Assembly (NCBI RefSeq): GCF_013033965.1
Contig: NZ_WQFE01000010.1
Coordinates: forward strand, 1-64,000
Length of the DNA stretch: 64,000 nucleotides
Direction: 5' to 3'
Origin: Ruegeria atlantica
GTDB taxonomy: Bacteria > Pseudomonadota > Alphaproteobacteria > Rhodobacterales > Rhodobacteraceae
Both the position numbers and the translations under genes were made by a program. Below are positions 1 to 64,000 of this stretch, one piece after another; the first letter of the stretch is position 1, and the number at the start of each line of letters is the position of its first letter. Below the pieces are notes generated by a model. It was not told the DNA's origin. It did no database searches and worked only from the letters and a program-made list of their open reading frames with translations.

Positions 1-55
1 CAATCGTGCCGATGTTGACGTGCGGTTTTGTACGCTCAAACTTTTCCTTTGCCAT
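1..55 (-). CDS. tuf: Elongation factor Tu, N-terminal fragment
   Basis: Only the first 18 codons lie in the window; the gene continues beyond base 1. The peptide begins MAKEKFERTKPHVNIGTI, the standard EF-Tu start. A strong ribosome site (AGGAGG) sits 7 nt before the ATG. EF-Tu delivers aminoacyl-tRNA to the ribosome. It is the last gene of the str cluster rpsL-rpsG-fusA-tuf, 60 nt after fusA. Identity is certain from the peptide and the order; nothing can be said of the rest. Confidence 0.95.
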   Translation of the reverse strand, partial: MAKEKFERTKPHVNIGTI

Positions 56-80
56 GATGGCCTCCTTTTTCGGTAATGAA

Positions 81-103
81 GGGAGCGCGTTAGCCGCGCT
101 CCC
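81..103 (-). other. Hairpin in the fusA-tuf spacer
   Basis: A perfect 9-bp stem (GGGAGCGCG/CGCGCTCCC) with a 5-nt loop lies between fusA and tuf. There is no U-run after it in the minus-strand transcript, so it is probably an mRNA stability or processing element, or a weak attenuator, rather than an intrinsic terminator. This role is inference. Confidence 0.45.
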
Positions 104-115
104 TCAAATCTTCGC

Positions 116-2233
116 TTATGCGTATTTCGCCTGAATCTCGTCCGAGATGTTCTGCGGAACCGGATCGTAGTGGTCGAACTGCATGGTGAACTGGGCACGG
201 CCCGACGACATCGAACGCAGAGTGTTGATGTAGCCGAACATGTTCGCCAGCGGAACAAACGCGTCGATCGCGATCGCGTTGCCGCGCGGTTCTTGTCCAG
301 ACACCTGGCCCCGACGCGAGGTCAGATCGCCGATGATACCGCCGGTGTATTCTTCCGGGGTGATCACTTCGACCTTCATGATCGGTTCCAGCAGTTTCGC
401 GCCAGCTTTGCGCATGCCTTCACGCATACACATCCGCGATGCGATTTCGAACGCCAGAACACTCGAGTCAACGTCGTGGAACTTACCGTCCAACAGGGCA
501 ACCTTGAAGTCGATCACAGGGAAGCCAGCCAGAGGGCCGCTGTCCATGACCGAGTTGATGCCTTTTTCAACACCCGGGATGTATTCCTTCGGAACGGCAC
601 CGCCAACGATGCGGCTTTCGAACGAATAGCCTTCGCCCGCTTCGGTCGGCTGGATCTCCAGCTTGACTTCCGCGAACTGACCCGAACCACCCGACTGCTT
701 CTTGTGGGTGTAGGTGTGCTCGACCGGCATCGAGATGGTTTCACGATAGGCCACCTGCGGTGCACCGATGTTCGCTTCAACCTTGAACTCGCGCTTCAGA
801 CGGTCAACCAGGATGTCCAGGTGAAGTTCGCCCATACCCTTCATGATGGTCTGACCCGATTCCAGGTCGGTTTCCACACGGAAGGACGGGTCTTCGGCGG
901 CCAGACGGGCCAGACCCTGGGACATTTTCTCTTGGTCGCCCTTGGTTTTGGGCTCAACCGCGATCTCGATCACCGGATCGGGGAAGGTCATGGTTTCCAG
1001 AACCACCGGATCCTTCGCATCACACAGGGTGTCACCGGTGGTGGTGTCTTTCAGACCCGCCAGCGCGATGATGTCGCCTGCAAACGCTTCTTCGATCTCT
1101 TCCCGGTTGTTCGAGTGCATCATCATCATACGACCGATGCGCTCTTTTTTTCCTTTGGTCGAGTTCAGGATCGAGTCACCCTTGTTCATGGTGCCCGAGT
1201 AGATCCGGGTGAAGGTCAGCGAGCCAACAAAGGGGTCGTTCATGATTTTGAACGCCAGACCCGAGAAGGCCATGTTGTCATCGGCACGACGTGCGATGTC
1301 ACGAACTTCTTCTTCGTCGCCGGGTTTGAAGCCCATGTAATCGACAACGTCCAGCGGGCTGGGCAGATAGTCGATCACAGCGTTGAGCAGAGGCTGAACG
1401 CCTTTGTTCTTGAACGCCGAACCACCCAGAACCGGAACGAACGCGATTTCCAGAGTACCTTTGCGCAGCAGGGCGCGCAGGGTCGGAACGTCGGGCTCAT
1501 TGCCTTCCAGGTATTCCATCATCGCGTCGTCGTCCATTTCGACGGCCGCTTCGATCATCTTGCCGCGCCATTCGTCAGCCATGTCCTTCAGGCTGTCGCG
1601 GATCGGAGCTTTGATCCAGCTTGCGCCCAGATCTTCGCCCTGCCACAGCCACTCTTCCATGGTGACCAGGTCGATCAGGCCTTCCAGCTCGGATTCGGCA
1701 CCGATCGGAATACCAACCGGAACAGCGCGTGCACCGGTGCGGTCTTCGATCATGTTGACGCAGTTGAAGAAGTCAGCGCCGATCTTGTCCATCTTGTTGA
1801 CGAAAACCATACGCGGAACCTTGTAGCGGTCAGCCTGACGCCACACGGTTTCGGTCTGGGGCTCAACACCGGCGTTTGCGTCCAGAACGCAGACGGCACC
1901 GTCGAGAACCGCCAGCGAACGTTCAACTTCGATGGTGAAGTCAACGTGGCCGGGGGTGTCGATGATGTTCAGGCGGTGCTTAGGAGTTTCTGCGGTCTGA
2001 CCGTCCTCGGTGCGTTCCCAGAAAGTGGTGGTCGCAGCCGAAGTGATGGTGATGCCGCGTTCCTGCTCCTGCTCCATCCAGTCCATGGTGGCTGCACCAT
2101 CGTGCACCTCACCGATGTTGTGGGATTTACCAGTGTAATACAGGATACGCTCCGAGCAGGTGGTCTTACCTGCGTCGATGTGCGCCATGATACCGAAGTT
2201 ACGGTACAGTTCGAGCGGATATTCGCGTGCCAT
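116..2233 (-). CDS. fusA: Elongation factor G
   Basis: 705-residue translocation GTPase, normal length for EF-G. The G1 motif AHIDAGKTT is near residue 17, switch I RGITI near 60, DTPGHVDF near 93 and NKMD near 146. Domain IV keeps the [10 protein letters not shown] loop that enters the decoding site. It catalyses GTP-dependent ribosomal translocation and, with RRF, ribosome recycling in the cytoplasm. It lies 18 nt downstream of rpsG and upstream of tuf. A second, degenerate EF-G-like gene lies at 35562-37490; this one is clearly the canonical copy. Confidence 0.98.
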
Positions 2234-2251
2234 TGGTCTAAGCCTCTCGGA

Positions 2252-2737
<486 letters not shown>

Positions 2738-3109
2738 TTACTTGGGACGCTTCGCGCCGTATTTCGAACGACGTTGCTTACGGTCTTTGACGCCCTGAGT
2801 ATCCAGAACACCGCGCAGGATGTGGTAACGCACACCGGGAAGGTCTTTTACACGGCCGCCACGGATCAGAACAACCGAGTGTTCCTGCAGGTTGTGGCTT
2901 TCACCGGGGATGTACGAGATAACCTCGAACCCGTTGGTCAGGCGCACCTTGGCAACCTTACGCATCGCCGAGTTCGGCTTCTTCGGTGTGGTTGTATATA
3001 CACGTGTGCAGACGCCGCGTTTCTGCGGGCACTGCTCCAAGTGCATGGACTTCGAGCGTTTTACTTTGGGCTGCCGCGGCTTGCGGATCAGCTGTTGAAT
3101 AGTTGGCAT
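2738..3109 (-). CDS. rpsL: 30S ribosomal protein S12
   Basis: 123 residues from the ATG at 3109 ([15 protein letters not shown]). The open frame extends 30 codons further upstream, but that extension has no S12 similarity, and a GGGGAAG-like ribosome site precedes 3109. The TTPKKPNSA and GVRYHILRG segments, where streptomycin-resistance changes occur in other bacteria, are present. S12 sits at the 30S/50S interface and helps monitor codon-anticodon pairing. First gene of the str cluster. Confidence 0.98.
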
Positions 3110-3494
3110 TCCGGTTTCTTCCCCGTTTTGCAACACACATGACATGCACGCGGGTTGCGTGCGGTTAAATTCGCTGCACTCATGCGTCCACAAGCGCAAA
3201 ACCCGCGAGCGTTCCCATTCCGAGGTGAACGTCGCGGTTTGTTATCAGAGGGCGCGAACTACAAAATTGTCCGGGCCTTGACCAGTTCATTACTGGAATC
3301 GGTTATGGGGCGGCCCCCGGCACCGAGATGACGCGCGTATATGAGGAGTCGACCCAAGTGTCAACAGCGCACGCCCAGTCAGCCGATTGGCGGTGTTTTA
3401 TCAAGGCGTGGGCTTAGTTTCCAGAACCATTCGCCCGTTGCGAGCAAATGTGGACAACGGCATAGTGGCGGCAAAACTCTGCGATGGACGAAAC
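3110..3494. other. Intergenic region, divergent rpsL / glycosyltransferase
   Basis: About 385 bp between the divergent starts of rpsL (minus) and the rhamnosyltransferase-like gene (plus). It must carry the str operon promoter and leader. I could not pick convincing -35/-10 boxes by eye and see no RNA gene. Both flanking frames run open into it, but those extensions show no conserved protein features. Confidence 0.5.
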
Positions 3495-4301
3495 ATGCAA
3501 GTCATTGGCCTGTGCCGCTTTTCCTACCCCGCAATTGGCGGCTATCAGGTGGAACATGAAACAGTCGAAGAGCGGCGGCAATACCTGTACAGCCCCGAGC
3601 GGCTGGAAGAACGGTTCCGGCTGTTTGAAACGACCACCCTGCCCTGTTTTCGGGAACAGACCGACGAAGATTTTGAGTTGTTCGTTCTGATCGGGGAATG
3701 CTTGCCCAAAGCTTCGATGGACCGGCTCTTTGACCTGACTTCGGGCATCAAACAGATCCGAATTGTCAAACGCGCTCCGGCCCGGCATCGTCCAGTCGTC
3801 AAGGAGGTTCTGCACAGCGCCCGTACCGACCCGGATCAGCCGTGCATCCAGTTTCGGCATGACGACGATGACGCCGTCTCGGTCGACCTGATCGAACGTC
3901 TGCGCCTTGCGACAATCGACGCCAAGGGGCTGATCCGGAACAACCGTACAGTCGGGCTGGATTTCAACAACGGGTTTCTGGCGCGGTTCGGATCGGATGG
4001 CATTCGCGCGACCCAGGTGTTCCGATCCCTGTTGGGCGTCGGTCTGGGGATGTATATCGCCGGCGGTTGCAAGCACACGATCATGAGCTTTACCCACCAT
4101 AAGATCGGTCGCTTCATGCCGGTGATCAGCTATCCTGACGCGCCCATGTGGGTTCGCACCCTGAACAATTTCAACGACTCACCCCATGCACGTGCCAGCA
4201 AGGCCGAGCTGTTCCCACTGACGTCGGAACAAGAGGGTGAATTCATTGCCCGCTTTGCCATTGAACAAGACGAAGTGCGGCGGGTTCACTCCGCAGGTTG
4301 A
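3495..4301 (+). CDS. Putative rhamnosyl/glycosyltransferase
   Basis: 268 residues from the ATG at 3495 (MQVIGLCRFSYPAIGG). The frame is open further upstream, but the conserved-looking sequence begins here. The pattern resembles the putative rhamnosyltransferase family (Rhamno_transf type): an N-terminal IGLCRFSY strand, a central RHDDDDAV acidic patch that would act as the DxD metal/nucleotide-sugar site, and an HHKIGRFMP segment. No signal peptide or membrane span, so probably cytoplasmic and acting on a surface polysaccharide precursor. It converges on the DMT transporter gene with a 16-nt overlap of 3' ends. Family assignment is from memory of the motif pattern; the sugar and acceptor are unknown. 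Confidence 0.65.
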   Translation: MQVIGLCRFSYPAIGGYQVEHETVEERRQYLYSPERLEERFRLFETTTLPCFREQTDEDFELFVLIGECLPKASMDRLFDLTSGIKQIRIVKRAPARHRPVVKEVLHSARTDPDQPCIQFRHDDDDAVSVDLIERLRLATIDAKGLIRNNRTVGLDFNNGFLARFGSDGIRATQVFRSLLGVGLGMYIAGGCKHTIMSFTHHKIGRFMPVISYPDAPMWVRTLNNFNDSPHARASKAELFPLTSEQEGEFIARFAIEQDEVRRVHSAG

Positions 4302-5170
4302 GACTGACGTTCCCGGAACAGAGTGAAAAGCCCAGCCCCTACGACCAGCGCGGCTCCGACCATCGTTACCGTGTCCGGCCAATCGCCAAACACAACCCAG
4401 CCCAAACCCAAGGCCCAGATCAAACTTGAATAGCGGAAGGGTGCTATGAAACCGACATCCCCTTCGCGCATCACCAAAACGCTGCACAGATACCCGGTCA
4501 GGACAAAGACGGCGGCAGAGGCCACCAACGCGCCCGCTCCGATTGGAACAGGTTCCCAACCAGTTACCATGGTCGCAATTCCAGCCGCCATAGTAATGGA
4601 CAACGAGGTCGCCAGAGTAACGGCGAGCGATGGCACATGAACGGACATGCGCCGCGTAATCAGATCCCGCGCGGTGACGGATGCCACCGCAATCAAAGCG
4701 TAAATCGCATAAATGCTGAACCCGTCTGGCCCTGGCCGCACAATCAGCAACATGCCAGCGAACCCCATTACAATCGCCAGAATCCTGCGCCAGCCGATGT
4801 GTTCACCAAAGAACAGAACCGCGCCCAACGTCACTGTCAGCGGCAAGGCCTGAAGGACGGCCGTCACATTCGCCAACGGCATATGCAATAGCGCTGTAAG
4901 AAAGAAGAACGTGGCCGAAAGTTCGGCCAGACAGCGCGCAACCACCAGCCACTTATCGTGACGCGGGAAATTCAGATGCAGCGCGCCAAGATGCCGCGCC
5001 AGCAGAAACACAAGGAACGTCGCCAGAACGCCACGTATCACCACCATCTGAAACAGCGGGATTTCTTTCCCAGCGGCCTTGATCAAAGCATCATTGACCG
5101 TAAAGGCAGCCATGCTGCCCATCATCAGCATCGCGCCCCTCAAATTCGGGTTCATAGTGGCAGATTCCAA
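4286..5170 (-). CDS. EamA/DMT-family transporter
   Basis: 294 residues with about ten hydrophobic segments arranged as two EamA repeats (residues about 8-140 and 150-285), as in drug/metabolite transporters of the inner membrane. The first segment is GAMLMMGSMAAFTVND. Substrate cannot be told from sequence; relatives export amino acids, purines or other small metabolites. It lies 72 nt downstream of the macro-domain gene on the same strand, so the two may be cotranscribed. The 3' end overlaps the convergent glycosyltransferase by 16 nt. Confidence 0.8.
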   Translation of the reverse strand: MESATMNPNLRGAMLMMGSMAAFTVNDALIKAAGKEIPLFQMVVIRGVLATFLVFLLARHLGALHLNFPRHDKWLVVARCLAELSATFFFLTALLHMPLANVTAVLQALPLTVTLGAVLFFGEHIGWRRILAIVMGFAGMLLIVRPGPDGFSIYAIYALIAVASVTARDLITRRMSVHVPSLAVTLATSLSITMAAGIATMVTGWEPVPIGAGALVASAAVFVLTGYLCSVLVMREGDVGFIAPFRYSSLIWALGLGWVVFGDWPDTVTMVGAALVVGAGLFTLFRERQSQPAE

Positions 5171-5242
5171 AACTTCAAAGAAACTTGGCCCATTGGCCGC
5201 AAGCCCGCATGAGATGTCAACATGAAACCCCGGCCCTGTTGT

Positions 5243-5698
5243 TCAGTCGGGCAAGATCACCAGCGTATGGTCCATACCCATCAGGGCCGCGTCTATGCGC
5301 TGCGATATCTCGGTCCAATCGCCCCCGGCCAGACCCGCGCCGATCATCGGATAGCCGATCCGGGACGTGGGGAAAGCCCGCGCAATCGTCGAAAAACAAC
5401 CCGAGATCGCATCATATTCCACAAGCCGCCCCGGACCCTCCCAATGAAATTGGGTATAGGCATTTACCACCACAAATTTGGTTGTTCCCCGTGTGATCTC
5501 TGCCGTAGAAATCGATCCTAGTTTTGATCGATCCCCATGCTCTGTCCGCTTGTCGGCCTCAAGTGCGTCAGGGAATTCCGCCGCAATAATCCGGGCGATC
5601 CCGGCACCCATCGCGTGGAAACAATTGCAACCGTGGACAATGACATCAAACTCACCATCAAGCGCCAGCTGTATCAAATCTCCCTTGAGTGTAGGCAT
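5243..5698 (-). CDS. Macro-domain protein (ADP-ribose-type hydrolase)
   Basis: 151 residues from the ATG at 5698, chosen because AGGGGA lies about 7 nt upstream and the macro fold starts at once (MPTLKGDLIQ). Diagnostic macro segments are VHGCNCFHAMGAGIA (residues about 19-33), which binds the distal ribose/pyrophosphate, and PMIGAGLAGGDW near 122. Family members bind or hydrolyse ADP-ribose derivatives, for example ADP-ribose-1''-phosphate or ADP-ribosyl-glutamate. Its physiological substrate is unknown. It follows the rpoC terminator and precedes the DMT transporter. Confidence 0.85.
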   Translation of the reverse strand: MPTLKGDLIQLALDGEFDVIVHGCNCFHAMGAGIARIIAAEFPDALEADKRTEHGDRSKLGSISTAEITRGTTKFVVVNAYTQFHWEGPGRLVEYDAISGCFSTIARAFPTSRIGYPMIGAGLAGGDWTEISQRIDAALMGMDHTLVILPD

Positions 5699-5775
5699 CC
5701 TGCATCCCCTGGTCAGTGGGTCGCTGTCTTCGAGCTTACCGTATTGTACCATGATCGCTCGAAAGCACGCCAAGG

Positions 5776-5810
5776 GCAAAAGAAAAGGCCCCGCGAAATT
5801 GCGGGGCCTT
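5776..5810 (-). terminator. Intrinsic terminator of rplJL-rpoBC
   Basis: In the minus-strand transcript a perfect 10-bp stem (AAGGCCCCGC/GCGGGGCCTT, 6-nt loop) is followed by TTTTCTTTT. It lies just after the rpoC stop codon at 5833. Confidence 0.9.
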
Positions 5811-5832
5811 TCCGTTTTACTGCACGAGGACG

Positions 5833-8800
5833 TTACTCGCGGCTTTCCGGTGTTTCCACCAGAACGTCCAGTTCGTCACCGACCATATCGTCATCCATGA
5901 CCGGCGCAGCCAGAGCAGCGGCCGCTTCGGCCTCTTCCCGGCGGGCTTCGATCACGACGTTGTCGCGGCCTTGCGCAACCTGACGCACGGCCTGGGTCGC
6001 GCCGCCGGTACCGGCGGGGATCAGACGACCGACGATGACGTTCTCTTTCAGGCCAACCAGCTTGTCCTTCTTGCCCTGAACCGAAGCTTCGGTCAGCACG
6101 CGGGTGGTTTCCTGGAACGACGCCGCCGAGATGAACGAACGCGTCTGCAGCGAGGCTTTGGTGATCCCCAAGAGGATCGGCTCGCCCTGAGCCGGACGAC
6201 CGCCGCGGGCCAACGTCTTCTCGTTGGCTGCGTCGAACTCCTGCTTGTCGACATGTTCGCCTTTCAGCAGGGTGGTGTCACCTGAATCCAGGATCTCCCA
6301 CTTCTGCAGCATCTGGCGCACGATGACCTCGATGTGCTTGTCGTTGATCTTCACGCCTTGCAGACGATAAACATCCTGCACCTCGTCGATCATGTAATCC
6401 GCCAGCGCTTCGACACCCATGATGGACAGGATGTCATGCGGGGCCGGGTTACCGTCCATCAGGTATTCACCCTTCTGGATGAAGTCACCTTCTGCGACCG
6501 GGATGTGCTTGCCCTTGGGCACCATGTACTCGATGGTCTCCATGGACTCATCAGCCGGTTCGATGCTGATGCGGCGCTTGTTCTTGTAGTCGCGGCCAAA
6601 GCGCACGTAACCATCGGCTTCTGCGATGATCGCGTGATCTTTCGGGCGACGGGCTTCGAACAGTTCAGCCACACGCGGCAGACCACCGGTGATGTCCTTG
6701 GTCTTGGCACCTTCACGCGGGATACGCGCGACAACTTCACCAGCTTCAATCTGTTGACCGTCTTCGACCGACAAGATCGCGTCTACCGACATCGGATAGT
6801 GAACCGGGTTGCCCGCATCGTTGCGGACCGGCTCGCCATCTTCACCGACCAGAATGATCTCGGGCTTCAGGTCGCTGCCTTTGGGGGCGGCGCGCCAGTC
6901 GATCACGATCTTCTGGGTCATACCGGTTGCATCATCGGTCTCATCGCGGACTGCAATGCCCGAAACAAGGTCAACATACTTCGCGGTACCGGCTTTCTCG
7001 GCGATGATCGGCAGCGTGTAGGGGTCCCACTCGTACAGCTTGTCGCCACGGGCAACTTTAGCACCGTCCTTGACGAACAGCTTCGAGCCGTAACCCAGCT
7101 TGTGGCTGGCACGCTCTTCGCCATGTTCGTCCTTGATCACCAACTTCATGTTCCGACCCATGACCAGGATTTCACCTGCGGAATTGGCCAGAACCTGCGG
7201 GTTCTCGAACGATACGACACCGTCTTGACTTGCTTCCTGGAACGACTGCTGGCCACCTTGTGCAACACCACCGATGTGGAAGGTCCGCATCGTCAGCTGT
7301 GTACCGGGCTCACCAATGGACTGAGCGGCGATGATGCCGACGGCCTCACCCGTGTTGACCCGCGTACCGCGTGCAAGGTCACGACCATAGCAGGTCGCAC
7401 AGACGCCTTCCTCGGACTCACAGGTTAGAGGCGAGCGGATGCGCATCGACTGAACACCAGCTTCATCGATGGTGTCGGCCATACGCTCGTCGATCAGCTG
7501 ACCTGCAGCCACGATCACCTCTTCGGTGCCCGGGCGCAGAACATCATCAGCCGCAACACGGCCCAGCACACGTTCCGCCAGCGAGGCAACAACCTCGCCG
7601 TCGTTCACGGCTGCTTCGGCAGTGATCGCACGCTCGGTGCCACAGTCGATCTCACGAACGATACAGTCTTGCGCGACGTCCACCAGACGACGGGTCAGGT
7701 AACCCGAGTTCGCCGTCTTCAGAGCGGTATCCGACAGACCCTTACGGGCACCGTGCGTCGAGTTGAAGTACTCGAGAACGGTCAGACCTTCTTTGAAGTT
7801 CGAGATGATCGGCGTCTCGATGATGTCACCGTTCGGCTTGGCCATCAGGCCACGCATACCGCCCAGCTGTTTCATCTGAGTGACAGAGCCACGCGCACCG
7901 GAGTGGGCCATCATGTAGACCGAGTTCGGTTCCTGCTCGGAGCCGTCATCCGCCCGATCTGACGACGAGATTGTGCTCATCATCGCCTCGGTGACGCGGT
8001 CGTTACACTTCGACCAAGCATCGACAACTTTGTTGTACTTTTCGCCCTGAGTGATCAGGCCGTCCATGTACTGCTGTTCAAAGTCCTTCACCTGACCGCG
8101 GGTGTCATCAACGATGCCCCACTTGTCGTCTGGAATGACCATGTCGTCCTTACCGAACGAGATGCCAGCCTTGAACGCTTCTTTGAAGCCCATCGACATG
8201 ATCTGGTCACAGAAGATAACCGACTCTTTCTGACCGCAGTAACGATAGACGGTGTCGATGACCTGCTGAACTTCTTTCTTCCGCAGCAGGCGGTTGACCA
8301 GCTCGAAAGGAGCTTTGTTGTTCATCGGCAGCAACGCACCCAGACGCAGACGGCCCGGAGTCGTTTCATAACGCTTCTGAACTTCGTTGCCTTCGTCGTC
8401 GATCTGCGTGATCCGCGCGGTGATTTTCGAGTGCAGATGCACCTCACCCGCGTCCAGCGCGTGCTGAACTTCTTCGATCGAACCAAAGACTTTGCCTTCG
8501 CCCGGCATGCCTTCGCGTTCCAGGGTCACGTAGTACAGACCCAGGATCATATCCTGCGACGGAACGATGATCGGCGCGCCGTTTGCAGGCGACAGAACGT
8601 TGTTCGTCGACATCATCAGAACACGCGCTTCCAGCTGAGCCTCAAGGCTCAGCGGGACGTGAACGGCCATCTGGTCCCCGTCGAAGTCGGCGTTAAAGGC
8701 CGAGCAGACCAGCGGGTGCAGCTGGATGGCTTTACCTTCGATCAGAACCGGCTCGAACGCCTGAATGCCAAGACGGTGCAGCGTCGGCGCACGGTTCAGC

Positions 8801-10074
8801 ATGACAGGGTGCTCGCGGATCACCTCGTCGAGGATATCCCACACTTCGGGACGCTCTTTCTCGACCAGTTTCTTCGCCTGTTTCACGGTCGAAGACAGAC
8901 CCTTGGCTTCAAGGCGCGAGTAGATGAACGGCTTGAACAATTCCAGCGCCATCTTCTTGGGCAGACCACACTGGTGCAGCTTGAGTTCCGGACCGGTCAC
9001 AATGACCGAACGACCCGAGAAGTCGACGCGTTTCCCCAGAAGGTTCTGACGGAAGCGGCCCTGCTTACCCTTCAGCATGTCCGACAGCGATTTCAGCGGA
9101 CGCTTGTTGGCGCCGGTGATCACGCGGCCACGACGGCCGTTGTCAAACAGAGCGTCAACGGACTCCTGCAGCATCCGCTTTTCGTTGCGGACGATGATGT
9201 CAGGTGCACGCAGTTCGATCAGACGCTTCAGACGGTTGTTCCGGTTGATGACGCGGCGATACAGATCGTTCAGATCCGAGGTCGCGAAACGGCCACCATC
9301 CAGCGGAACCAGCGGACGCAGTTCCGGCGGAATGACCGGGATCACAGTCATGACCATCCACTCGGGACGGTTGCCCGACTCGAGGAAGGATTCAACAACC
9401 TTCAGACGCTTGATGATCTTCTTGGGCTTCAACTCGCCGGTTGCTTCGGCCAAATCAGCGCGCAGCTGCTCGGCTTCGGCTTCCAGATCGATCTGGGCCA
9501 GCATCTCACGGATGGCTTCGGCACCGATATTCGCGGTGAACGCGTCCATGCCATAGGCATCCTGCGCGTCCATGTACTCTTCTTCGGTCAGCATCTGGCC
9601 GTAGGTCAGGTCAGTCAGACCGGGCTCGATGACGACGTAGTTTTCAAAGTACAGTACGCGTTCCAGATCACGCAGCGTCATGTCCAGCATCAGACCGATG
9701 CGGGACGGCAGCGATTTCAGGAACCAGATGTGTGCAACGGGCGCAGCCAGTTCGATGTGGCCCATACGCTCGCGGCGGACTTTCTGCAGGGTGACTTCCA
9801 CACCGCATTTCTCGCAGACAACGCCGCGATACTTCATCCGCTTGTATTTGCCGCACAGACATTCGTAATCTTTGATCGGGCCAAAGATACGCGCGCAGAA
9901 CAGACCGTCACGCTCGGGCTTGAACGTCCGGTAGTTGATAGTTTCGGGTTTCTTGATCTCACCATAGGACCAAGACAGGATCCGTTCAGGGCTGGCCAGC
10001 GAAACCTTGATCTCGTCAAAGACTTTCGGCGGTGTCAGCGGGTTGAACGGGTTGTTGGTGATTTCCTGGTTCAT
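5833..10074 (-). CDS. rpoC: RNA polymerase beta' subunit
   Basis: 1413 residues, starting [17 protein letters not shown], typical for alphaproteobacteria. The N-terminal zinc site [20 protein letters not shown] is near residues 71-90. The catalytic Mg motif [12 protein letters not shown] lies near residue 460. The second zinc-binding cysteines ([19 protein letters not shown]) lie in the C-terminal third. It forms the active-site cleft of RNA polymerase with RpoB. The gene is 52 nt after rpoB and ends at a strong terminator. Confidence 0.98.
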
Positions 10075-10126
10075 TTTGATACCTCAAATTTTGCGGAAGG
10101 GGGGACGGGAGGAAGGGCCGAGGCCC

Positions 10127-14263
<4,137 letters not shown>

Positions 14264-14398
14264 GTCAGATGTCACCTTTCGATGTTCTCAGCGGGCAAAG
14301 ACACCGTCGGGCCCCGGCATCTTGCACATTAGAGACGACACGTCCGGATCAATTCGTGGCCACCGTCCCGAATGGTAGCCTCCCGATCCGCGAACCGC

Positions 14399-14475
14399 GT
14401 CTTAGAAAACACCCCAACCCATGAGGCCCTTTCTAAGACAGGTTCGGCTGGACCCGGATTTCTCCGGGACCAGCC
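14399..14475 (-). promoter_or_regulatory. Tandem hairpins in the rplL-rpoB spacer
   Basis: Two stable inverted repeats lie in the 251-nt gap between rplL and rpoB. One is a perfect 10-bp stem, GTCTTAGAAA (14399-14408) with TTTCTAAGAC (14430-14439). The other is a bulged stem, GGCTGG-A-CCCGG (14446-14457) with CCGGG-A-CCAGCC (14464-14475). Neither is followed by a U-run on the minus strand. In E. coli the same spacer carries an attenuator and an RNase III site that set the L7/L12 to beta ratio. A similar role here is inference. Confidence 0.6.
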
Positions 14476-14514
14476 AAATTCTGCGATGCATCGGCGATGC
14501 ATCTGACAACCGGC

Positions 14515-14889
14515 TTAGGCCAGTTCGACCTCGGCGCCAGCTGCTTCCAGCTTGCCTTTGATCTCTTCGGCTTCGGCTTTGTCGATGCCTTCTTTGATCT
14601 TGCCGCCAGCTTCGACCAGCTCTTTGGCTTCTTTCAGGCCCAGACCGGTGATGCCGCGAACTTCTTTGATCACGTTGATTTTCGAAGCGCCGGCGTTCTT
14701 CAGAACGACGTCGAATTCGGTTTTTTCTTCCTCAGCTGCGCCACCGGCGTCGCCACCGGCTGCAACCATTACGGCGCCGCCAGCTGCGGGCTCGATGCCG
14801 TATTCGTCTTTGAGGATGGTTTTCAGTTCTTGTGCTTCCAGCAGGGTCAGACCCACGATGCTTTCTGCGAGTGCTTTCAGATCAGCCAT
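14515..14889 (-). CDS. rplL: 50S ribosomal protein L7/L12
   Basis: 124 residues. The N-terminal dimerisation helix ([22 protein letters not shown]) is followed by an Ala/Gly-rich hinge near residues 38-55 and the conserved C-terminal domain ([20 protein letters not shown]). L7/L12 dimers form the mobile stalk that recruits translational GTPases. It follows rplJ by 80 nt. Length and layout are standard. Confidence 0.98.
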
Positions 14890-14969
14890 TGTATTAGCTC
14901 TTTCCGTTTTACAGTGTGTGTTCCAACGTCAGGGCAAATGCCCCACGCAGATCATTCAGTGCCAACCGC

Positions 14970-15488
14970 TTACGCAGCTTCCGCCTTCTCTTCGATGGTG
15001 GAAAGGATGCTTGCGATGTTGCTTGCAGGTGCGCCAATTGCGCCAGCGATGTTCGAAGCAGGTGCGCCAAGCATGCCCGCGATAGTAGCAATAAGCTCCT
15101 CGCGCGAAGGCATTTTCGACACGGCTTCGACGCCGGCACGATCCAGAGCGTTCTCACCCATTGCACCGCCAAGAATTTCGAACTTTTGGTTCTCTTTGGC
15201 GTAGTCCTGGGCCACTTTGGCTGCTGCCACAGGGTCCTCGGAATAGGTCAGAACGGTCATCCCTGTCAGCAGGTCGGCCATGCTTTCACACGGCTTACCC
15301 TCAAGGGCGATTTTGGCGAGCCTGTTCTTGGCAACACGCACGGAGCCACCCGCGTCACGAGCACGTGCGCGAAGGTCCTGCATCTCGGCAACTGTCAGAC
15401 CGGCGTAGTGAGCAACCACTACGACGCCAGAGCTTTCGAAGATTTGGCCGAGTTCCTCGACCACTTTCTCTTTCTGGGCTCTATCCAC
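14970..15488 (-). CDS. rplJ: 50S ribosomal protein L10
   Basis: 172 residues from the GTG at 15488 ([17 protein letters not shown]). A TTG four codons upstream is in frame, but GGAGA sits 6 nt before the GTG and would be inside the coding region of the longer form. L10 anchors L7/L12 dimers to 23S rRNA; its C-terminal helix is rich in Ala and Ile as expected. First gene of rplJL-rpoBC. In other bacteria L10 (with L12) represses its own mRNA through the leader. Confidence 0.95.
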
Positions 15489-15688
15489 AGTTCTCTCCAA
15501 GTTTGGGGCGATGTTTCACCCCGGCTCATATTTGCCGAGGTCGAAACCCCAGCGTTCAGGTCCGTTGTTACGGGATTGGCCAAAATGCGCCCGAGGGTGG
15601 GACCCTCAGAATTCTTTGGTCTTACCCGTCTCAGGCAGGGAATTAAGGGGCCATATGGCACCACCCACCGTCTTGGACGAAACAAAAT
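15489..15688 (-). promoter_or_regulatory. Candidate rplJ (L10) leader
   Basis: The 200 nt upstream of rplJ contains no gene. It has a compact hairpin (GAGGGT-3 nt-ACCCTC at 15593-15607) among other short complementary segments. Autogenous L10 leaders occur at this position in many bacteria. I cannot fold it fully by eye, so the kink-turn binding site is not demonstrated. Confidence 0.4.
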
Positions 15689-15714
15689 AAAGCGCACGAC
15701 GAATCGCACGCTTT
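15680..15714 (-). terminator. Terminator-like hairpin upstream of rplJ leader
   Basis: In minus-strand orientation a 26-nt near-perfect stem (AAAGCGTGCGA, 4-nt loop, TCGTGCGCTTT, with two G-U pairs) is followed by ATTTTGTTT, an intrinsic-terminator shape. No convincing gene ends here. It may insulate rplJ from upstream transcription or act as an attenuator if the rplJ promoter is further upstream. Confidence 0.55.
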
Positions 15715-15904
15715 ACTTCGTAGCCTTACTTAGGCCAGATGAGGCCGGTTTCCAAGAGGTAAATTGCGGATTCTGCGGGTCCGCAACAGCCTCCGCCGAG
15801 CACCAGTTTTCGCCCCGCCCCAAGCTCAGTACAAATGCAGACGCGGATAGGCTGAATGCGGCTCGCAAAATCCCGGTTGCCCGCGTCAAAACACCGACTT
15901 TTCG

Positions 15905-15931
15905 TTGACACGGAAACCGCACTGCTATCCT
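15905..15931 (+). promoter_or_regulatory. Candidate sigma-70 promoter for the APH-like kinase
   Basis: A perfect -35 TTGACA (15905-15910), a 15-nt spacer and an extended -10 TGC-TATCCT (15926-15931), about 40 nt before the TTG start at 15970. The spacer is short, so this is a candidate only. Confidence 0.4.
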
Positions 15932-15969
15932 GTCCGGGAACCGGAAATTAACACTCAGGACTTGGCCCG

Positions 15970-16944
15970 TTGGCTGGAACGTTACCCCTTTCAGACGAAG
16001 AAGATGCCCGTGTCGCCTCGTATGTAGACGAGTTTTCTGACCGGTTCCTGAAAGAACCCATCCGCCGGTACGAATGCATTTACCGATCGCACGCATTCGA
16101 AGATACGCGGTCCGTTGTGATCCTATACACTGCCGCGCAGGCATTCGCTCTTAAGATCGACACTGAATCGCCCGACACGGACCGGCTGAAGAATGAATAC
16201 GACCTGTTGGTTGAACTGTATCGTTACTTTGAGGGAAACGACACCTCGCGCGTTGTCCGGCCTGTTTATCTCTCGCCGGGCGGCGCGTTTCTGGTGACCG
16301 AGTACATCAATCGGCCAACCGCCGTTGATCTGATCTATAACAGTGAAGACGACGATCAGGTCGCCCAAGTGTATCGTCGCGCAGGATCATGGTTGAACGA
16401 TCTTCACAGTCGCAACCCACCTATTCGCTACGCCTTCCGCCCCAGGTGGATGACGGACAGCCTGCGTGACCTGATAACCGCCGTTCCCAATGACATCGCA
16501 AGTCAAAGCCGGACAATGGTGAACGTGATGCTCGACGAAGGGGCTCGACTTAAAGGGACCGAGGACCTGCGCATGTTTTCGCATGGCGATTTTCACGGGC
16601 AGAACCTGATCGTCGGACAAGGAAAAACAATTGGTCTGGATTTCACCGAAGCCCGCGACAAGCTGGCGGTCTATGACATCGTCGATTTCCTGAAAGCGGA
16701 CATCTTTCGAAACGGCATCGCGTCGGACGTCGACCGAAGCGGCATCCTGAAGAGAAACAAGGATATGTTCTTTCGCCTTTACCGGCATCCGGTCAATGTC
16801 GAAATTTTGGACTACTGCATCCGCGGGCGGCTGTTGAAGGACTGGCTGGCTTTGTGGCGGATTGACCACGAATGCAGCGAATTCGAAAAGGACAAAAGGC
16901 AAAGACTGGGCAACCGCTTGCGGATCGCATTCCAGCACCTTTGA
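15970..16944 (+). CDS. Aminoglycoside-phosphotransferase-fold kinase
   Basis: 324 residues. TTG is the only start after an in-frame stop, with CAGGA about 9 nt upstream. The kinase-like APH fold is shown by the catalytic loop HGDFHGQNLIV (residues about 200-210) and the metal-binding segment GLDFTEARD about 12 residues later. The N-terminal lobe has a lysine in AQAFALKIDTES. Such proteins phosphorylate small molecules, sugars or lipopolysaccharide precursors; the substrate here is unknown, and antibiotic resistance should not be assumed. It stands alone on the plus strand, divergent from rplJ, and splits the usual rplA-rplJ adjacency. Confidence 0.75.
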   Translation: MAGTLPLSDEEDARVASYVDEFSDRFLKEPIRRYECIYRSHAFEDTRSVVILYTAAQAFALKIDTESPDTDRLKNEYDLLVELYRYFEGNDTSRVVRPVYLSPGGAFLVTEYINRPTAVDLIYNSEDDDQVAQVYRRAGSWLNDLHSRNPPIRYAFRPRWMTDSLRDLITAVPNDIASQSRTMVNVMLDEGARLKGTEDLRMFSHGDFHGQNLIVGQGKTIGLDFTEARDKLAVYDIVDFLKADIFRNGIASDVDRSGILKRNKDMFFRLYRHPVNVEILDYCIRGRLLKDWLALWRIDHECSEFEKDKRQRLGNRLRIAFQHL

Positions 16945-17104
16945 AAAGTCCGGATAGCCAAACGGAATGACGGGATTGTGAGCAGCACCGCGCAAATCAC
17001 AGTTGACCGCCCTATCCTAAAAATTGTTATCCAAAACCACAGCTCACACGACCTTTGTCAGTTTAGGTCGGCCGCAACCGGAACGTAAAAGGTAAATCGC
17101 TTAG

Positions 17105-18145
17105 ATGGTACTCCGCAGTTTTTTTGCTCAGGACAGCTCCAGCCTGGTCGCTGTTTTCGTTCCAAATACGGCGGACGCTGACGACATCGCCGTCGGGGGC
17201 TCAATCATTAACAACTCGGACACACCGGATGGCACCGTCTTTACCTACTCGGGCGGCACCGGGACAACCGTTACATTGGATGACACCAGTGGCGGCCCTG
17301 ACATTTTCAACGATGACCAGCCGACTGGCCACATCATCACGGATGGCGGTGGTATTGTGGCAAATGGAACGCAGGTCGAATCAGAGTCGACCATCACGGT
17401 GCGAGCCCTGGATGACGATCTCAACCCGACCGGGCCAGAAATCACCATCTATGTGTTTTCCCAAGGTGGCGTGACGCAGGACGTTTGGGGCTATGCTACG
17501 TCTGCGCCATTAGAACCCGGCACATCATATGTCAAAACCGGTGGCTCAAATGCTGGGTCTTCTGCGTATACTGACTACGTGGCCTGTTTCGGGCAGGGAA
17601 CTCTCATCGAAACTGCCGATGGTGCCATTGAGGTGCAAGACCTCAGAAAAGGTCAACGTGTCTGGACCCGAGACGGCGGGTATCAACCCATCCTCTGGAT
17701 CGGAACGACTGAGGTTCATGGCCAGGGGCCTTATGCCCCAGTCGTGATCGAAGCCGGAACAATCGGGAACGCACAAGAGCTTGTGGTTTCGCAACAGCAT
17801 CGAATTCTGATTGGTTCTCCGGCCACCGACATGCTCTTCGGATCCACCGAAGTGTTCGTGGCCGCCAAGCACCTGTGCGGCCTTCCGGGGATCTCGATCC
17901 GCCAGACAGACCGCATCACCTACACCCACTTCATGTTCGACCGGCACCATATTGTCCGGTCCAACGGCGCGCTGACCGAAAGCTATTACTATGGCGACAA
18001 TGCCAAACATGCGCTGTCCTCGCCGCAGCAGACAGAGATTCTTGCGCTGTTCCCGTCTATTGAGGATATCAGCGATGCGTTCCAACGCACCGCAGTCCCA
18101 ACTATCAACGCGCGTGAGGCAGGTGTATTGCGCACCTATCTCTAA
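17105..18145 (+). CDS. Hint-domain protein, probable secreted/autoprocessing
   Basis: 346 residues. The N-terminal 150 residues are acidic and rich in Gly, Thr and Asp (DDTSGGPDIFNDDQPTG), like an extracellular beta domain. The C-terminal half is a Hint module starting at ACFGQGTLIET near residue 159, with the following strands RKGQRVWTRDGGYQPILWIG. Hint_2-type domains are common in Rhodobacteraceae proteins with RTX-like regions. The Cys at the block start could be the nucleophile for self-cleavage. No classical signal peptide; type I export is possible. Function unknown. Alone on the plus strand. Confidence 0.75.
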   Translation: MVLRSFFAQDSSSLVAVFVPNTADADDIAVGGSIINNSDTPDGTVFTYSGGTGTTVTLDDTSGGPDIFNDDQPTGHIITDGGGIVANGTQVESESTITVRALDDDLNPTGPEITIYVFSQGGVTQDVWGYATSAPLEPGTSYVKTGGSNAGSSAYTDYVACFGQGTLIETADGAIEVQDLRKGQRVWTRDGGYQPILWIGTTEVHGQGPYAPVVIEAGTIGNAQELVVSQQHRILIGSPATDMLFGSTEVFVAAKHLCGLPGISIRQTDRITYTHFMFDRHHIVRSNGALTESYYYGDNAKHALSSPQQTEILALFPSIEDISDAFQRTAVPTINAREAGVLRTYL

Positions 18146-18211
18146 CAGAGTCTCGAGCAGTATTTAGCGTGTTCGCCTCAATGCGGTGTGGCGTTGAAAT
18201 CAGCAAATGAT

Positions 18212-19054
18212 TCAGAGCCGCTGCAACAGTTCCTGCTTCATGTTCTGAGGAGCAGTTTGGATCACATTGCGCAGCCTGCGGCGCGTGTAAGCTTTTTCGC
18301 CAGTCGCCAAACGGCGCAATATCGTTTCAAACTCTACGACTGGATGGAATACTCGGCGCTCCTGTGCATCGTTTCTCAGTGCTTCAAACAAATGTGGTGG
18401 GTTGGTGTTGAAAGTTTCTGCGCTGACATGTGCCGGTGCGACGTCTTCCAAGGACGCATATCTAAATCCGTGTTTAGCTACGACACCTGCGAGAATGCCT
18501 TCATCGTTCAGCTGCACCTTGGGGTATTGTTTCAAATGCGCCATTCGAAGTGCCTTCATGGCCTCTACCGCCTCGTTTTGGACGGAAGTCAGGGGAAATA
18601 TGCATCCCCATCGCGGATCAATCCCAAAGTGCTGCAACCCCCGAGAAAAACGTTTGGGCTTCGCCGCCAAACCCAGCTGCGCTGCGATCACCTGCGCCGG
18701 ATGCGCAACCAACCTTTCGATCAAAGGCTCTACCGCCAAAGGAGGAAAAAATACGTCAGATTCGATCAGTACGTAGCGGGAATAACCGGGCATTGCGGTC
18801 GCTGCCAAATAGTAACACATGTCCCCACAGAACCAGCCCCAGTTTTCCGGTAGCCCGGTCATGCCCAGATCGGCCAGCGCCTCTTCGTCCAGGCTTATCT
18901 TGGCATAGGGCGCACAATCCGCCGGGCCCTCGCGTTCATCTACAACAATCGCAACCTGCGCACCCGCATCCGACAATTGCTTGGCCAGAAGGCGAGGCAA
19001 TTCCCCAAATCCTTTTGTCCGCACAAGAAACAAAATGTCATTGAAACCGTTCAA
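18212..19054 (-). CDS. Conserved hypothetical, possible glycosyltransferase-like protein
   Basis: 280 residues read from a TTG at 19054; the frame stays open upstream without ATG or GTG, so the start is uncertain. I do not recognise a family. The layout suggests a GT-A-like fold: an N-terminal beta strand NDILFLVRTKGFGE, then YVLIESDVFFPP (a possible acidic metal site near residue 95), and GCIFPL later. The C-terminus is basic. No membrane span. It faces the Hint gene tail to tail with a 66-nt gap. Its stop lies close to no obvious terminator. Confidence 0.5.
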   Translation of the reverse strand: MNGFNDILFLVRTKGFGELPRLLAKQLSDAGAQVAIVVDEREGPADCAPYAKISLDEEALADLGMTGLPENWGWFCGDMCYYLAATAMPGYSRYVLIESDVFFPPLAVEPLIERLVAHPAQVIAAQLGLAAKPKRFSRGLQHFGIDPRWGCIFPLTSVQNEAVEAMKALRMAHLKQYPKVQLNDEGILAGVVAKHGFRYASLEDVAPAHVSAETFNTNPPHLFEALRNDAQERRVFHPVVEFETILRRLATGEKAYTRRRLRNVIQTAPQNMKQELLQRL

Positions 19055-19172
19055 AATTGCGTCGCTCCGCTCGATGACCTCACTGGTTCCACCGGGCGAC
19101 CAGAACCGTCAAAACTGTAATCTCAGAACTTGGTGCCCGTTTCAATGCAAAGTTCAATGTCAACGTTTTCGG

Positions 19173-19207
19173 TCAAAAAAACCCGGGCAGTTCACACCAC
19201 CCGGGTT
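19173..19207 (-). terminator. Intrinsic terminator of rplK-rplA
   Basis: Minus-strand stem AACCCGGG/CCCGGGTT with a 12-nt loop followed by TTTTTTGACC, starting 28 nt after the rplA stop. It closes the rplK-rplA unit and separates it from the glycosyltransferase-like gene. Confidence 0.9.
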
Positions 19208-19234
19208 CAATAATCTTAGGCTGTTGTCTTGGGC

Positions 19235-19933
19235 TTATTCGCCTGCTGCTGCAGCCACATCCAGAGTCACACCCGGGCCCATGGTCGAGCTCAGCGCGAT
19301 TTTCTTCATGTAGGTGCCTTTGGCGCCCGACGGCTTGGCCTTGGCGACTGCCGAAACGAATGCACGAACGTTTTCAGCCAGCTTGGCTTCGTCAAACGAC
19401 GCTTTGCCAACTCCGGCGTGCACAACACCGCCTTTTTCCGCTTTGAACTGAACTTCACCACCTTTGGCTGCTTCCACGGCCGCTTTCACGTCCATGGTCA
19501 CGGTGCCAACTTTGGGGTTCGGCATCAGGTTACGGGGGCCCAGAACCTTACCCAGACGACCAACGATCGGCATCATGTCCGGGGTTGCAATGCAACGATC
19601 GAATTCGATTGTTCCGCCCTGAATGGTTTCCATCAGGTCTTCTGCGCCAACGATATCTGCGCCTGCTTCTTTTGCTTCGTCAGCTTTGGGGCCGCGAGCA
19701 AAAACAGCAACACGCATCGCTTTGCCGGTGCCATTCGGCAGGCCGACAACGCCACGAACCATCTGGTCCGCGTGACGGGTGTCAACGCCCAGGTTCAGAG
19801 CGATTTCGATGGTCTCGTCGAATTTCGAAGTTGCGTTGGCTTTGACCAGGGCAACTGCTTCGTCCACCGACAGGTTTTCCTTGCCAGCGACAGCTTCGCG
19901 CGCAGCGCGGGTACGTTTACCGAGTTTTGCCAT
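19235..19933 (-). CDS. rplA: 50S ribosomal protein L1
   Basis: 232 residues beginning [15 protein letters not shown], normal L1 length. It carries the characteristic [10 protein letters not shown] stretch near residue 128 and GPRNLM just before it. L1 builds the mobile E-site stalk on 23S rRNA and in many bacteria represses rplK-rplA by binding its mRNA. It is 1 nt from the rplK stop, so the two are translationally coupled. Ends at an intrinsic terminator. Confidence 0.98.
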
Positions 19934-19934
19934 C

Positions 19935-20384
19935 TTACTTCACCTCGATGCCCATGGAGCGGGCCGAGCCCAGGATGATCTGCATTGCGCCTTCGACGTC
20001 GTTGGCGTTCAGATCTTTCATTTTGGCTTCGGCGATTTCGCGAACCTGCTTTGTGGTCACGGTTGCCACGGTCTCACGACCTGGATTTTCCGCGCCGCGA
20101 GGACGGTTACGCTTGCCAACCGGCTTCAGACCAGCTGCTTTTTTCAGGTAATAAGACGCGGGCGGCGTCTTGATATCCATGGTGAAGGACTTGTCCTGAT
20201 AGTAGGTGATCACGGTCGGGCAAGGCGCGCCCTGCTCCATGTCTGCGGTCTTGGCGTTGAACGCCTTGCAGAATTCCATGATGTTGATGCCGCGCTGACC
20301 CAGCGCCGGACCAACTGGCGGCGACGGGTTCGCCTGACCTGCAGGAACCTGCAGTTTCATTGTACCAGCAAGCTTCTTGGCCAT
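19935..20384 (-). CDS. rplK: 50S ribosomal protein L11
   Basis: 149 residues starting [22 protein letters not shown]-type sequence, with the Pro-rich N-terminal domain ([13 protein letters not shown]) that interacts with GTPases and release factors, and a C-terminal rRNA-binding domain. L11 forms the GTPase-associated centre and is needed for RelA activation in enterobacteria. It leads the rplK-rplA operon. Its usual upstream partner nusG is 1.36 kb away, separated by a cobalt-permease gene. Confidence 0.98.
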
Positions 20385-20692
20385 TTGGTTTTCCTTTCAA
20401 CGTAGGTGAAACGCGTTCCACCCGGTTTTTGTTGCGTGGTCCGATCCGGGATCGCGATCCCAGCAACCTCCCACGAGAGAATCTCGCCCGAAGACGATAG
20501 AGGCGGCATTTATAGGGGAACGGCAGTGTTGGCAAGTGGGCAGCTTTAGGAATTCGGAACGGCTGCTGCGGTCCAAGACCTGCCGGAGAAATCAAGTTCG
20601 CAAAATCAGCGTCGCCAAGGAATTTTGCCGTTTGGCGTACTGTCCAGATCGGTCCGCGGCGCGGTGTGCGCCACAGACCATTGAATTGGCAT
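20385..20692 (-). promoter_or_regulatory. rplK upstream region with leader hairpin
   Basis: About 300 bp without a gene between the CbiM-like gene and rplK. Within 70 nt of the rplK start is an inverted-repeat block at 20431-20467: GTTGC/GCAAC ends enclosing the 14-bp palindrome GGGATCGCGATCCC. This is where an L1-binding leader would sit. The promoter itself was not resolved. The L1-site idea is inference. Confidence 0.4.
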
Positions 20693-21373
20693 CTATGCAG
20701 CGGCGTTGTGCAAACGGTGAGTGAAGATGCCTCTGTCGGTCAACGCTCTCAGGCTTTTGGCTCCCGCCAGAACTGCGAGGTCAGCCACCGGTTCGATCAC
20801 GATAACCAAAAGGTAAGCCATGCCAAAGCTGGTTACGGCTGAGAGGTTATCGGCGCCGACACCTTGCCCGTAAATCGCCCAGAAAGCGACCCAGGCAACA
20901 ACACCACCTTGATACACGGCGGACAATTTCAGCACGTCCGAATACCGCAGATCGACGTAGCTAACGCTCTGCGGAATAATCTTCCTGGCCAGCGCTTCCA
21001 CAGCGAATAGCGGGAACAGCAGGGTCGAGATATTGACGAAGTACATTGGCACATCAGACGGGGCAAACAAGAAGCCCTGGATTGCCAAACCGCCAGCCAG
21101 ACCTAACGCAGCCGCACCTGCCCCAAGCAGCAAAAACAGGGTTGTGCCAAGTATGAAATGCACCTCTGAGATGCCAACAGCGAAATGCGGAAAGACTTCG
21201 AAGAAGATGAACACGCCTATAGCGGCAATAACAGAGCGTACGCAGAATGACGCTATGGAATGAGCTTTGAGATCATCGTTAACCAATTTCAAGGAATAAC
21301 CTGCGGCGGCCGCAGCCGTACCATAGGCGAAGACCATTTTCGCGCCATCAACGACGCCAGGTTCGATATGCAT
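20693..21373 (-). CDS. CbiM-family energy-coupling-factor permease (cobalt/B12-linked)
   Basis: 226 residues with about six membrane segments. The N-terminus MHIEPGVVDGAKMVFAY matches the CbiM/NikM pattern in which the extreme N-terminal Met-His region binds the metal. CbiM is the substrate-binding membrane component of Co2+ ECF transporters, normally with CbiN, CbiQ and CbiO. None of these is next to it, so it may act alone or with distant partners. A cobalamin riboswitch precedes it, which supports a cobalt/B12 role. It lies between nusG and rplK on the same strand, an unusual position. Confidence 0.75.
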   Translation of the reverse strand: MHIEPGVVDGAKMVFAYGTAAAAAGYSLKLVNDDLKAHSIASFCVRSVIAAIGVFIFFEVFPHFAVGISEVHFILGTTLFLLLGAGAAALGLAGGLAIQGFLFAPSDVPMYFVNISTLLFPLFAVEALARKIIPQSVSYVDLRYSDVLKLSAVYQGGVVAWVAFWAIYGQGVGADNLSAVTSFGMAYLLVIVIEPVADLAVLAGAKSLRALTDRGIFTHRLHNAAA

Positions 21374-21439
21374 TGTAGAGTTCCTTTCGCGTCCACCCGA
21401 CGCATGTAGAAGGGCCGGAGTTTCCCGGCGGTTGCGCTA

Positions 21440-21555
21440 TGATGGCTGGTATCCTGACTCGTAGCTCAAAAGGCTCTGGCTACTTACAGTTGCGGGGGCA
21501 GTCCGGGTTTTTCACCCGATTCCCAATTAAGACCTCCTCTCGAAGGCCGCCATCA
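21440..21555 (-). ncRNA. Cobalamin riboswitch upstream of cbiM-like gene
   Basis: Read on the minus strand, the conserved B12-box core is present: GGGTGAAAAACCCGGACTG, CCCCCGCAACTGTAAG and GAGTCAGGATACCAGCC. A P1 stem closes it (TGATGGC with GCCATCA, ends at 21555 and 21440). The 116-nt length is short, implying a reduced peripheral P6/P7 region. It would switch off the permease at high adenosylcobalamin. Confidence 0.92.
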
Positions 21556-21682
21556 GCGCGACATTACATGAGGCGGGGTCAGGGACAAGCTCTGTCTGCG
21601 GCATCTGATCGTGCGACAGCGAAGTTTGAACGCACGTTCGCGAAGTGAGCGTCGAATTCCGCCCTCTCATTGCAACACTGCC

Positions 21683-21723
21683 TTATAAAACAAGAAAGCC
21701 GCGATGCGTCAGACATCGCGGCT
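21683..21723 (-). terminator. Intrinsic terminator of nusG
   Basis: Minus-strand stem AGCCGCGATG/CATCGCGGCT with a 7-nt loop followed by TTCTTGTTTTAT, 24 nt after the nusG stop. It isolates secE-nusG from the riboswitch and ribosomal genes downstream. Confidence 0.88.
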
Positions 21724-21747
21724 AAAAACAACTGCTTGAGAGCGTGG

Positions 21748-22281
21748 TCAGCTTTGTTTCGTGACCTGAGTAAAGTCCAGCTCGACCGGGGTTTCCCGAC
21801 CAAAGATCGAAACCGAAACCTTCAGCTTCTGGTTCTCGTCGTCCACGCCTTCGACCATCCCATCGAAATCTTCGAACGGGCCGTCATTGACCTTGACCTT
21901 CTCGCCGACCTCGAAGCTGATCATCAGCTTGGGTGCTTCTTCACCTTCCTGAACGCGGTTGAGGATCTGGTTTACCTCGGCATCGCGCATCGGCATCGGA
22001 CGGCCCTGCGGGCCCAGGAAACCGGTGACGCGGTTGATCGAGTTGATCAGGTGATAGCCCTGGTCCGACATTTCCATGTGCACCAGAACGTAACCGGGCA
22101 TGAAGCGACGCTCGGTCGTGACTTTCTTGCCGCGGCGCACTTCGATCACCTCTTCGGTGGGCACCAGTACTTCGTCAATATCATCCTCAAGGCCCTGCTC
22201 AGCCACGGACGTGCGGATCTGCTCTGCGATCTTCTTTTCGAAGTTCGAAAGAACGCTGACCGAGTACCACCGTTTCGCCAT
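21748..22281 (-). CDS. nusG: Transcription termination/antitermination factor NusG
   Basis: 177 residues from the ATG at 22281 ([17 protein letters not shown]); an in-frame ATG 19 codons upstream adds a tail not seen in NusG. The NGN domain covers residues 1-110 and contains [13 protein letters not shown] domain ends the protein ([17 protein letters not shown]). NusG binds RNA polymerase, suppresses pausing and links it to Rho or ribosomes. It follows secE by about 200 nt. Confidence 0.96.
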
Positions 22282-22482
22282 GAACCTGTCGTCCTTGTTT
22301 GCCTTCGGAGCGTCCTGTTGGCCAGACACATCCGTCATTGAAAATCTATCACGTCATCCGGAATAAAAAGCGGCGCGCAGCCCGAATCGCCGCACGCCCG
22401 TTCCGAATAGTACCGTGTCAACTACTCTGACATCGCGGGCTGCGCAAGAGGGCAGTCGCGTTTCCGCCACACCCCTGTCGAC

Positions 22483-22680
22483 TTAACCGAACGCACCCAG
22501 GATCAGTTGCAGACCGCCGCGAATGCCCAAGTCAACCAACGCAAAGAACACGGCCGTCAGCGCCGCCATGATGAACACCATGACCGTTGTCAGCAGAACC
22601 TCGCGGCGCGTGGGCCACACGACCTTTGCGACTTCGGCACGGACTTGCTGAATGAACTGGATCGGATTCATAGTTGCCAT
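22483..22680 (-). CDS. secE: Preprotein translocase subunit SecE
   Basis: 65 residues, the single-span short SecE form of most bacteria. The amphipathic segment VRAEVAKVVWPTRREVL precedes one C-terminal transmembrane helix (residues about 30-60). It clamps the SecY halves in the inner-membrane translocon. The start could be M1 or M4. It is 68 nt downstream of ccoS on the same strand; a candidate promoter lies in that gap. Confidence 0.95.
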   Translation of the reverse strand: MATMNPIQFIQQVRAEVAKVVWPTRREVLLTTVMVFIMAALTAVFFALVDLGIRGGLQLILGAFG

Positions 22681-22714
22681 TTGGCTTGGTTCTCTCTGCT
22701 AGCGGATGGGCCGG

Positions 22715-22742
22715 ACATAACCGGGCATTGCGGCAATTTCAA
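22715..22742 (-). promoter_or_regulatory. Candidate promoter of secE-nusG
   Basis: On the minus strand TTGAAA, a 16-nt spacer and TTATGT lie between ccoS and secE, about 35 nt before the secE start. It would let secE-nusG be expressed independently of the oxygen-regulated cco genes upstream. By-eye assignment. Confidence 0.45.
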
Positions 22743-22748
22743 GAGCGG

Positions 22749-22907
22749 TCAGGGCTTGGGCTTGTCATCCCATTCATCGCTCAGGATGCGCCGTGCGTCG
22801 CCTTCGGGATCTTCATACTGGTTCGACCGGACCGTGTAGATAAACGCCACAAGGCCAACCCCGCCCAAAAAGAGGGAAATCGGTATGAGATAGGCCAAAA
22901 CTTCCAT
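22749..22907 (-). CDS. ccoS: cbb3 oxidase assembly protein CcoS
   Basis: 52 residues: one transmembrane helix (LIPISLFLGGVGLVAFIYTV) followed by the family signature QYEDPEGDARRIL and an acidic tail. CcoS is needed for cofactor (heme/copper) insertion into cbb3-type cytochrome c oxidase. The gene starts 5 nt after the ccoI stop codon, completing ccoGHIS. Recognised from the translated short frame and its position. Confidence 0.93.
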   Translation of the reverse strand: MEVLAYLIPISLFLGGVGLVAFIYTVRSNQYEDPEGDARRILSDEWDDKPKP

Positions 22908-22912
22908 AACAA

Positions 22913-25090
22913 CTACCTCAGGCGCAGGGCGTTCAGGGACACGGTAATGGACGAGGTCGACATCGCCAATGCCGCGATCAACGGCGTGGCAAGCCCGGCC
23001 ACGGCCAGGGGCACCGCGATGATATTGTAAACCGTGGCAATACGAAAGTTCTCGCGAATCCTTTTCGTCGCTTTGACGGCCGTGTCACAGGCATCTGCAA
23101 CCGGCGACAGGTCGTTGCCCAGCAGCACGATGTCAGAGGCCACCCGCGCCGCGTCCAGCGCCGATGCGGGAGAGATCGACACATGCGCCGCTGCCAGCGC
23201 AGCGGTGTCATTCAGCCCGTCACCGATCATCAGGACATGGCGGCCCTGGTCGCTGAGGTCGTGCACATGCGTGGCTTTATCCTGGGGCAGCGCTTCTGCA
23301 ATCCATGTTTCAATTCCAAGCTTGTCGGCCAGCGATTGGACCGCGCCCCGCGTATCGCCCGAAATCAGAACAACACTCTTTCCAGCGTCACGGAACGCAT
23401 GCACAGCCTCAGCCGCGCCTGCGCGCAGCGAATCCGAGAATAGAAACGCAACCGGTGCCTGACCCGCGACTGCCAACCAGGCTGCCGTCTGATCACCCTC
23501 AGTTGCGCCAGTCCAACCGGCGCGCCCAAGGCGCACGCGCTGACCACGGTAGGTTCCTTCGGTTCCATACCCCGGAACCTCGACCACATCCTCAAGTCTG
23601 GCAGGTTTGATCCCGGCCTCTTTGGCGGATTTGGCAAGCGACACCGACAATGGGTGCGAAGACGCCTCGGCCAGTGCAAGCGCAACTTCGAGATTGCCGC
23701 GCGAATGATCCGCAAGATTGGTCAGTTCCGGTGTTCCAGAGGTTAGCGTCCCTGTTTTGTCGAAAACAACCGTATCGACTTCGGCAAGACGTTCCAGCGC
23801 CGTGGCATGTTTAATCAGCATCCCCTTGCGGAACAGCCGCCCCGAGGCCGCAGTGGTCACCGCAGGCACTGCCAGCCCAAGCGCACAGGGGCAGGTGATG
23901 ATCAAAACCGCCGCGGCGATGTTCAGCGCGGTTCGAATATCGCCCGAATAGATGTACCAACCGAGGAAACTGAGCGCAGACAGGATATGAACCCCCGGGG
24001 CATAAAGCTTGGCCGCTTTGTCGGCCAGCGAAGTGTACCGGGATCGACCAGATTCAGCGATGGCCACAAGATCCGCCATACGGTGTAGGGACGTATCCTC
24101 GCCTACCGCCGTCGTCCGGACCGTCAGCGGGCCTGTCAGGTTGACTTCACCTGCGCTGACGGCAAGTCCGGTTTCGGCAAAGGCAGGCAAAGTCTCACCG
24201 GTCAACAAAGACCGGTCGAGTTCCGATTTGCCCGAAACGATTTCACCATCCACCGGCATCCGCCCACCGGGCCGAACAAGGACCAGATCACCGACAGCAA
24301 GTGTTGCAACGGAAACCTCTTCTTCAACGCCATCCACCAGCCGAATGGCGCGCGGTACTTCCAAGGCTGTCAGCTCTTCTGCTGCAGATCGCGCCGCAGC
24401 GCGGGTGCGGTAATCCAGATACCGCCCGGCCAGCAGGAAAAACGTCAGCGTCAAGGCTGCGTCGAAATAGGCATGTTTGCCACTCAACGCGGTTTCCCAC
24501 AGCGATGTGACCAGCGCCAACAGGATCGCCAGTACAATCGGCACATCCATGTTCAATCGACGGACGCGCAGAGCGCTCCAGGCGTTAGCAAAGAAAGGTT
24601 GCGCCGAGAAAGCAATTGCAGGCAGCGCGATGGCCGCCGAGATCCAGTGGAACATGTCCCGCGTCGCGTCGGTAGCCCCAGACCAGACCGACACCGACAA
24701 CAACATTACGTTCATCGATGCAAACCCGGCCACCGCCAGCCGCATCAACAAATCGCGCCCGGCCTTGTCTGATTGGGTGGCCGACAAAGCGCCCGGGTCC
24801 AGCTCATGCGCCTCGTACCCCGCGCGCTCCAAGACCGGGATCAGGTCGGAGGCATGCGTCTCAGGCGCAGCTTTGATCATCGCACGTTTGAGGGTCAGAT
24901 TTACCCGTGCATCATCGACCCCCGGATGGGCGTTCAGCGCGCGTTCAACATTCGCAATACAGGCCGAACAGTGAATGCCGGGCAAGGACAAGGCTATCTG
25001 CACATCCTCGGGAATGGGGCGCGCCGGTTCCGTCGGAGCTGCGATGCAACCGGGACACGCCGCCGTACCTGAGCTGAGCTGAGCGGTCAT
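22913..25090 (-). CDS. ccoI: Copper-exporting P1B-type ATPase CcoI/FixI
   Basis: 725 residues. An N-terminal CPGC pair (12-15) precedes a heavy-metal-associated domain with CSAC at 41-44. The membrane metal site ITCPCALGLA, the phosphorylation site DKTGTLTSGT and the HP motif SSHPLS are all present, with GDGLND in the hinge. The enzyme moves Cu+ across the inner membrane to supply the CuB centre of CcoN. It starts 3 nt after the ccoH stop and is followed at once by ccoS. Confidence 0.96.
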   Translation of the reverse strand: MTAQLSSGTAACPGCIAAPTEPARPIPEDVQIALSLPGIHCSACIANVERALNAHPGVDDARVNLTLKRAMIKAAPETHASDLIPVLERAGYEAHELDPGALSATQSDKAGRDLLMRLAVAGFASMNVMLLSVSVWSGATDATRDMFHWISAAIALPAIAFSAQPFFANAWSALRVRRLNMDVPIVLAILLALVTSLWETALSGKHAYFDAALTLTFFLLAGRYLDYRTRAAARSAAEELTALEVPRAIRLVDGVEEEVSVATLAVGDLVLVRPGGRMPVDGEIVSGKSELDRSLLTGETLPAFAETGLAVSAGEVNLTGPLTVRTTAVGEDTSLHRMADLVAIAESGRSRYTSLADKAAKLYAPGVHILSALSFLGWYIYSGDIRTALNIAAAVLIITCPCALGLAVPAVTTAASGRLFRKGMLIKHATALERLAEVDTVVFDKTGTLTSGTPELTNLADHSRGNLEVALALAEASSHPLSVSLAKSAKEAGIKPARLEDVVEVPGYGTEGTYRGQRVRLGRAGWTGATEGDQTAAWLAVAGQAPVAFLFSDSLRAGAAEAVHAFRDAGKSVVLISGDTRGAVQSLADKLGIETWIAEALPQDKATHVHDLSDQGRHVLMIGDGLNDTAALAAAHVSISPASALDAARVASDIVLLGNDLSPVADACDTAVKATKRIRENFRIATVYNIIAVPLAVAGLATPLIAALAMSTSSITVSLNALRLR

Positions 25091-25093
25091 TCC

Positions 25094-25552
25094 CTACCCT
25101 TTCACATACAACGGAACCCGTTGCGCAAATTCGGCACCGCTGCTGTCTTTGGCCACTAGACGGATATTCCAGTTCCCTTTACCCAACGCCGCCGGTGCGG
25201 AATAGGCGGTGCCGTCAAAGGTGAAATCCGGGGTGAAATCCTCTTTCACATGCGTCGCCCGGCCGACAACCGCCTGCAACTCGGCAACCTGGACCGGCGC
25301 CCCCGTTCGGTCGTTGATGTGCAAGATCAGCAGACCACCTTTGGTCTCGGCCCGGATTTCCCAACCCAGTGCCTGTTGCACTTTCAGGCGGTCGTTGAAC
25401 TCCTGACTGGCGACGTAAGAGTTCTTGACCTCGAGCCCCGGGAAAGTTTTGACGGCGTTGTAGGCCAACAAAAGGTTCACTGATATGATCACCCCGAAAG
25501 CGGCGACAAAGATCGCCAGAAAGTGCTTTCCGGTAAATTGACGCTCGGCCAT
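25094..25552 (-). CDS. ccoH: cbb3 maturation protein CcoH/FixH
   Basis: 152 residues from the ATG at 25552 (MAERQFTGKHFLAIFVAAFG), immediately after the ccoG stop at 25554. A single N-terminal transmembrane helix (residues about 10-32) is followed by a periplasmic FixH domain. CcoH interacts with CcoP/CcoN during assembly of the oxidase and is a stable part of the complex in some species. An in-frame ATG 18 nt upstream would overlap ccoG and is less likely. Confidence 0.93.
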   Translation of the reverse strand: MAERQFTGKHFLAIFVAAFGVIISVNLLLAYNAVKTFPGLEVKNSYVASQEFNDRLKVQQALGWEIRAETKGGLLILHINDRTGAPVQVAELQAVVGRATHVKEDFTPDFTFDGTAYSAPAALGKGNWNIRLVAKDSSGAEFAQRVPLYVKG

Positions 25553-25553
25553 G

Positions 25554-26981
25554 TCAGTTTCCTCGTCCATTGAACGTCGTATCCTTGTAAGCCCGTTCGC
25601 CGCTTTCCAGGTCTTCGATCCAGATCCGAACCGGCGTCGCGCCAGCAGCTGCCGGGTCCGTGTCTTTCGACGCTATGATATACACACGCTCTAACTGGGC
25701 AGTATCTGCCGTCACATTCACTGTATCAAGCGCGGTGCCCTCGATCACGATGCGCATTGCCGGATCACCAGACAGCGACAGCTTGAACAGCCGTTCCTCG
25801 CCATGTTTGTTCCGCAAGCGCACGTCATAGGTATTGCGGATTGTGCCATCGGACAGGGTGACAAAGGTCGGATTGCGCACCGGTGCTACAGTAACTTCGA
25901 TGTCGGACCGAATGAACAGGGCAAACAGCAACCCAAAGCCGACCAGTGACCACAGGGCCGTGTACATGATGGTTCTGGGTCGCAGAATGTGTTTCCAGAC
26001 ATTCTTGGGTGGTTGCCCTGCCCGCTCATGCGTTTCGTCACTCAGCGCCATATAGTCGATCAGACCACGTGGTTTGCCGATCTTGGCCATCATGTCGTCA
26101 CAGGCGTCAATACACAGCGCACAAGTGATACATTCCAACTGCTGCCCATCGCGAATGTCGATCCCAACCGGACAAACATTGACGCAGGCCATGCAGTCGA
26201 TGCAGTCCCCAAGCTCGGAATCTGCAGTCCGTTTGCCCTTGCCGCGCGGCTCACCCCGCCATTCGCGATACCCGACGACCAAGGTATCTTCGTCCATCAT
26301 AGCGGCCTGAATGCGCGGCCACGGGCAGGCATAGATACAAATCTGCTCGCGCGCGAACCCACCGAACAGAAAGGTCGTGCCGGTTAAAATCAGTATCGTT
26401 GTGTACGCAACAGGATGAGCGTTACCGGTTACAAGATCGCGGGCCAGCGTCGGGGCATCAGCAAAGTAGAATACCCAGGCGCCGCCGGTCGCCAGACCGA
26501 TCAGAAACCACGCGGTCCATTTGGTCAGTCGCAAACGGGCCTTGTGAAAATCCAGTTTCTTTTGCCGGTGCAGCCGCAAGCGGGCGTTGCGATCCCCTTC
26601 GATCCAGCGCTCAACAAGGATGAACAAGTCGGTCCATACCGTTTGCGGGCAGGCATAGCCACACCACACGCGGCCCAGCGCCGAGGTGAACAGGAACAAC
26701 CCCAAGCCCGCCATGATCAACAGACCGGCCACAAAATAGAATTCATGCGGCCAAATTTCGATCCAGAAGAAATAGAACCTGCGGTTGGCTAAATCCAGCA
26801 ACACCGCCTGATCCGGCAGGCTGGGGCCTCGGTCCCACCTGATCCATGGGGTAACGTAATAGATCCCCAATGTGACCGCGAGAATGATCCATTTCAGATT
26901 GCGGAACGGCCCGGAAACGCGCCGCGGAAATATGGGTTCTCGTGCGGCGTATAGGCTGGGTGCGGGGTCGGAATCGCTCAC
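25554..26981 (-). CDS. ccoG: CcoG/RdxA ferredoxin-type cbb3 assembly protein
   Basis: 475 residues from a GTG with GGAG 8 nt upstream. Membrane spans at about 28-45, 80-100, 155-180 and 335-355. Two [4Fe-4S] clusters are encoded by CIDCMACVNVCP and CITCALCIDACD near residues 255-290, followed by a C-terminal IgG-like periplasmic domain. CcoG reduces copper for delivery to the oxidase in characterised systems. First gene of ccoGHIS; an FNR-type box lies 62 nt upstream of its start. Confidence 0.95.
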   Translation of the reverse strand: MSDSDPAPSLYAAREPIFPRRVSGPFRNLKWIILAVTLGIYYVTPWIRWDRGPSLPDQAVLLDLANRRFYFFWIEIWPHEFYFVAGLLIMAGLGLFLFTSALGRVWCGYACPQTVWTDLFILVERWIEGDRNARLRLHRQKKLDFHKARLRLTKWTAWFLIGLATGGAWVFYFADAPTLARDLVTGNAHPVAYTTILILTGTTFLFGGFAREQICIYACPWPRIQAAMMDEDTLVVGYREWRGEPRGKGKRTADSELGDCIDCMACVNVCPVGIDIRDGQQLECITCALCIDACDDMMAKIGKPRGLIDYMALSDETHERAGQPPKNVWKHILRPRTIMYTALWSLVGFGLLFALFIRSDIEVTVAPVRNPTFVTLSDGTIRNTYDVRLRNKHGEERLFKLSLSGDPAMRIVIEGTALDTVNVTADTAQLERVYIIASKDTDPAAAGATPVRIWIEDLESGERAYKDTTFNGRGN

Positions 26982-27042
26982 GGGCTGGCTCCAGATGTAG
27001 CTATATCACGGCGTCTTCTTCCAGATCACAAAGGTAGTCACT

Positions 27043-27056
27043 TTGACATGGGTCAA
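27043..27056 (-). promoter_or_regulatory. FNR/FnrL-type operator upstream of ccoG
   Basis: The symmetric palindrome TTGAC-ATGG-GTCAA matches the FNR half-site spacing (consensus TTGAT-N4-ATCAA), with one symmetric change per half. Its centre is about 68 nt before the ccoG GTG, consistent with activation from -41.5. Confidence 0.7.
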
Positions 27057-27081
27057 AAGCGCATCGTGCAGACACCTTTTG

Positions 27082-27957
27082 TCACATCCTATCAGCTTGC
27101 CGCCTGAGCCACCCAACAAAAGTTTTAGCGGCCGGACGCAAAGGAAAATCGCCTGTAACAAGGTGATATCCACTGTTTTCCGGTTCCCTAAACAGCTCAA
27201 CGATTTGACCCGACGTGATGTCGTGTTCGACAAAATGCCGCGCTGTGACGGTCACGCCCTGCCCCGCGCGCAACCCATCGAGCAACAGGTTGCCCGGCAA
27301 TGAGATTCGACCAGCGCTTGGCCCATGTCCAACACCCCGACGCGACAACCAATTGGTCGCCTCGGTGGTGCCGAATTCCTCTAGCCAAGGCAGCTCGCTC
27401 AGTTCATCCGGCGTCCACGACGTCTTTTCGCCCAACAGAACTCGAGCGGCGACAATGACCATCGGGCTTGGCAGCAGCATTTCCGAACAGACGCCCGGCC
27501 AAGAGCCTGTGCCATACCGGATTGCCACATCGACGCCGCCGGGGCGCAGGCTGACAAGGTCTGGCGACGGGTCCAGCGCCAATTGAATATCCAGGTGCTC
27601 GGCCTGAAAGGCGGGTAACCGAGGCATTAGCCAAGACGCGGCAAAAGACGATGTCAATGAAACGTGGACCGGACGGTCCTGTTTGGATTGTGTAAGTTCG
27701 GCCACCGCATCGCCAATCGCTCCGAACCCCAGATGCAACGAGCGGGCCAACCTCTCACCTTCAAGGGTCAAGGTCATGGACTTACCGGACCGGTCCAACA
27801 GTGCAACTCCGAGATGCTTTTCTAGTGCGCGCAATTGCTGGCTGATGGCAGCGTGGCTGACATTCAGTGAGTTGCCCGCTTCCACAACATTTCGTGTTTC
27901 AGCAAATGCGGAGAATGCCCTGAGCGCGGCAAGTGGCGGCATGTCCAACCAGTTCAT
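27082..27957 (-). CDS. LysR-family transcriptional regulator
   Basis: 291 residues from the ATG at 27957 (AGGA 8 nt upstream). The N-terminal winged helix-turn-helix (PPLAALRAFSAFAETRNVV... SHAAISQQLRALEKHLG) spans residues 5-65, and the effector-binding periplasmic-protein-like domain spans about 90-290. Resembles the GcvA-like branch, judging by the PPLxALRAF opening. It lies between ccoNOQP and ccoGHIS on the same strand and is divergent from a 53-codon gene at 28058. Target and ligand unknown; no direct evidence that it controls cco genes. Confidence 0.88.
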   Translation of the reverse strand: MNWLDMPPLAALRAFSAFAETRNVVEAGNSLNVSHAAISQQLRALEKHLGVALLDRSGKSMTLTLEGERLARSLHLGFGAIGDAVAELTQSKQDRPVHVSLTSSFAASWLMPRLPAFQAEHLDIQLALDPSPDLVSLRPGGVDVAIRYGTGSWPGVCSEMLLPSPMVIVAARVLLGEKTSWTPDELSELPWLEEFGTTEATNWLSRRGVGHGPSAGRISLPGNLLLDGLRAGQGVTVTARHFVEHDITSGQIVELFREPENSGYHLVTGDFPLRPAAKTFVGWLRRQADRM

Positions 27958-28057
27958 ATGTAAGTCCTGATTACACATTGGAATGCTAATTGAGTCGCAT
28001 TTCCTGGCCGGAAAATCAATCTTGATGTCAGATGAAACAAAGCTCAGGAGAGGTCAG

Positions 28058-28219
28058 ATGCTCTCGATTCTCGCACGAACATTCATGATCGCCACTCAGA
28101 CAAATGAGCAGAGCGAAATGAATTCACCGGATCACAGCAACACACGCAAACAGCGTTGGTTGCCGGAAAACCATTGGTGGAAGGAATGCAAACGAGCCAG
28201 TTTTTCACAATGCGATTAA
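28058..28219 (+). CDS. Small hypothetical protein divergent from LysR gene
   Basis: 53 residues, start supported by AGGAGAGG 5-12 nt before the ATG. Sequence begins MLSILARTFMIATQTNEQSE and ends Trp/Lys/Cys-rich (WWKECKRASFSQCD). I recognise no family. A perfect hairpin with a T-run on this strand lies 106 nt downstream. LysR regulators often control a divergent gene, so this is the natural first target of the neighbouring regulator. The gene is plausible, not proven. Confidence 0.45.
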   Translation: MLSILARTFMIATQTNEQSEMNSPDHSNTRKQRWLPENHWWKECKRASFSQCD

Positions 28220-28273
28220 CAAACCAGAACCCGCGTCTGGACCGTCTAGGCAGTGGTTTGTAATGTAGAGGCA

Positions 28274-28358
28274 GCACCGGCTGTTCAGGAAACGCGCGAA
28301 CAGATGGAACAGCCGGTGCCTCAACCTTCGGACGGCGAACCGTCCGAAGGTATTCTTT
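28274..28358. terminator. Double hairpin between small gene and ccoP
   Basis: Two perfect inverted repeats in tandem: a 13-bp stem (GCACCGGCTGTTC at 28274 with GAACAGCCGGTGC at 28307) and an 11-bp stem with a CGAA loop (28325-28350). The second is followed on the plus strand by TATTCTTTT, giving an intrinsic terminator for the plus-strand small gene. Both hairpins lie just after the ccoP stop, so they probably also define the 3' end of ccoNOQP mRNA. Confidence 0.75.
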
Positions 28359-28363
28359 TATAG

Positions 28364-29227
28364 TTACTGCCCGCCACCCAATTGGTGGACATACGCAGTC
28401 ACCGCGCGGATCTGCGCATCAGTCAGGCGATTTTCCCATGCGGGCATCACACCAAAGCGGCTGTTGGTCACCGTTTCGGTCAGGGCTTCCTGGCTGCCGC
28501 CGTATAGCCAGATCGCGTCGGTCAGGTTCGGAGCACCTTGGGTGACATCGCCCTTGCCGTCTTCACCATGGCAAGAGGAACAGTTGTCTTCAAAAACAAC
28601 TTTGCCCGCCTGCGCCGCCGCGTCGTCGGTCTGCGCATTGGTCAGCGACATGACGTACTGTACAACCTGAGTGATCTCCTCTTTCTCGAGGATTTCGCCA
28701 AAGGCTGGCATTTCGGAATAGCGTGCGTCGTCGCTTTCCTCGTTACGGATACCATAGGCAATGGTGGTCTCGATATCTTCAAGCGAACCACCCCAGAGCC
28801 ATGCGTCGTCCAGCAAGTTCGGGAACCCCGGCGCACCTTGCGCGCCCGAACCGTGGCACTGCGCGCACCATGTCCGGAACACCGCACCGCCCGCGTTGAC
28901 CGCGTATTGCTGCAGCTCGGGATCCTTCGAGACGTCCCCCAGCGAGGTTTCAACCAGCTTGGCGTTCCAGGGCGCGTTGGCCTCTTCGAAAGAAACAATC
29001 TCTTCCTGCACCAATTCTCGTGAAGACCAGCCAAGGACACCGGCAGTTGCGGATTGAACAAGCGGCCAGGCCGGGTACATGATCGTGTAGATCACACCCC
29101 AGATGATCGTGACGTAAAAAGTCCACAGCCACCAGCGTGGCATCGGATTATCGAATTCCTCGATGCCGTCCCAGCTGTGGCCCGTGGTATTCGGATCGCC
29201 CGGCTGTTTTTCAGGTATCTTGCTCAT
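28364..29227 (-). CDS. ccoP: cbb3 oxidase diheme cytochrome c subunit CcoP
   Basis: 287 residues. One N-terminal transmembrane helix (about 32-54) is followed by two class I cytochrome c domains with heme motifs CAQCH (121-125) and CSSCH (216-220) and methionine ligands in MPAF and MPAW. It transfers electrons from soluble or membrane cytochromes to CcoO/CcoN. It overlaps the ccoQ stop by 4 nt. Last gene of ccoNOQP. Confidence 0.97.
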
Positions 29228-29460
29228 TGCCGCGCCTCCTTGGATGTGGCGGGTTTGTCGCCCCCACGGGGCGCAGCTGTTTCGTCACCCTTTAGGGGCG
29301 CCGGGGCATCTTCGTGCCGGAACGGGATGTTGGCGGTGTCCTTGTATTCCTTGCTGGAACCGGGGCGGAACACCCAGATCACGATACCAACAAAGAAGGC
29401 AAACAGCAGCAATAGCATCCAGCTATCCGCGAATTGCCTCAGGAATGTGTATTCTTCCAT
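29224..29460 (-). CDS. ccoQ: cbb3 oxidase subunit CcoQ
   Basis: 78 residues with one transmembrane helix ([20 protein letters not shown]) and a charged tail containing DTANIPF, typical of CcoQ/FixQ. CcoQ stabilises the oxidase and, in Rhodobacter sphaeroides, is reported to protect it in oxygen and relay a signal to the photosynthesis regulators. Lies between ccoO (11 nt gap) and ccoP (4 nt overlap). Confidence 0.95.
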
Positions 29461-29471
29461 AACACCCTCCT

Positions 29472-30200
29472 TTAGCGGCTCGGGTCCGGGGTGAAGGTCG
29501 AGAAATCGACCAACGTTCCCAGCATCTGCAGGTATGCAACCAACGCATCAGCCTCGGTCAACTCGGGCTGACCGTCGAAGTTGCGAACGCTGACCTTGTC
29601 ACCGTAACGTTCCAGCAAACCGTCATAGTCGCTGTCCGGATCGGCCTGCGCTCGGAAATCCGCCTGCGCATTTGCCAGCATTTCTTCGGTATAGGGCGTG
29701 CCCACAACCGCATTCGCAGCCATGACATCACCGATATACTTGCCGTCGATCTTGCGATGCTCGAGGAAGCCATATTTAGGCATCACTGATTCCGGCACCA
29801 CCGACTGCGGATCACGCAGGTGATCCACATGCCACTGGTCGGAATAGCGACCGCCCACGCGAGCCAGATCAGGTCCGGTACGCTTGGACCCCCATTGGAA
29901 CGGGTGGTCATACATCGACTCGGCCGCCAGCGAGTAGTGGCCATAGCGTTCGACCTCGTCCCGCATTGGGCGGATCATCTGGCTGTGGCAGGTATAGCAG
30001 CCTTCGCGGATGTAGATGTCACGGCCCGCCATTTCCAAGGGGGTGTAAGGGCGCATGCCCTCCACCTTCTCGATGGTGTTCTCAAGATAGAACAGCGGGG
30101 TGATCTGAACGATGCCACCGATGGTTACGACCAGAAAGCTGAAGATCAGCAGGAGGGTCGCGTTGGTCTCGAGGATCTTATGTTTGTCGAGAATTGCCAT
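29472..30200 (-). CDS. ccoO: cbb3 oxidase monoheme cytochrome c subunit CcoO
   Basis: 242 residues. An N-terminal membrane anchor (about 15-37) precedes a cytochrome c domain with CYTCH at 68-72 and a methionine ligand downstream. The [18 protein letters not shown] block is diagnostic of CcoO/FixO. It relays electrons from CcoP to the heme b of CcoN. 16 nt after ccoN and 11 nt before ccoQ. Confidence 0.97.
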
Positions 30201-30216
30201 TGCTCCGGCCCTCCCT

Positions 30217-31824
30217 CTATTCAGCCGGGACCGCGACGGTCAGGCTGGCCTCTTTGGCCGGCGCTTTCCGCACAGTCATCCACAGGTTGTAGCACATGAT
30301 CACGGCGCCAGCGACGAACATGACGCCACCCAAAGCACGCACCACATACATCGGGAACTTGGCAGCCACGGTGTCGGCGAACGAGTTCACCAGGAAGCCG
30401 TTAGCATCCACTTCACGCCACATCAGGCCTTCCATGATACCGGTGACCCACATCGACGCGGCGTAAAGCACGATGCCGATGGTGGCGAGCCAGAAGTGCC
30501 AGCTGACCATCTGCAGTGAGTACAGACGTTCACGCTTCCACAGAACAGGCACCAGGAAGTACAGCGCACCAAAGGTGATCATACCGTTCCAGCCCAGCGC
30601 GCCCGAGTGCACGTGACCAATGGTCCAGTCGGTGTAGTGGGACAGGCTGTTGACCGCGCGGATCGACATCATCGGACCTTCAAAGGTCGACATGCCGTAG
30701 AAGCCAACCGAGATCACCATCATCCGGATCACCGGGTCGGTGCGCAGCTTGTCCCAGGCACCCGACAGGGTCATCAGACCGTTGATCATACCACCCCAGG
30801 ACGGCATCCACAGGATGATCGAGAACACCATGCCCAGCGTCGAGGCCCAATCAGGCAGCGCGGTATAGTGCAAATGGTGCGGACCGGCCCAGATATACAG
30901 GAAGATCAGCGCCCAGAAGTGGATGATCGACAGCTTGTAGGAAAACACCGGACGCTCGGCCTGTTTCGGGATGAAGTAATACATCATTCCAAGGAAGCCT
31001 GCGGTCAGGAAGAAGCCCACAGCATTGTGGCCGTACCACCACTGGATCATGGCGTCTTGCACACCCGACCAGACGATGACCGATTTCGAACCCCAGATGC
31101 TGACCGGTATGGTCATGTTGTTGACCAGGTGCAGCATGGCAACGGTGACGATGAACGCCAGATAGAACCAGTTTGCCACATAGATGTGGGGCTCTTTCCG
31201 CCGGACGATCGTGCCCAGGAACACGGCCAGATAAGCCACCCAGACAATGGTCAGCCACAGGTCAACATACCATTCAGGTTCCGCGTACTCCTTAGACTGA
31301 GTTCCACCCAGCACGTAACCGGTTGCGGCCAGAACGATGAAGAGCTGATAGCCCCAGAACACGAACCACGCCAGATTGCCGCCCCACAGGCGCGCGGCGC
31401 TTGTACGCTGAACCACATAGAACGAGGTCGCAATCAAGGCGTTACCGCCAAAGGCAAAGATTACAGCCGAGGTGTGCAGCGGACGCAAACGGCCAAAGTT
31501 GAGATATCCCTGCGCCCACTCGAAGTTCAGCGCCGGGAAAGCCAACTGAAAGGCGATAAAAGTACCCGCGATGAACCCGACCACACCCCAAAATGCGGTT
31601 GCGATCACGCCATAGCGGATCACGTCATCCATGTATTCGGCCGAACGGTCGACGAGGATATCTGGCTCATCCGTGTTTCTCAGCGTCCAGATGAACAACC
31701 CACCGGCGATCAGCATCACCAGAACTGCGTGCACCTGATACGCCAAATCGCGTGCATAATTGGTTCCGATCGCCGCGAATATCGCGATCAGACCAAGCAC
31801 GATCAGCTTGATGTAATTTGACAT
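30217..31824 (-). CDS. ccoN: cbb3 cytochrome c oxidase catalytic subunit CcoN
   Basis: 535 residues from the ATG at 31824 ([20 protein letters not shown]), with AGGGA about 7 nt upstream; the frame is open 44 codons further, but that extension is not membrane-like and covers the promoter region. Twelve predicted spans and the histidine ligands of the low-spin heme and the b3-CuB centre are visible ([37 protein letters not shown]). It reduces O2 at high affinity and pumps protons. An FNR box lies upstream. Confidence 0.97.
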
Positions 31825-31917
31825 ATTGCGTCCCTTTGCCATGCCCCGCGCGATTCTTATTTGTCGCGGAACCCTTTTGACTGGCCGTTGTTTTGTCGGA
31901 CAGCGGCCAATCTCGCT

Positions 31918-31931
31918 TTGATCTGTATCAA
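31918..31931. promoter_or_regulatory. FNR/FnrL operator between ccoN and usp
   Basis: TTGATCTGTATCAA is an exact match to the FNR consensus TTGAT-N4-ATCAA. It lies in the divergent spacer, 94 nt from the ccoN start and 89 nt from the usp start, and could serve both directions. Confidence 0.88.
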
Positions 31932-32019
31932 GACAATAGCCCGAAATCTGTGACAATCCTAAGTCTTAGACTGAGTTGCATGGCCGCATGTCACTTAGCC
32001 CCGAAGACAAGAGGTCAAA

Positions 32020-32859
32020 ATGGCGTACAAATCTCTTCTCACGGTCGTAACGGACTCGGAACAATCACAATCAGCCTTGGCGCAAATGGTTGCACTGGCA
32101 CATGCACAGGATGCGCATGCCGAAGCGCTGTGCCTTGGCGTCGATCGCAGCCAAGCGGGTTATTATTACGCAGGTGCAAATGCTCTGGTCCTGCAAGAAA
32201 CGCTGAGCCGGGCCAACGCAGACGCCGACGAACTGCTGACGCAAACTCAGGAATACATGGGCAAATCCGATATTCGCTGGTCTGCCGAAAGCGGGGTCGC
32301 TCAGATCGCCGATATTGGTCGGCACGTAGCGCATCGTGCCCGGTTCTCGGATCTGGTTGTCCTGCCCAAACCTTATGGCAAAGACCGCAGCGCCGAGGCC
32401 GAGCCAATTGTCGAAGCCGCCATGTTCGAAGGTCACGCGCCAATTCTGGTCACACCGGAAAATGCAGCGCCCTTTGAGCGCCCGGGTACTGTCCTGATCG
32501 GATGGAATGAAAGTGTCGAGGCCATGCGCGCCATCCGGTGCGCCCTGCCCTTCCTGACGCAAGCCGATCTGGTTCGGATTGTTGTCATCGATCCGCCACG
32601 CCACGGTCCCGACCGTTCTGACCCCGGTGGACTGCTGTCTCAGATGCTGGCCCGCCACGGGGCCAAATGTGAGATTGATGTGCTCAGCAAAACCATGACC
32701 CGTGTGTCAGACATCCTGAACAGGCACGCCGAAGATAGTGAGGCGGACATGATCGTTATGGGTGCATATGGCCATTCGCGGTTCCGCGAAGCCATTTTGG
32801 GCGGCGCGACCCGCAACATGCTGGAACAGGCCGCAGTCCCAGTGTTTCTGGCGCACTGA
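32020..32859 (+). CDS. Universal stress protein (UspA family, tandem-length)
   Basis: 279 residues, start supported by AGAGG upstream. The length fits two fused Usp domains. The C-terminal copy has the ATP-binding pattern GAYGHSRFREAILGGATRNM; the N-terminal copy is less clear in that motif. Usp proteins help cells survive starvation, anoxia and oxidative stress; biochemical role unclear. It is divergent from ccoN across a consensus FNR box, which suggests induction at low oxygen. Confidence 0.88.
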   Translation: MAYKSLLTVVTDSEQSQSALAQMVALAHAQDAHAEALCLGVDRSQAGYYYAGANALVLQETLSRANADADELLTQTQEYMGKSDIRWSAESGVAQIADIGRHVAHRARFSDLVVLPKPYGKDRSAEAEPIVEAAMFEGHAPILVTPENAAPFERPGTVLIGWNESVEAMRAIRCALPFLTQADLVRIVVIDPPRHGPDRSDPGGLLSQMLARHGAKCEIDVLSKTMTRVSDILNRHAEDSEADMIVMGAYGHSRFREAILGGATRNMLEQAAVPVFLAH

Positions 32860-32904
32860 TCGGGTGTGTTTCTTATACCGGGGCTATCCATTCAGACGGA
32901 TGGC

Positions 32905-33159
32905 CTAAACGCGTTTTATGAGGCCAATCACAAACAACAATATGACCGCGCCGATGGTTGCGAAGAGTATTGACGAAAACACGCCGCCGCCAACCGAAAA
33001 GCCCAGCGCCGGGAAAATCAGACCTGCAAGAAAGGCGCCCACGATCCCGACTATGATGTTTCCGATCAGGCCGAACCCGCGACCTTCCATAATTTTGCCC
33101 GAAAGCCACCCGGCGATCGCACCGATGACAAGCATTGCCAAAATGCTACTGAATTCCAT
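32905..33159 (-). CDS. GlsB/YeaQ/YmgE-family membrane protein
   Basis: 84 residues, three glycine-rich hydrophobic segments with the family pattern GAIAGWLSGKIMEGRGFGLIGNI split across the first two. Start supported by GGAG upstream. Stress-associated integral membrane proteins of unknown function. It follows fnrL on the same strand with a 64-nt gap. Confidence 0.9.
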   Translation of the reverse strand: MEFSSILAMLVIGAIAGWLSGKIMEGRGFGLIGNIIVGIVGAFLAGLIFPALGFSVGGGVFSSILFATIGAVILLFVIGLIKRV

Positions 33160-33223
33160 GCCTTGCTCCTGCGTGGTCCGTTCACAGGTTCAGTAAATCA
33201 CGGCTGCAGGCAGCAGGACAGGC

Positions 33224-33964
33224 TTAAATCAGAAAGCCACCATCCGAGTCGTCGCCGGCCTCATCCATCAAACGCCGCATATCGGGGATCGTCACGTGGC
33301 GTTTGCCTTCCAGTTCGATGACCCCCTCTTTCTTGAGGGCCGAAACCTGGCGGCTTACGGTTTCAAGAGTCAATCCCAGATAGTCTGCCATCGCCTCACG
33401 CGTCAGCGGAAGATCAAACACGATCGGGCCGGGTTTTGCTTTAGGCGCAATCGAAGCGTCCCGCCGGGCAATGATCGACAGCAGACTTGCAATCTTCTCG
33501 CGCGCGGTCTTGCGCCCCAAAACCAACATCCATTCACGCGCCGCGTCCAGCTCATCCAGCGTCATCTGCAGCAGACGGTGGGCGATATGCGGGGTGCTGC
33601 CCATCAGGGCTTCGAACGGTTTCTTGCGAAAACAGCACATGACCAAATCGGTTGTGGCCAACACGTCATAGGGCGCTGTTTCCCGACCGGGTCGTCCAAC
33701 AAAATCGCTGGGCAAAAGCAGGCCAACCATTTGCGTTCGACCATCTTCCATCGTTTGGGTCAATGACGCGATTCCCGACACGACAGAGCCTACAAAATTC
33801 ATCTGATCGCCCGACCAGATGATCGTCTGTCCCGCCTCGAATGTCCGGTAGTACTTAATGCCCTCAAGCTCTTCCAACTCATCGGCATCGCAATGCGCAC
33901 AAACGGCGCGGTGCCGAATGGGACAATCGGAACAGTTGGTATGGTCAAATTGGGCTTTTAGCAT
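33224..33964 (-). CDS. fnrL: Oxygen-responsive regulator FnrL
   Basis: 246 residues from the ATG at 33964; a GTG five codons upstream is also possible. Cysteines at 11, 14 and 22 (CSDCPIRHRAVC) and a central MCCF provide ligands for an oxygen-labile [4Fe-4S] cluster. A cyclic-nucleotide-like beta-roll is followed by a C-terminal Crp-type HTH (LTREAMADYLGLTLETVSRQVSALK) whose ETVSR recognition helix matches FNR. Activates microaerobic genes. Divergent from hemN with an FNR-like box between, implying autoregulation. Confidence 0.95.
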   Translation of the reverse strand: MLKAQFDHTNCSDCPIRHRAVCAHCDADELEELEGIKYYRTFEAGQTIIWSGDQMNFVGSVVSGIASLTQTMEDGRTQMVGLLLPSDFVGRPGRETAPYDVLATTDLVMCCFRKKPFEALMGSTPHIAHRLLQMTLDELDAAREWMLVLGRKTAREKIASLLSIIARRDASIAPKAKPGPIVFDLPLTREAMADYLGLTLETVSRQVSALKKEGVIELEGKRHVTIPDMRRLMDEAGDDSDGGFLI

Positions 33965-33979
33965 CGTTCGCGCTTTCAC

Positions 33980-33993
33980 TTGATCTCAGTCAA
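33980..33993. promoter_or_regulatory. FNR-type operator between fnrL and hemN
   Basis: TTGAT-CTCA-GTCAA matches the consensus except one base in the right half. Its centre is about 42 nt before the hemN ATG and just before the fnrL start region, so it may activate hemN and repress or tune fnrL. Confidence 0.72.
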
Positions 33994-34028
33994 GGTTTCG
34001 TAGACGGCCGTGCCTTAACGGTATCGGT

Positions 34029-35384
34029 ATGATAGTGAAACCGCAATTGTCAAAGCTTGGACTATTTGACGCGAAAGTCCCGCGTTACACAAGCTATCCA
34101 ACCGCCCCGCATTTCAGTAACGACGTGGGACCAAGTCTTTATGCTGACTGGATTTCCGGGATAAAACCGGGCAGTTCCGTGTCGCTGTATATCCACGTGC
34201 CGTTCTGCCGCAGGCTATGTTGGTTCTGCGCCTGTCGGACACAAGGAACCCAAACCGACAACCCTGTGATCGCCTATGTGGACGTGCTGAAGGCCGAGCT
34301 GGACCTGCTTGCCGCGCAACTGCCCGAGGGTGTGACCCTGTCGCGCCTGCATTGGGGCGGCGGCACGCCCACGCTGCTGAATCCCGATTTGATGCGCGAA
34401 CTGGCCGCCCGCATTCTTGAGGTTGTTCCACTGGGACCGGATGCGGAATTCTCGGTCGAGATCGACCCGAACGAGATTGACGAGGATCGGCTGGACGCGT
34501 TGGCCGAGGCTGGCATGAACCGCGCGTCTATTGGCGTTCAGGATTTCGACGACGAAATCCAGAAAACCATCGGGCGCATCCAAAGTTACGACACCACCCG
34601 CAAGGCCGTCGACATGATCCGCGCGCGTGGGATATCCAGCCTGAACGCGGATATTCTGTACGGCCTGCCGCACCAGACCAAGTCACGGATGACCGAAAGC
34701 GTTCAGAAACTTCTGTCGCTCAGCCCGGACCGGGTGGCGCTGTACGGCTATGCCCATGTGCCGTGGATGGCCAAACGGCAGCAGCTGATCCCAACGGATG
34801 CGCTGCCCACACCCGAAGACCGCCTGGACCTGTTCGACACAGCCCGGCGTCTGTTTCTGTGGGACAAATATGCAGAGATCGGGATTGACCACTTTGCCAC
34901 GCAGGATGACGGGCTGACGCATGCGCTGAACGCAGGGCGGCTTAAGCGGAATTTCCAGGGATATACTGACGATCAGGCCGAAGTTCTGATTGGTGTCGGT
35001 GCAAGCTCGATCTCGCGGTTCCCGCAAGGGTATGCTCAAAACGCACCTGCGACGTCGGCCCACACCAAGGCGATCCGCGATGGGCGGTTCTCAATATCCC
35101 GTGGGCACTTGTTTAAAGGGCAGGACGTCCTCCGCGCGCGATTGATCGAAGCTTTGATGTGCGACTTCCGCATCGATACGGCCGAGATTCTGCGCGACCA
35201 CAACGTCACCGCGGCGGAATTGCAGGACATGTACAAGACCGCAAACGCAACGTTTGACGGCTTACTGAGCGTCTCAGAAGACGGTCTGTTCATCCCACCC
35301 GAGGCGCGTGCGCTGACCCGAATGATCGCACGCAGCTTTGATGCCTATGACCTGAGCAAGGCGGGACACAGCTCGGCTATCTGA
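34029..35384 (+). CDS. hemN: Oxygen-independent coproporphyrinogen III oxidase
   Basis: 451 residues. The radical-SAM cluster motif C60-x3-C64-x2-C67 (CRRLCWFCAC) and the SAM-binding HWGGGTPTLL segment are present, with a C-terminal HemN domain. It converts coproporphyrinogen III to protoporphyrinogen IX without oxygen, supplying heme for the cbb3 oxidase under low oxygen. The second YTSYPTAPHFS block is typical of true HemN and not HemW. FNR-type box immediately upstream. Confidence 0.95.
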   Translation: MIVKPQLSKLGLFDAKVPRYTSYPTAPHFSNDVGPSLYADWISGIKPGSSVSLYIHVPFCRRLCWFCACRTQGTQTDNPVIAYVDVLKAELDLLAAQLPEGVTLSRLHWGGGTPTLLNPDLMRELAARILEVVPLGPDAEFSVEIDPNEIDEDRLDALAEAGMNRASIGVQDFDDEIQKTIGRIQSYDTTRKAVDMIRARGISSLNADILYGLPHQTKSRMTESVQKLLSLSPDRVALYGYAHVPWMAKRQQLIPTDALPTPEDRLDLFDTARRLFLWDKYAEIGIDHFATQDDGLTHALNAGRLKRNFQGYTDDQAEVLIGVGASSISRFPQGYAQNAPATSAHTKAIRDGRFSISRGHLFKGQDVLRARLIEALMCDFRIDTAEILRDHNVTAAELQDMYKTANATFDGLLSVSEDGLFIPPEARALTRMIARSFDAYDLSKAGHSSAI

Positions 35385-35561
35385 TACAGCAACAGGACAA
35401 GACTTGACGCGGAGGGTGGGTTTTCCCCACACTTACAGGGCGGGTTGAGATCCGCCCCGCGCCTGAGGCAGGCAGAGTACCAGACAGTATGTGCCGACGC
35501 ATTCGCGCTCGACCACCCTTTTCGTGCAGCCGTTCTGCAACTTGAAAGAGGGACTGCATCC

Positions 35562-37490
35562 ATGCGCGTTTTTTCCGTCCTCGGCCCCAGCCAATCGGGC
35601 AAAACAACTCTGGTCGAGGCCATTAGCCGCCTTGATGGCCGGCCAACCACATTCGACGTATCCGGAACCGTGCATTTGCACGGTTTTTCTTATCTGGGCG
35701 AACCCTGGTGTGCCATTGACGTGAATGGCGGTAGTGACACGTTGGCCTATGTCGGCCCTGCTATGGCCATCTCAGACGCCGCCGTTGTCGTCGTGCCGCC
35801 CGACCCGGACGCCGCCGTGCTGTGCGCCCCGTATCTGCGTCTGGTCGAAGAGGCAGGTATCCCCTGCTTTTTGTTCATCAACCGTATGGACAGCCCCAAC
35901 GGTCGAATCCGCGATATCATCGCCGCCTTGCAGACCTACTGTACGCAACACATCGCCTTGCGGCAGGTTCCAATTCGCGATGGTGAGACGATCATAGGCG
36001 CAGTCGACCTGATCTCTGAACGTGCATGGAAGTATCAGGAAGGACAGCCCTCGGCCCTAATCGAGCTTCCTCAGTCCGTCGAAGACCGCGAGCAGGAAGC
36101 CCGGACCGAATTGCTGGAAACTCTTTCGGACTTCGATGATCACCTGCTCGAGCAACTAATCGAAGACAAACAACCGCCAAGCGCAGAAATCTATGATCTG
36201 GCCGCGCAGGTCTTGCAAAATCACCAGTTGATCCCGGCCTGCCTTGGATCTGCAAGCCACGGGAACGGGCTGACCCGCCTGATGAAGGCTCTGCGTCACG
36301 AAGCCCCAGAGTTCGACATCGCTGCTGGGCGGGACGAGGCGGCCGAAGACGCACGCGCGATTGCCGGGTTTGCCGACGTCAAAAAGCACATCGGAAAGAT
36401 CGTCGTTCTGCGTGGTCTGGGCAAGGGCGTCAAAGCGCACGAAGCATTGGGCGGGGAAACGGTTGGCAACCTGACGACATTAGATGCCAAAACCCAAATT
36501 CCGGAACTGGAAGCCGGGCAAATTGGACTGGCCGTCAAATCGGACCACCTGAATCCCGGCAACATTTATGACGGCGCCGGGTCCACACCGTTACCTGGAT
36601 GGGCCGAATCCCACCCGGCGGCCCATCGGCAAGTTGTATCGCCTGCGCATGAGCGTGACGATGTACGCCTGTCCAACGCCCTGACCCGCCTGGTCGAGAT
36701 CGACCCCGGTCTGCACTTTGAGCAGGATGAACTGAGTGGCCATGCAATTTTGGGATCGCAGGGGCCGCAGCATATGCGGCGGGTCAGTGCCAAGCTAGCC
36801 GAAGACTTCGGGATCGAGATCGAAACGGAGACCGTGGAGACGGCGTATCGCGAGACCATCCGCACACCTATCGAACACCGCCATCGCCATCGAAAGCAAT
36901 CCGGCGGCGCGGGGCAATTTGCCGATGTCGTGATCTCGATCGCACCGACTCCGCGCGGATCAGGCTTCGAGTTCGAGGAAATCGTCAAAGGGGGCGCCGT
37001 GCCCAAAAACTACATCCCGTCTGTCGAACACGGGGCCAAGGATGCGCTGGCACAGGGGCCCGAAGGGTTCCCGGTTGTCGATGTCAAAGTCACCCTGAGC
37101 GACGGTAAGCATCACAACGTAGACAGTTCAGACTATGCGTTCCGCACAGCGGGCAAGAACGCGGTGCGAGAAGCACTGCCGCAGGCAAAACCCGTGGTCC
37201 TGCAACCCATCTTAAACGCCGAAATCCACCTGCCCTCGGATTTCGTGGGCGATCTGGTGCCGACAATCAGTTCCTTGCAGGGTCAGGTGCTGGGCTTTGA
37301 AGGCAACCCGAACGCGTCCGGGTGGGAAATATTCAACGCCCAACTGCCTGCGGTGGCCGAGGACGAGTTGCATAGAACCCTCGCCAGCGCGACACGCGGC
37401 ACCGGGTGGGTGAAACTGCAATTCGATCACTATGAAGAATTGCGCGGGCCGGTTCCAAAATCTGCCTCGCGCGAAGCTGCCAACGCATGA
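35562..37490 (+). CDS. EF-G-like protein with degenerate GTPase domain
   Basis: 642 residues from the ATG at 35562 (GAGGGA upstream; the open frame extends further but without similarity). The P-loop GPSQSGKT is at residues 8-15, but the switch I region is very short, no RGITI is seen, DTPGH is replaced by IDVNGG, and NKMD is NRMD. Domains II-V are well kept, including EHRHRHRKQSGGAGQF and the domain IV loop HHNVDSSDYAF. It is probably a ribosome-associated paralogue with altered or slow GTP use. It follows hemN by 177 nt and ends at a strong terminator. Function unknown. Confidence 0.85.
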   Translation: MRVFSVLGPSQSGKTTLVEAISRLDGRPTTFDVSGTVHLHGFSYLGEPWCAIDVNGGSDTLAYVGPAMAISDAAVVVVPPDPDAAVLCAPYLRLVEEAGIPCFLFINRMDSPNGRIRDIIAALQTYCTQHIALRQVPIRDGETIIGAVDLISERAWKYQEGQPSALIELPQSVEDREQEARTELLETLSDFDDHLLEQLIEDKQPPSAEIYDLAAQVLQNHQLIPACLGSASHGNGLTRLMKALRHEAPEFDIAAGRDEAAEDARAIAGFADVKKHIGKIVVLRGLGKGVKAHEALGGETVGNLTTLDAKTQIPELEAGQIGLAVKSDHLNPGNIYDGAGSTPLPGWAESHPAAHRQVVSPAHERDDVRLSNALTRLVEIDPGLHFEQDELSGHAILGSQGPQHMRRVSAKLAEDFGIEIETETVETAYRETIRTPIEHRHRHRKQSGGAGQFADVVISIAPTPRGSGFEFEEIVKGGAVPKNYIPSVEHGAKDALAQGPEGFPVVDVKVTLSDGKHHNVDSSDYAFRTAGKNAVREALPQAKPVVLQPILNAEIHLPSDFVGDLVPTISSLQGQVLGFEGNPNASGWEIFNAQLPAVAEDELHRTLASATRGTGWVKLQFDHYEELRGPVPKSASREAANA

Positions 37491-37510
37491 AACGGGCTTT
37501 ACCCACCAAG

Positions 37511-37559
37511 ATGCAAGAGATCGCATAAACAGCAGCTTCGATCTCTTGCATTTTTTGTT
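37511..37559 (+). terminator. Intrinsic terminator of the EF-G-like gene
   Basis: Perfect 13-bp stem ATGCAAGAGATCG/CGATCTCTTGCAT with a 15-nt loop, followed by TTTTTGTTT, 20 nt after the stop codon. Confidence 0.92.
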
Positions 37560-37742
37560 TCGCTAAAGCTTAGACTTGAACCACTCCCAAAGGTGTTCTC
37601 CAAACAATACCGCGAAGACGACGATACACAGGGCAACTTTGGCAGAGAAAGAGGCCCAGGATTCTGCGCTAAGAAAGCTCAGCAAGCACGAGACACCAAT
37701 AAACCAAGCTTTCCCGACATAGTCTTTGCCGGCTTTTTCATG
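37560..37742 (-). other. Spacer with an unassigned open frame
   Basis: No recognised gene. On the minus strand there is an open frame of about 58 codons ending at about 37569 that reads as a hydrophobic segment (VALCIVVFAVLFGEHLWEWF), preceded by an in-frame stop and without an ATG. It could be a tiny membrane protein from a TTG or a decayed remnant. Not called as a gene. Confidence 0.3.
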
Positions 37743-39335
37743 TTATCCCGCCGCCGCGATCAACTCGCGGGTATAATCCGTCTGCGCGTTCTCGAACAGG
37801 TCCTCGGCCGCGCCCATTTCGATCACATCACCGTTTCGCATGACAATCACGTTGTGAGACATCGCGCGGACGACTTTGAGATCATGGCTGATAAACAGAT
37901 AGGCCAGCCCGTATTTACGTTGAAGATCGCGCAACAGGTCGACGATCTGAACCTGCACTGTCATATCCAGGGCACTGGTCGGCTCATCCAGAACCAGAAG
38001 TTTGGGCCGCAGCACCATGGCACGTGCAATGGCAATACGCTGACGCTGACCGCCAGAGAACTCATGCGGGTAGCGGTCCATCGCCGCCGGGTCCAGGCCA
38101 ACCTCGGTCATCACTTCAGCCACCAGCTCGCGCGGTGCGCGATGGGGGTCAACTTTGTGGATCGCCAACCCCTCGGCAATGATCTGCTGACAGGTCATCC
38201 GCGGGCTCAGACTGCCGAACGGGTCCTGGAACACGATCTGCATGTCCTTACGGAGGCGCCGCAGCTCTCGGGTGGACCACCTTCTGACATCCTCATCACG
38301 AAACGTGATGCTACCCTCGGACGCGATCAGCCGCATGATCGCCAGCGCCAACGTTGTCTTACCAGAGCCGCTTTCGCCGACGATCCCTACCGTTTCGCCC
38401 GCCCGTACGCTGAGCGTAGCGTCGTTTACCGCCTTCACGTAACCAACAGTGCGCTTCAGGAACCCACGCTGGATCGGGAACCAGACCTTCAGATGGTCCG
38501 TGCGCGCAACCTCCTCGGCGTCGGGCGCCACGGGATCGGGGTGACCAGAGGGTTCAGCCGCCAGCAGTTTGCGTGTGTAAGGGTGTTGAGGGTTGTCAAA
38601 AATCTCGCGGGTTTCACCAGTCTCAACAATCTCGCCATCCTTCATCACACAGACCCGGTCGGCGATGCGGCGCACGATCCCCAGATCGTGGGTGATAAAA
38701 AGCATCCCCATATTCTCAGACTTCTGAAGCTCGGCCAACAGTTCGAGGATTTGCGCCTGAATGGTCACATCCAGAGCAGTCGTAGGTTCATCCGCAATCA
38801 GAATGTCGGGCTTATTGGCAAGCGCTAGGGCGATCATGACACGCTGACGTTGACCGCCGGACAATTGATGCGGATAGCTGTCCAGCCGCTCCTCGGGGTC
38901 GCGAATACCGACCTTTGTCAGCAATTCGACAATCCGGACGCGCGCCGCGTCGCCGGTCAAACCCTGATGCAGGGCCAGTGATTCCGCCATCTGTTTCTGG
39001 ATCGTGTGCAGCGGGTTGAGCGAGGTCATCGGCTCTTGAAAGATAAAGCTGATATCGTTGCCGCGCACATCCATCAGGCGCTGCTCGGATGCGCCAATCA
39101 TCTCTTGCCCTTCATAGGTGACCGAGCCTTCGACAATTGCGCTGTCACCTAGCAAGGATACTGTCGACAGCGCGGTCACCGATTTGCCTGACCCGGATTC
39201 GCCTACCAGAGCAACCGTTTCACCGCGGCCCACGGTAAATGACACCCCCTTGACCGCAGCAGATACCTGACCGTCTTGCTGAAAGGACACGCGCAGGTCC
39301 CGCACGTTCAACAGTGGCGCTGATTCAGATCCCAT
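37743..39335 (-). CDS. yejF: Microcin C/peptide ABC transporter, fused ATPase YejF
   Basis: 530 residues from the ATG at 39335, 2 nt after the stop of the upstream small gene. Two complete ABC ATPase domains: Walker A GESGSGKS at about 45-52 and a second GESGSGKT near 315, each followed by LSGGQRQR or FSGGQRQR and a Walker B (LIADEPTTALD, LVLDEPTSALD). The fused form is typical of YejF, powering oligopeptide import through YejB/YejE. Last gene of the operon. Confidence 0.92.
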   Translation of the reverse strand: MGSESAPLLNVRDLRVSFQQDGQVSAAVKGVSFTVGRGETVALVGESGSGKSVTALSTVSLLGDSAIVEGSVTYEGQEMIGASEQRLMDVRGNDISFIFQEPMTSLNPLHTIQKQMAESLALHQGLTGDAARVRIVELLTKVGIRDPEERLDSYPHQLSGGQRQRVMIALALANKPDILIADEPTTALDVTIQAQILELLAELQKSENMGMLFITHDLGIVRRIADRVCVMKDGEIVETGETREIFDNPQHPYTRKLLAAEPSGHPDPVAPDAEEVARTDHLKVWFPIQRGFLKRTVGYVKAVNDATLSVRAGETVGIVGESGSGKTTLALAIMRLIASEGSITFRDEDVRRWSTRELRRLRKDMQIVFQDPFGSLSPRMTCQQIIAEGLAIHKVDPHRAPRELVAEVMTEVGLDPAAMDRYPHEFSGGQRQRIAIARAMVLRPKLLVLDEPTSALDMTVQVQIVDLLRDLQRKYGLAYLFISHDLKVVRAMSHNVIVMRNGDVIEMGAAEDLFENAQTDYTRELIAAAG

Positions 39336-39337
39336 TC

Positions 39338-39649
39338 TCAAAGCGCCTCCAGGGCTGTGTACATATAGGCCACCCAAACTGCGCTGAGCAGCGCCGACAC
39401 TTGCAAAAAAGTCGGAAACGTCCTTTTGACGCCATATGTGATGGCGCTGGCGAGCAGGGAAAACGTTCCCGGCCCAAAAAGGACCACAAACATCAGGCCA
39501 ATGACTTCGAACCGGATTGGGCCGGACGGGTGAGACTGGACTAAATCAACCCCAAGCCAAACCAAAACCCATGCGATGTAGCCCAGCGCCGCAAGGCTGG
39601 CGTACAGGATTCCTCTGGCCGCCAAGTTGTTGCTCGCATCAACGCTCAT
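39338..39649 (-). CDS. Small membrane protein inserted in yej operon
   Basis: 103 residues with three hydrophobic segments (about 13-35, 45-68 and 80-100). I recognise no family. It overlaps the yejE stop by 4 nt (ATGA) and ends 2 nt before the yejF start, so it is translated as part of the operon. YejABEF operons usually lack this gene. It may be an accessory subunit of the importer or a hitch-hiker; the tight coupling favours the first. Confidence 0.7.
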   Translation of the reverse strand: MSVDASNNLAARGILYASLAALGYIAWVLVWLGVDLVQSHPSGPIRFEVIGLMFVVLFGPGTFSLLASAITYGVKRTFPTFLQVSALLSAVWVAYMYTALEAL

Positions 39650-40752
39650 GAGAACGTCTTTCTGGGATCAAACGCATCGCGGACGCCTTCGAAGATAAAG
39701 ACCAGCAGCGACAGCATGATGGCAAAGGTGAAGAAGGCGGTGAACGCCAGCCACGGGGCCTGCAGGTTCTGCTTGGCCTGCAAGGTCAGCTCACCCAAGG
39801 ATGGGGCCGAAGATGGCAGGCCGAAGCCCAGAAAATCCAGCGAGGCCAGACCGCCGATTGTTCCCGTTACGATGAAGGGCATGAAGGTCAGTGTGGCCAC
39901 CATTGCGTTGGGCAGCATATGGCGGAACATGATCGTCATATTCCCTACGCCCAGCGCCCGCGCGGCGCGCACGTATTCCAGATTTCGCGCCCGCAGAAAC
40001 TCGGCGCGCACGACGCCCACAAGTCCGGTCCAGCCGAACAGGATCATCAACGCGACCAGCAGCCAGAAACTACGCCCAAGTATCGCAAACATGATGATGA
40101 TCACATAGAGCGATGGCGTAGCCGACCAGATTTCGATGATGCGCTGGAAAATGAGATCCAGCCATCCGCCGAAAAACCCCTGAATGGCCCCGGCGAAGAT
40201 ACCAATCAGACTTGCCACACCCGTTACGACAAGGGTGAACAAGATCGACAGACGGAACCCATAGATTACGCGGGCCAGCACATCGCGTTTGGTGTCATCA
40301 GTGCCCAGCAGGTTCTGGCCGTTGGGCGGTAGCGGCGCGGCGCCGGGGCGATCCACGCTGGTATTGTAGGAATAAGGGATCAACGGCCAGACGGTCCAAC
40401 CGCGTTCAAACCCGTCCGCCTGAAAGCTGCCGGATTTGATTTCGTCGATGATCCCCTCGGGGTCGTCGAAACACGACTCCAACCCACCGCTGTCGATCAG
40501 GCACTGCACCTCGGGGTCGCGATAAATCGCTTCGGTCTGGAAATCACCGCCGAACTCGGTTTCTGGATAGAAGTTGAAGATCGGCGTGTAAAACTCACCG
40601 CGGTACTTCACCAGGATCGGTTTGTCATTGGCGATGAATTCGGCAAACAACGATAGGCCGAACAAAATTGAGAAGATGATCAGCGACCAGAACGCCCGGC
40701 CATTGCGCCGGAAATTGCGCCAGCGGCGCTGGTTCAGGGGGGATAGTGCCAT
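39646..40752 (-). CDS. yejE: Peptide ABC transporter permease YejE
   Basis: 368 residues. One N-terminal span, a long periplasmic insertion (about 45-150) and five further spans with the permease loop near FRHMLPNAM (EAA-type region). Inner-membrane half of the peptide channel with YejB. Start ATG directly follows the yejB stop codon (40753). Overlaps the next small gene by 4 nt. Confidence 0.93.
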   Translation of the reverse strand: MALSPLNQRRWRNFRRNGRAFWSLIIFSILFGLSLFAEFIANDKPILVKYRGEFYTPIFNFYPETEFGGDFQTEAIYRDPEVQCLIDSGGLESCFDDPEGIIDEIKSGSFQADGFERGWTVWPLIPYSYNTSVDRPGAAPLPPNGQNLLGTDDTKRDVLARVIYGFRLSILFTLVVTGVASLIGIFAGAIQGFFGGWLDLIFQRIIEIWSATPSLYVIIIMFAILGRSFWLLVALMILFGWTGLVGVVRAEFLRARNLEYVRAARALGVGNMTIMFRHMLPNAMVATLTFMPFIVTGTIGGLASLDFLGFGLPSSAPSLGELTLQAKQNLQAPWLAFTAFFTFAIMLSLLVFIFEGVRDAFDPRKTFS

Positions 40753-41838
40753 TTACCCCTCCCGCTTTTCGAAATCGATACGCGGATCGACCAACACATA
40801 CATCAGATCGCTGATGATGCCGACAACCAGCCCCATCAGGCCAAAGATGAACAACGTCCCAAAAATCACCGGGTAATCCCGGGCCACGGCAGCCTCGAAC
40901 CCCAGGCGACCAAGACCGTCGAGCGAGAAGATCGTTTCGATAATGATCGACCCCCCGAAGAAGACGCCGATGAAAACAGCAGGGAAACCCGCGATCACGA
41001 TAAGCATGGCATTGCGGAACACGTGCCCGTACAGAACTTTGCTTTCGCTTAGCCCCTTGGCACGAGCGGTCATGACGTATTGCTTTTTGATTTCGTCCAG
41101 AAACGAGTTCTTGGTCAGCAGCGTCAGTGTCGCAAAGGCCGAGATCGTCAGCGCGATGATCGGCAAGGCGATGTGCCAGAAGTAGTCAACAATCTTGCCA
41201 AACAGGCTCAGGCTCTCCCAATTGTCAGAGGTCAGCCCCCGCAACGGGAATATTTGCCAGTAAGAGCCACCGGCGAACAGCACCAGCAGCAGGATGGCAA
41301 ACAAGAAGCCTGGAATGGCGTAGGCCACGATAATCGTACCACTGGTCCATGTATCAAAGGTCGATCCGTCCTTGATGGCTTTGCGAATACCCAGGGGGAT
41401 CGACACCAGATAGGCAATCAACGTGGACCACAAACCCAGAGAAATCGAAACGGGCATCTTCTCGAGCACCAGGTCAATCACGCTGATTGACCGGAAATAA
41501 CTCTCACCGAAATCCAGCGTCAGGTAGTTGCCCATCATCGTAAGGAAACGCTCGACCGGAGGTTTGTCGAACCCGAACTCTTTCTCCAGTTCCTCGATGA
41601 ACTCTTTTGGCAAACCTCGGGCGCCGATATATTCACTGTCCGAACCAAAGGTCTCTTCGGCCGGCGCACCTTCGCCCCCGGCAAAACCTGCGAACACGTC
41701 ACCTTCGCCCTGCATCTGAGCCAGTATCTGCTCGATCGGGCCACCTGGCACAAATTGTACCAAGGTGAAGTTCACAATCATGATTCCAAGTAGCGTCGGT
41801 ATGACCAGCAAAAGCCGGCGAAGAATATACGCGCCCAA
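40753..41838 (-). CDS. yejB: Peptide ABC transporter permease YejB
   Basis: 361 residues from a TTG (GAGGT about 7 nt upstream). Standard DppB-like start [20 protein letters not shown], followed by an acidic loop rich in Gly/Glu near 45-70 that is longer than in DppB and usual for YejB, then the EAA loop ([21 protein letters not shown]). Works with YejE. 5 nt downstream of yejA. Confidence 0.93.
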
Positions 41839-41843
41839 ATCGG

Positions 41844-43787
41844 TTACCTCACCGCGCCAGCAGCTTTCAGTTTCTGGTACTTCTCTTCGTTAAACCACCA
41901 GAAGTCAAACTGCCCGACGGCCAATGGCGGCAACACTTCGGGATGCTCGAACATGTCGTAATAGGCAACCCAGGTATCCGAGACGTAGCCGCTTGGCACT
42001 TGGATGCGGAGATACCGCAGGACGCGGTCCAGAGATTTTAGCGCTGCGATCTCTTCCTCGCGAGACTTCGTGTCCAGGGACGCGTCGATGATGGCGTCTA
42101 CAAGCGGCTCCTGCAGGGATTGGGGGTTATAGGAGGAAACAACAGCGGTTTCAGACCCATAGGCCTGTTTCAGGCCGGTGCCCGCCTCCAGGAACGGCTG
42201 GTTACGGAAAAAGATCATGTCGAAATCTTTGTCATAGTACCGCTGAATCCACTGTGCGCTGTCGATCTTTTCGACCGTCACCGCAACGCCAAAACTTTCC
42301 AGATTCGCAGCGTAAGTCGTCACAATAGCCTCGGCCGTATCCGACGAAGAAGCGTTGAGCATAATGGTGATCTTAAGCGGATTGCCGTTCGCGTCCTGCA
42401 GTTTTCCGCTGCTCGATACCGTCCAACCGGCCTCCTCGAACAACTTGAGGGCTGTTCGCTTGTTGCGACGGTCCACTGTACGATCCGCATTCGAGGTATG
42501 GGCACGTACCGCTTCCTGCGTGAAAAGCTCTTCGGGAACCATATCACCTAAGGACCGCAAGAAAGCTGTTTCCATCTCGTCGGGCAAGCCATCTGCCGCG
42601 ACTTCCGAGTTTTCAGCGAAGGAATGGCGCGGTTCCGTCAGGCCGAACTGAAGGGATTCGGACGTCCATTCAAAATTGAAAGCCAACCCAAGCGCCTCGC
42701 GGACCTTGATGTTGTCAAACGGCGCGCGTTGCATGTTGAAGATGAAACCCGATGGCGATGGAGGCGCCATGACAGGAATGCTTTCGCGTTTTACATATCC
42801 ATTCTGAACTGCCGGGAAATCGTACCCGGTGGCCCATTTCTTGGTGCTACCTTCTGCACGAAATGTGTAGATGCCCGCTTTGAACGCTTCGAACTCGGCG
42901 GCATCATCAGCAAAATACTCGACCCGCACGGTTTCAAAGTTGTGCCGTCCAACATTGATCGGCAGGTGCCAACCCCAATAGTCGGGGTTTCGGCGATAGA
43001 CGATATAGCGGTTTATCTCATAGTCATCGAGCACATATGGGCCGCTTCCCATTGGTGTCACAAGGCTTTGCTTATCCAACCGTTCGCCGGTTTTTTCGTA
43101 CCAGGCTTTCGAGAATACGGGCGTTCCGCCGACCTGCGAGATAAGCGACCGGCGCGAGATACCGTCAACAAAGTTGAACTTGATCGTGTGGTCATCGATG
43201 ATCTCGTATCCCTCGATGCGCTGCTTGACCGCCCGCGCATAGCTGCGGATGCCCTGTTCAAGGAAAAGGTCGTGGGTAAACGCTGCATCATGCGCAGTTA
43301 GCGGTGTGCCATCCGCGAAACGTGCCTCGGGCCGCATGTAAAAGATGCACCATTCCTTGGTACTGGGGTACTCAACGGATTCTGCCAGCAAACCATAGGC
43401 TTCAGTGATGGAGTCCGCAGGCGAGGCCGATCCAAATGGACTGTCGCCAAACATGCTTTCCGCGATCAAGCCAGAGTAAAGACCTGCTTTGCCTTGCCAG
43501 TTGAATCGGTTCATGCCGTCGAAGGTTCCCCGCGATGAAACCGAAATCTCACCGCCAACAGGCGCATCGGGGTTTACGTATTCGAAATGTTTAAAATCTG
43601 GTGGGTATTTGAGGTCGCCAAAGAAGGAATACCCGTGTGCCTTGATAATTTCGCTGTCGGAGGCTCCGGCAGCCGTTGCTCCGCTCAACCCTGGTGTTAT
43701 GGCGGCTACGGCGCTTCCCCCCATCAATTGCAGCGCTGTTCTCCGCTTCATCATCGTCAGCGTCGATTTCGTGCGATTTTGTGTCAT
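41844..43787 (-). CDS. yejA: Peptide ABC transporter substrate-binding protein YejA
   Basis: 647 residues, SBP family 5. The N-terminus carries a twin-arginine-like signal ([17 protein letters not shown], residues 13-29), cleavage near Ala39. The mature protein has the family block [18 protein letters not shown]-like and LNNFDS-type features of YejA, and is large as usual for this clade. Delivers oligopeptides, including microcin C-like ones, to YejBEF. AAGAGG precedes the ATG. First gene of the operon. Confidence 0.92.
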
Positions 43788-43900
43788 ACCCGCCTCTTCT
43801 ACAGCCCTTGCAACGTCTTAATGCGCTTAAACCTAGCTAAAGGTCCAGCACTGACAGTTTCAAGTTTAGAGTGCGTGAACACTTTGTGAAGATTTACTTA

Positions 43901-43937
43901 GACAAAAAATAAAGCCGCTGCACGAGGCAGCGGCTTT
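43901..43937 (-). terminator. Intrinsic terminator of cytochrome cy gene
   Basis: Minus-strand stem AAAGCCGCTGC/GCAGCGGCTTT with a 5-nt loop, followed by ATTTTTTGTC, 26 nt after the cytochrome stop codon and ahead of the yejA promoter region. Confidence 0.9.
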
Positions 43938-43963
43938 TGAATACGTCGAAACTGAGCGCAAGA

Positions 43964-44470
43964 TCAGTTGATGGTCTGCAGGTAGGCAATCAGGTCGGCC
44001 CGGTCTTGTGGTTTCTTCAGACCCGCAAAGCTCATGGATGTGCCTGAGATGTAAGCACTGGGGCGGGTCAGGAACGCGTCCAGTGCTTCGGGTGTCCAAT
44101 TGCCGCCATGCGCCTGCATCGAGGCTGAATAGCCGGTGAAGCCCTTGGCCGAAGCGACGGGACGATCCACGATTGCATACAAGTACGGGCCGGTTCCGTT
44201 CGCGCCATCTTCCAGCTTGTGGCAAGCAGTACACTTGCGGAACACTCTGGCGCCTTTTTCCGGGTCAGCGGCGGCCAGCATGTCTTCGAACACCACTTCT
44301 TCACCGTCAGCGCTTTCACCCGAGCTTTCGGTTTCGATAATGTAAGAGGCTGTCTCACCATGCCCATCCGCATGGTAAAGCACTTCGGCACCCCATTTGG
44401 CCAAAAGCAGCACCAGGAAGGTGCCAAACAGGCCTGCTGCGGCCTTGGTAACTGTCATCGTGTCGAACAT
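43964..44470 (-). CDS. cycY: Membrane-anchored cytochrome cy
   Basis: 168 residues from the ATG at 44470 (MFDTMTVTKAAAGLFG), the start used by cytochrome cy homologues; the longer open frame adds an unrelated tail. An uncleaved N-terminal helix (about 8-30) is followed by an acidic linker (about 38-68) and a class I cytochrome c with CTACH at 80-84 and GTSMSFAGLKK carrying the Met ligand. It shuttles electrons from bc1 to the cbb3 or aa3 oxidase. The symbol follows the Rhodobacter name. Divergent from pheA. Confidence 0.88.
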   Translation of the reverse strand: MFDTMTVTKAAAGLFGTFLVLLLAKWGAEVLYHADGHGETASYIIETESSGESADGEEVVFEDMLAAADPEKGARVFRKCTACHKLEDGANGTGPYLYAIVDRPVASAKGFTGYSASMQAHGGNWTPEALDAFLTRPSAYISGTSMSFAGLKKPQDRADLIAYLQTIN

Positions 44471-44589
44471 TGATCGCGAGTCCATTTCAGCTGTCTGCGG
44501 GGTGTCTAAGGCTTCCCCTGACAAGAGGCAAGGTATAGACACCGCGACTAAACGCCCAATTATCGAACTTGTTGCACGGAATCGACCAA

Positions 44590-45423
44590 ATGACCAAACG
44601 TATTGCATTTCAGGGAGAACCCGGCGCCTACAGCCATGAGGCTTGCCGCAATGCCCGCCCGGATATGGAGGTCCTGCCCTGCCGGACTTTCGAAGATGTG
44701 ATCGAATCGGTGCGCGCGGGCGATGCCGATCTGGCGATGCTGCCGGTTGAAAACACCACGTATGGACGGGTCGCAGATATCCACCGCTTGCTGCCCCACA
44801 GCGGGTTGCACATTATCGAAGAAGCGTTCGTGCGGGTTCACATCAACCTTCTTGCCGTTCCAGGGGCCAAAATCGAGGACGTCACAGAAGCGCATTCGCA
44901 TCTGGTTCTATTGCCGCAATGCGCCGGTTTTCTGAAAGAACACAACATCAAAGGGCGCGTCAGCCCCGACAATGCGCGGGCCGCACGCGAGGTTGCTGAG
45001 CAAGGCGAGGTACACTCAGCAGCATTGGCCAGCGAGTTGGCGGGCGAGATTTATGGCCTGAACGTTCTTGCCCGGAACATCGAGGACCGCGACAACAACA
45101 CCACGCGCTTTTTGGTGATGTCACAGCAGGCCGACATGACCCGCAGGGGTGAACACGGCATGATAACCAGCTTTGTTTTTCAGGTGCGCAACATTCCGGC
45201 CGCGCTTTACAAGGCGATGGGTGGATTTGCGACCAACGGCATCAACATGACCAAGCTGGAAAGCTACATGCTCGACGGATCCTTCACCGCGACCCAGTTT
45301 TACGCTGACATCGTGGGCCACCCCGACGACCGGAATGTTCAGCTTGCGATGGAAGAGCTGGAACATTTCACCACCAACGTCGAGATTTTGGGTGTTTACC
45401 CGGCTGCTCAGCCGCGTGGTTAA
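44590..45423 (+). CDS. pheA: Prephenate dehydratase
   Basis: 277 residues from the ATG at 44590 (MTKRIAFQGEPGAYSHEA). The catalytic domain occupies 1-185, with LPVENTTYG and the NTTRFLVM motif essential for dehydration. An ACT domain follows from about 195 with the Phe-binding segment ESYMLDGSF. It turns prephenate into phenylpyruvate in phenylalanine synthesis, inhibited by Phe. No chorismate mutase domain, so that activity must be elsewhere. 3' end overlaps the convergent GNAT gene by 4 nt. Confidence 0.95.
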   Translation: MTKRIAFQGEPGAYSHEACRNARPDMEVLPCRTFEDVIESVRAGDADLAMLPVENTTYGRVADIHRLLPHSGLHIIEEAFVRVHINLLAVPGAKIEDVTEAHSHLVLLPQCAGFLKEHNIKGRVSPDNARAAREVAEQGEVHSAALASELAGEIYGLNVLARNIEDRDNNTTRFLVMSQQADMTRRGEHGMITSFVFQVRNIPAALYKAMGGFATNGINMTKLESYMLDGSFTATQFYADIVGHPDDRNVQLAMEELEHFTTNVEILGVYPAAQPRG

Positions 45424-45902
45424 GGCTCTCGGCCTCGGGTCACGGAAAAGCATTTGCACCGGGCACCGTCGTGCTGCCGGTAATCCACAAAACCCATCGC
45501 TGAATAAAAGGCCAAACCTTCGGCGTTTGTGGGCGATATGGTTGCATCAATGGCTGAAAGGCCACTTTCCTGCGCCGCCAAAAGCGTTGCGCGAAACAAG
45601 GCGCGCCCGACACCGCGCCGGGCGGCTGACGGGCGGATATGAGTTCCAATGACGCCCCACCCAGCCGGAGCGCCATATGGATTGTTTTCGACCGCCCATT
45701 TCAGCGACTGAAATCCCAGAATCTGTTCCCCCTGGACGGCAACAGAACACCTGATCCGATCAGGATCGGCCACGTAGTGTTCGCGCGCAAAATCAACATC
45801 ACAGCGTTTCTTGCGCTTTCCTGCAGCGGCGATTTCCTGCAACACCTCCGAGATGCCCTGGGCGTCCTCCAAAACCGCCTCGCGGACTGCAAAGCTATCC
45901 AT
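45420..45902 (-). CDS. GNAT-family N-acetyltransferase
   Basis: 160 residues from the ATG at 45902, preceded by a strong GGAGGG site at 7 nt. The acetyl-CoA motif A is seen in GTHIRPSAARRGVGRALFRA (near 95-114), followed by FYSAMGF. Substrate unknown. It lies 32 nt downstream of the SRPBCC gene on the same strand and converges with pheA. Confidence 0.85.
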   Translation of the reverse strand: MDSFAVREAVLEDAQGISEVLQEIAAAGKRKKRCDVDFAREHYVADPDRIRCSVAVQGEQILGFQSLKWAVENNPYGAPAGWGVIGTHIRPSAARRGVGRALFRATLLAAQESGLSAIDATISPTNAEGLAFYSAMGFVDYRQHDGARCKCFSVTRGREP

Positions 45903-45934
45903 ATTTTCGCCCTCCAGATATCGGGGCAACGAAT

Positions 45935-46402
45935 TCAGCCACCATGAATGTGACGTTGTTCCATTTCCCGTGCGAACTCGGTCAGGCGCAACTGAAACTG
46001 TCGGCGAAATCGGGATTGCCCAAGCCTGAGTGATTGCAACAACAGCCGCGCGGGCAGGGATTTGGCCGACAGAGACATATCAACGCTCAAGCGCGTGCGG
46101 CGCTGCGACAGCGCCAACAGCTCGACCGTCGTGACCCCGTTCATCCCCTTACTTGCCGCTTCGAAGCGCATCAGCGAAGGCGGGTCACACTCGGCCATCT
46201 GGACGGAAATCTGGCGTGGCTTTCCGCGCAGCCTGAATTCCGTCTCCCAACTGGTGCCTGGAACAACGCCCATTTCACCCGAAGTTCGCCGCACCTCGAT
46301 CCCGCGTCGCATCGCGATCCGCTCGAATCGGTCAAAATCGGCCACCATTTCAAACACCGAGTTGATAGGAGCTTCGATATCTTCGCGCGCTGTAAACTGC
46401 AT
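45935..46402 (-). CDS. SRPBCC (START/polyketide-cyclase fold) protein
   Basis: 155 residues. Begins MQFTAREDIEAPINSVFEMV, the usual first strand of SRPBCC proteins, with a long C-terminal helix rich in Arg/Leu. These bind hydrophobic ligands or act as cyclases; substrate unknown. Flanked by nudC upstream (40 nt) and the GNAT downstream on the same strand, possibly one transcript. Confidence 0.75.
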   Translation of the reverse strand: MQFTAREDIEAPINSVFEMVADFDRFERIAMRRGIEVRRTSGEMGVVPGTSWETEFRLRGKPRQISVQMAECDPPSLMRFEAASKGMNGVTTVELLALSQRRTRLSVDMSLSAKSLPARLLLQSLRLGQSRFRRQFQLRLTEFAREMEQRHIHGG

Positions 46403-46442
46403 CGTGGTTCGGGGTTCTCTCGCTTTTCAGCTTAGTATTTTG

Positions 46443-47423
46443 TCAGTCCAACGTATCCGCAAGCCAGTTTTGCAGTAGAAAGTGCGCAATAGCACCCTTG
46501 CGGGCTGGCAGTAAAACGGGGTGTTCGCCGGCAAAAGCCTGCATCATCTCGGATTTGGTCACCCACATCGCATCTTCGATTTCAACCGGGTCGATGCTGA
46601 TATCTCGCGACAACGCCTCACCCGCGCAGCCGAACATCAATGAGGCCGGAAACGGCCAGGGCTGGCTGGATAGATAACTGACCTCACCTACAGGCACCCC
46701 GGCTTCTTCCATCACTTCCCGACGGACCGCCGCCTCGAGCGTCTCACCGGGTTCGATAAACCCGGCCAACAACGAGTACATCCCTTCAGGCCAACCCGGC
46801 GAACGTCCCATCAGGACGGAATCGCCATAGGTGATCAACATGATGACAACCGGATCGGTACGCGGGAAATGCTGCCCGCCGCACGACGGGCAACTGCGTT
46901 GCCACCCGGCCTGCACAAGTTCGCTGGCTGCGCCACACCGAGCACAAAACCGATGCGTTTCATGCCAGCCGATCACCGCCTTGGCCGAGGCCGCCAATTC
47001 CGCGTCCCGCGCCGACAATCGGGTCATGATCCTGCGTAGTTCGGCAAAGACATAGCCGTAAGGCAAATCCGGGTGCTGCTGCTCTGATTTATCGATAAAG
47101 GCACCGACACCGGACACATCCAGCCCATCAGCCGTCCAGCCCGATATATCAGCAGCAAACACCGGCGCGTTGTCTGACAGCCCCAGGAATACAGGCTGTT
47201 CGACAGAGCCACCCGGCCCGTTTTCAACCAGCTTGTGCGACATCGGGATCAGCCCCAGCTGATCCAACGCCTCACCCTGAACCAAAACCTTGCCGCGCCA
47301 CAACAGCAGGCATTTTGCACTGGGATCTGTCAATGCGCGCTCGATCGCTTCGGCATCACCACGAAAATGCGCCGCGCGATCCAGCCCCGAGCCACCAAAC
47401 GTCACATATTCCGCATTTTTCAT
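46443..47423 (-). CDS. nudC: NADH pyrophosphatase (NAD-capped RNA hydrolase)
   Basis: 326 residues. The N-terminal NUDIX-like domain is followed by a zinc ribbon (CARCGAASELV... CPSCGGQHFPRTDP) and a Nudix box GFIEPGETLEAAVRREVMEEAG-like in residues about 222-244. The SQPWPFPASLM signature marks the NudC subfamily. It cleaves NADH to NMNH and AMP and can remove NAD caps from RNA. Divergent from the cpdB-like gene. Confidence 0.92.
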   Translation of the reverse strand: MKNAEYVTFGGSGLDRAAHFRGDAEAIERALTDPSAKCLLLWRGKVLVQGEALDQLGLIPMSHKLVENGPGGSVEQPVFLGLSDNAPVFAADISGWTADGLDVSGVGAFIDKSEQQHPDLPYGYVFAELRRIMTRLSARDAELAASAKAVIGWHETHRFCARCGAASELVQAGWQRSCPSCGGQHFPRTDPVVIMLITYGDSVLMGRSPGWPEGMYSLLAGFIEPGETLEAAVRREVMEEAGVPVGEVSYLSSQPWPFPASLMFGCAGEALSRDISIDPVEIEDAMWVTKSEMMQAFAGEHPVLLPARKGAIAHFLLQNWLADTLD

Positions 47424-47597
47424 AAGTTATCCTTAGGCTTGTCCGCACAGGGCTGCCATGTCGGCCAAGCAGTTGCAACGGAATTTCACGCCCAAAACCA
47501 CAGGTCGCCATCGAATGAATGCAGCTAATCCTTGCAATTCACTGTGATTAACCTTTTTGTTGAAAATGACTAAGACAAAACCGCTAAAAGTAGAAAT

Positions 47598-49460
47598 TTG
47601 AAACCTTCCTTTTCTCTGCCTTCGCAGACCGTGCGGGTCCGGATACTGGCCACAACCGATCTTCATATGAACCTGCGGAGCTTTGATTACTATTCTGACA
47701 CACCTGATCCCACAATTGGTCTGACCCGAACCGCCAGCCTGATCCGGCAAGCCCGGACCGAGGTGCAAGCGGAAGGCTCGATCGTGTTACTTTTCGACAA
47801 TGGCGATTCTTTGCAGGGAACACCGGTTGGAGATCTGGCCGCAGAGCAGGTTGAAAAGCCGCATGCGCTGATGCAGGCTTTTGCTGCACTGGGGTATGAT
47901 GCAATCGGGTTGGGCAACCACGATTTCGGGCTCGGTCTGAACGCATTGAACCGCATCCTTTCACAGGCACCCTGCCCAGTGGTTTGCAGTAATGTCCATC
48001 AATCCGGCGCAGCCTCGATATGGCAGGATGAAGCGGTTTTAACGCGCCAGATTGAGGCGGAGGGGCTGCCAACTTCTTTAAAGATCGGCGTGTTCTCGGT
48101 CGTGCCACCGCAAACCCGGAATTGGGAATCTCATCGGCTGAACCATGATGTCCGGGTAGATGACATTTTGGTCTGCGCGCGAAAGAAGGTGTCAGAGCTT
48201 CGATCCAATGGCTGCGACGTGATCGTTGCTCTGGCCCATTCGGGTCTGGGTTCTGCCGACGCCACACCCGACCTGGAAAACGCGATTATCCCACTTGCTG
48301 GTATTGACGATATAGACGCCATCATTGCTGGCCATACCCATTTGACACTGCCGGGGAAATCTCATGTTGGGCTGGAACACGTCGATGCCACTGGTGGCCT
48401 TGTGCATGGCACGCCTGTTGTCATGCCAGGATTTGCCGGATCCCACCTTGGCGTGATTGATTTGGCGCTAACCGGAACGGAAGAAAAGGGCTGGTCGATT
48501 ACGGCCCATTGTGCGGAACTGCGCCCGGTTTCAGGTGCTGACCCGGCCCCCGAAGACCCGTCGCTTGTGGCGCTATTTTCAGACGTGCATACGGCAACAC
48601 GAAAACGGGTCGAGAACCCGATTGGTCACACGGATCAGCATCTGCACAGCTATTTCAGCTTTTGCGCCAGGGATCGCGGGCTTGCGATAGTGGCCGCGGC
48701 GCAGGCTTCTGCTTTGCGTCAGAACCTGAAAGGTACTGCCTATGACGCGATCCCTTTGCTGTCCGCTGCCTCCCCTTCGAAGTTCGGTGGTCGCGCCGGG
48801 CCTCGTTTTTTCACAGACATCCCTGCGGGCGTGATGCGCATGCGGCACGTGGCCGACCTGAACATCTTTCCAAACGAGCTTCGTGCGGTCGTGGTTTCCG
48901 GAGATCACATCAGCGATTGGCTTGAAATGTCGGCAGGTGTTTTCAATCAGTTGAAATCTGGCACTCAGACCGAATTGGTCAATCCTGACCGAGCTGGGCA
49001 CAATTTCGATGTTCTATTCGGCTTAACCTACGTGATCGACCTGAGCGAGCCGCCTCGGTTCGATGCGGTCGGACAGCTGGCAAATCCGGGCGCTCGGCGC
49101 ATCTCGGACATACGTTTCGATGACCGCCCGGTGACGGCAGAGCAGCGATTTGTGGTTGCACTGAACAACTACCGAGCCAGTGGCGGCGGGCATTTTCCAT
49201 TCATACGTGACGCCGAACCCATCAACGTTCCAACCCTGTCGATCCAAAACGTGCTGAAGGACTATCTGGCCGATGCACTGTCGACAGAATCGCTGGGACA
49301 GGGGCCCTGCCCGTTCAGATTTGCACCCATGCCGGGTTCCTTGGGGCTGTTGAAGACAGGCCCAAAGGCACAGTGTCACCTCGCGGACATCGCAGAGTTC
49401 AATCCAAAGCTGACCGGCACGGATGCCGAAGGGTTTTTGCAAGTTCAACTCTCACTGTGA
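47598..49460 (+). CDS. 2',3'-cyclic-nucleotide phosphodiesterase/3'-nucleotidase
   Basis: 620 residues, CpdB/UshA-type. The N-terminal calcineurin-like metallophosphatase domain contains TDLHMN, DNGDSLQGTP, GNHDFGLG and AGHTHL, the dinuclear metal ligands. The C-terminal 5'-nucleotidase domain spans about 330-600. CpdB is normally periplasmic, but no signal peptide is present: TTG at 47598 is the only start after an in-frame stop and the catalytic domain begins within about 15 residues. It may therefore act in the cytoplasm. The ribosome site is weak. Confidence 0.85.
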   Translation: MKPSFSLPSQTVRVRILATTDLHMNLRSFDYYSDTPDPTIGLTRTASLIRQARTEVQAEGSIVLLFDNGDSLQGTPVGDLAAEQVEKPHALMQAFAALGYDAIGLGNHDFGLGLNALNRILSQAPCPVVCSNVHQSGAASIWQDEAVLTRQIEAEGLPTSLKIGVFSVVPPQTRNWESHRLNHDVRVDDILVCARKKVSELRSNGCDVIVALAHSGLGSADATPDLENAIIPLAGIDDIDAIIAGHTHLTLPGKSHVGLEHVDATGGLVHGTPVVMPGFAGSHLGVIDLALTGTEEKGWSITAHCAELRPVSGADPAPEDPSLVALFSDVHTATRKRVENPIGHTDQHLHSYFSFCARDRGLAIVAAAQASALRQNLKGTAYDAIPLLSAASPSKFGGRAGPRFFTDIPAGVMRMRHVADLNIFPNELRAVVVSGDHISDWLEMSAGVFNQLKSGTQTELVNPDRAGHNFDVLFGLTYVIDLSEPPRFDAVGQLANPGARRISDIRFDDRPVTAEQRFVVALNNYRASGGGHFPFIRDAEPINVPTLSIQNVLKDYLADALSTESLGQGPCPFRFAPMPGSLGLLKTGPKAQCHLADIAEFNPKLTGTDAEGFLQVQLSL

Positions 49461-49497
49461 CGGGTTGTCATTTCCGCGTGCCTTGCCTATATCGAGT

Positions 49498-49597
49498 GTC
49501 GAGAGGTTGGCGCGGGCGAGCGCCTCGCCAACCTGGTCAGGTCCGGAAGGAAGCAGCCACAACGAGCCCCGCTTGGGTCGATGTCCAACCTCTCACT
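49498..49597 (+). ncRNA. ffs: Signal recognition particle RNA, small type
   Basis: The conserved SRP core TGGTCAGGTCCGGAAGGAA and GCAGCC, including the GGAA tetraloop, lies in the middle. The ends form a long stem (GAGAGGTTGG at 49501 with CCAACCTCTC at 49585). About 97-100 nt, the bacterial 4.5S type that pairs with Ffh for cotranslational membrane targeting. It lies between the nucleotidase gene and rsgA. Confidence 0.95.
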
Positions 49598-49629
49598 TTA
49601 CTCAGACCCGTAGCCACAGGAGGGCTTTT

Positions 49630-49668
49630 ATGATTGTAGCGAAAACCCTTCAGGCAAACCGTTTCTGA
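49630..49668 (+). CDS. Tiny open frame after SRP RNA (doubtful)
   Basis: Twelve codons (MIVAKTLQANRF) with an AGGAGGG site 5 nt before the ATG. The same bases include a weak AGCC/GGCT hairpin with TTTT that could end the SRP RNA, so the ribosome site may be accidental. Confidence 0.2.
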   Translation: MIVAKTLQANRF

Positions 49669-49757
49669 GACCCATTCTCGAACCTGCCTGAACACATCAC
49701 CGATGGATGCGCGACCGCCATCCAGTCGGCTCGCTGTATCTGAACACAGGCAGACCA

Positions 49758-50786
49758 ATGTCTTTTACACTTTCGGACCTGGGATGGTCCTCACACTTTG
49801 CCGCTCAACACGCGGCCAATCCTTCATGCGTTCCCTTTCGCATCACAGAGGTTCACCGCGACCGCCTGATCGGCGCAAATGACAGTGGGGAAGCCCCGCT
49901 GCTAAGCCCCAACCGACCGACAGGCGACTTTGCCGTTGGTGACTGGGTACTGGCGGATGATCAAAACCGCGTTCAGTACTTGCTGGACCGTCGAAGCCTT
50001 TTGAAACGCCGCGCCGCCGGAACCGGGGCCGAGGCTCAGTTGATTGCTGCTAATGTGGATGTGCTGTTCATCGTCAGTTCCTGCAATGCTGACTTCAATC
50101 TGGCCCGACTGGAACGATACTTGGCTTTGGCCCATCAAGCCGGCTGTTACCCGGTCGTCATCCTGACCAAGGCCGATACCTGCACCGATTCTGAACAGTA
50201 CTCCAAAGCCGCCGAGTCGCTGGCTCCGTTTCTGACTGTGATGGCAATCAATGCTTTGGATGCTATGGACGTGCAGCAAGTTCTGTCCTGGTGCCCGACA
50301 GGACAGACCGCTGCACTGGTCGGCTCATCTGGAGTGGGCAAAACTACACTGGCCAACGCCATGACGGGTCTGGATGAAGCAACGTCTGGTATTCGCGAGG
50401 ACGACGCGCGCGGGCGGCACACGACAACGGCGCGCGCGTTGCACCCAATGCAGAACGGCGGATGGCTGGTCGACACACCCGGCATGCGGGCATTGCGGTT
50501 GCTGGATGCGCAGGATGGCGTCGATGAGGTCTTTTCCGACATTCTGGATTTGGCTCAGACCTGCCGTTTTTCCGATTGCCAGCATCAGGCCGAACCGGGA
50601 TGTGCTGTACAGAGCGCGATTGCCAACGGATCACTGGACGCCGAGCGGTTGGAGCGTTGGCGAAAGCTGCGGCGCGAGGATGAAAGGAACTCGGAAACCG
50701 TGGCCCAATCTCGTGCGCGCGACAAAGCCTTTGGCAAAATGGTACGGTCAGTGATGCAGGACAAGAAATCCCGCAAAAGGCTGTAA
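49758..50786 (+). CDS. rsgA: Ribosome biogenesis GTPase RsgA
   Basis: 342 residues from the ATG at 49758. An N-terminal OB fold (about 25-95) precedes a circularly permuted GTPase: TKAD at 137-140 comes before the P-loop GSSGVGKT at 189-196 and DTPGMRALRL near 245. A C-terminal zinc region has CRFSDCQHQAEPGC. It checks maturation of the 30S decoding centre. Converges with the hydrolase gene, 8 nt apart. Confidence 0.93.
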   Translation: MSFTLSDLGWSSHFAAQHAANPSCVPFRITEVHRDRLIGANDSGEAPLLSPNRPTGDFAVGDWVLADDQNRVQYLLDRRSLLKRRAAGTGAEAQLIAANVDVLFIVSSCNADFNLARLERYLALAHQAGCYPVVILTKADTCTDSEQYSKAAESLAPFLTVMAINALDAMDVQQVLSWCPTGQTAALVGSSGVGKTTLANAMTGLDEATSGIREDDARGRHTTTARALHPMQNGGWLVDTPGMRALRLLDAQDGVDEVFSDILDLAQTCRFSDCQHQAEPGCAVQSAIANGSLDAERLERWRKLRREDERNSETVAQSRARDKAFGKMVRSVMQDKKSRKRL

Positions 50787-50794
50787 GTACCGGC

Positions 50795-51652
50795 TCAGGC
50801 AATCAACCGAGGCCAGATGGCTGCATTTCGGCGCGCAAATGCGCCGATGTGGCCGACCTCGGTCAAACCAAAGTCCTTCGGCGTTAGCTGATGCCGGCGC
50901 GCTTTGGGACCGTACAGATCGGCCAACCGCCAAACCGCGTTCGGGGGCACCACCTGATCATCGTCCATTGTGAACAGATCAACGGGTGTTTCCGACGCGG
51001 CCCAACGGGCATCTGGAAGGGTTTTGCCGATATCCGGCACGTAGTTCAGCGCAGCCGTGCACCATTTGCGCCACTGCCAATAAACGCGTGCCGGAAGGTC
51101 CGAGCCGAATCCAAGCGCCTTGCCCGGAAGATATCCCAAGGCCTTTACCAGCAATGGCGGGTGGCCATACCAAAACATTGTCGCCAGCGCGCGATAAGGC
51201 CAAGGGTGGTCGGATAAAGTCACCAAACCTGAACAGACACAGATCATCCGATCGATTTGCTCAATATCCGGCTGAATTGGCCCCAGCATTCCACCGACCG
51301 AATGGCCAATGCTCCACTGCTGTGCGGCGGGGAATCTGCGCCGCATTTCAGCCCGGGCGGCAGGCATGTCGATCAACGCCCAATCGGCCATCGTAGCCTG
51401 GGAGTCGCGCAGACGCCCGCGCAGCGAATGGCCAAAGTCACGATAGTCATAAGTCAGACAGGCCATACCCTGCTCTACGGCCAACCATTGTGCGAAATGC
51501 TGATAGTAATCGCGCGGCACGCCCGTGGCTGCATGGATCACGACGGCCACATCCGGCGCGGAAACAGGCGTGTACAAACGTGCGGAAAGGTTGGCCTCCC
51601 CGGCAGAAAACACAAAATCTTCGGTCAAAACCGTCGGAGTATTGTCCAACAT
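50795..51652 (-). CDS. Alpha/beta hydrolase
   Basis: 285 residues. The nucleophile elbow GHSVGG is near residue 115, and the HAATGVPRDYYQHFAQWL block near 40 resembles the COG4757 predicted hydrolases. Asp and His of the triad probably lie in FTMDDDQVV and EVGHIGAF. No signal peptide. Substrate unknown. Convergent with rsgA. Confidence 0.82.
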   Translation of the reverse strand: MLDNTPTVLTEDFVFSAGEANLSARLYTPVSAPDVAVVIHAATGVPRDYYQHFAQWLAVEQGMACLTYDYRDFGHSLRGRLRDSQATMADWALIDMPAARAEMRRRFPAAQQWSIGHSVGGMLGPIQPDIEQIDRMICVCSGLVTLSDHPWPYRALATMFWYGHPPLLVKALGYLPGKALGFGSDLPARVYWQWRKWCTAALNYVPDIGKTLPDARWAASETPVDLFTMDDDQVVPPNAVWRLADLYGPKARRHQLTPKDFGLTEVGHIGAFARRNAAIWPRLIA

Positions 51653-51810
51653 CGCGCCCTCGCAAGCATCTGAACTGTTCGGTTCACCTGTAGCAATCGG
51701 CGCTTTTACCCGGCTAAAGTCAATAGATTTTCAAAGTGACCAAGCGTCCGATTGAAGGACGGAAAAGAGCCAGCTTGACTCAGGCCCTAGGCAACCGGTA
51801 GCGATTACGT

Positions 51811-52001
51811 GATGGTTCTCGTTCTTATATTGGGACGGGATGAAAAGGGAACACGGTGCGGTCCAGCCCGGCGATGCCGGAACGGACCAAGGCCGCGACT
51901 GCCCCCGCAACTGTAAGCGGTGAGCAATGCCGAAACACCACTGGTCGAAAGACTGGGAAGGTCGGCAAAGCGATGACCTGCAAGTCAGGAGACCTGCCAT
52001 C
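51811..52001 (+). ncRNA. Cobalamin riboswitch upstream of DUF1636 gene
   Basis: Full-length B12 riboswitch: GATGGTTCTCG at the 5' side, GGGATGAAAAGGGAACACGG, then CCCCCGCAACTGTAAGCGG and AAGTCAGGAGACCTGCC, closed by GATGG with CCATC. About 190 nt. It ends roughly 100 nt before the ATG at 52100. Confidence 0.95.
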
Positions 52002-52099
52002 GAAGTAGAAACCGAAACTCGGGCGGGGTGTCCGGACAGGTCTTCAGTGCGCTGAGTTCCCTGTTCCACGTCCCCCGTCCACCGCGCGGAGGGCGCATT

Positions 52100-52507
52100 A
52101 TGATCTGGAAGACAACGACCCACGAATTCACCGCAACCCTGTGCCAGAAAACGGGAAAAACCTGCCCCGCATTGGCCCGAATGGCTCGGGCTTTGACCGA
52201 CGCAATGGCCACAGCGCAACCGGTAACAACCAGCGAGTTTGAGGTGGAAGGCTCCGGCGAGCTGGCCCATTGCACCGAGGGCTGCACCGCGCGGTTTCGC
52301 GCCAGCCCATCGCAGATCAGAGTCTATTGCGGGGCAAACGCAGGCGACCCGGCAGATATGCTGGACGACTACGCCGACATGATGTTTGGCCCGGAATTCG
52401 CCACTTTGCCTTCTGGTGTTTTGACTACTTTGCCTTGCGCCATGCTGCAGGCATCGGCCCTTGCGCCGCACCCATCGCAGCAAGTCGTACAGCAGGCCAC
52501 CGCCTGA
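52100..52507 (+). CDS. DUF1636 metal-binding protein
   Basis: 135 residues from the ATG at 52100, GGAGGG 7 nt upstream. The layout TLCQKTGKTCPAL, then HCTEGCTARFRA, then VYCGANA matches DUF1636 (COG5469), predicted metal-binding proteins often next to cobalamin genes. The cysteines could bind a metal or cluster. Preceded by a cobalamin riboswitch, so repressed by B12; role in B12 or cobalt metabolism is inferred. Confidence 0.85.
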   Translation: MIWKTTTHEFTATLCQKTGKTCPALARMARALTDAMATAQPVTTSEFEVEGSGELAHCTEGCTARFRASPSQIRVYCGANAGDPADMLDDYADMMFGPEFATLPSGVLTTLPCAMLQASALAPHPSQQVVQQATA

Positions 52508-52517
52508 TCTTGTTTCA

Positions 52518-53012
52518 TCAATCGCTCTGGGCCTGTTTCATGGCCCAGGCCATCTGCTGGTCGGTTTCCACCGCGCAGGGCCGGACCAGGCGCAACCTGC
52601 CAAGTGCGAGGTCTGGATCTTCTCCGCTTTCGATCATCAGCCTCAAGACAATCATCCCCGACCGGCCACAACCGCCCCGGCAGTGCACTAGCACACGTCC
52701 TCCGCCGGACAGTATTTGTCGCGCGGTTGCGCTTACCTTCGGCCAAAGAGCTTCGATCTTCGGTGGGGGCGTACCAAAATCCTCGACCGGAAGGTGCATC
52801 CAGATCGCGGACTTGTTTTGAACATCCTGACCAAAGCCGCCTGCACCCAGTTGCTGCATCTCGGCCTCGGTGGTCATGGATACAACCAGATTGGGGGTCC
52901 AGTCGTACATCACCGTCAAATCTTCTGCATATCCGCCATCGCCACCTGGCAGTGGGGACAGTGCCAAGGTGCCCGAACCAACGCATAGCGGGTATATTGC
53001 AAAATTTGCCAA
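52518..53012 (-). CDS. Protein-tyrosine/dual-specificity phosphatase family
   Basis: 164 residues, TTG start supported by AAGGAG 9 nt upstream. The active-site loop HCRGGCGRSG gives C111-x5-R117, the cysteine phosphatase signature, followed by a helical tail. Substrate unknown; related short enzymes dephosphorylate proteins, phosphoinositides or sugars. Converges with the DUF1636 gene (10 nt) and is divergent from dnaX. Confidence 0.83.
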   Translation of the reverse strand: MANFAIYPLCVGSGTLALSPLPGGDGGYAEDLTVMYDWTPNLVVSMTTEAEMQQLGAGGFGQDVQNKSAIWMHLPVEDFGTPPPKIEALWPKVSATARQILSGGGRVLVHCRGGCGRSGMIVLRLMIESGEDPDLALGRLRLVRPCAVETDQQMAWAMKQAQSD

Positions 53013-53169
53013 CGCTCGCGCTCCTTTTATCTTCGGCCCGCCCGACCACGAGTGCCGGTTTATCCTGACTGCCGAAGCAGTCCAAACCGAATTTCCTCAA
53101 AGCCTGCTGTGGACGCGGGCGGCGCGGGTCTCTACGCTGCGTTTCTGACACGAATCCGACAGAGCAGAC

Positions 53170-54921
53170 ATGACCGAAACGCCCAGCCCCGCCTATCAGG
53201 TTCTTGCCCGCAAGTACCGCCCCGAAACCTTTGCAGATCTGGTTGGACAGGACGCAATGGTGCGCACGCTGAAAAACGCGTTCGAGGCGGACCGGATCGC
53301 GCAAGCCTTCATCATGACTGGTATTCGCGGTACAGGTAAAACCACCACGGCACGGATCATCGCCAAAGGCATGAACTGCATCGGCCCGGATGGCGAAGGC
53401 AAACCAACGACTGAGCCTTGCGGCCAGTGCGAGCACTGCGTTGCCATCATGGAAGGCCGCCATGTCGACGTGATGGAGATGGACGCCGCCAGCCGCACCG
53501 GCGTGAACGACATACGCGAGATCATCGATAGCGTCCGCTATCGCGCTGCCAGTGCCCGCTACAAGATCTACATTATCGACGAGGTCCACATGCTCTCGAC
53601 CAGCGCATTCAACGCGCTGCTCAAGACGCTTGAGGAACCGCCCGAGCATGTGAAGTTCATCTTTGCGACAACCGAAATTCGCAAAGTGCCGGTAACCGTG
53701 CTGTCTCGTTGCCAGCGGTTCGACCTGCGCCGGATCGAACCTGAAGACATGATCGGTTTGCTCAACAAAATCGCTGCGGCGGAAAACGCGCAGATTGCGG
53801 AAGACGCGCTGGCTTTGATCACGCGCGCGGCCGAAGGCTCCGCGCGCGATGCCACCTCGCTGTTGGATCAGGCGATCTCACATGGTGCGGGGGAAACCAG
53901 CGCCGATCAGGTTCGCGCAATGTTGGGCCTGGCGGATCGCGGGCGGGTGCTGGATCTGATGGATATGATCCTGCGTGGAGATGCGGCGGGGGCATTGACT
54001 GAGCTGAGCGGCCAATACGCCGAAGGAGCCGATCCGCTGGCCGTCCTGCGGGATTTGGCGGAAATCACCCATTGGGTCTCTGTCGTGAAAATCACTCCGG
54101 ATGCAGCCGAGGACCCGACCGTCTCACCGGATGAACGCGCGCGCGGTCAACAGATGTCCGAAGCGCTGCCGATGCGGGTATTGACGCGGATGTGGCAAAT
54201 GCTGCTGAAGGCGCTGGAAGAAGTCTCTGCTGCACCCAACGCGATGATGGCGGCAGAAATGGCCATTATTCGTCTGACCCATGTGGCCGATCTGCCAAGT
54301 CCGGAAGAACTTATTAAACGGCTGCAGGACGCGCCTCCTCCCCCGCCGAATGGAGGGCCCGGCGGCGGTGTAGCCGTGCCGAGTCATGCGCCCACGCAGA
54401 CGACGCCGTCGGCGCATCTTTCGGCGCAACGCGGCCCGGCAGGCGCACCCACCGCAGCATTGGCTCAAGACATCCAGACTGCGCTGGCGCGTTATCCGAC
54501 CTTCGAACACGTGGTCGAACTGATCCGCACCAACCGGGACGTCAAACTGCTGGTCGAGGTCGAAAACGGCGTGCGTCTGGTCTCGTATTCCCCGGGCCGG
54601 ATCGAATTCACACCCACTGACAACGCCCCGACCGACCTGGCGCAAAGACTTGGTTCAGCATTGCAACGCTGGACCGGGAACCGATGGGCTGTCTCAATCG
54701 TGGCAGACGGGGATGCCGCGACGATCGCCGAGGTCCGCGATGCAGCCGATCTGGCGCTTAAAGCGCAAGCCGAACAACATCCAATGGTTCAAGCCGTTCT
54801 GATGCAATTTCCCAAAGCGCGCATCAAGCGGATCGAAACTCCGGAAGAACGCGCGGCCAAGGTCGAAACCGAAGCCCTGCCTGAGGTCGAAGACGAATGG
54901 GACCCGTTCGAAGAAGACTGA
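53170..54921 (+). CDS. dnaX: DNA polymerase III subunit gamma/tau
   Basis: 583 residues. AAA+ domain at about 8-240: Walker A GIRGTGKTT near 50, zinc cysteines (CGQCEHC) near 80 and Walker B YIIDEVHMLS, then a C-terminal tau region from about 380 after a Pro-rich linker with six prolines (PPPPPN). The clamp loader links the polymerase cores to the sliding clamp. I did not see the slippery A-run needed for a gamma frameshift. Heads dnaX-ybaB-recR. Confidence 0.94.
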   Translation: MTETPSPAYQVLARKYRPETFADLVGQDAMVRTLKNAFEADRIAQAFIMTGIRGTGKTTTARIIAKGMNCIGPDGEGKPTTEPCGQCEHCVAIMEGRHVDVMEMDAASRTGVNDIREIIDSVRYRAASARYKIYIIDEVHMLSTSAFNALLKTLEEPPEHVKFIFATTEIRKVPVTVLSRCQRFDLRRIEPEDMIGLLNKIAAAENAQIAEDALALITRAAEGSARDATSLLDQAISHGAGETSADQVRAMLGLADRGRVLDLMDMILRGDAAGALTELSGQYAEGADPLAVLRDLAEITHWVSVVKITPDAAEDPTVSPDERARGQQMSEALPMRVLTRMWQMLLKALEEVSAAPNAMMAAEMAIIRLTHVADLPSPEELIKRLQDAPPPPPNGGPGGGVAVPSHAPTQTTPSAHLSAQRGPAGAPTAALAQDIQTALARYPTFEHVVELIRTNRDVKLLVEVENGVRLVSYSPGRIEFTPTDNAPTDLAQRLGSALQRWTGNRWAVSIVADGDAATIAEVRDAADLALKAQAEQHPMVQAVLMQFPKARIKRIETPEERAAKVETEALPEVEDEWDPFEED

Positions 54922-55070
54922 TCTTTGCGCCTAAACCGGAAACACTCCTGGGCCCAAGCGGAGGATAGGTCTTGCTATAGGCCTTGACGCCAAGCGGGAG
55001 AAGCTCTCCCCTTGTACCATACCAGCGGCATCCGTATTTAGGCGACAAATCGATTTGCAGGAGAAAAGCA

Positions 55071-55415
55071 ATGCTCAAAGGACTCGGCGGTCTGGGCGAT
55101 ATGGCCAAGATGATGAAATCCGCACAGGATTTGCAGACCAAGATGACGGACATGCAGGAAGAGTTGAACAACATGATGGTTGTCGGCGAATCCGGCGCGG
55201 GGCTGGTGAAAGCCACCGCCACCGCCAAAGGTGAGCTAAAAGGTCTGGACATCGACCCGTCGATCTTCAATGGCGACGACAAAGAAGTTGTCGAAGATCT
55301 GATCCTGGCGGCCATCAAGGATGCACAGACCAAAGCGGCCGAACGCTCGCAGGCCGAGATGGCAAAACTGACCGAAAGCATGGGTCTGCCCGCAGACATC
55401 AAGCTGCCGTTCTGA
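55071..55415 (+). CDS. YbaB/EbfC nucleoid-associated protein
   Basis: 114 residues from the ATG at 55071, with CAGGAG upstream. Glycine-rich start MLKGLGGLGDMAKMMKSAQDL and the conserved MTDMQEELNN... VVGESGAGLVK pattern. Forms DNA-binding dimers. Always near dnaX and recR in bacteria, as here. Confidence 0.93.
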   Translation: MLKGLGGLGDMAKMMKSAQDLQTKMTDMQEELNNMMVVGESGAGLVKATATAKGELKGLDIDPSIFNGDDKEVVEDLILAAIKDAQTKAAERSQAEMAKLTESMGLPADIKLPF

Positions 55416-55437
55416 TAGACACTCCTGACGACCCAAA

Positions 55438-55464
55438 GGCCGGGCACCCCTGCCCGGCCCTTTT
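55438..55464 (+). terminator. Weak terminator between ybaB and recR
   Basis: Stem GGCCGGGCA/TGCCCGGCC with CCCC loop followed by CTTTTG. The U-run is short and the recR ribosome site starts directly after, so partial read-through is likely. Confidence 0.55.
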
Positions 55465-55479
55465 GCAGGAGCACGCGCG

Positions 55480-56073
55480 TTGAGTTCGAACAGCGATATC
55501 GACAATCTGATCGACCTGATGGCCAAGCTGCCCGGTCTCGGGCCTCGCTCGGCCCGTCGCGCGGTGCTGCACCTGATCCGCAAGCGTGCGCTGCTGCTCA
55601 CGCCTCTGTCTGATGCGATGCAGCAAGTGGCGGTGACCGCCCGCGAATGCCTGAATTGCGGCAATGTCGGCACCACCGACATCTGTGACATCTGCGACAG
55701 CGAGGCCCGCGCGACCGGAGAGCTGTGCGTGGTCGAGGACGTCGCCGACCTTTGGGCAATGGAACGTGCCGGTGTCTTCAAAGGCCGCTATCACGTGCTG
55801 GGTGGCACGCTGTCGGCATTGGATGGCGTCGGCCCGGATGAGTTGCGTATCCCCCGGCTTAAAGATCGGGTTCTGGCCGAAGGGATCACCGAGGTCATTC
55901 TTGCGCTGAACGCCACCGTCGATGGTCAGACCACCGCGCATTACATAGCGGATCAGTTGGAGGGGCAGGTCCGCCTGACCTCACTGGCGCAGGGTGTGCC
56001 GATTGGCGGCGAGCTGGATTATCTGGATGACGGGACGATCACAGCGGCGCTGAGAGCAAGGAAAGAGTTGTAG
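55480..56073 (+). CDS. recR: Recombination mediator RecR
   Basis: 197 residues from a TTG (AGGAG 9 nt upstream). Helix-hairpin-helix near 15-45 ([13 protein letters not shown]), a four-cysteine zinc finger ([16 protein letters not shown]), a Toprim domain with VVEDVADL and a C-terminal Walker-B-like strand. RecR with RecF/RecO loads RecA on gapped DNA. Confidence 0.95.
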
Positions 56074-56089
56074 CTTTATCGCTCGCGGT

Positions 56090-56701
56090 TTATGCAATTT
56101 GTACGATACGCGATTTTGCACATAGGGGATCTTCTTCGAGAAATTGGGCGGCCGCCTTCTTCATCAGTTCGAAGTCACCTCCATAAAAGTACAGAGCCGT
56201 TTCGCTGCTTCCTTCCCAATAGCCCCGAAAACTACCGATACTCTCCAACAACTTCTCAAGGTGCCCTATAGTTTCGTTTACGTCAGAATTTGCATAAACT
56301 TCATCCGGCAAATCCGTTCCGTTAAGAAAAATGCCCATTCCCTCAGCCTGACCGAAGGGGACGTCCGCTCTGTCAGAGGAAAACTTCAAAAACGATCCCT
56401 TTGGGGCTCCCAATTCCTCAAGGGTTCGCGTGATTTTCAGAATGGTTGCATCGGTTTCATCATTTATCGCGATCTCGAGATCACAATACGCGATGCCGTC
56501 TGGATCTCCGGCTAACTGAGTGCCACCACCAGTAACCTCACCCAAGTCTGCACTTCGAAGCACCTCGTCCAATGGGTCCTCAAAGTAATCCCCACGATCC
56601 ATAGGCTGAACGCGTGCATTCAACTGTGCGATGACAATCTGCTGATCGTTCGTTTCAGCCTTTGCGTCTGTATTTTTGCCGAAAAGTCCGAACTTAAACA
56701 C
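56090..56701 (-). CDS. Hypothetical protein, AT-richer than neighbours
   Basis: 203 residues, unrecognised. Acidic, no signal peptide; starts MFKFGLFGKNTDAKAETNDQ and has a possible calcium-like DxDGxxYCD segment near 67-74 and FYGGDFELMKKAA near 175. Base use here is visibly lower in GC than the flanking genes, as is the upstream 180 bp, which hints at recent acquisition. An FNR-like but imperfect repeat lies just upstream. Converges with recR. Confidence 0.6.
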   Translation of the reverse strand: MFKFGLFGKNTDAKAETNDQQIVIAQLNARVQPMDRGDYFEDPLDEVLRSADLGEVTGGGTQLAGDPDGIAYCDLEIAINDETDATILKITRTLEELGAPKGSFLKFSSDRADVPFGQAEGMGIFLNGTDLPDEVYANSDVNETIGHLEKLLESIGSFRGYWEGSSETALYFYGGDFELMKKAAAQFLEEDPLCAKSRIVQIA

Positions 56702-56898
56702 TTTTTAACCTCGAGAGTGCTTTTGACAAATGTCACCTGCCAATTATGCAAAGGTTCGACTGCTTGAAAACACCCGAAGTCTAGGGGAACTGTTTCATAT
56801 CGCTGCTGATGCAAATTCAACAACAAGGCGCTGACTTTGGTGTTCTAAAAGGCTAACAGTTCACTAGGACTTAAGGACCAATGTGTTTGGAAACTGTC

Positions 56899-57387
56899 AT
56901 GACCCGCCTTCTCGCCTTCACCTTCGCCGCCTTCACCGCCACCGCCGCTTTGTCGCAGGAACTCATCGACAGGGGCTTTGTTGACGGCTGGAACATCATG
57001 ATGGACCCGGCGCTTGGGAATGGGTGTCTGATTCAGACGGTGTATCAGGATCTCTCGGTGGTGCGCATTGGCTATGACGCGCTGGACAATCGCGGGTATT
57101 TCGCCGTCTACAACAAGGCGTGGGGCGACATTAAACAGGGTGAGAGTTATCCGATCCGGTTCGACCTGGACGGCAAAAGCTATGACGCCACAGCCATCGG
57201 CTTCAATCAGCGTGACGTGCCGGGGGCGACGGTGTTCTTTACCGACCGCAGCTTCGTCAACGCGATTGCGCAGAACAAGACCATGACGGTCTATAACCCC
57301 GCGGGTGAGACGGTGATGGCAATCGATCTGAAAGGCACGGCCAAAGCGCTGGAATATGCGCGCGACTGCCAGAACAAGAAACTCTAA
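56899..57387 (+). CDS. Exported hypothetical protein
   Basis: 162 residues from the ATG at 56899; an in-frame ATG six codons upstream is also possible. The N-terminus MTRLLAFTFAAFTATAALSQ is a signal peptide, cleavage near residue 19. The mature part is a single small domain without a recognised family, with GNGCLIQTVY and C-terminal CQNKKL providing a possible disulfide. Overlaps the convergent RNase T2 3' end by 4 nt. Confidence 0.65.
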   Translation: MTRLLAFTFAAFTATAALSQELIDRGFVDGWNIMMDPALGNGCLIQTVYQDLSVVRIGYDALDNRGYFAVYNKAWGDIKQGESYPIRFDLDGKSYDATAIGFNQRDVPGATVFFTDRSFVNAIAQNKTMTVYNPAGETVMAIDLKGTAKALEYARDCQNKKL

Positions 57388-58013
57388 CGAATCGGATCAA
57401 ACTGCGCATCTTTGGCCGTACAATCGCGGATCACGTCTCGCCCACAAGGCACGGGTTCAAGGTCGCGCGACAGGCACAGGCGCACTTCCTCGATATAGCC
57501 CTGCTTGCACGTGACAGTGATCATGTCGCGCTCAAGGCCGGGGTTGGCTTTCAGAAAGGCTTCTTCGACGACCGAGGCCGGCAATTTGACCGTGGCGTCC
57601 AGCCTGCGGAACACCTGAGGGCGCTCGACCCCCTCATACGCCTGCCGAGACAGCGCATAATAATCAGGCGCACTGAGGCCCGAGCAGGTCCCGTGCTTTT
57701 TCCATTGGTGCCATGCCAGACCGGAACTGCCCTGAATATCGGTCATTTGGCGTGTCAAACGACGTGTTGGTGGTGCCTCAGATGTTCGGCAAAACGCAGG
57801 CCAGCCCTGATGGTACTGAGGCCACAGACCATGCAAAATCCACCCGTGATCATGGCGCGCATCGCATTGGTCCGACCCGCGCGCGTCACCTTCGCGGGCG
57901 CACCAGTTGGGCGACCAGCTGAGTGACAGAACGTAGTAGTCGAACTCGCCTGCCTTTTCGCCGTCCGCAAACGCTGCAACGGCACTCAGAATCCACAACA
58001 TCACCCAGCGCAT
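57384..58013 (-). CDS. Ribonuclease T2 family enzyme, periplasmic
   Basis: 209 residues from the ATG at 58013; the frame is open upstream, but the signal peptide MRWVMLWILSAVAAFADG starts here. The two conserved active-site blocks are HGLWPQY (His61) and KKHGTC (His107), with eight or more cysteines for disulfides. Cleaves RNA via 2',3'-cyclic intermediates outside the cytoplasm, like RNase I. Confidence 0.9.
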   Translation of the reverse strand: MRWVMLWILSAVAAFADGEKAGEFDYYVLSLSWSPNWCAREGDARGSDQCDARHDHGWILHGLWPQYHQGWPAFCRTSEAPPTRRLTRQMTDIQGSSGLAWHQWKKHGTCSGLSAPDYYALSRQAYEGVERPQVFRRLDATVKLPASVVEEAFLKANPGLERDMITVTCKQGYIEEVRLCLSRDLEPVPCGRDVIRDCTAKDAQFDPIR

Positions 58014-58143
58014 TCGCCTCTTCCCTTCTTGCCTTTGCGCGACTATATAGACCCCAAGTTCCCCGACAACGGAAACCTGCCCCAAGACCAAGGGGCCGCC
58101 GAATTCCGGCGACGGGACAGATGTATTTATAGGAGACGGGCTG

Positions 58144-58905
58144 ATGGCAAAACCGCTTATGGCCAAGGCAACAGCCGTATGGCTGGTGGACAACACCACG
58201 ATCAGCTTCAAGCAGATCGCGGATTTCGTGGGCATGCACGAGCTTGAGGTGCAGGGCATCGCAGACGGCGACGTCGCAGCAGGCGTGAAAGGGTTCGACC
58301 CCATCGCAAACAACCAGCTGACCCAGGACGAGATCGACGCGGCGCAGAACAACCCGCTGCATAAGCTGAAGCTAAAGTTCAATCCTTCGGCGGCAGGCGA
58401 AGAAAAGCGTCGCGGTCCGCGCTACACGCCTTTGTCCAAGCGTCAGGACCGTCCGAACTCGATCCTGTGGCTGGTGAAGTTCCATCCAGAACTCAGCGAC
58501 GGTCAGATTGCCAAGCTGGTGGGCACCACCAAGCCGACAATCCAGTCGATCCGCGAGCGCACGCACTGGAACATCTCGAACATGCAGCCGATCGATCCCG
58601 TTGCCCTGGGCCTGTGCAAACAGTCCGAGCTGGATGCGATCGTGCAGAAAGCCGCGGCCAAGAAAGCAGCAGAAGGCGGCGTCATGAGCGATGACGAGCG
58701 TCGCAAACTGGTTTCGACCGAGCAGTCGCTGGAAATGGACGCCGCGCCGAAGATTCCGACCGCCATTGAAGGTCTGGAGACCTTCTCGCTGTCTGATGAA
58801 CCTGCGGAAGAGAAAGAAGACGAACCGATCATCGATGCGGACAGCTTCTTCAACCTGCCCAAAGGCGGTGCTGACGACGAAGACGAAGACGATCTGCGCC
58901 CCTAA
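58144..58905 (+). CDS. trcR: Cell cycle transcriptional regulator TrcR (DUF1013)
   Basis: 253 residues, DUF1013. Starts MAKPLMAKATAVWLVDNTT; a helical DNA-binding-like core (FKQIADFVGMHELEVQGIAD and LSDGQIAKLVGTTKPTIQSI) covers 20-140, with a highly acidic C-tail (DEDEDDLRP). DUF1013 was identified as TrcR, an alphaproteobacterial cell-cycle factor associated with RNA polymerase. Monocistronic, with a strong terminator. Confidence 0.85.
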   Translation: MAKPLMAKATAVWLVDNTTISFKQIADFVGMHELEVQGIADGDVAAGVKGFDPIANNQLTQDEIDAAQNNPLHKLKLKFNPSAAGEEKRRGPRYTPLSKRQDRPNSILWLVKFHPELSDGQIAKLVGTTKPTIQSIRERTHWNISNMQPIDPVALGLCKQSELDAIVQKAAAKKAAEGGVMSDDERRKLVSTEQSLEMDAAPKIPTAIEGLETFSLSDEPAEEKEDEPIIDADSFFNLPKGGADDEDEDDLRP

Positions 58906-58914
58906 CGCACAGAC

Positions 58915-58946
58915 AGCCCCGGCCTGAACGGACCGGGGCTTTTTTA
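58915..58946 (+). terminator. Intrinsic terminator of trcR
   Basis: Stem AGCCCCGG/CCGGGGCT with a 10-nt loop and TTTTTTAA, 9 nt after the trcR stop. Confidence 0.92.
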
Positions 58947-58957
58947 ACGAGAAGACC

Positions 58958-59347
58958 ATGCTGAACGTTCTTTCCAGGCTGTTTGGACCGCACCGCGCCG
59001 TTTCGATTTATGCCTTCATGAAAACCTGGGGTTTACCTGTGGCAGGTGGCGTGGGTCTTATCGCCGTCGCCGCCGGATTGCTGGTCTTCAACGACAGCGG
59101 CGAACATGAGCATGAGGCATTCATGACCGTGAACGTCCTGTCGGCGACACCCATCAACGGGGACCTCAAGAACGGAGTTATCGCTTCGGTTCGATTACCC
59201 GACGGGTCCGCGACCTCGGTCACGTCGACCGACGCGCCGATCTCCCAAACTGTTGGCACCACGGCCTGCATAGAAAAACGCGTGTATGTGGACAGTGGTG
59301 AGGCCCGGTATCGGTTCAAACTGCCCCGCTATTGCGAAACCGGTTAA
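58958..59347 (+). CDS. Hypothetical membrane-anchored protein
   Basis: 129 residues. One N-terminal membrane helix (LPVAGGVGLIAVAAGLLVFN, about 26-45) and a small extracytoplasmic beta-rich domain with two cysteines. No family recognised. It begins 12 nt after the trcR terminator, so expression may rely on read-through or a promoter inside trcR. Confidence 0.65.
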   Translation: MLNVLSRLFGPHRAVSIYAFMKTWGLPVAGGVGLIAVAAGLLVFNDSGEHEHEAFMTVNVLSATPINGDLKNGVIASVRLPDGSATSVTSTDAPISQTVGTTACIEKRVYVDSGEARYRFKLPRYCETG

Positions 59348-59812
59348 AGAAAATCCGCCCCGGCAAGAACTGACACATTCCGTCCGATATGAGGTCTCCT
59401 ATCATGCCCTGCCGAAATACTTTTAGCAGGGCATTAGTTAATACTTGAAATTCGACTTCAAAGTCGATGAAAGATCGGCCTGCCAATCAATCCGAAATGG
59501 TGTTTTTTTAGCTTCAGCTCGTGGTCGTGCAAAATTCAACAGAATTGGACTCAGCTTGGCCTTGAGGGGATCGGCCCTTTGCTGCCGTTCGCGGCATGCG
59601 CGAGATTGAGGTCAAGCTGAACTCACACCGCCGCAGAGTTGCCATTCACTGCTGAGTATCGCACGTGCAGAAGTTCGCAAGCGGCACAGCGCCGTTGAAC
59701 GGGTGCCAAAACAACGTCCGCTGTGGCAACTTTATGATGACTGGGTATCGCTATCCGGCTTTTCACAGTCGGCTGCAAACCTCCGTGTTACAAACTCAAA
59801 GTAGGCAGGTAT
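59348..59812. other. 465-bp spacer without a recognised gene
   Basis: No credible coding frame, tRNA or riboswitch. A perfect 9-bp inverted repeat (ATGCCCTGC/GCAGGGCAT, 59404-59434) and the palindrome TCGACTT-CA-AAGTCGA (about 59453-59468) are present. The rest looks like degraded sequence; several short blocks have no evident structure. Confidence 0.5.
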
Positions 59813-60640
59813 TCATTTCTCAACTGCTCCGCTGTTGATCAAATGCTGAGCCATGCCGCGCACATTACTCGGCCGCCAGGATTCGTATTGCTGCCAATGG
59901 CTTCGTCCGGTGTAGGTAAGTTCTTCGACCAGTTGGTTCGTCGATTTGCCGGCTTGCAGCCCTTTCAAAACATCTGCGCGCAGTTCTTCCATATAGAGCC
60001 GAACGTTTGTTAGGTCGTCATGATTGCCTACACGACCGTGGCCCGGCACGAAGATATCGAAATCGAGCGCTTCGGCGGTGAGTATCTGCTGATACCAACC
60101 CTCAACATTGTCACCACCCAAGCTGGTGTAGAACATGCGTTCGGGTGCAGCGACATCGACAAGAAAGATCACATTTTCAGGGCGCACGACCGTTGCGATC
60201 ATGTCCTCTTCGTCTCCGGGCCCTAGATAGGTCAGTTCGATCGTGTTCTCGCCCAGCTGCAAGCTATGCTCCTGGTCGAACTGGAGATCGAGACTAACGC
60301 CTCCCAGTGTTACCGGAGCGTTCGAATGCGCGATGGCCTGAACATCGTCGCCATAGACGTCACCACCCGAGGCGTGATCGCCATGCGAATGCGAGAATAT
60401 CAGGTGCGTCACTGGGTGATCCGTAAGTGCGGGAAGATTGTCCTGCAGTTTCTGTGCCGTGCGGCCGTTTGGATCGACAACAAGGGTCCCTTCGTCGGTG
60501 ACGACAACCAGCGAATTGTAGCTGCCGTTCTGGAAGAAATAGACGTTGCCTGCGACATGGGTGAAGGCATCTGCGGATTGTGCTGTGGCAATGGCTGGTG
60601 TCAGGATTGCCATGGCTGCGGCGATCAATGCTTTTTTCAC
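59813..60640 (-). CDS. Secreted metallo-beta-lactamase-fold hydrolase
   Basis: 275 residues. Signal peptide MKKALIAAAMAILTPAIATAQ (cleavage near 20). HSHGDH at 84-89 with later GHG and Asp ligands gives a complete dinuclear zinc site. Resembles the SoxH-like/quinoprotein relay branch of MBL-fold proteins. Substrate unknown. Last gene of a six-gene minus-strand set. Confidence 0.82.
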   Translation of the reverse strand: MKKALIAAAMAILTPAIATAQSADAFTHVAGNVYFFQNGSYNSLVVVTDEGTLVVDPNGRTAQKLQDNLPALTDHPVTHLIFSHSHGDHASGGDVYGDDVQAIAHSNAPVTLGGVSLDLQFDQEHSLQLGENTIELTYLGPGDEEDMIATVVRPENVIFLVDVAAPERMFYTSLGGDNVEGWYQQILTAEALDFDIFVPGHGRVGNHDDLTNVRLYMEELRADVLKGLQAGKSTNQLVEELTYTGRSHWQQYESWRPSNVRGMAQHLINSGAVEK

Positions 60641-60672
60641 AATCTGTTCCTTTCTTGATCCGACCGAAGCCG

Positions 60673-61296
60673 TCAGACAACAATGTTTACGGTAGTTTCT
60701 GCGCCTTTCGGCCCTTCAGTGAATGCCATGGATACTGCCCGGGCTTCCGTCTTCGACATCCTGCGATAGAGCCCGTCTTTCGCATTGTCCGGATCACCAT
60801 CAATATAGAATTGCGTGGTCAGCACCTCTCGGCGCCCATCAAAGACTTTCACATGGATGTGCGGTGTGCGCCCCGGATACTTGGTTGGCTTGATCGTGCG
60901 GAACGCATAATTGCCAGCCTCATCCGTGATATCGTGACCAAAGCCCTGAAAACCCTGATCGTATGGAACCGGACGATCATCGCCGGGATGCAGGTACTTT
61001 CCATTCACATCACATTGCCAAATTTCGATCCGTGCACCCGTTATCGGGATGCCATCGCGATCCGTGACCTGGCCTTTGAGCATAATGATTTCCCCGCCTG
61101 CCTCGCGAACAAGCCCTGCGATCTTGACCAAGTCACTGTCGATATCGCTCATGCGCATAGATCTGGTCGGATAAAATGGCCCTTCTGCAGCGCGCGGTGT
61201 CAACTCCGCAGCAAATGCGGTCCGGGACAGGAGTAGGCTTCCTGTAGCAGAAGTAATTCCTGCGAGAATCTTTCGGCGCGATTTTGAATGAGTCAT
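60673..61296 (-). CDS. Tat-exported intradiol ring-cleavage dioxygenase family protein
   Basis: 207 residues. A Tat-type signal SRRKILAG at 6-13 precedes a hydrophobic core ending near Ala30. The catalytic domain holds the non-heme Fe(III) ligands: NGKY and the RTPHIHVKV histidine pair, with PVTDRDG-like first beta strands. Related to protocatechuate 3,4-dioxygenase, but shorter and exported, so an aromatic substrate in the periplasm is likely, not the classical catabolic pathway. Confidence 0.82.
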   Translation of the reverse strand: MTHSKSRRKILAGITSATGSLLLSRTAFAAELTPRAAEGPFYPTRSMRMSDIDSDLVKIAGLVREAGGEIIMLKGQVTDRDGIPITGARIEIWQCDVNGKYLHPGDDRPVPYDQGFQGFGHDITDEAGNYAFRTIKPTKYPGRTPHIHVKVFDGRREVLTTQFYIDGDPDNAKDGLYRRMSKTEARAVSMAFTEGPKGAETTVNIVV

Positions 61297-61311
61297 CCAA
61301 TTCCTCCTCAG

Positions 61312-61713
61312 CTATTCGCGGCCCATCTTGGCATCAAGGCTCCAGCGACCTGGGCCGGAAAATACAAAGTACAGGAAGATGAAGCAGTACAAAATTGCGG
61401 CATCACCGGCATTCAGGATCGGATAAAAGTTCAGCGGGGCGTGGGCTATGAAGTAAGCACTGGCCATCAAACCGGACAGAAGGAACGCGACCGGGCGCGT
61501 AAAAAGGCCCAGAACAATCAAGGCACCGCCGAACAGTTCCATCATGCCAGCAAACCATGGCATCGAGAATGTTGCGACCTCCCACTCTGGCGGCGTAGGG
61601 AAGTTCAGTATTTTCTGGGTTCCATGAGCCATAAACAAAAGACCCGTCATGACCCGCAGTATGCTGAGAACCCGCGGGGATTGATTGTTCAGAGCTGCTA
61701 TCATTTGGTTCAT
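61312..61713 (-). CDS. DoxX-family membrane protein
   Basis: 133 residues, four hydrophobic helices with the DoxX opening LSILRVMTGLLFMAHGTQK. DoxX relatives (thiosulfate:quinone oxidoreductase subunit and others) bind quinol-linked or thiol redox partners. Upstream of the dioxygenase by 15 nt, same strand, likely cotranscribed. Confidence 0.85.
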   Translation of the reverse strand: MNQMIAALNNQSPRVLSILRVMTGLLFMAHGTQKILNFPTPPEWEVATFSMPWFAGMMELFGGALIVLGLFTRPVAFLLSGLMASAYFIAHAPLNFYPILNAGDAAILYCFIFLYFVFSGPGRWSLDAKMGRE

Positions 61714-61795
61714 TCCCGAGATTTGATCGGCGGCGCGTTTTTGAGCCCGCCGACTGATGTTGAGTGAAATCGGTATTCAGATGAGATGGAATGAA

Positions 61796-62296
61796 CTATT
61801 CCATCGCTTCCTTTACAGGCGCGCTGTCGACGAACTGTTCGAATTTTACGATCTTGCCGTCTTCGACCTGCCAGACATGTGCAACGCGCGCCGAAAATGC
61901 CTTACCGGTTGCATTATACGTTCCGTAGTAGGTGCCGTAGGCGACGACGCGGTGGTCATCGGCTACATAATTTTCAGGGACAAACCGATAGCCGGTCCAT
62001 TCTGAAGCCAACCGCGCAAACACGTTCTTCGCGATCTCGTCAAAACCGGTATAGGTTCCCGCATAGGGAAAACCCGCTGCCTCGGTCCATTTGGCGTCAG
62101 GAGCCAGATGCGCCTGAAGGCTGCGACCGTTTTCTTCGGAGGTTTCGCCTTCATAGGTGCTTTTGACAATTTCCAATGGAGTCATGTTTTGCTCCTGAGC
62201 GTTGACGGCAAATGTTGTCGCCGAAACGAATGCAAACAGGACAGCACCAATGGTGCTGCATTGCGTGATCTTGGTATTCGCGAACTTGCAAGACAT
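61796..62296 (-). CDS. Exported SnoaL/NTF2-like protein
   Basis: 166 residues from the ATG at 62296, which places a signal peptide (CSTIGAVLFAFVSATTFAVNAQ) at the N-terminus; the open frame upstream has no conserved sequence. The mature cone-shaped SnoaL-like domain ends in HVWQVEDGKIVKFEQFVDS, typical of ketosteroid-isomerase/SnoaL proteins. Ligand unknown. Confidence 0.75.
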   Translation of the reverse strand: MSCKFANTKITQCSTIGAVLFAFVSATTFAVNAQEQNMTPLEIVKSTYEGETSEENGRSLQAHLAPDAKWTEAAGFPYAGTYTGFDEIAKNVFARLASEWTGYRFVPENYVADDHRVVAYGTYYGTYNATGKAFSARVAHVWQVEDGKIVKFEQFVDSAPVKEAME

Positions 62297-62446
62297 GAAA
62301 TTGCTTCTCTTCCTCGCGGCGAATGCAGTGTGGTTCACGGCAAACTGAGTTTTGCACTGTTGGTGATTGAGCGCCGGATTTGATGGGCCAGCGCCCAATT
62401 TGAAATACGGAAACCGAATTGGACGGCTTCTGATGCCGGGTTACGC

Positions 62447-63310
62447 TTAAGGCCAGGAACGCTCGCCCTCGATAACCTGGGCGCTTAGCTCCAGGTCGCT
62501 CACGTTCTCAAAGTTGGGATAGGCTGCCTGCATCGCGGCAATCAATTCTGCTGAACCTTCTGCCTTGTCCGCGGCGGCCTCGAAGGCGGCGACGTATTCT
62601 TTAGTAAATTCAACGATGCTTGCGTCCTCTGCACTGTCGCCAATGACGTGGCCCGGAACAATCCGCTCGGGATTCAATTCCAGAATCTGGTCCAATGTGG
62701 CACGCCAGCTGTCGCGGCTTTCCAGAGTTTGGTTGTCGGCCATCCAGACATGCACGTTTTCATAAAGGACAACACCGCCCAGCACGGTTTCTTCCGAAGG
62801 TATCCACAGAAAGGTGTGAACCGGATCGTGTCCATCGAGGCCGATCACCTGAACGGTTTCACCATCGACCGTCAGGCTATCGCCTTCCAGAACTTCAGGA
62901 ACAATCAGTTCTGTTGGGGCATTCCCTTCCAGGATCGGACCCCAGAAATCATATTTAAGCTGGATAGTTTTCTCGATGCCTTTGACGGTCTCTGGTGTCG
63001 CGACAATTTTTGCATCCGGGTAGGCAGCACGGATCGTATCCAGCCCGAAATAGAAGTCAGGATCCTTGTGGCTGATAAAGACGGTCGTCAGGGTTTTTCC
63101 TGTTGCCTTGATCATATCAACCAGTTGCTGGGCATCGTCCTTTTCAAACTGGGCGTCCACCAGGATCACCTCGTTTGGGCCTTCGATCAGGTTCGATGAG
63201 ACCGGGAACAGGCTACCTTCATTCGGGCTAAAGGAAGTGATGGTGAGATCAGCCGCAAAGGCTGTGGTTGAGAAAAGCACGGCTGCCGTGGAGGTGAGGA
63301 TCGTCTTCAT
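62447..63310 (-). CDS. Secreted MBL-fold protein with altered metal motif
   Basis: 287 residues. Signal MKTILTSTAAVLFSTTAFA (cleavage near 19). The MBL position reads ISHKDPDFYFG (81-89), not HxHxDH, so only one of the three canonical residues is a histidine. The GLDGHDPV and VPGHVIG sites are retained. It may bind one metal or none, or have changed chemistry. Upstream of the SnoaL-like gene, same strand. Confidence 0.8.
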   Translation of the reverse strand: MKTILTSTAAVLFSTTAFAADLTITSFSPNEGSLFPVSSNLIEGPNEVILVDAQFEKDDAQQLVDMIKATGKTLTTVFISHKDPDFYFGLDTIRAAYPDAKIVATPETVKGIEKTIQLKYDFWGPILEGNAPTELIVPEVLEGDSLTVDGETVQVIGLDGHDPVHTFLWIPSEETVLGGVVLYENVHVWMADNQTLESRDSWRATLDQILELNPERIVPGHVIGDSAEDASIVEFTKEYVAAFEAAADKAEGSAELIAAMQAAYPNFENVSDLELSAQVIEGERSWP

Positions 63311-63327
63311 AGGGATGCTCCTTGCAT

Positions 63328-63933
63328 TTATGCGGCCAGTGCCGCGATCTCTTCGGGAAGGGTGTAATAAGCTGAGATATCGACTTGGGTTGTTCCGCCA
63401 TTGGTTTGCATCAACAGGGTTGGAACACCCGGCGTCCCGAATTGTGTTTGCATATTTGCTGCTTCCGCACTGATCTGCAGGGCGTGGTTTCTGCCTTCGT
63501 CCAACGGATGGTTCATACCGAACTCAATCAGTGCATTACGGACCGCTTCGCTGTTACCCGCAGAAACGCCGTCGATATAACGTGCCCGTTGCAAAACATG
63601 TGCCAGCTTCATCTCTGCCCTGGCGCCCTGATCATGAACGAAAGCTGCGGCGTATGCGGTCAGGCTGGAATCCAGCACTTCATCTGGGTTTCCCAGAATG
63701 TCTTGAACATAAGCGTCACTGAACGTTTGCCCGGTCAGCTGCTCAATGCGTCGGTCATATTGCAAAGCCATTCGCGCGAAGCCATCGCCCATTCGGTATG
63801 CATTTGCGCCCTGGAACAAATGGCGATGCATAACGGTAACATCAGTACCACTCTCAATCAGCGCATCAATCACTGGGGCGGCACCATAGCACCAGCCGCA
63901 ATAGGTGTCATAAATGTAGGTGAAGCGCGTCAT
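63328..63933 (-). CDS. DsbA-family thioredoxin-fold protein
   Basis: 201 residues from the ATG at 63933 (GGAGA upstream). CGWC at 12-15 and a cis-proline GVPTL near 180 give the DsbA fold (FrnE/2-hydroxychromene-like branch). No signal peptide, so it is probably cytoplasmic. First gene of the six-gene minus-strand cluster, 17 nt from the next. Confidence 0.82.
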   Translation of the reverse strand: MTRFTYIYDTYCGWCYGAAPVIDALIESGTDVTVMHRHLFQGANAYRMGDGFARMALQYDRRIEQLTGQTFSDAYVQDILGNPDEVLDSSLTAYAAAFVHDQGARAEMKLAHVLQRARYIDGVSAGNSEAVRNALIEFGMNHPLDEGRNHALQISAEAANMQTQFGTPGVPTLLMQTNGGTTQVDISAYYTLPEEIAALAA

Positions 63934-64000
63934 TGTAGTCTCCGTTCCGGTGAACCACAAATAATGCGCTCTCATTGTAAACCAAAGGCAAGTATTATAG
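63934..64000. promoter_or_regulatory. Upstream region of the six-gene cluster
   Basis: 67 bp to the window edge, AT-richer; it should contain the cluster promoter. No box identified. The regulator may lie just outside the window. Confidence 0.3.

Follow-up and report, generated by a model that had tools for sequence, protein, structure and literature searches.

The window analyzed here is a stretch of 64,000 nucleotides from Ruegeria atlantica (contig NZ_WQFE01000010.1, positions 1 to 64,000). Its features around an EF-G paralog gene are collected in Table 1. The gene, which begins with ATG and encodes 642 amino acids, lies next to hemN, with fnrL on the far side of hemN, and an ordinary EF-G (fusA, 705 amino acids) is encoded in the same genome, at the start of the window. 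The original prediction, made from the sequence alone, had placed an EF-G paralog at this position; ORF, domains and family score all agree with it.

Table 1. Coordinates of features in and around the EF-G paralog gene; positions are those of the window, residue numbers those of the paralog.
Feature	Position	Strand	Evidence or note
fnrL (neighbor, outside the system)	33224..33979	-	NF045989, 457 bits
FNR-type box TTGATCTCAGTCAA, upstream of hemN	33980..33993		
hemN (neighbor, outside the system)	34029..35384	+	TIGR00538, 409 bits
Promoter-like block TTGACG-N18-CACACT, between hemN and the paralog start	35404..35433	+	conserved in Ruegeria and relatives
Conserved leader element GAGGCAGG	35465..35472	+	
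Conserved leader element TCGTGCAG...CTGCAAC...AGAGGG (Shine-Dalgarno)	35522..35552	+	
EF-G paralog CDS, degenerate-switch EFG II type, domains I-V	35562..37490 (ATG to end of stop)	+	NF009379, Pfam matches
P-loop (G1) GPSQSGKT, residues 8-15, intact	35583..35606	+	GxxxxGK[ST] in 87/87 clade members
Shortened switch I region, residues 16-52	35607..35717	+	without RGITI, without equivalent Ser
Intragenic terminator-like element, codons 36-44	35664..35692	+	conservation, synonymous entropy, RNA fold
G3 DVNGG, residues 53-57, still DxxG but lacking the Pro and the catalytic His	35718..35732	+	
G4 NRMD, residues 107-110, kept	35880..35891	+	N[KR]xD in 86/87 clade members
G5 GSA, residues 229-231	36246..36254	+	
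Domain IV loop I KQSGGAGQF, residues 445-453, basic RHRHR before it	36894..36920	+	identical in 83/87
Domain IV loop II HHNVDSSD, residues 517-524	37110..37133	+	H.VDSSD near-invariant

The protein matches the Pfam domains GTP_EFTU, EFG_III, EFG_IV and EFG_C. Its NCBIfam assignment is to NF009379 (PRK12740.1-3, elongation factor G paralog), with 771.3 bits over profile positions 8-667 of 674 and a cut-off of 513 bits that ordinary alphaproteobacterial EF-Gs can also slightly exceed (up to 547 bits). For TIGR00484 (EF-G) the score is 274 bits against a cut-off of 659. A TetM-like identity was ruled out by family scores (NF012153, tetracycline ribosomal protection, 168 bits vs. a cut-off of 775), and an mtEFG2-like identity by sequence scores (98 bits for mtEFG2 [7l20] vs. 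261 bits for S. aureus EF-G). The nearest loci are those of Ruegeria spp., with 96% protein identity; a literature search for the gene in Ruegeria pomeroyi returned nothing usable.

The GTPase domain had been described as keeping its P-loop while switch I is shortened, and both statements hold: the P-loop is intact, and the spacing from the P-loop Lys to the G3 Asp is 38 residues (38-39 in the clade), compared with 57 in full-length alphaproteobacterial EFG II proteins and 68 in the organism’s own EF-G. Two further changes had been listed as signs of degradation. DTPGH has indeed been altered, with loss of the Pro and the catalytic His, but the resulting DVNG still fits DxxG; likewise NKMD has become NRMD, but this is not decay, as NRMD also occurs in full-length paralogs. 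Loss of the catalytic His is not special to this protein either, because the residue is absent from 32 of 32 full-length alphaproteobacterial EFG II proteins, in which G3 reads DCPGS, DSPGS, DTPGS or DCPGN; DxxGH occurs in none of these 32 and in none of the 87 clade members. DxPG is present in 6 of the 87. In the full-length alphaproteobacterial members, G2 has the RxMSV pattern of the alphaproteobacterial/cyanobacterial EFG II sub-group described by Margus et al. 2011 (PMC3150367).

Outside the GTPase domain, the earlier claim that domains III-V and the tip loop are conserved stands for the tip loops of domain IV and holds less well for domain III, in which GELH has become GPQH. Conservation is also lower in domain II, where deletions have occurred. 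The second His of domain IV loop II corresponds to E. coli EF-G H583. The GELH change (Glu to Pro; residues 400-405, approximately 36759-36776) is clade-wide, appearing as GPQH, GPMH or GPLH, and lies near the switch side.

A maximum-likelihood tree was built from 59 proteins, in which EFG II is represented by alphaproteobacterial sequences. The 30 short-switch proteins, all from Rhodobacteraceae, are recovered as one clade (SH-aLRT 100) on a long stem branch (0.78), and this clade is sister to 19 full-length alphaproteobacterial EFG II proteins, with EFG I far off (support 100). The paralog thus falls, as a derived branch, within the alphaproteobacterial EFG II group that Margus et al. 2011 defined. 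The refuting case named at the outset, a usual EF-G2 that has lost its motifs to the same degree, applies only in part: the type is EF-G2, but more of the motifs are gone than in ordinary alphaproteobacterial members of that type.

As in EFG II (Margus et al. 2011), RGITI is missing from G2, and G1, G4 and G5 are kept; the RGITI switch I and DTPGH of EFG I are both absent. The Ser/Thr at the Mg-binding place of G2 is gone because switch I has been cut by ~19 residues, and G3 is DxxGG, unlike the DxPG of the EFG II alphaproteobacteria/cyanobacteria sub-subgroup (PMC3150367; NF009379). Since the G2 Ser and DxPG are missing, we treat the paralog as an offshoot derived from EFG II and not as a plain member. 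Thirteen signature positions (Tables 1-2 of PMC3150367) were mapped via T. thermophilus EF-G1, the domain IV-V columns being read by hand. Eight of these are kept (19G and 28L of the P-loop, 379K, 224D, 272L, 499K, 543E, 633G), one is conservative (498R) and four are lost (position 64 and the Thr316, Gly360 and Val258 signatures). The paralog also resembles the sub-subgroup in having diverged domains I-III and a conserved domain IV.

Among 240 alphaproteobacterial genomes, approximately 85 have a clear NF009379 member; a score gap from 606 to 547 bits separates these from lower-scoring proteins that all seem to be ordinary EF-Gs. In the genomes covered, the short-switch branch is confined to Rhodobacteraceae. 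Within the 149 family genomes, 28 full-length matches (45-100% identity) belong to the short-switch branch, which one further fragment (G385) resembles, and 5 genomes carry the full-length switch type; about 33 carry either form, and none carries both EFG II forms together. On an EF-G species tree the distribution of the paralog is patchy, with at least 9 changes, for which loss and transfer are inseparable by the tree. In three early branches (L120, L121 and L122), a short switch I occurs with a G3 that is still DCPG (DCPGS or DCPGA), while the remaining members have DxAGG, DVDGG, DVNGG or similar. Because the early branches combine the short switch I with DCPG, shortening of switch I would have preceded loss of the Pro, and the simplest order on the tree runs from loss of the catalytic His to the ~19-residue cut in switch I and then to loss of the Pro of DxPG in most members.

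A second feature of the gene lies at the DNA and RNA level. A palindrome, ACCGTGCA-NN-TGCACGGT, occupies positions 35667-35684 and is followed by TTTTCTTA; codons 36-43 read ACC GTG CAN NTG CAC GGT TTT TCT, so that a perfect 18-bp palindrome runs into TTTTTCTTA. The stem and T-tract are invariant in 51 Ruegeria genomes, the majority of which differ by >10% at the DNA level in this gene, and the two central loop bases vary freely, the variation including the amino-acid changes H38Q and L39V. Synonymous entropy for codons 35-43 is the lowest in the gene (mean 0.23 bits vs. a gene mean of 1.06; codon permutation test, P = 5e-5). Beyond codon 50, no comparable stretch of codons in the gene falls below 0.75, and the minimum in hemN of the same genomes is 0.40, at the hemN start. 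The T-tract is written in codons that the gene seldom uses (TCT for 8.5% of Ser, GGT for 17.5% of Gly). The RNA fold has a z of -3.4, and the hairpin is stable and has a U-tract directly after it, as intrinsic terminators do. Beyond Ruegeria, one further genus (L097) keeps the whole element; the stem is kept and the T-tract absent in Cribrihabitans (L050), and the T-tract is kept and the stem decayed in Tropicibacter-like genomes. The hairpin coincides exactly in position with the shortened switch I, of which the shortening is the older.

The simplest reading of this pattern is that the hairpin is an intragenic intrinsic terminator that would be hidden by the first translating ribosome. In coupled transcription of E. 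coli genes, the leading ribosome suppresses intrinsic terminators (PMC5021804). The E. coli elements are likewise composed of a hairpin and U-tract in a translated region, with readthrough dependent on coupling; they were predicted and then tested gene by gene, whereas the Ruegeria candidate, known from sequence alone, differs in its genus-wide invariance and free loop bases. The palindrome and T-tract within the CDS are what is new here. The main rival, possible although we favor it less than a terminator, is that a protein binds the conserved palindrome as DNA or that some other factor recognizes it in the RNA: the 18-bp palindrome is perfect and has a free center, and in Cribrihabitans the stem stands without a T-tract. 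Against this, the T-tract (TTT TCT, which are uncommon codons) varies no more than the stem in Ruegeria and lies on one side only, and no second copy of the palindrome was found in the genome at ≤1 mismatch. The same search ruled out a palindrome regulon.

In the reading that we favor (probability approximately one half), the paralog is a derived EFG II factor with a stepwise dismantled switch that serves as a non-hydrolyzing translocase and whose synthesis is gated by the hairpin. Through the P-loop, N[KR]xD and G5 the protein would still hold a guanine nucleotide, which would act as a structural cofactor and would not be hydrolyzed at a useful rate. The protein would dock at the ribosomal EF-G site and push domain IV into the decoding site, translocating slowly from binding energy alone and leaving the ribosome without hydrolysis, as does Bacteroides EF-G2. 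Its use would fall to situations in which normal EF-G or GTP is limiting, and not to low oxygen specifically. In Ruegeria, synthesis is probably gated such that transcription ends at about codon 43 when translation does not promptly follow behind RNA polymerase. Both elements could be taken further in a joint reading that we hold only tentatively, in which a translocase whose whole GTP switch has evolved away is paired with a genus-wide, translation-gated intragenic terminator. The nucleotide might then be a static cofactor, and production of the protein might be confined to times when ribosomes keep pace with RNA polymerase, two corollaries that are just as tentative.

Precedents come from several EF-G paralogs. 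Of EF-G2 in Bacteroides thetaiotaomicron (FusA2, BT2167), PMC10294740 states that it ‘enables GTP-independent translation’ and that carbon limitation induces it, and an EF-G paralog translocating without hydrolysis is cited in PMC12775393. Like our paralog as we read it, the Bacteroides protein is reported to be a hydrolysis-free paralog beside a normal EF-G; it belongs to another sub-group, and its induction by carbon limitation runs through BT4338. EF-G2 of Mycobacterium smegmatis has no detectable ribosome-dependent GTPase (PMC3832671), but is actinobacterial. EF-G2 of T. thermophilus, also an EFG II protein, is active as a ribosome-dependent GTPase (PMC3832671), which counts against the non-hydrolyzing reading. 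Snu114 of the spliceosome offers an analogy only: PMC7192624 describes this EF-2-like protein in a constant GTP-bound state, but it is eukaryotic and no ribosome factor. Two counterpoints also apply to the translocase reading, in that docking may be weak without switch I, and an EF-G that does not hydrolyze GTP might just as well act in recycling or rescue.

As a recycling factor, the paralog would act together with RRF on ribosomes that are stalled or past termination and split them, in the way of EF-G2 from mitochondria or Borrelia; translocation would not be its task, and the splitting itself would have no need of hydrolysis. We consider this unlikely, even though EF-G paralogs elsewhere divide the two tasks (PMC3832671) and the change from GELH to GPQH, together with the domain II deletions, affects the switch and the RRF side. 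The parts of domain IV that are needed for translocation (the tip loops, the His of loop II and the basic stretch) are near-invariant, and both the tree, which places the protein with alphaproteobacterial EFG II, and the weak mtEFG2 match speak against a recycling role.

A ribosome-occupying stress factor, parked in the EF-G site without turnover and acting in hibernation, rescue or the protection of idle or stalled ribosomes, is in our judgment improbable. Lost hydrolysis should slow release, as would befit a parking factor, and the ribosome-facing domain IV is strongly conserved; however, the protein has no extra hibernation-type domain, and the closest studied analog is an active translocase.

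The original prediction also pointed to low-oxygen translation as one option and to the adjacent FnrL-regulated heme gene. The neighbors are confirmed: the paralog adjoins hemN on the same strand across a 177-nt gap, family scores identify HemN and FnrL (Table 1), hemN has an FNR-type box on its upstream side, and ccoN and fnrL are close by. We nevertheless find it very improbable that the paralog serves translation at low oxygen and shares control by FnrL with hemN. The hemN/fnrL adjacency is limited to one subclade (Ruegeria-like genera), and a hemN ortholog within several kb is absent at 15 divergent clade loci and 20 full-length paralog loci. The gap contains no FNR box, the nearest being the one upstream of hemN, and the paralog has its own conserved promoter-like block (consensus CTTGACG-N17/18-CAMACT), with similar CTTGAC blocks in members that are away from hemN. 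Because the adjacency is confined to the Ruegeria-like subclade and the gene has a promoter-like block of its own, the neighborhood is no evidence for low-oxygen use. ccoN, fnrL and hemN form a typical FnrL neighborhood, into which the paralog seems to have moved. ccoN, which encodes cbb3 oxidase subunit I on the minus strand (ORF 30217-31956), has a perfect FNR-type box (TTGATCTGTATCAA, 31918-31931) at its start.

The conserved stretch at 35404-35561 consists of the promoter-like block and a 5' leader (GAGGCAGG; TCGTGCAG...TGCAA). A leader hairpin may hide the Shine-Dalgarno sequence; it is plausible in the window, and its consensus fold is almost without compensatory change. No Rfam family was found at the locus. 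A leader peptide or conserved uORF was ruled out by hand, with frame and stops shifting between species. An antiterminator in which CGUGCA of the leader would pair with the hairpin's 3' arm is not preserved in R. pomeroyi, which has UGCGCA, and is kept only as an idea.

Selection on the gene was assessed in 45 Ruegeria comparisons (pS ~0.64), which give a median dN/dS of 0.03. By domain, pN/pS is 0.062 for G, 0.079 for V, 0.092 for IV, 0.146 for II and 0.149 for III. The paralog must have a selected job, because the G domain, without switch I, is the most constrained of all; it is specialized, is under strong purifying selection and shows no decay. The central claim of the original prediction, that ribosome-contacting parts are kept and the GTP switch weakened, is borne out for a separate clade under strong purifying selection. 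A decaying, functionless duplicate, which the lost catalytic and switch residues and the patchy presence in the family (~33 of 149 genomes with either form) might bring to mind, is refuted by the dN/dS data and by a frame intact in dozens of species, and has a negligible chance of being correct.

An AlphaFold2 model was built from a 21-row alignment (pLDDT 69.5, mostly 75-90 for residues 1-100; pTM 0.57), with low overall confidence and poor domain placement, a further point against the translocase reading. The best Foldseek matches are EF-G chains, and VIA-align gives a Z of ~22 over ~475 residues; whole-chain TM-scores are low and the rmsd large because domain placement is uncertain in the model. 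The model thus indicates only an EF-G fold.

Whether translocation needs GTP hydrolysis or only the binding of EF-G is a long-standing question. The natural series of strongly selected paralogs with losses of the His, switch I and the G3 Pro provides test proteins beyond Bacteroides EF-G2. The hairpin, if the terminator reading is true, would be a rare example of a terminator that is under selection, depends on coupling and lies inside a coding sequence, and it would control a translation factor. The paralog itself stands at the extreme of a family of unusual EF-Gs that already has a name (NF009379). A third form of alphaproteobacterial EFG II was also encountered, in family f33 of the class (L164, from genome G033, and G162). 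L164 has a full-length switch I, with QISGGLTL at G2 and DCPGA at G3, and the NF009379 scores of both are as low as that of the paralog in the window.
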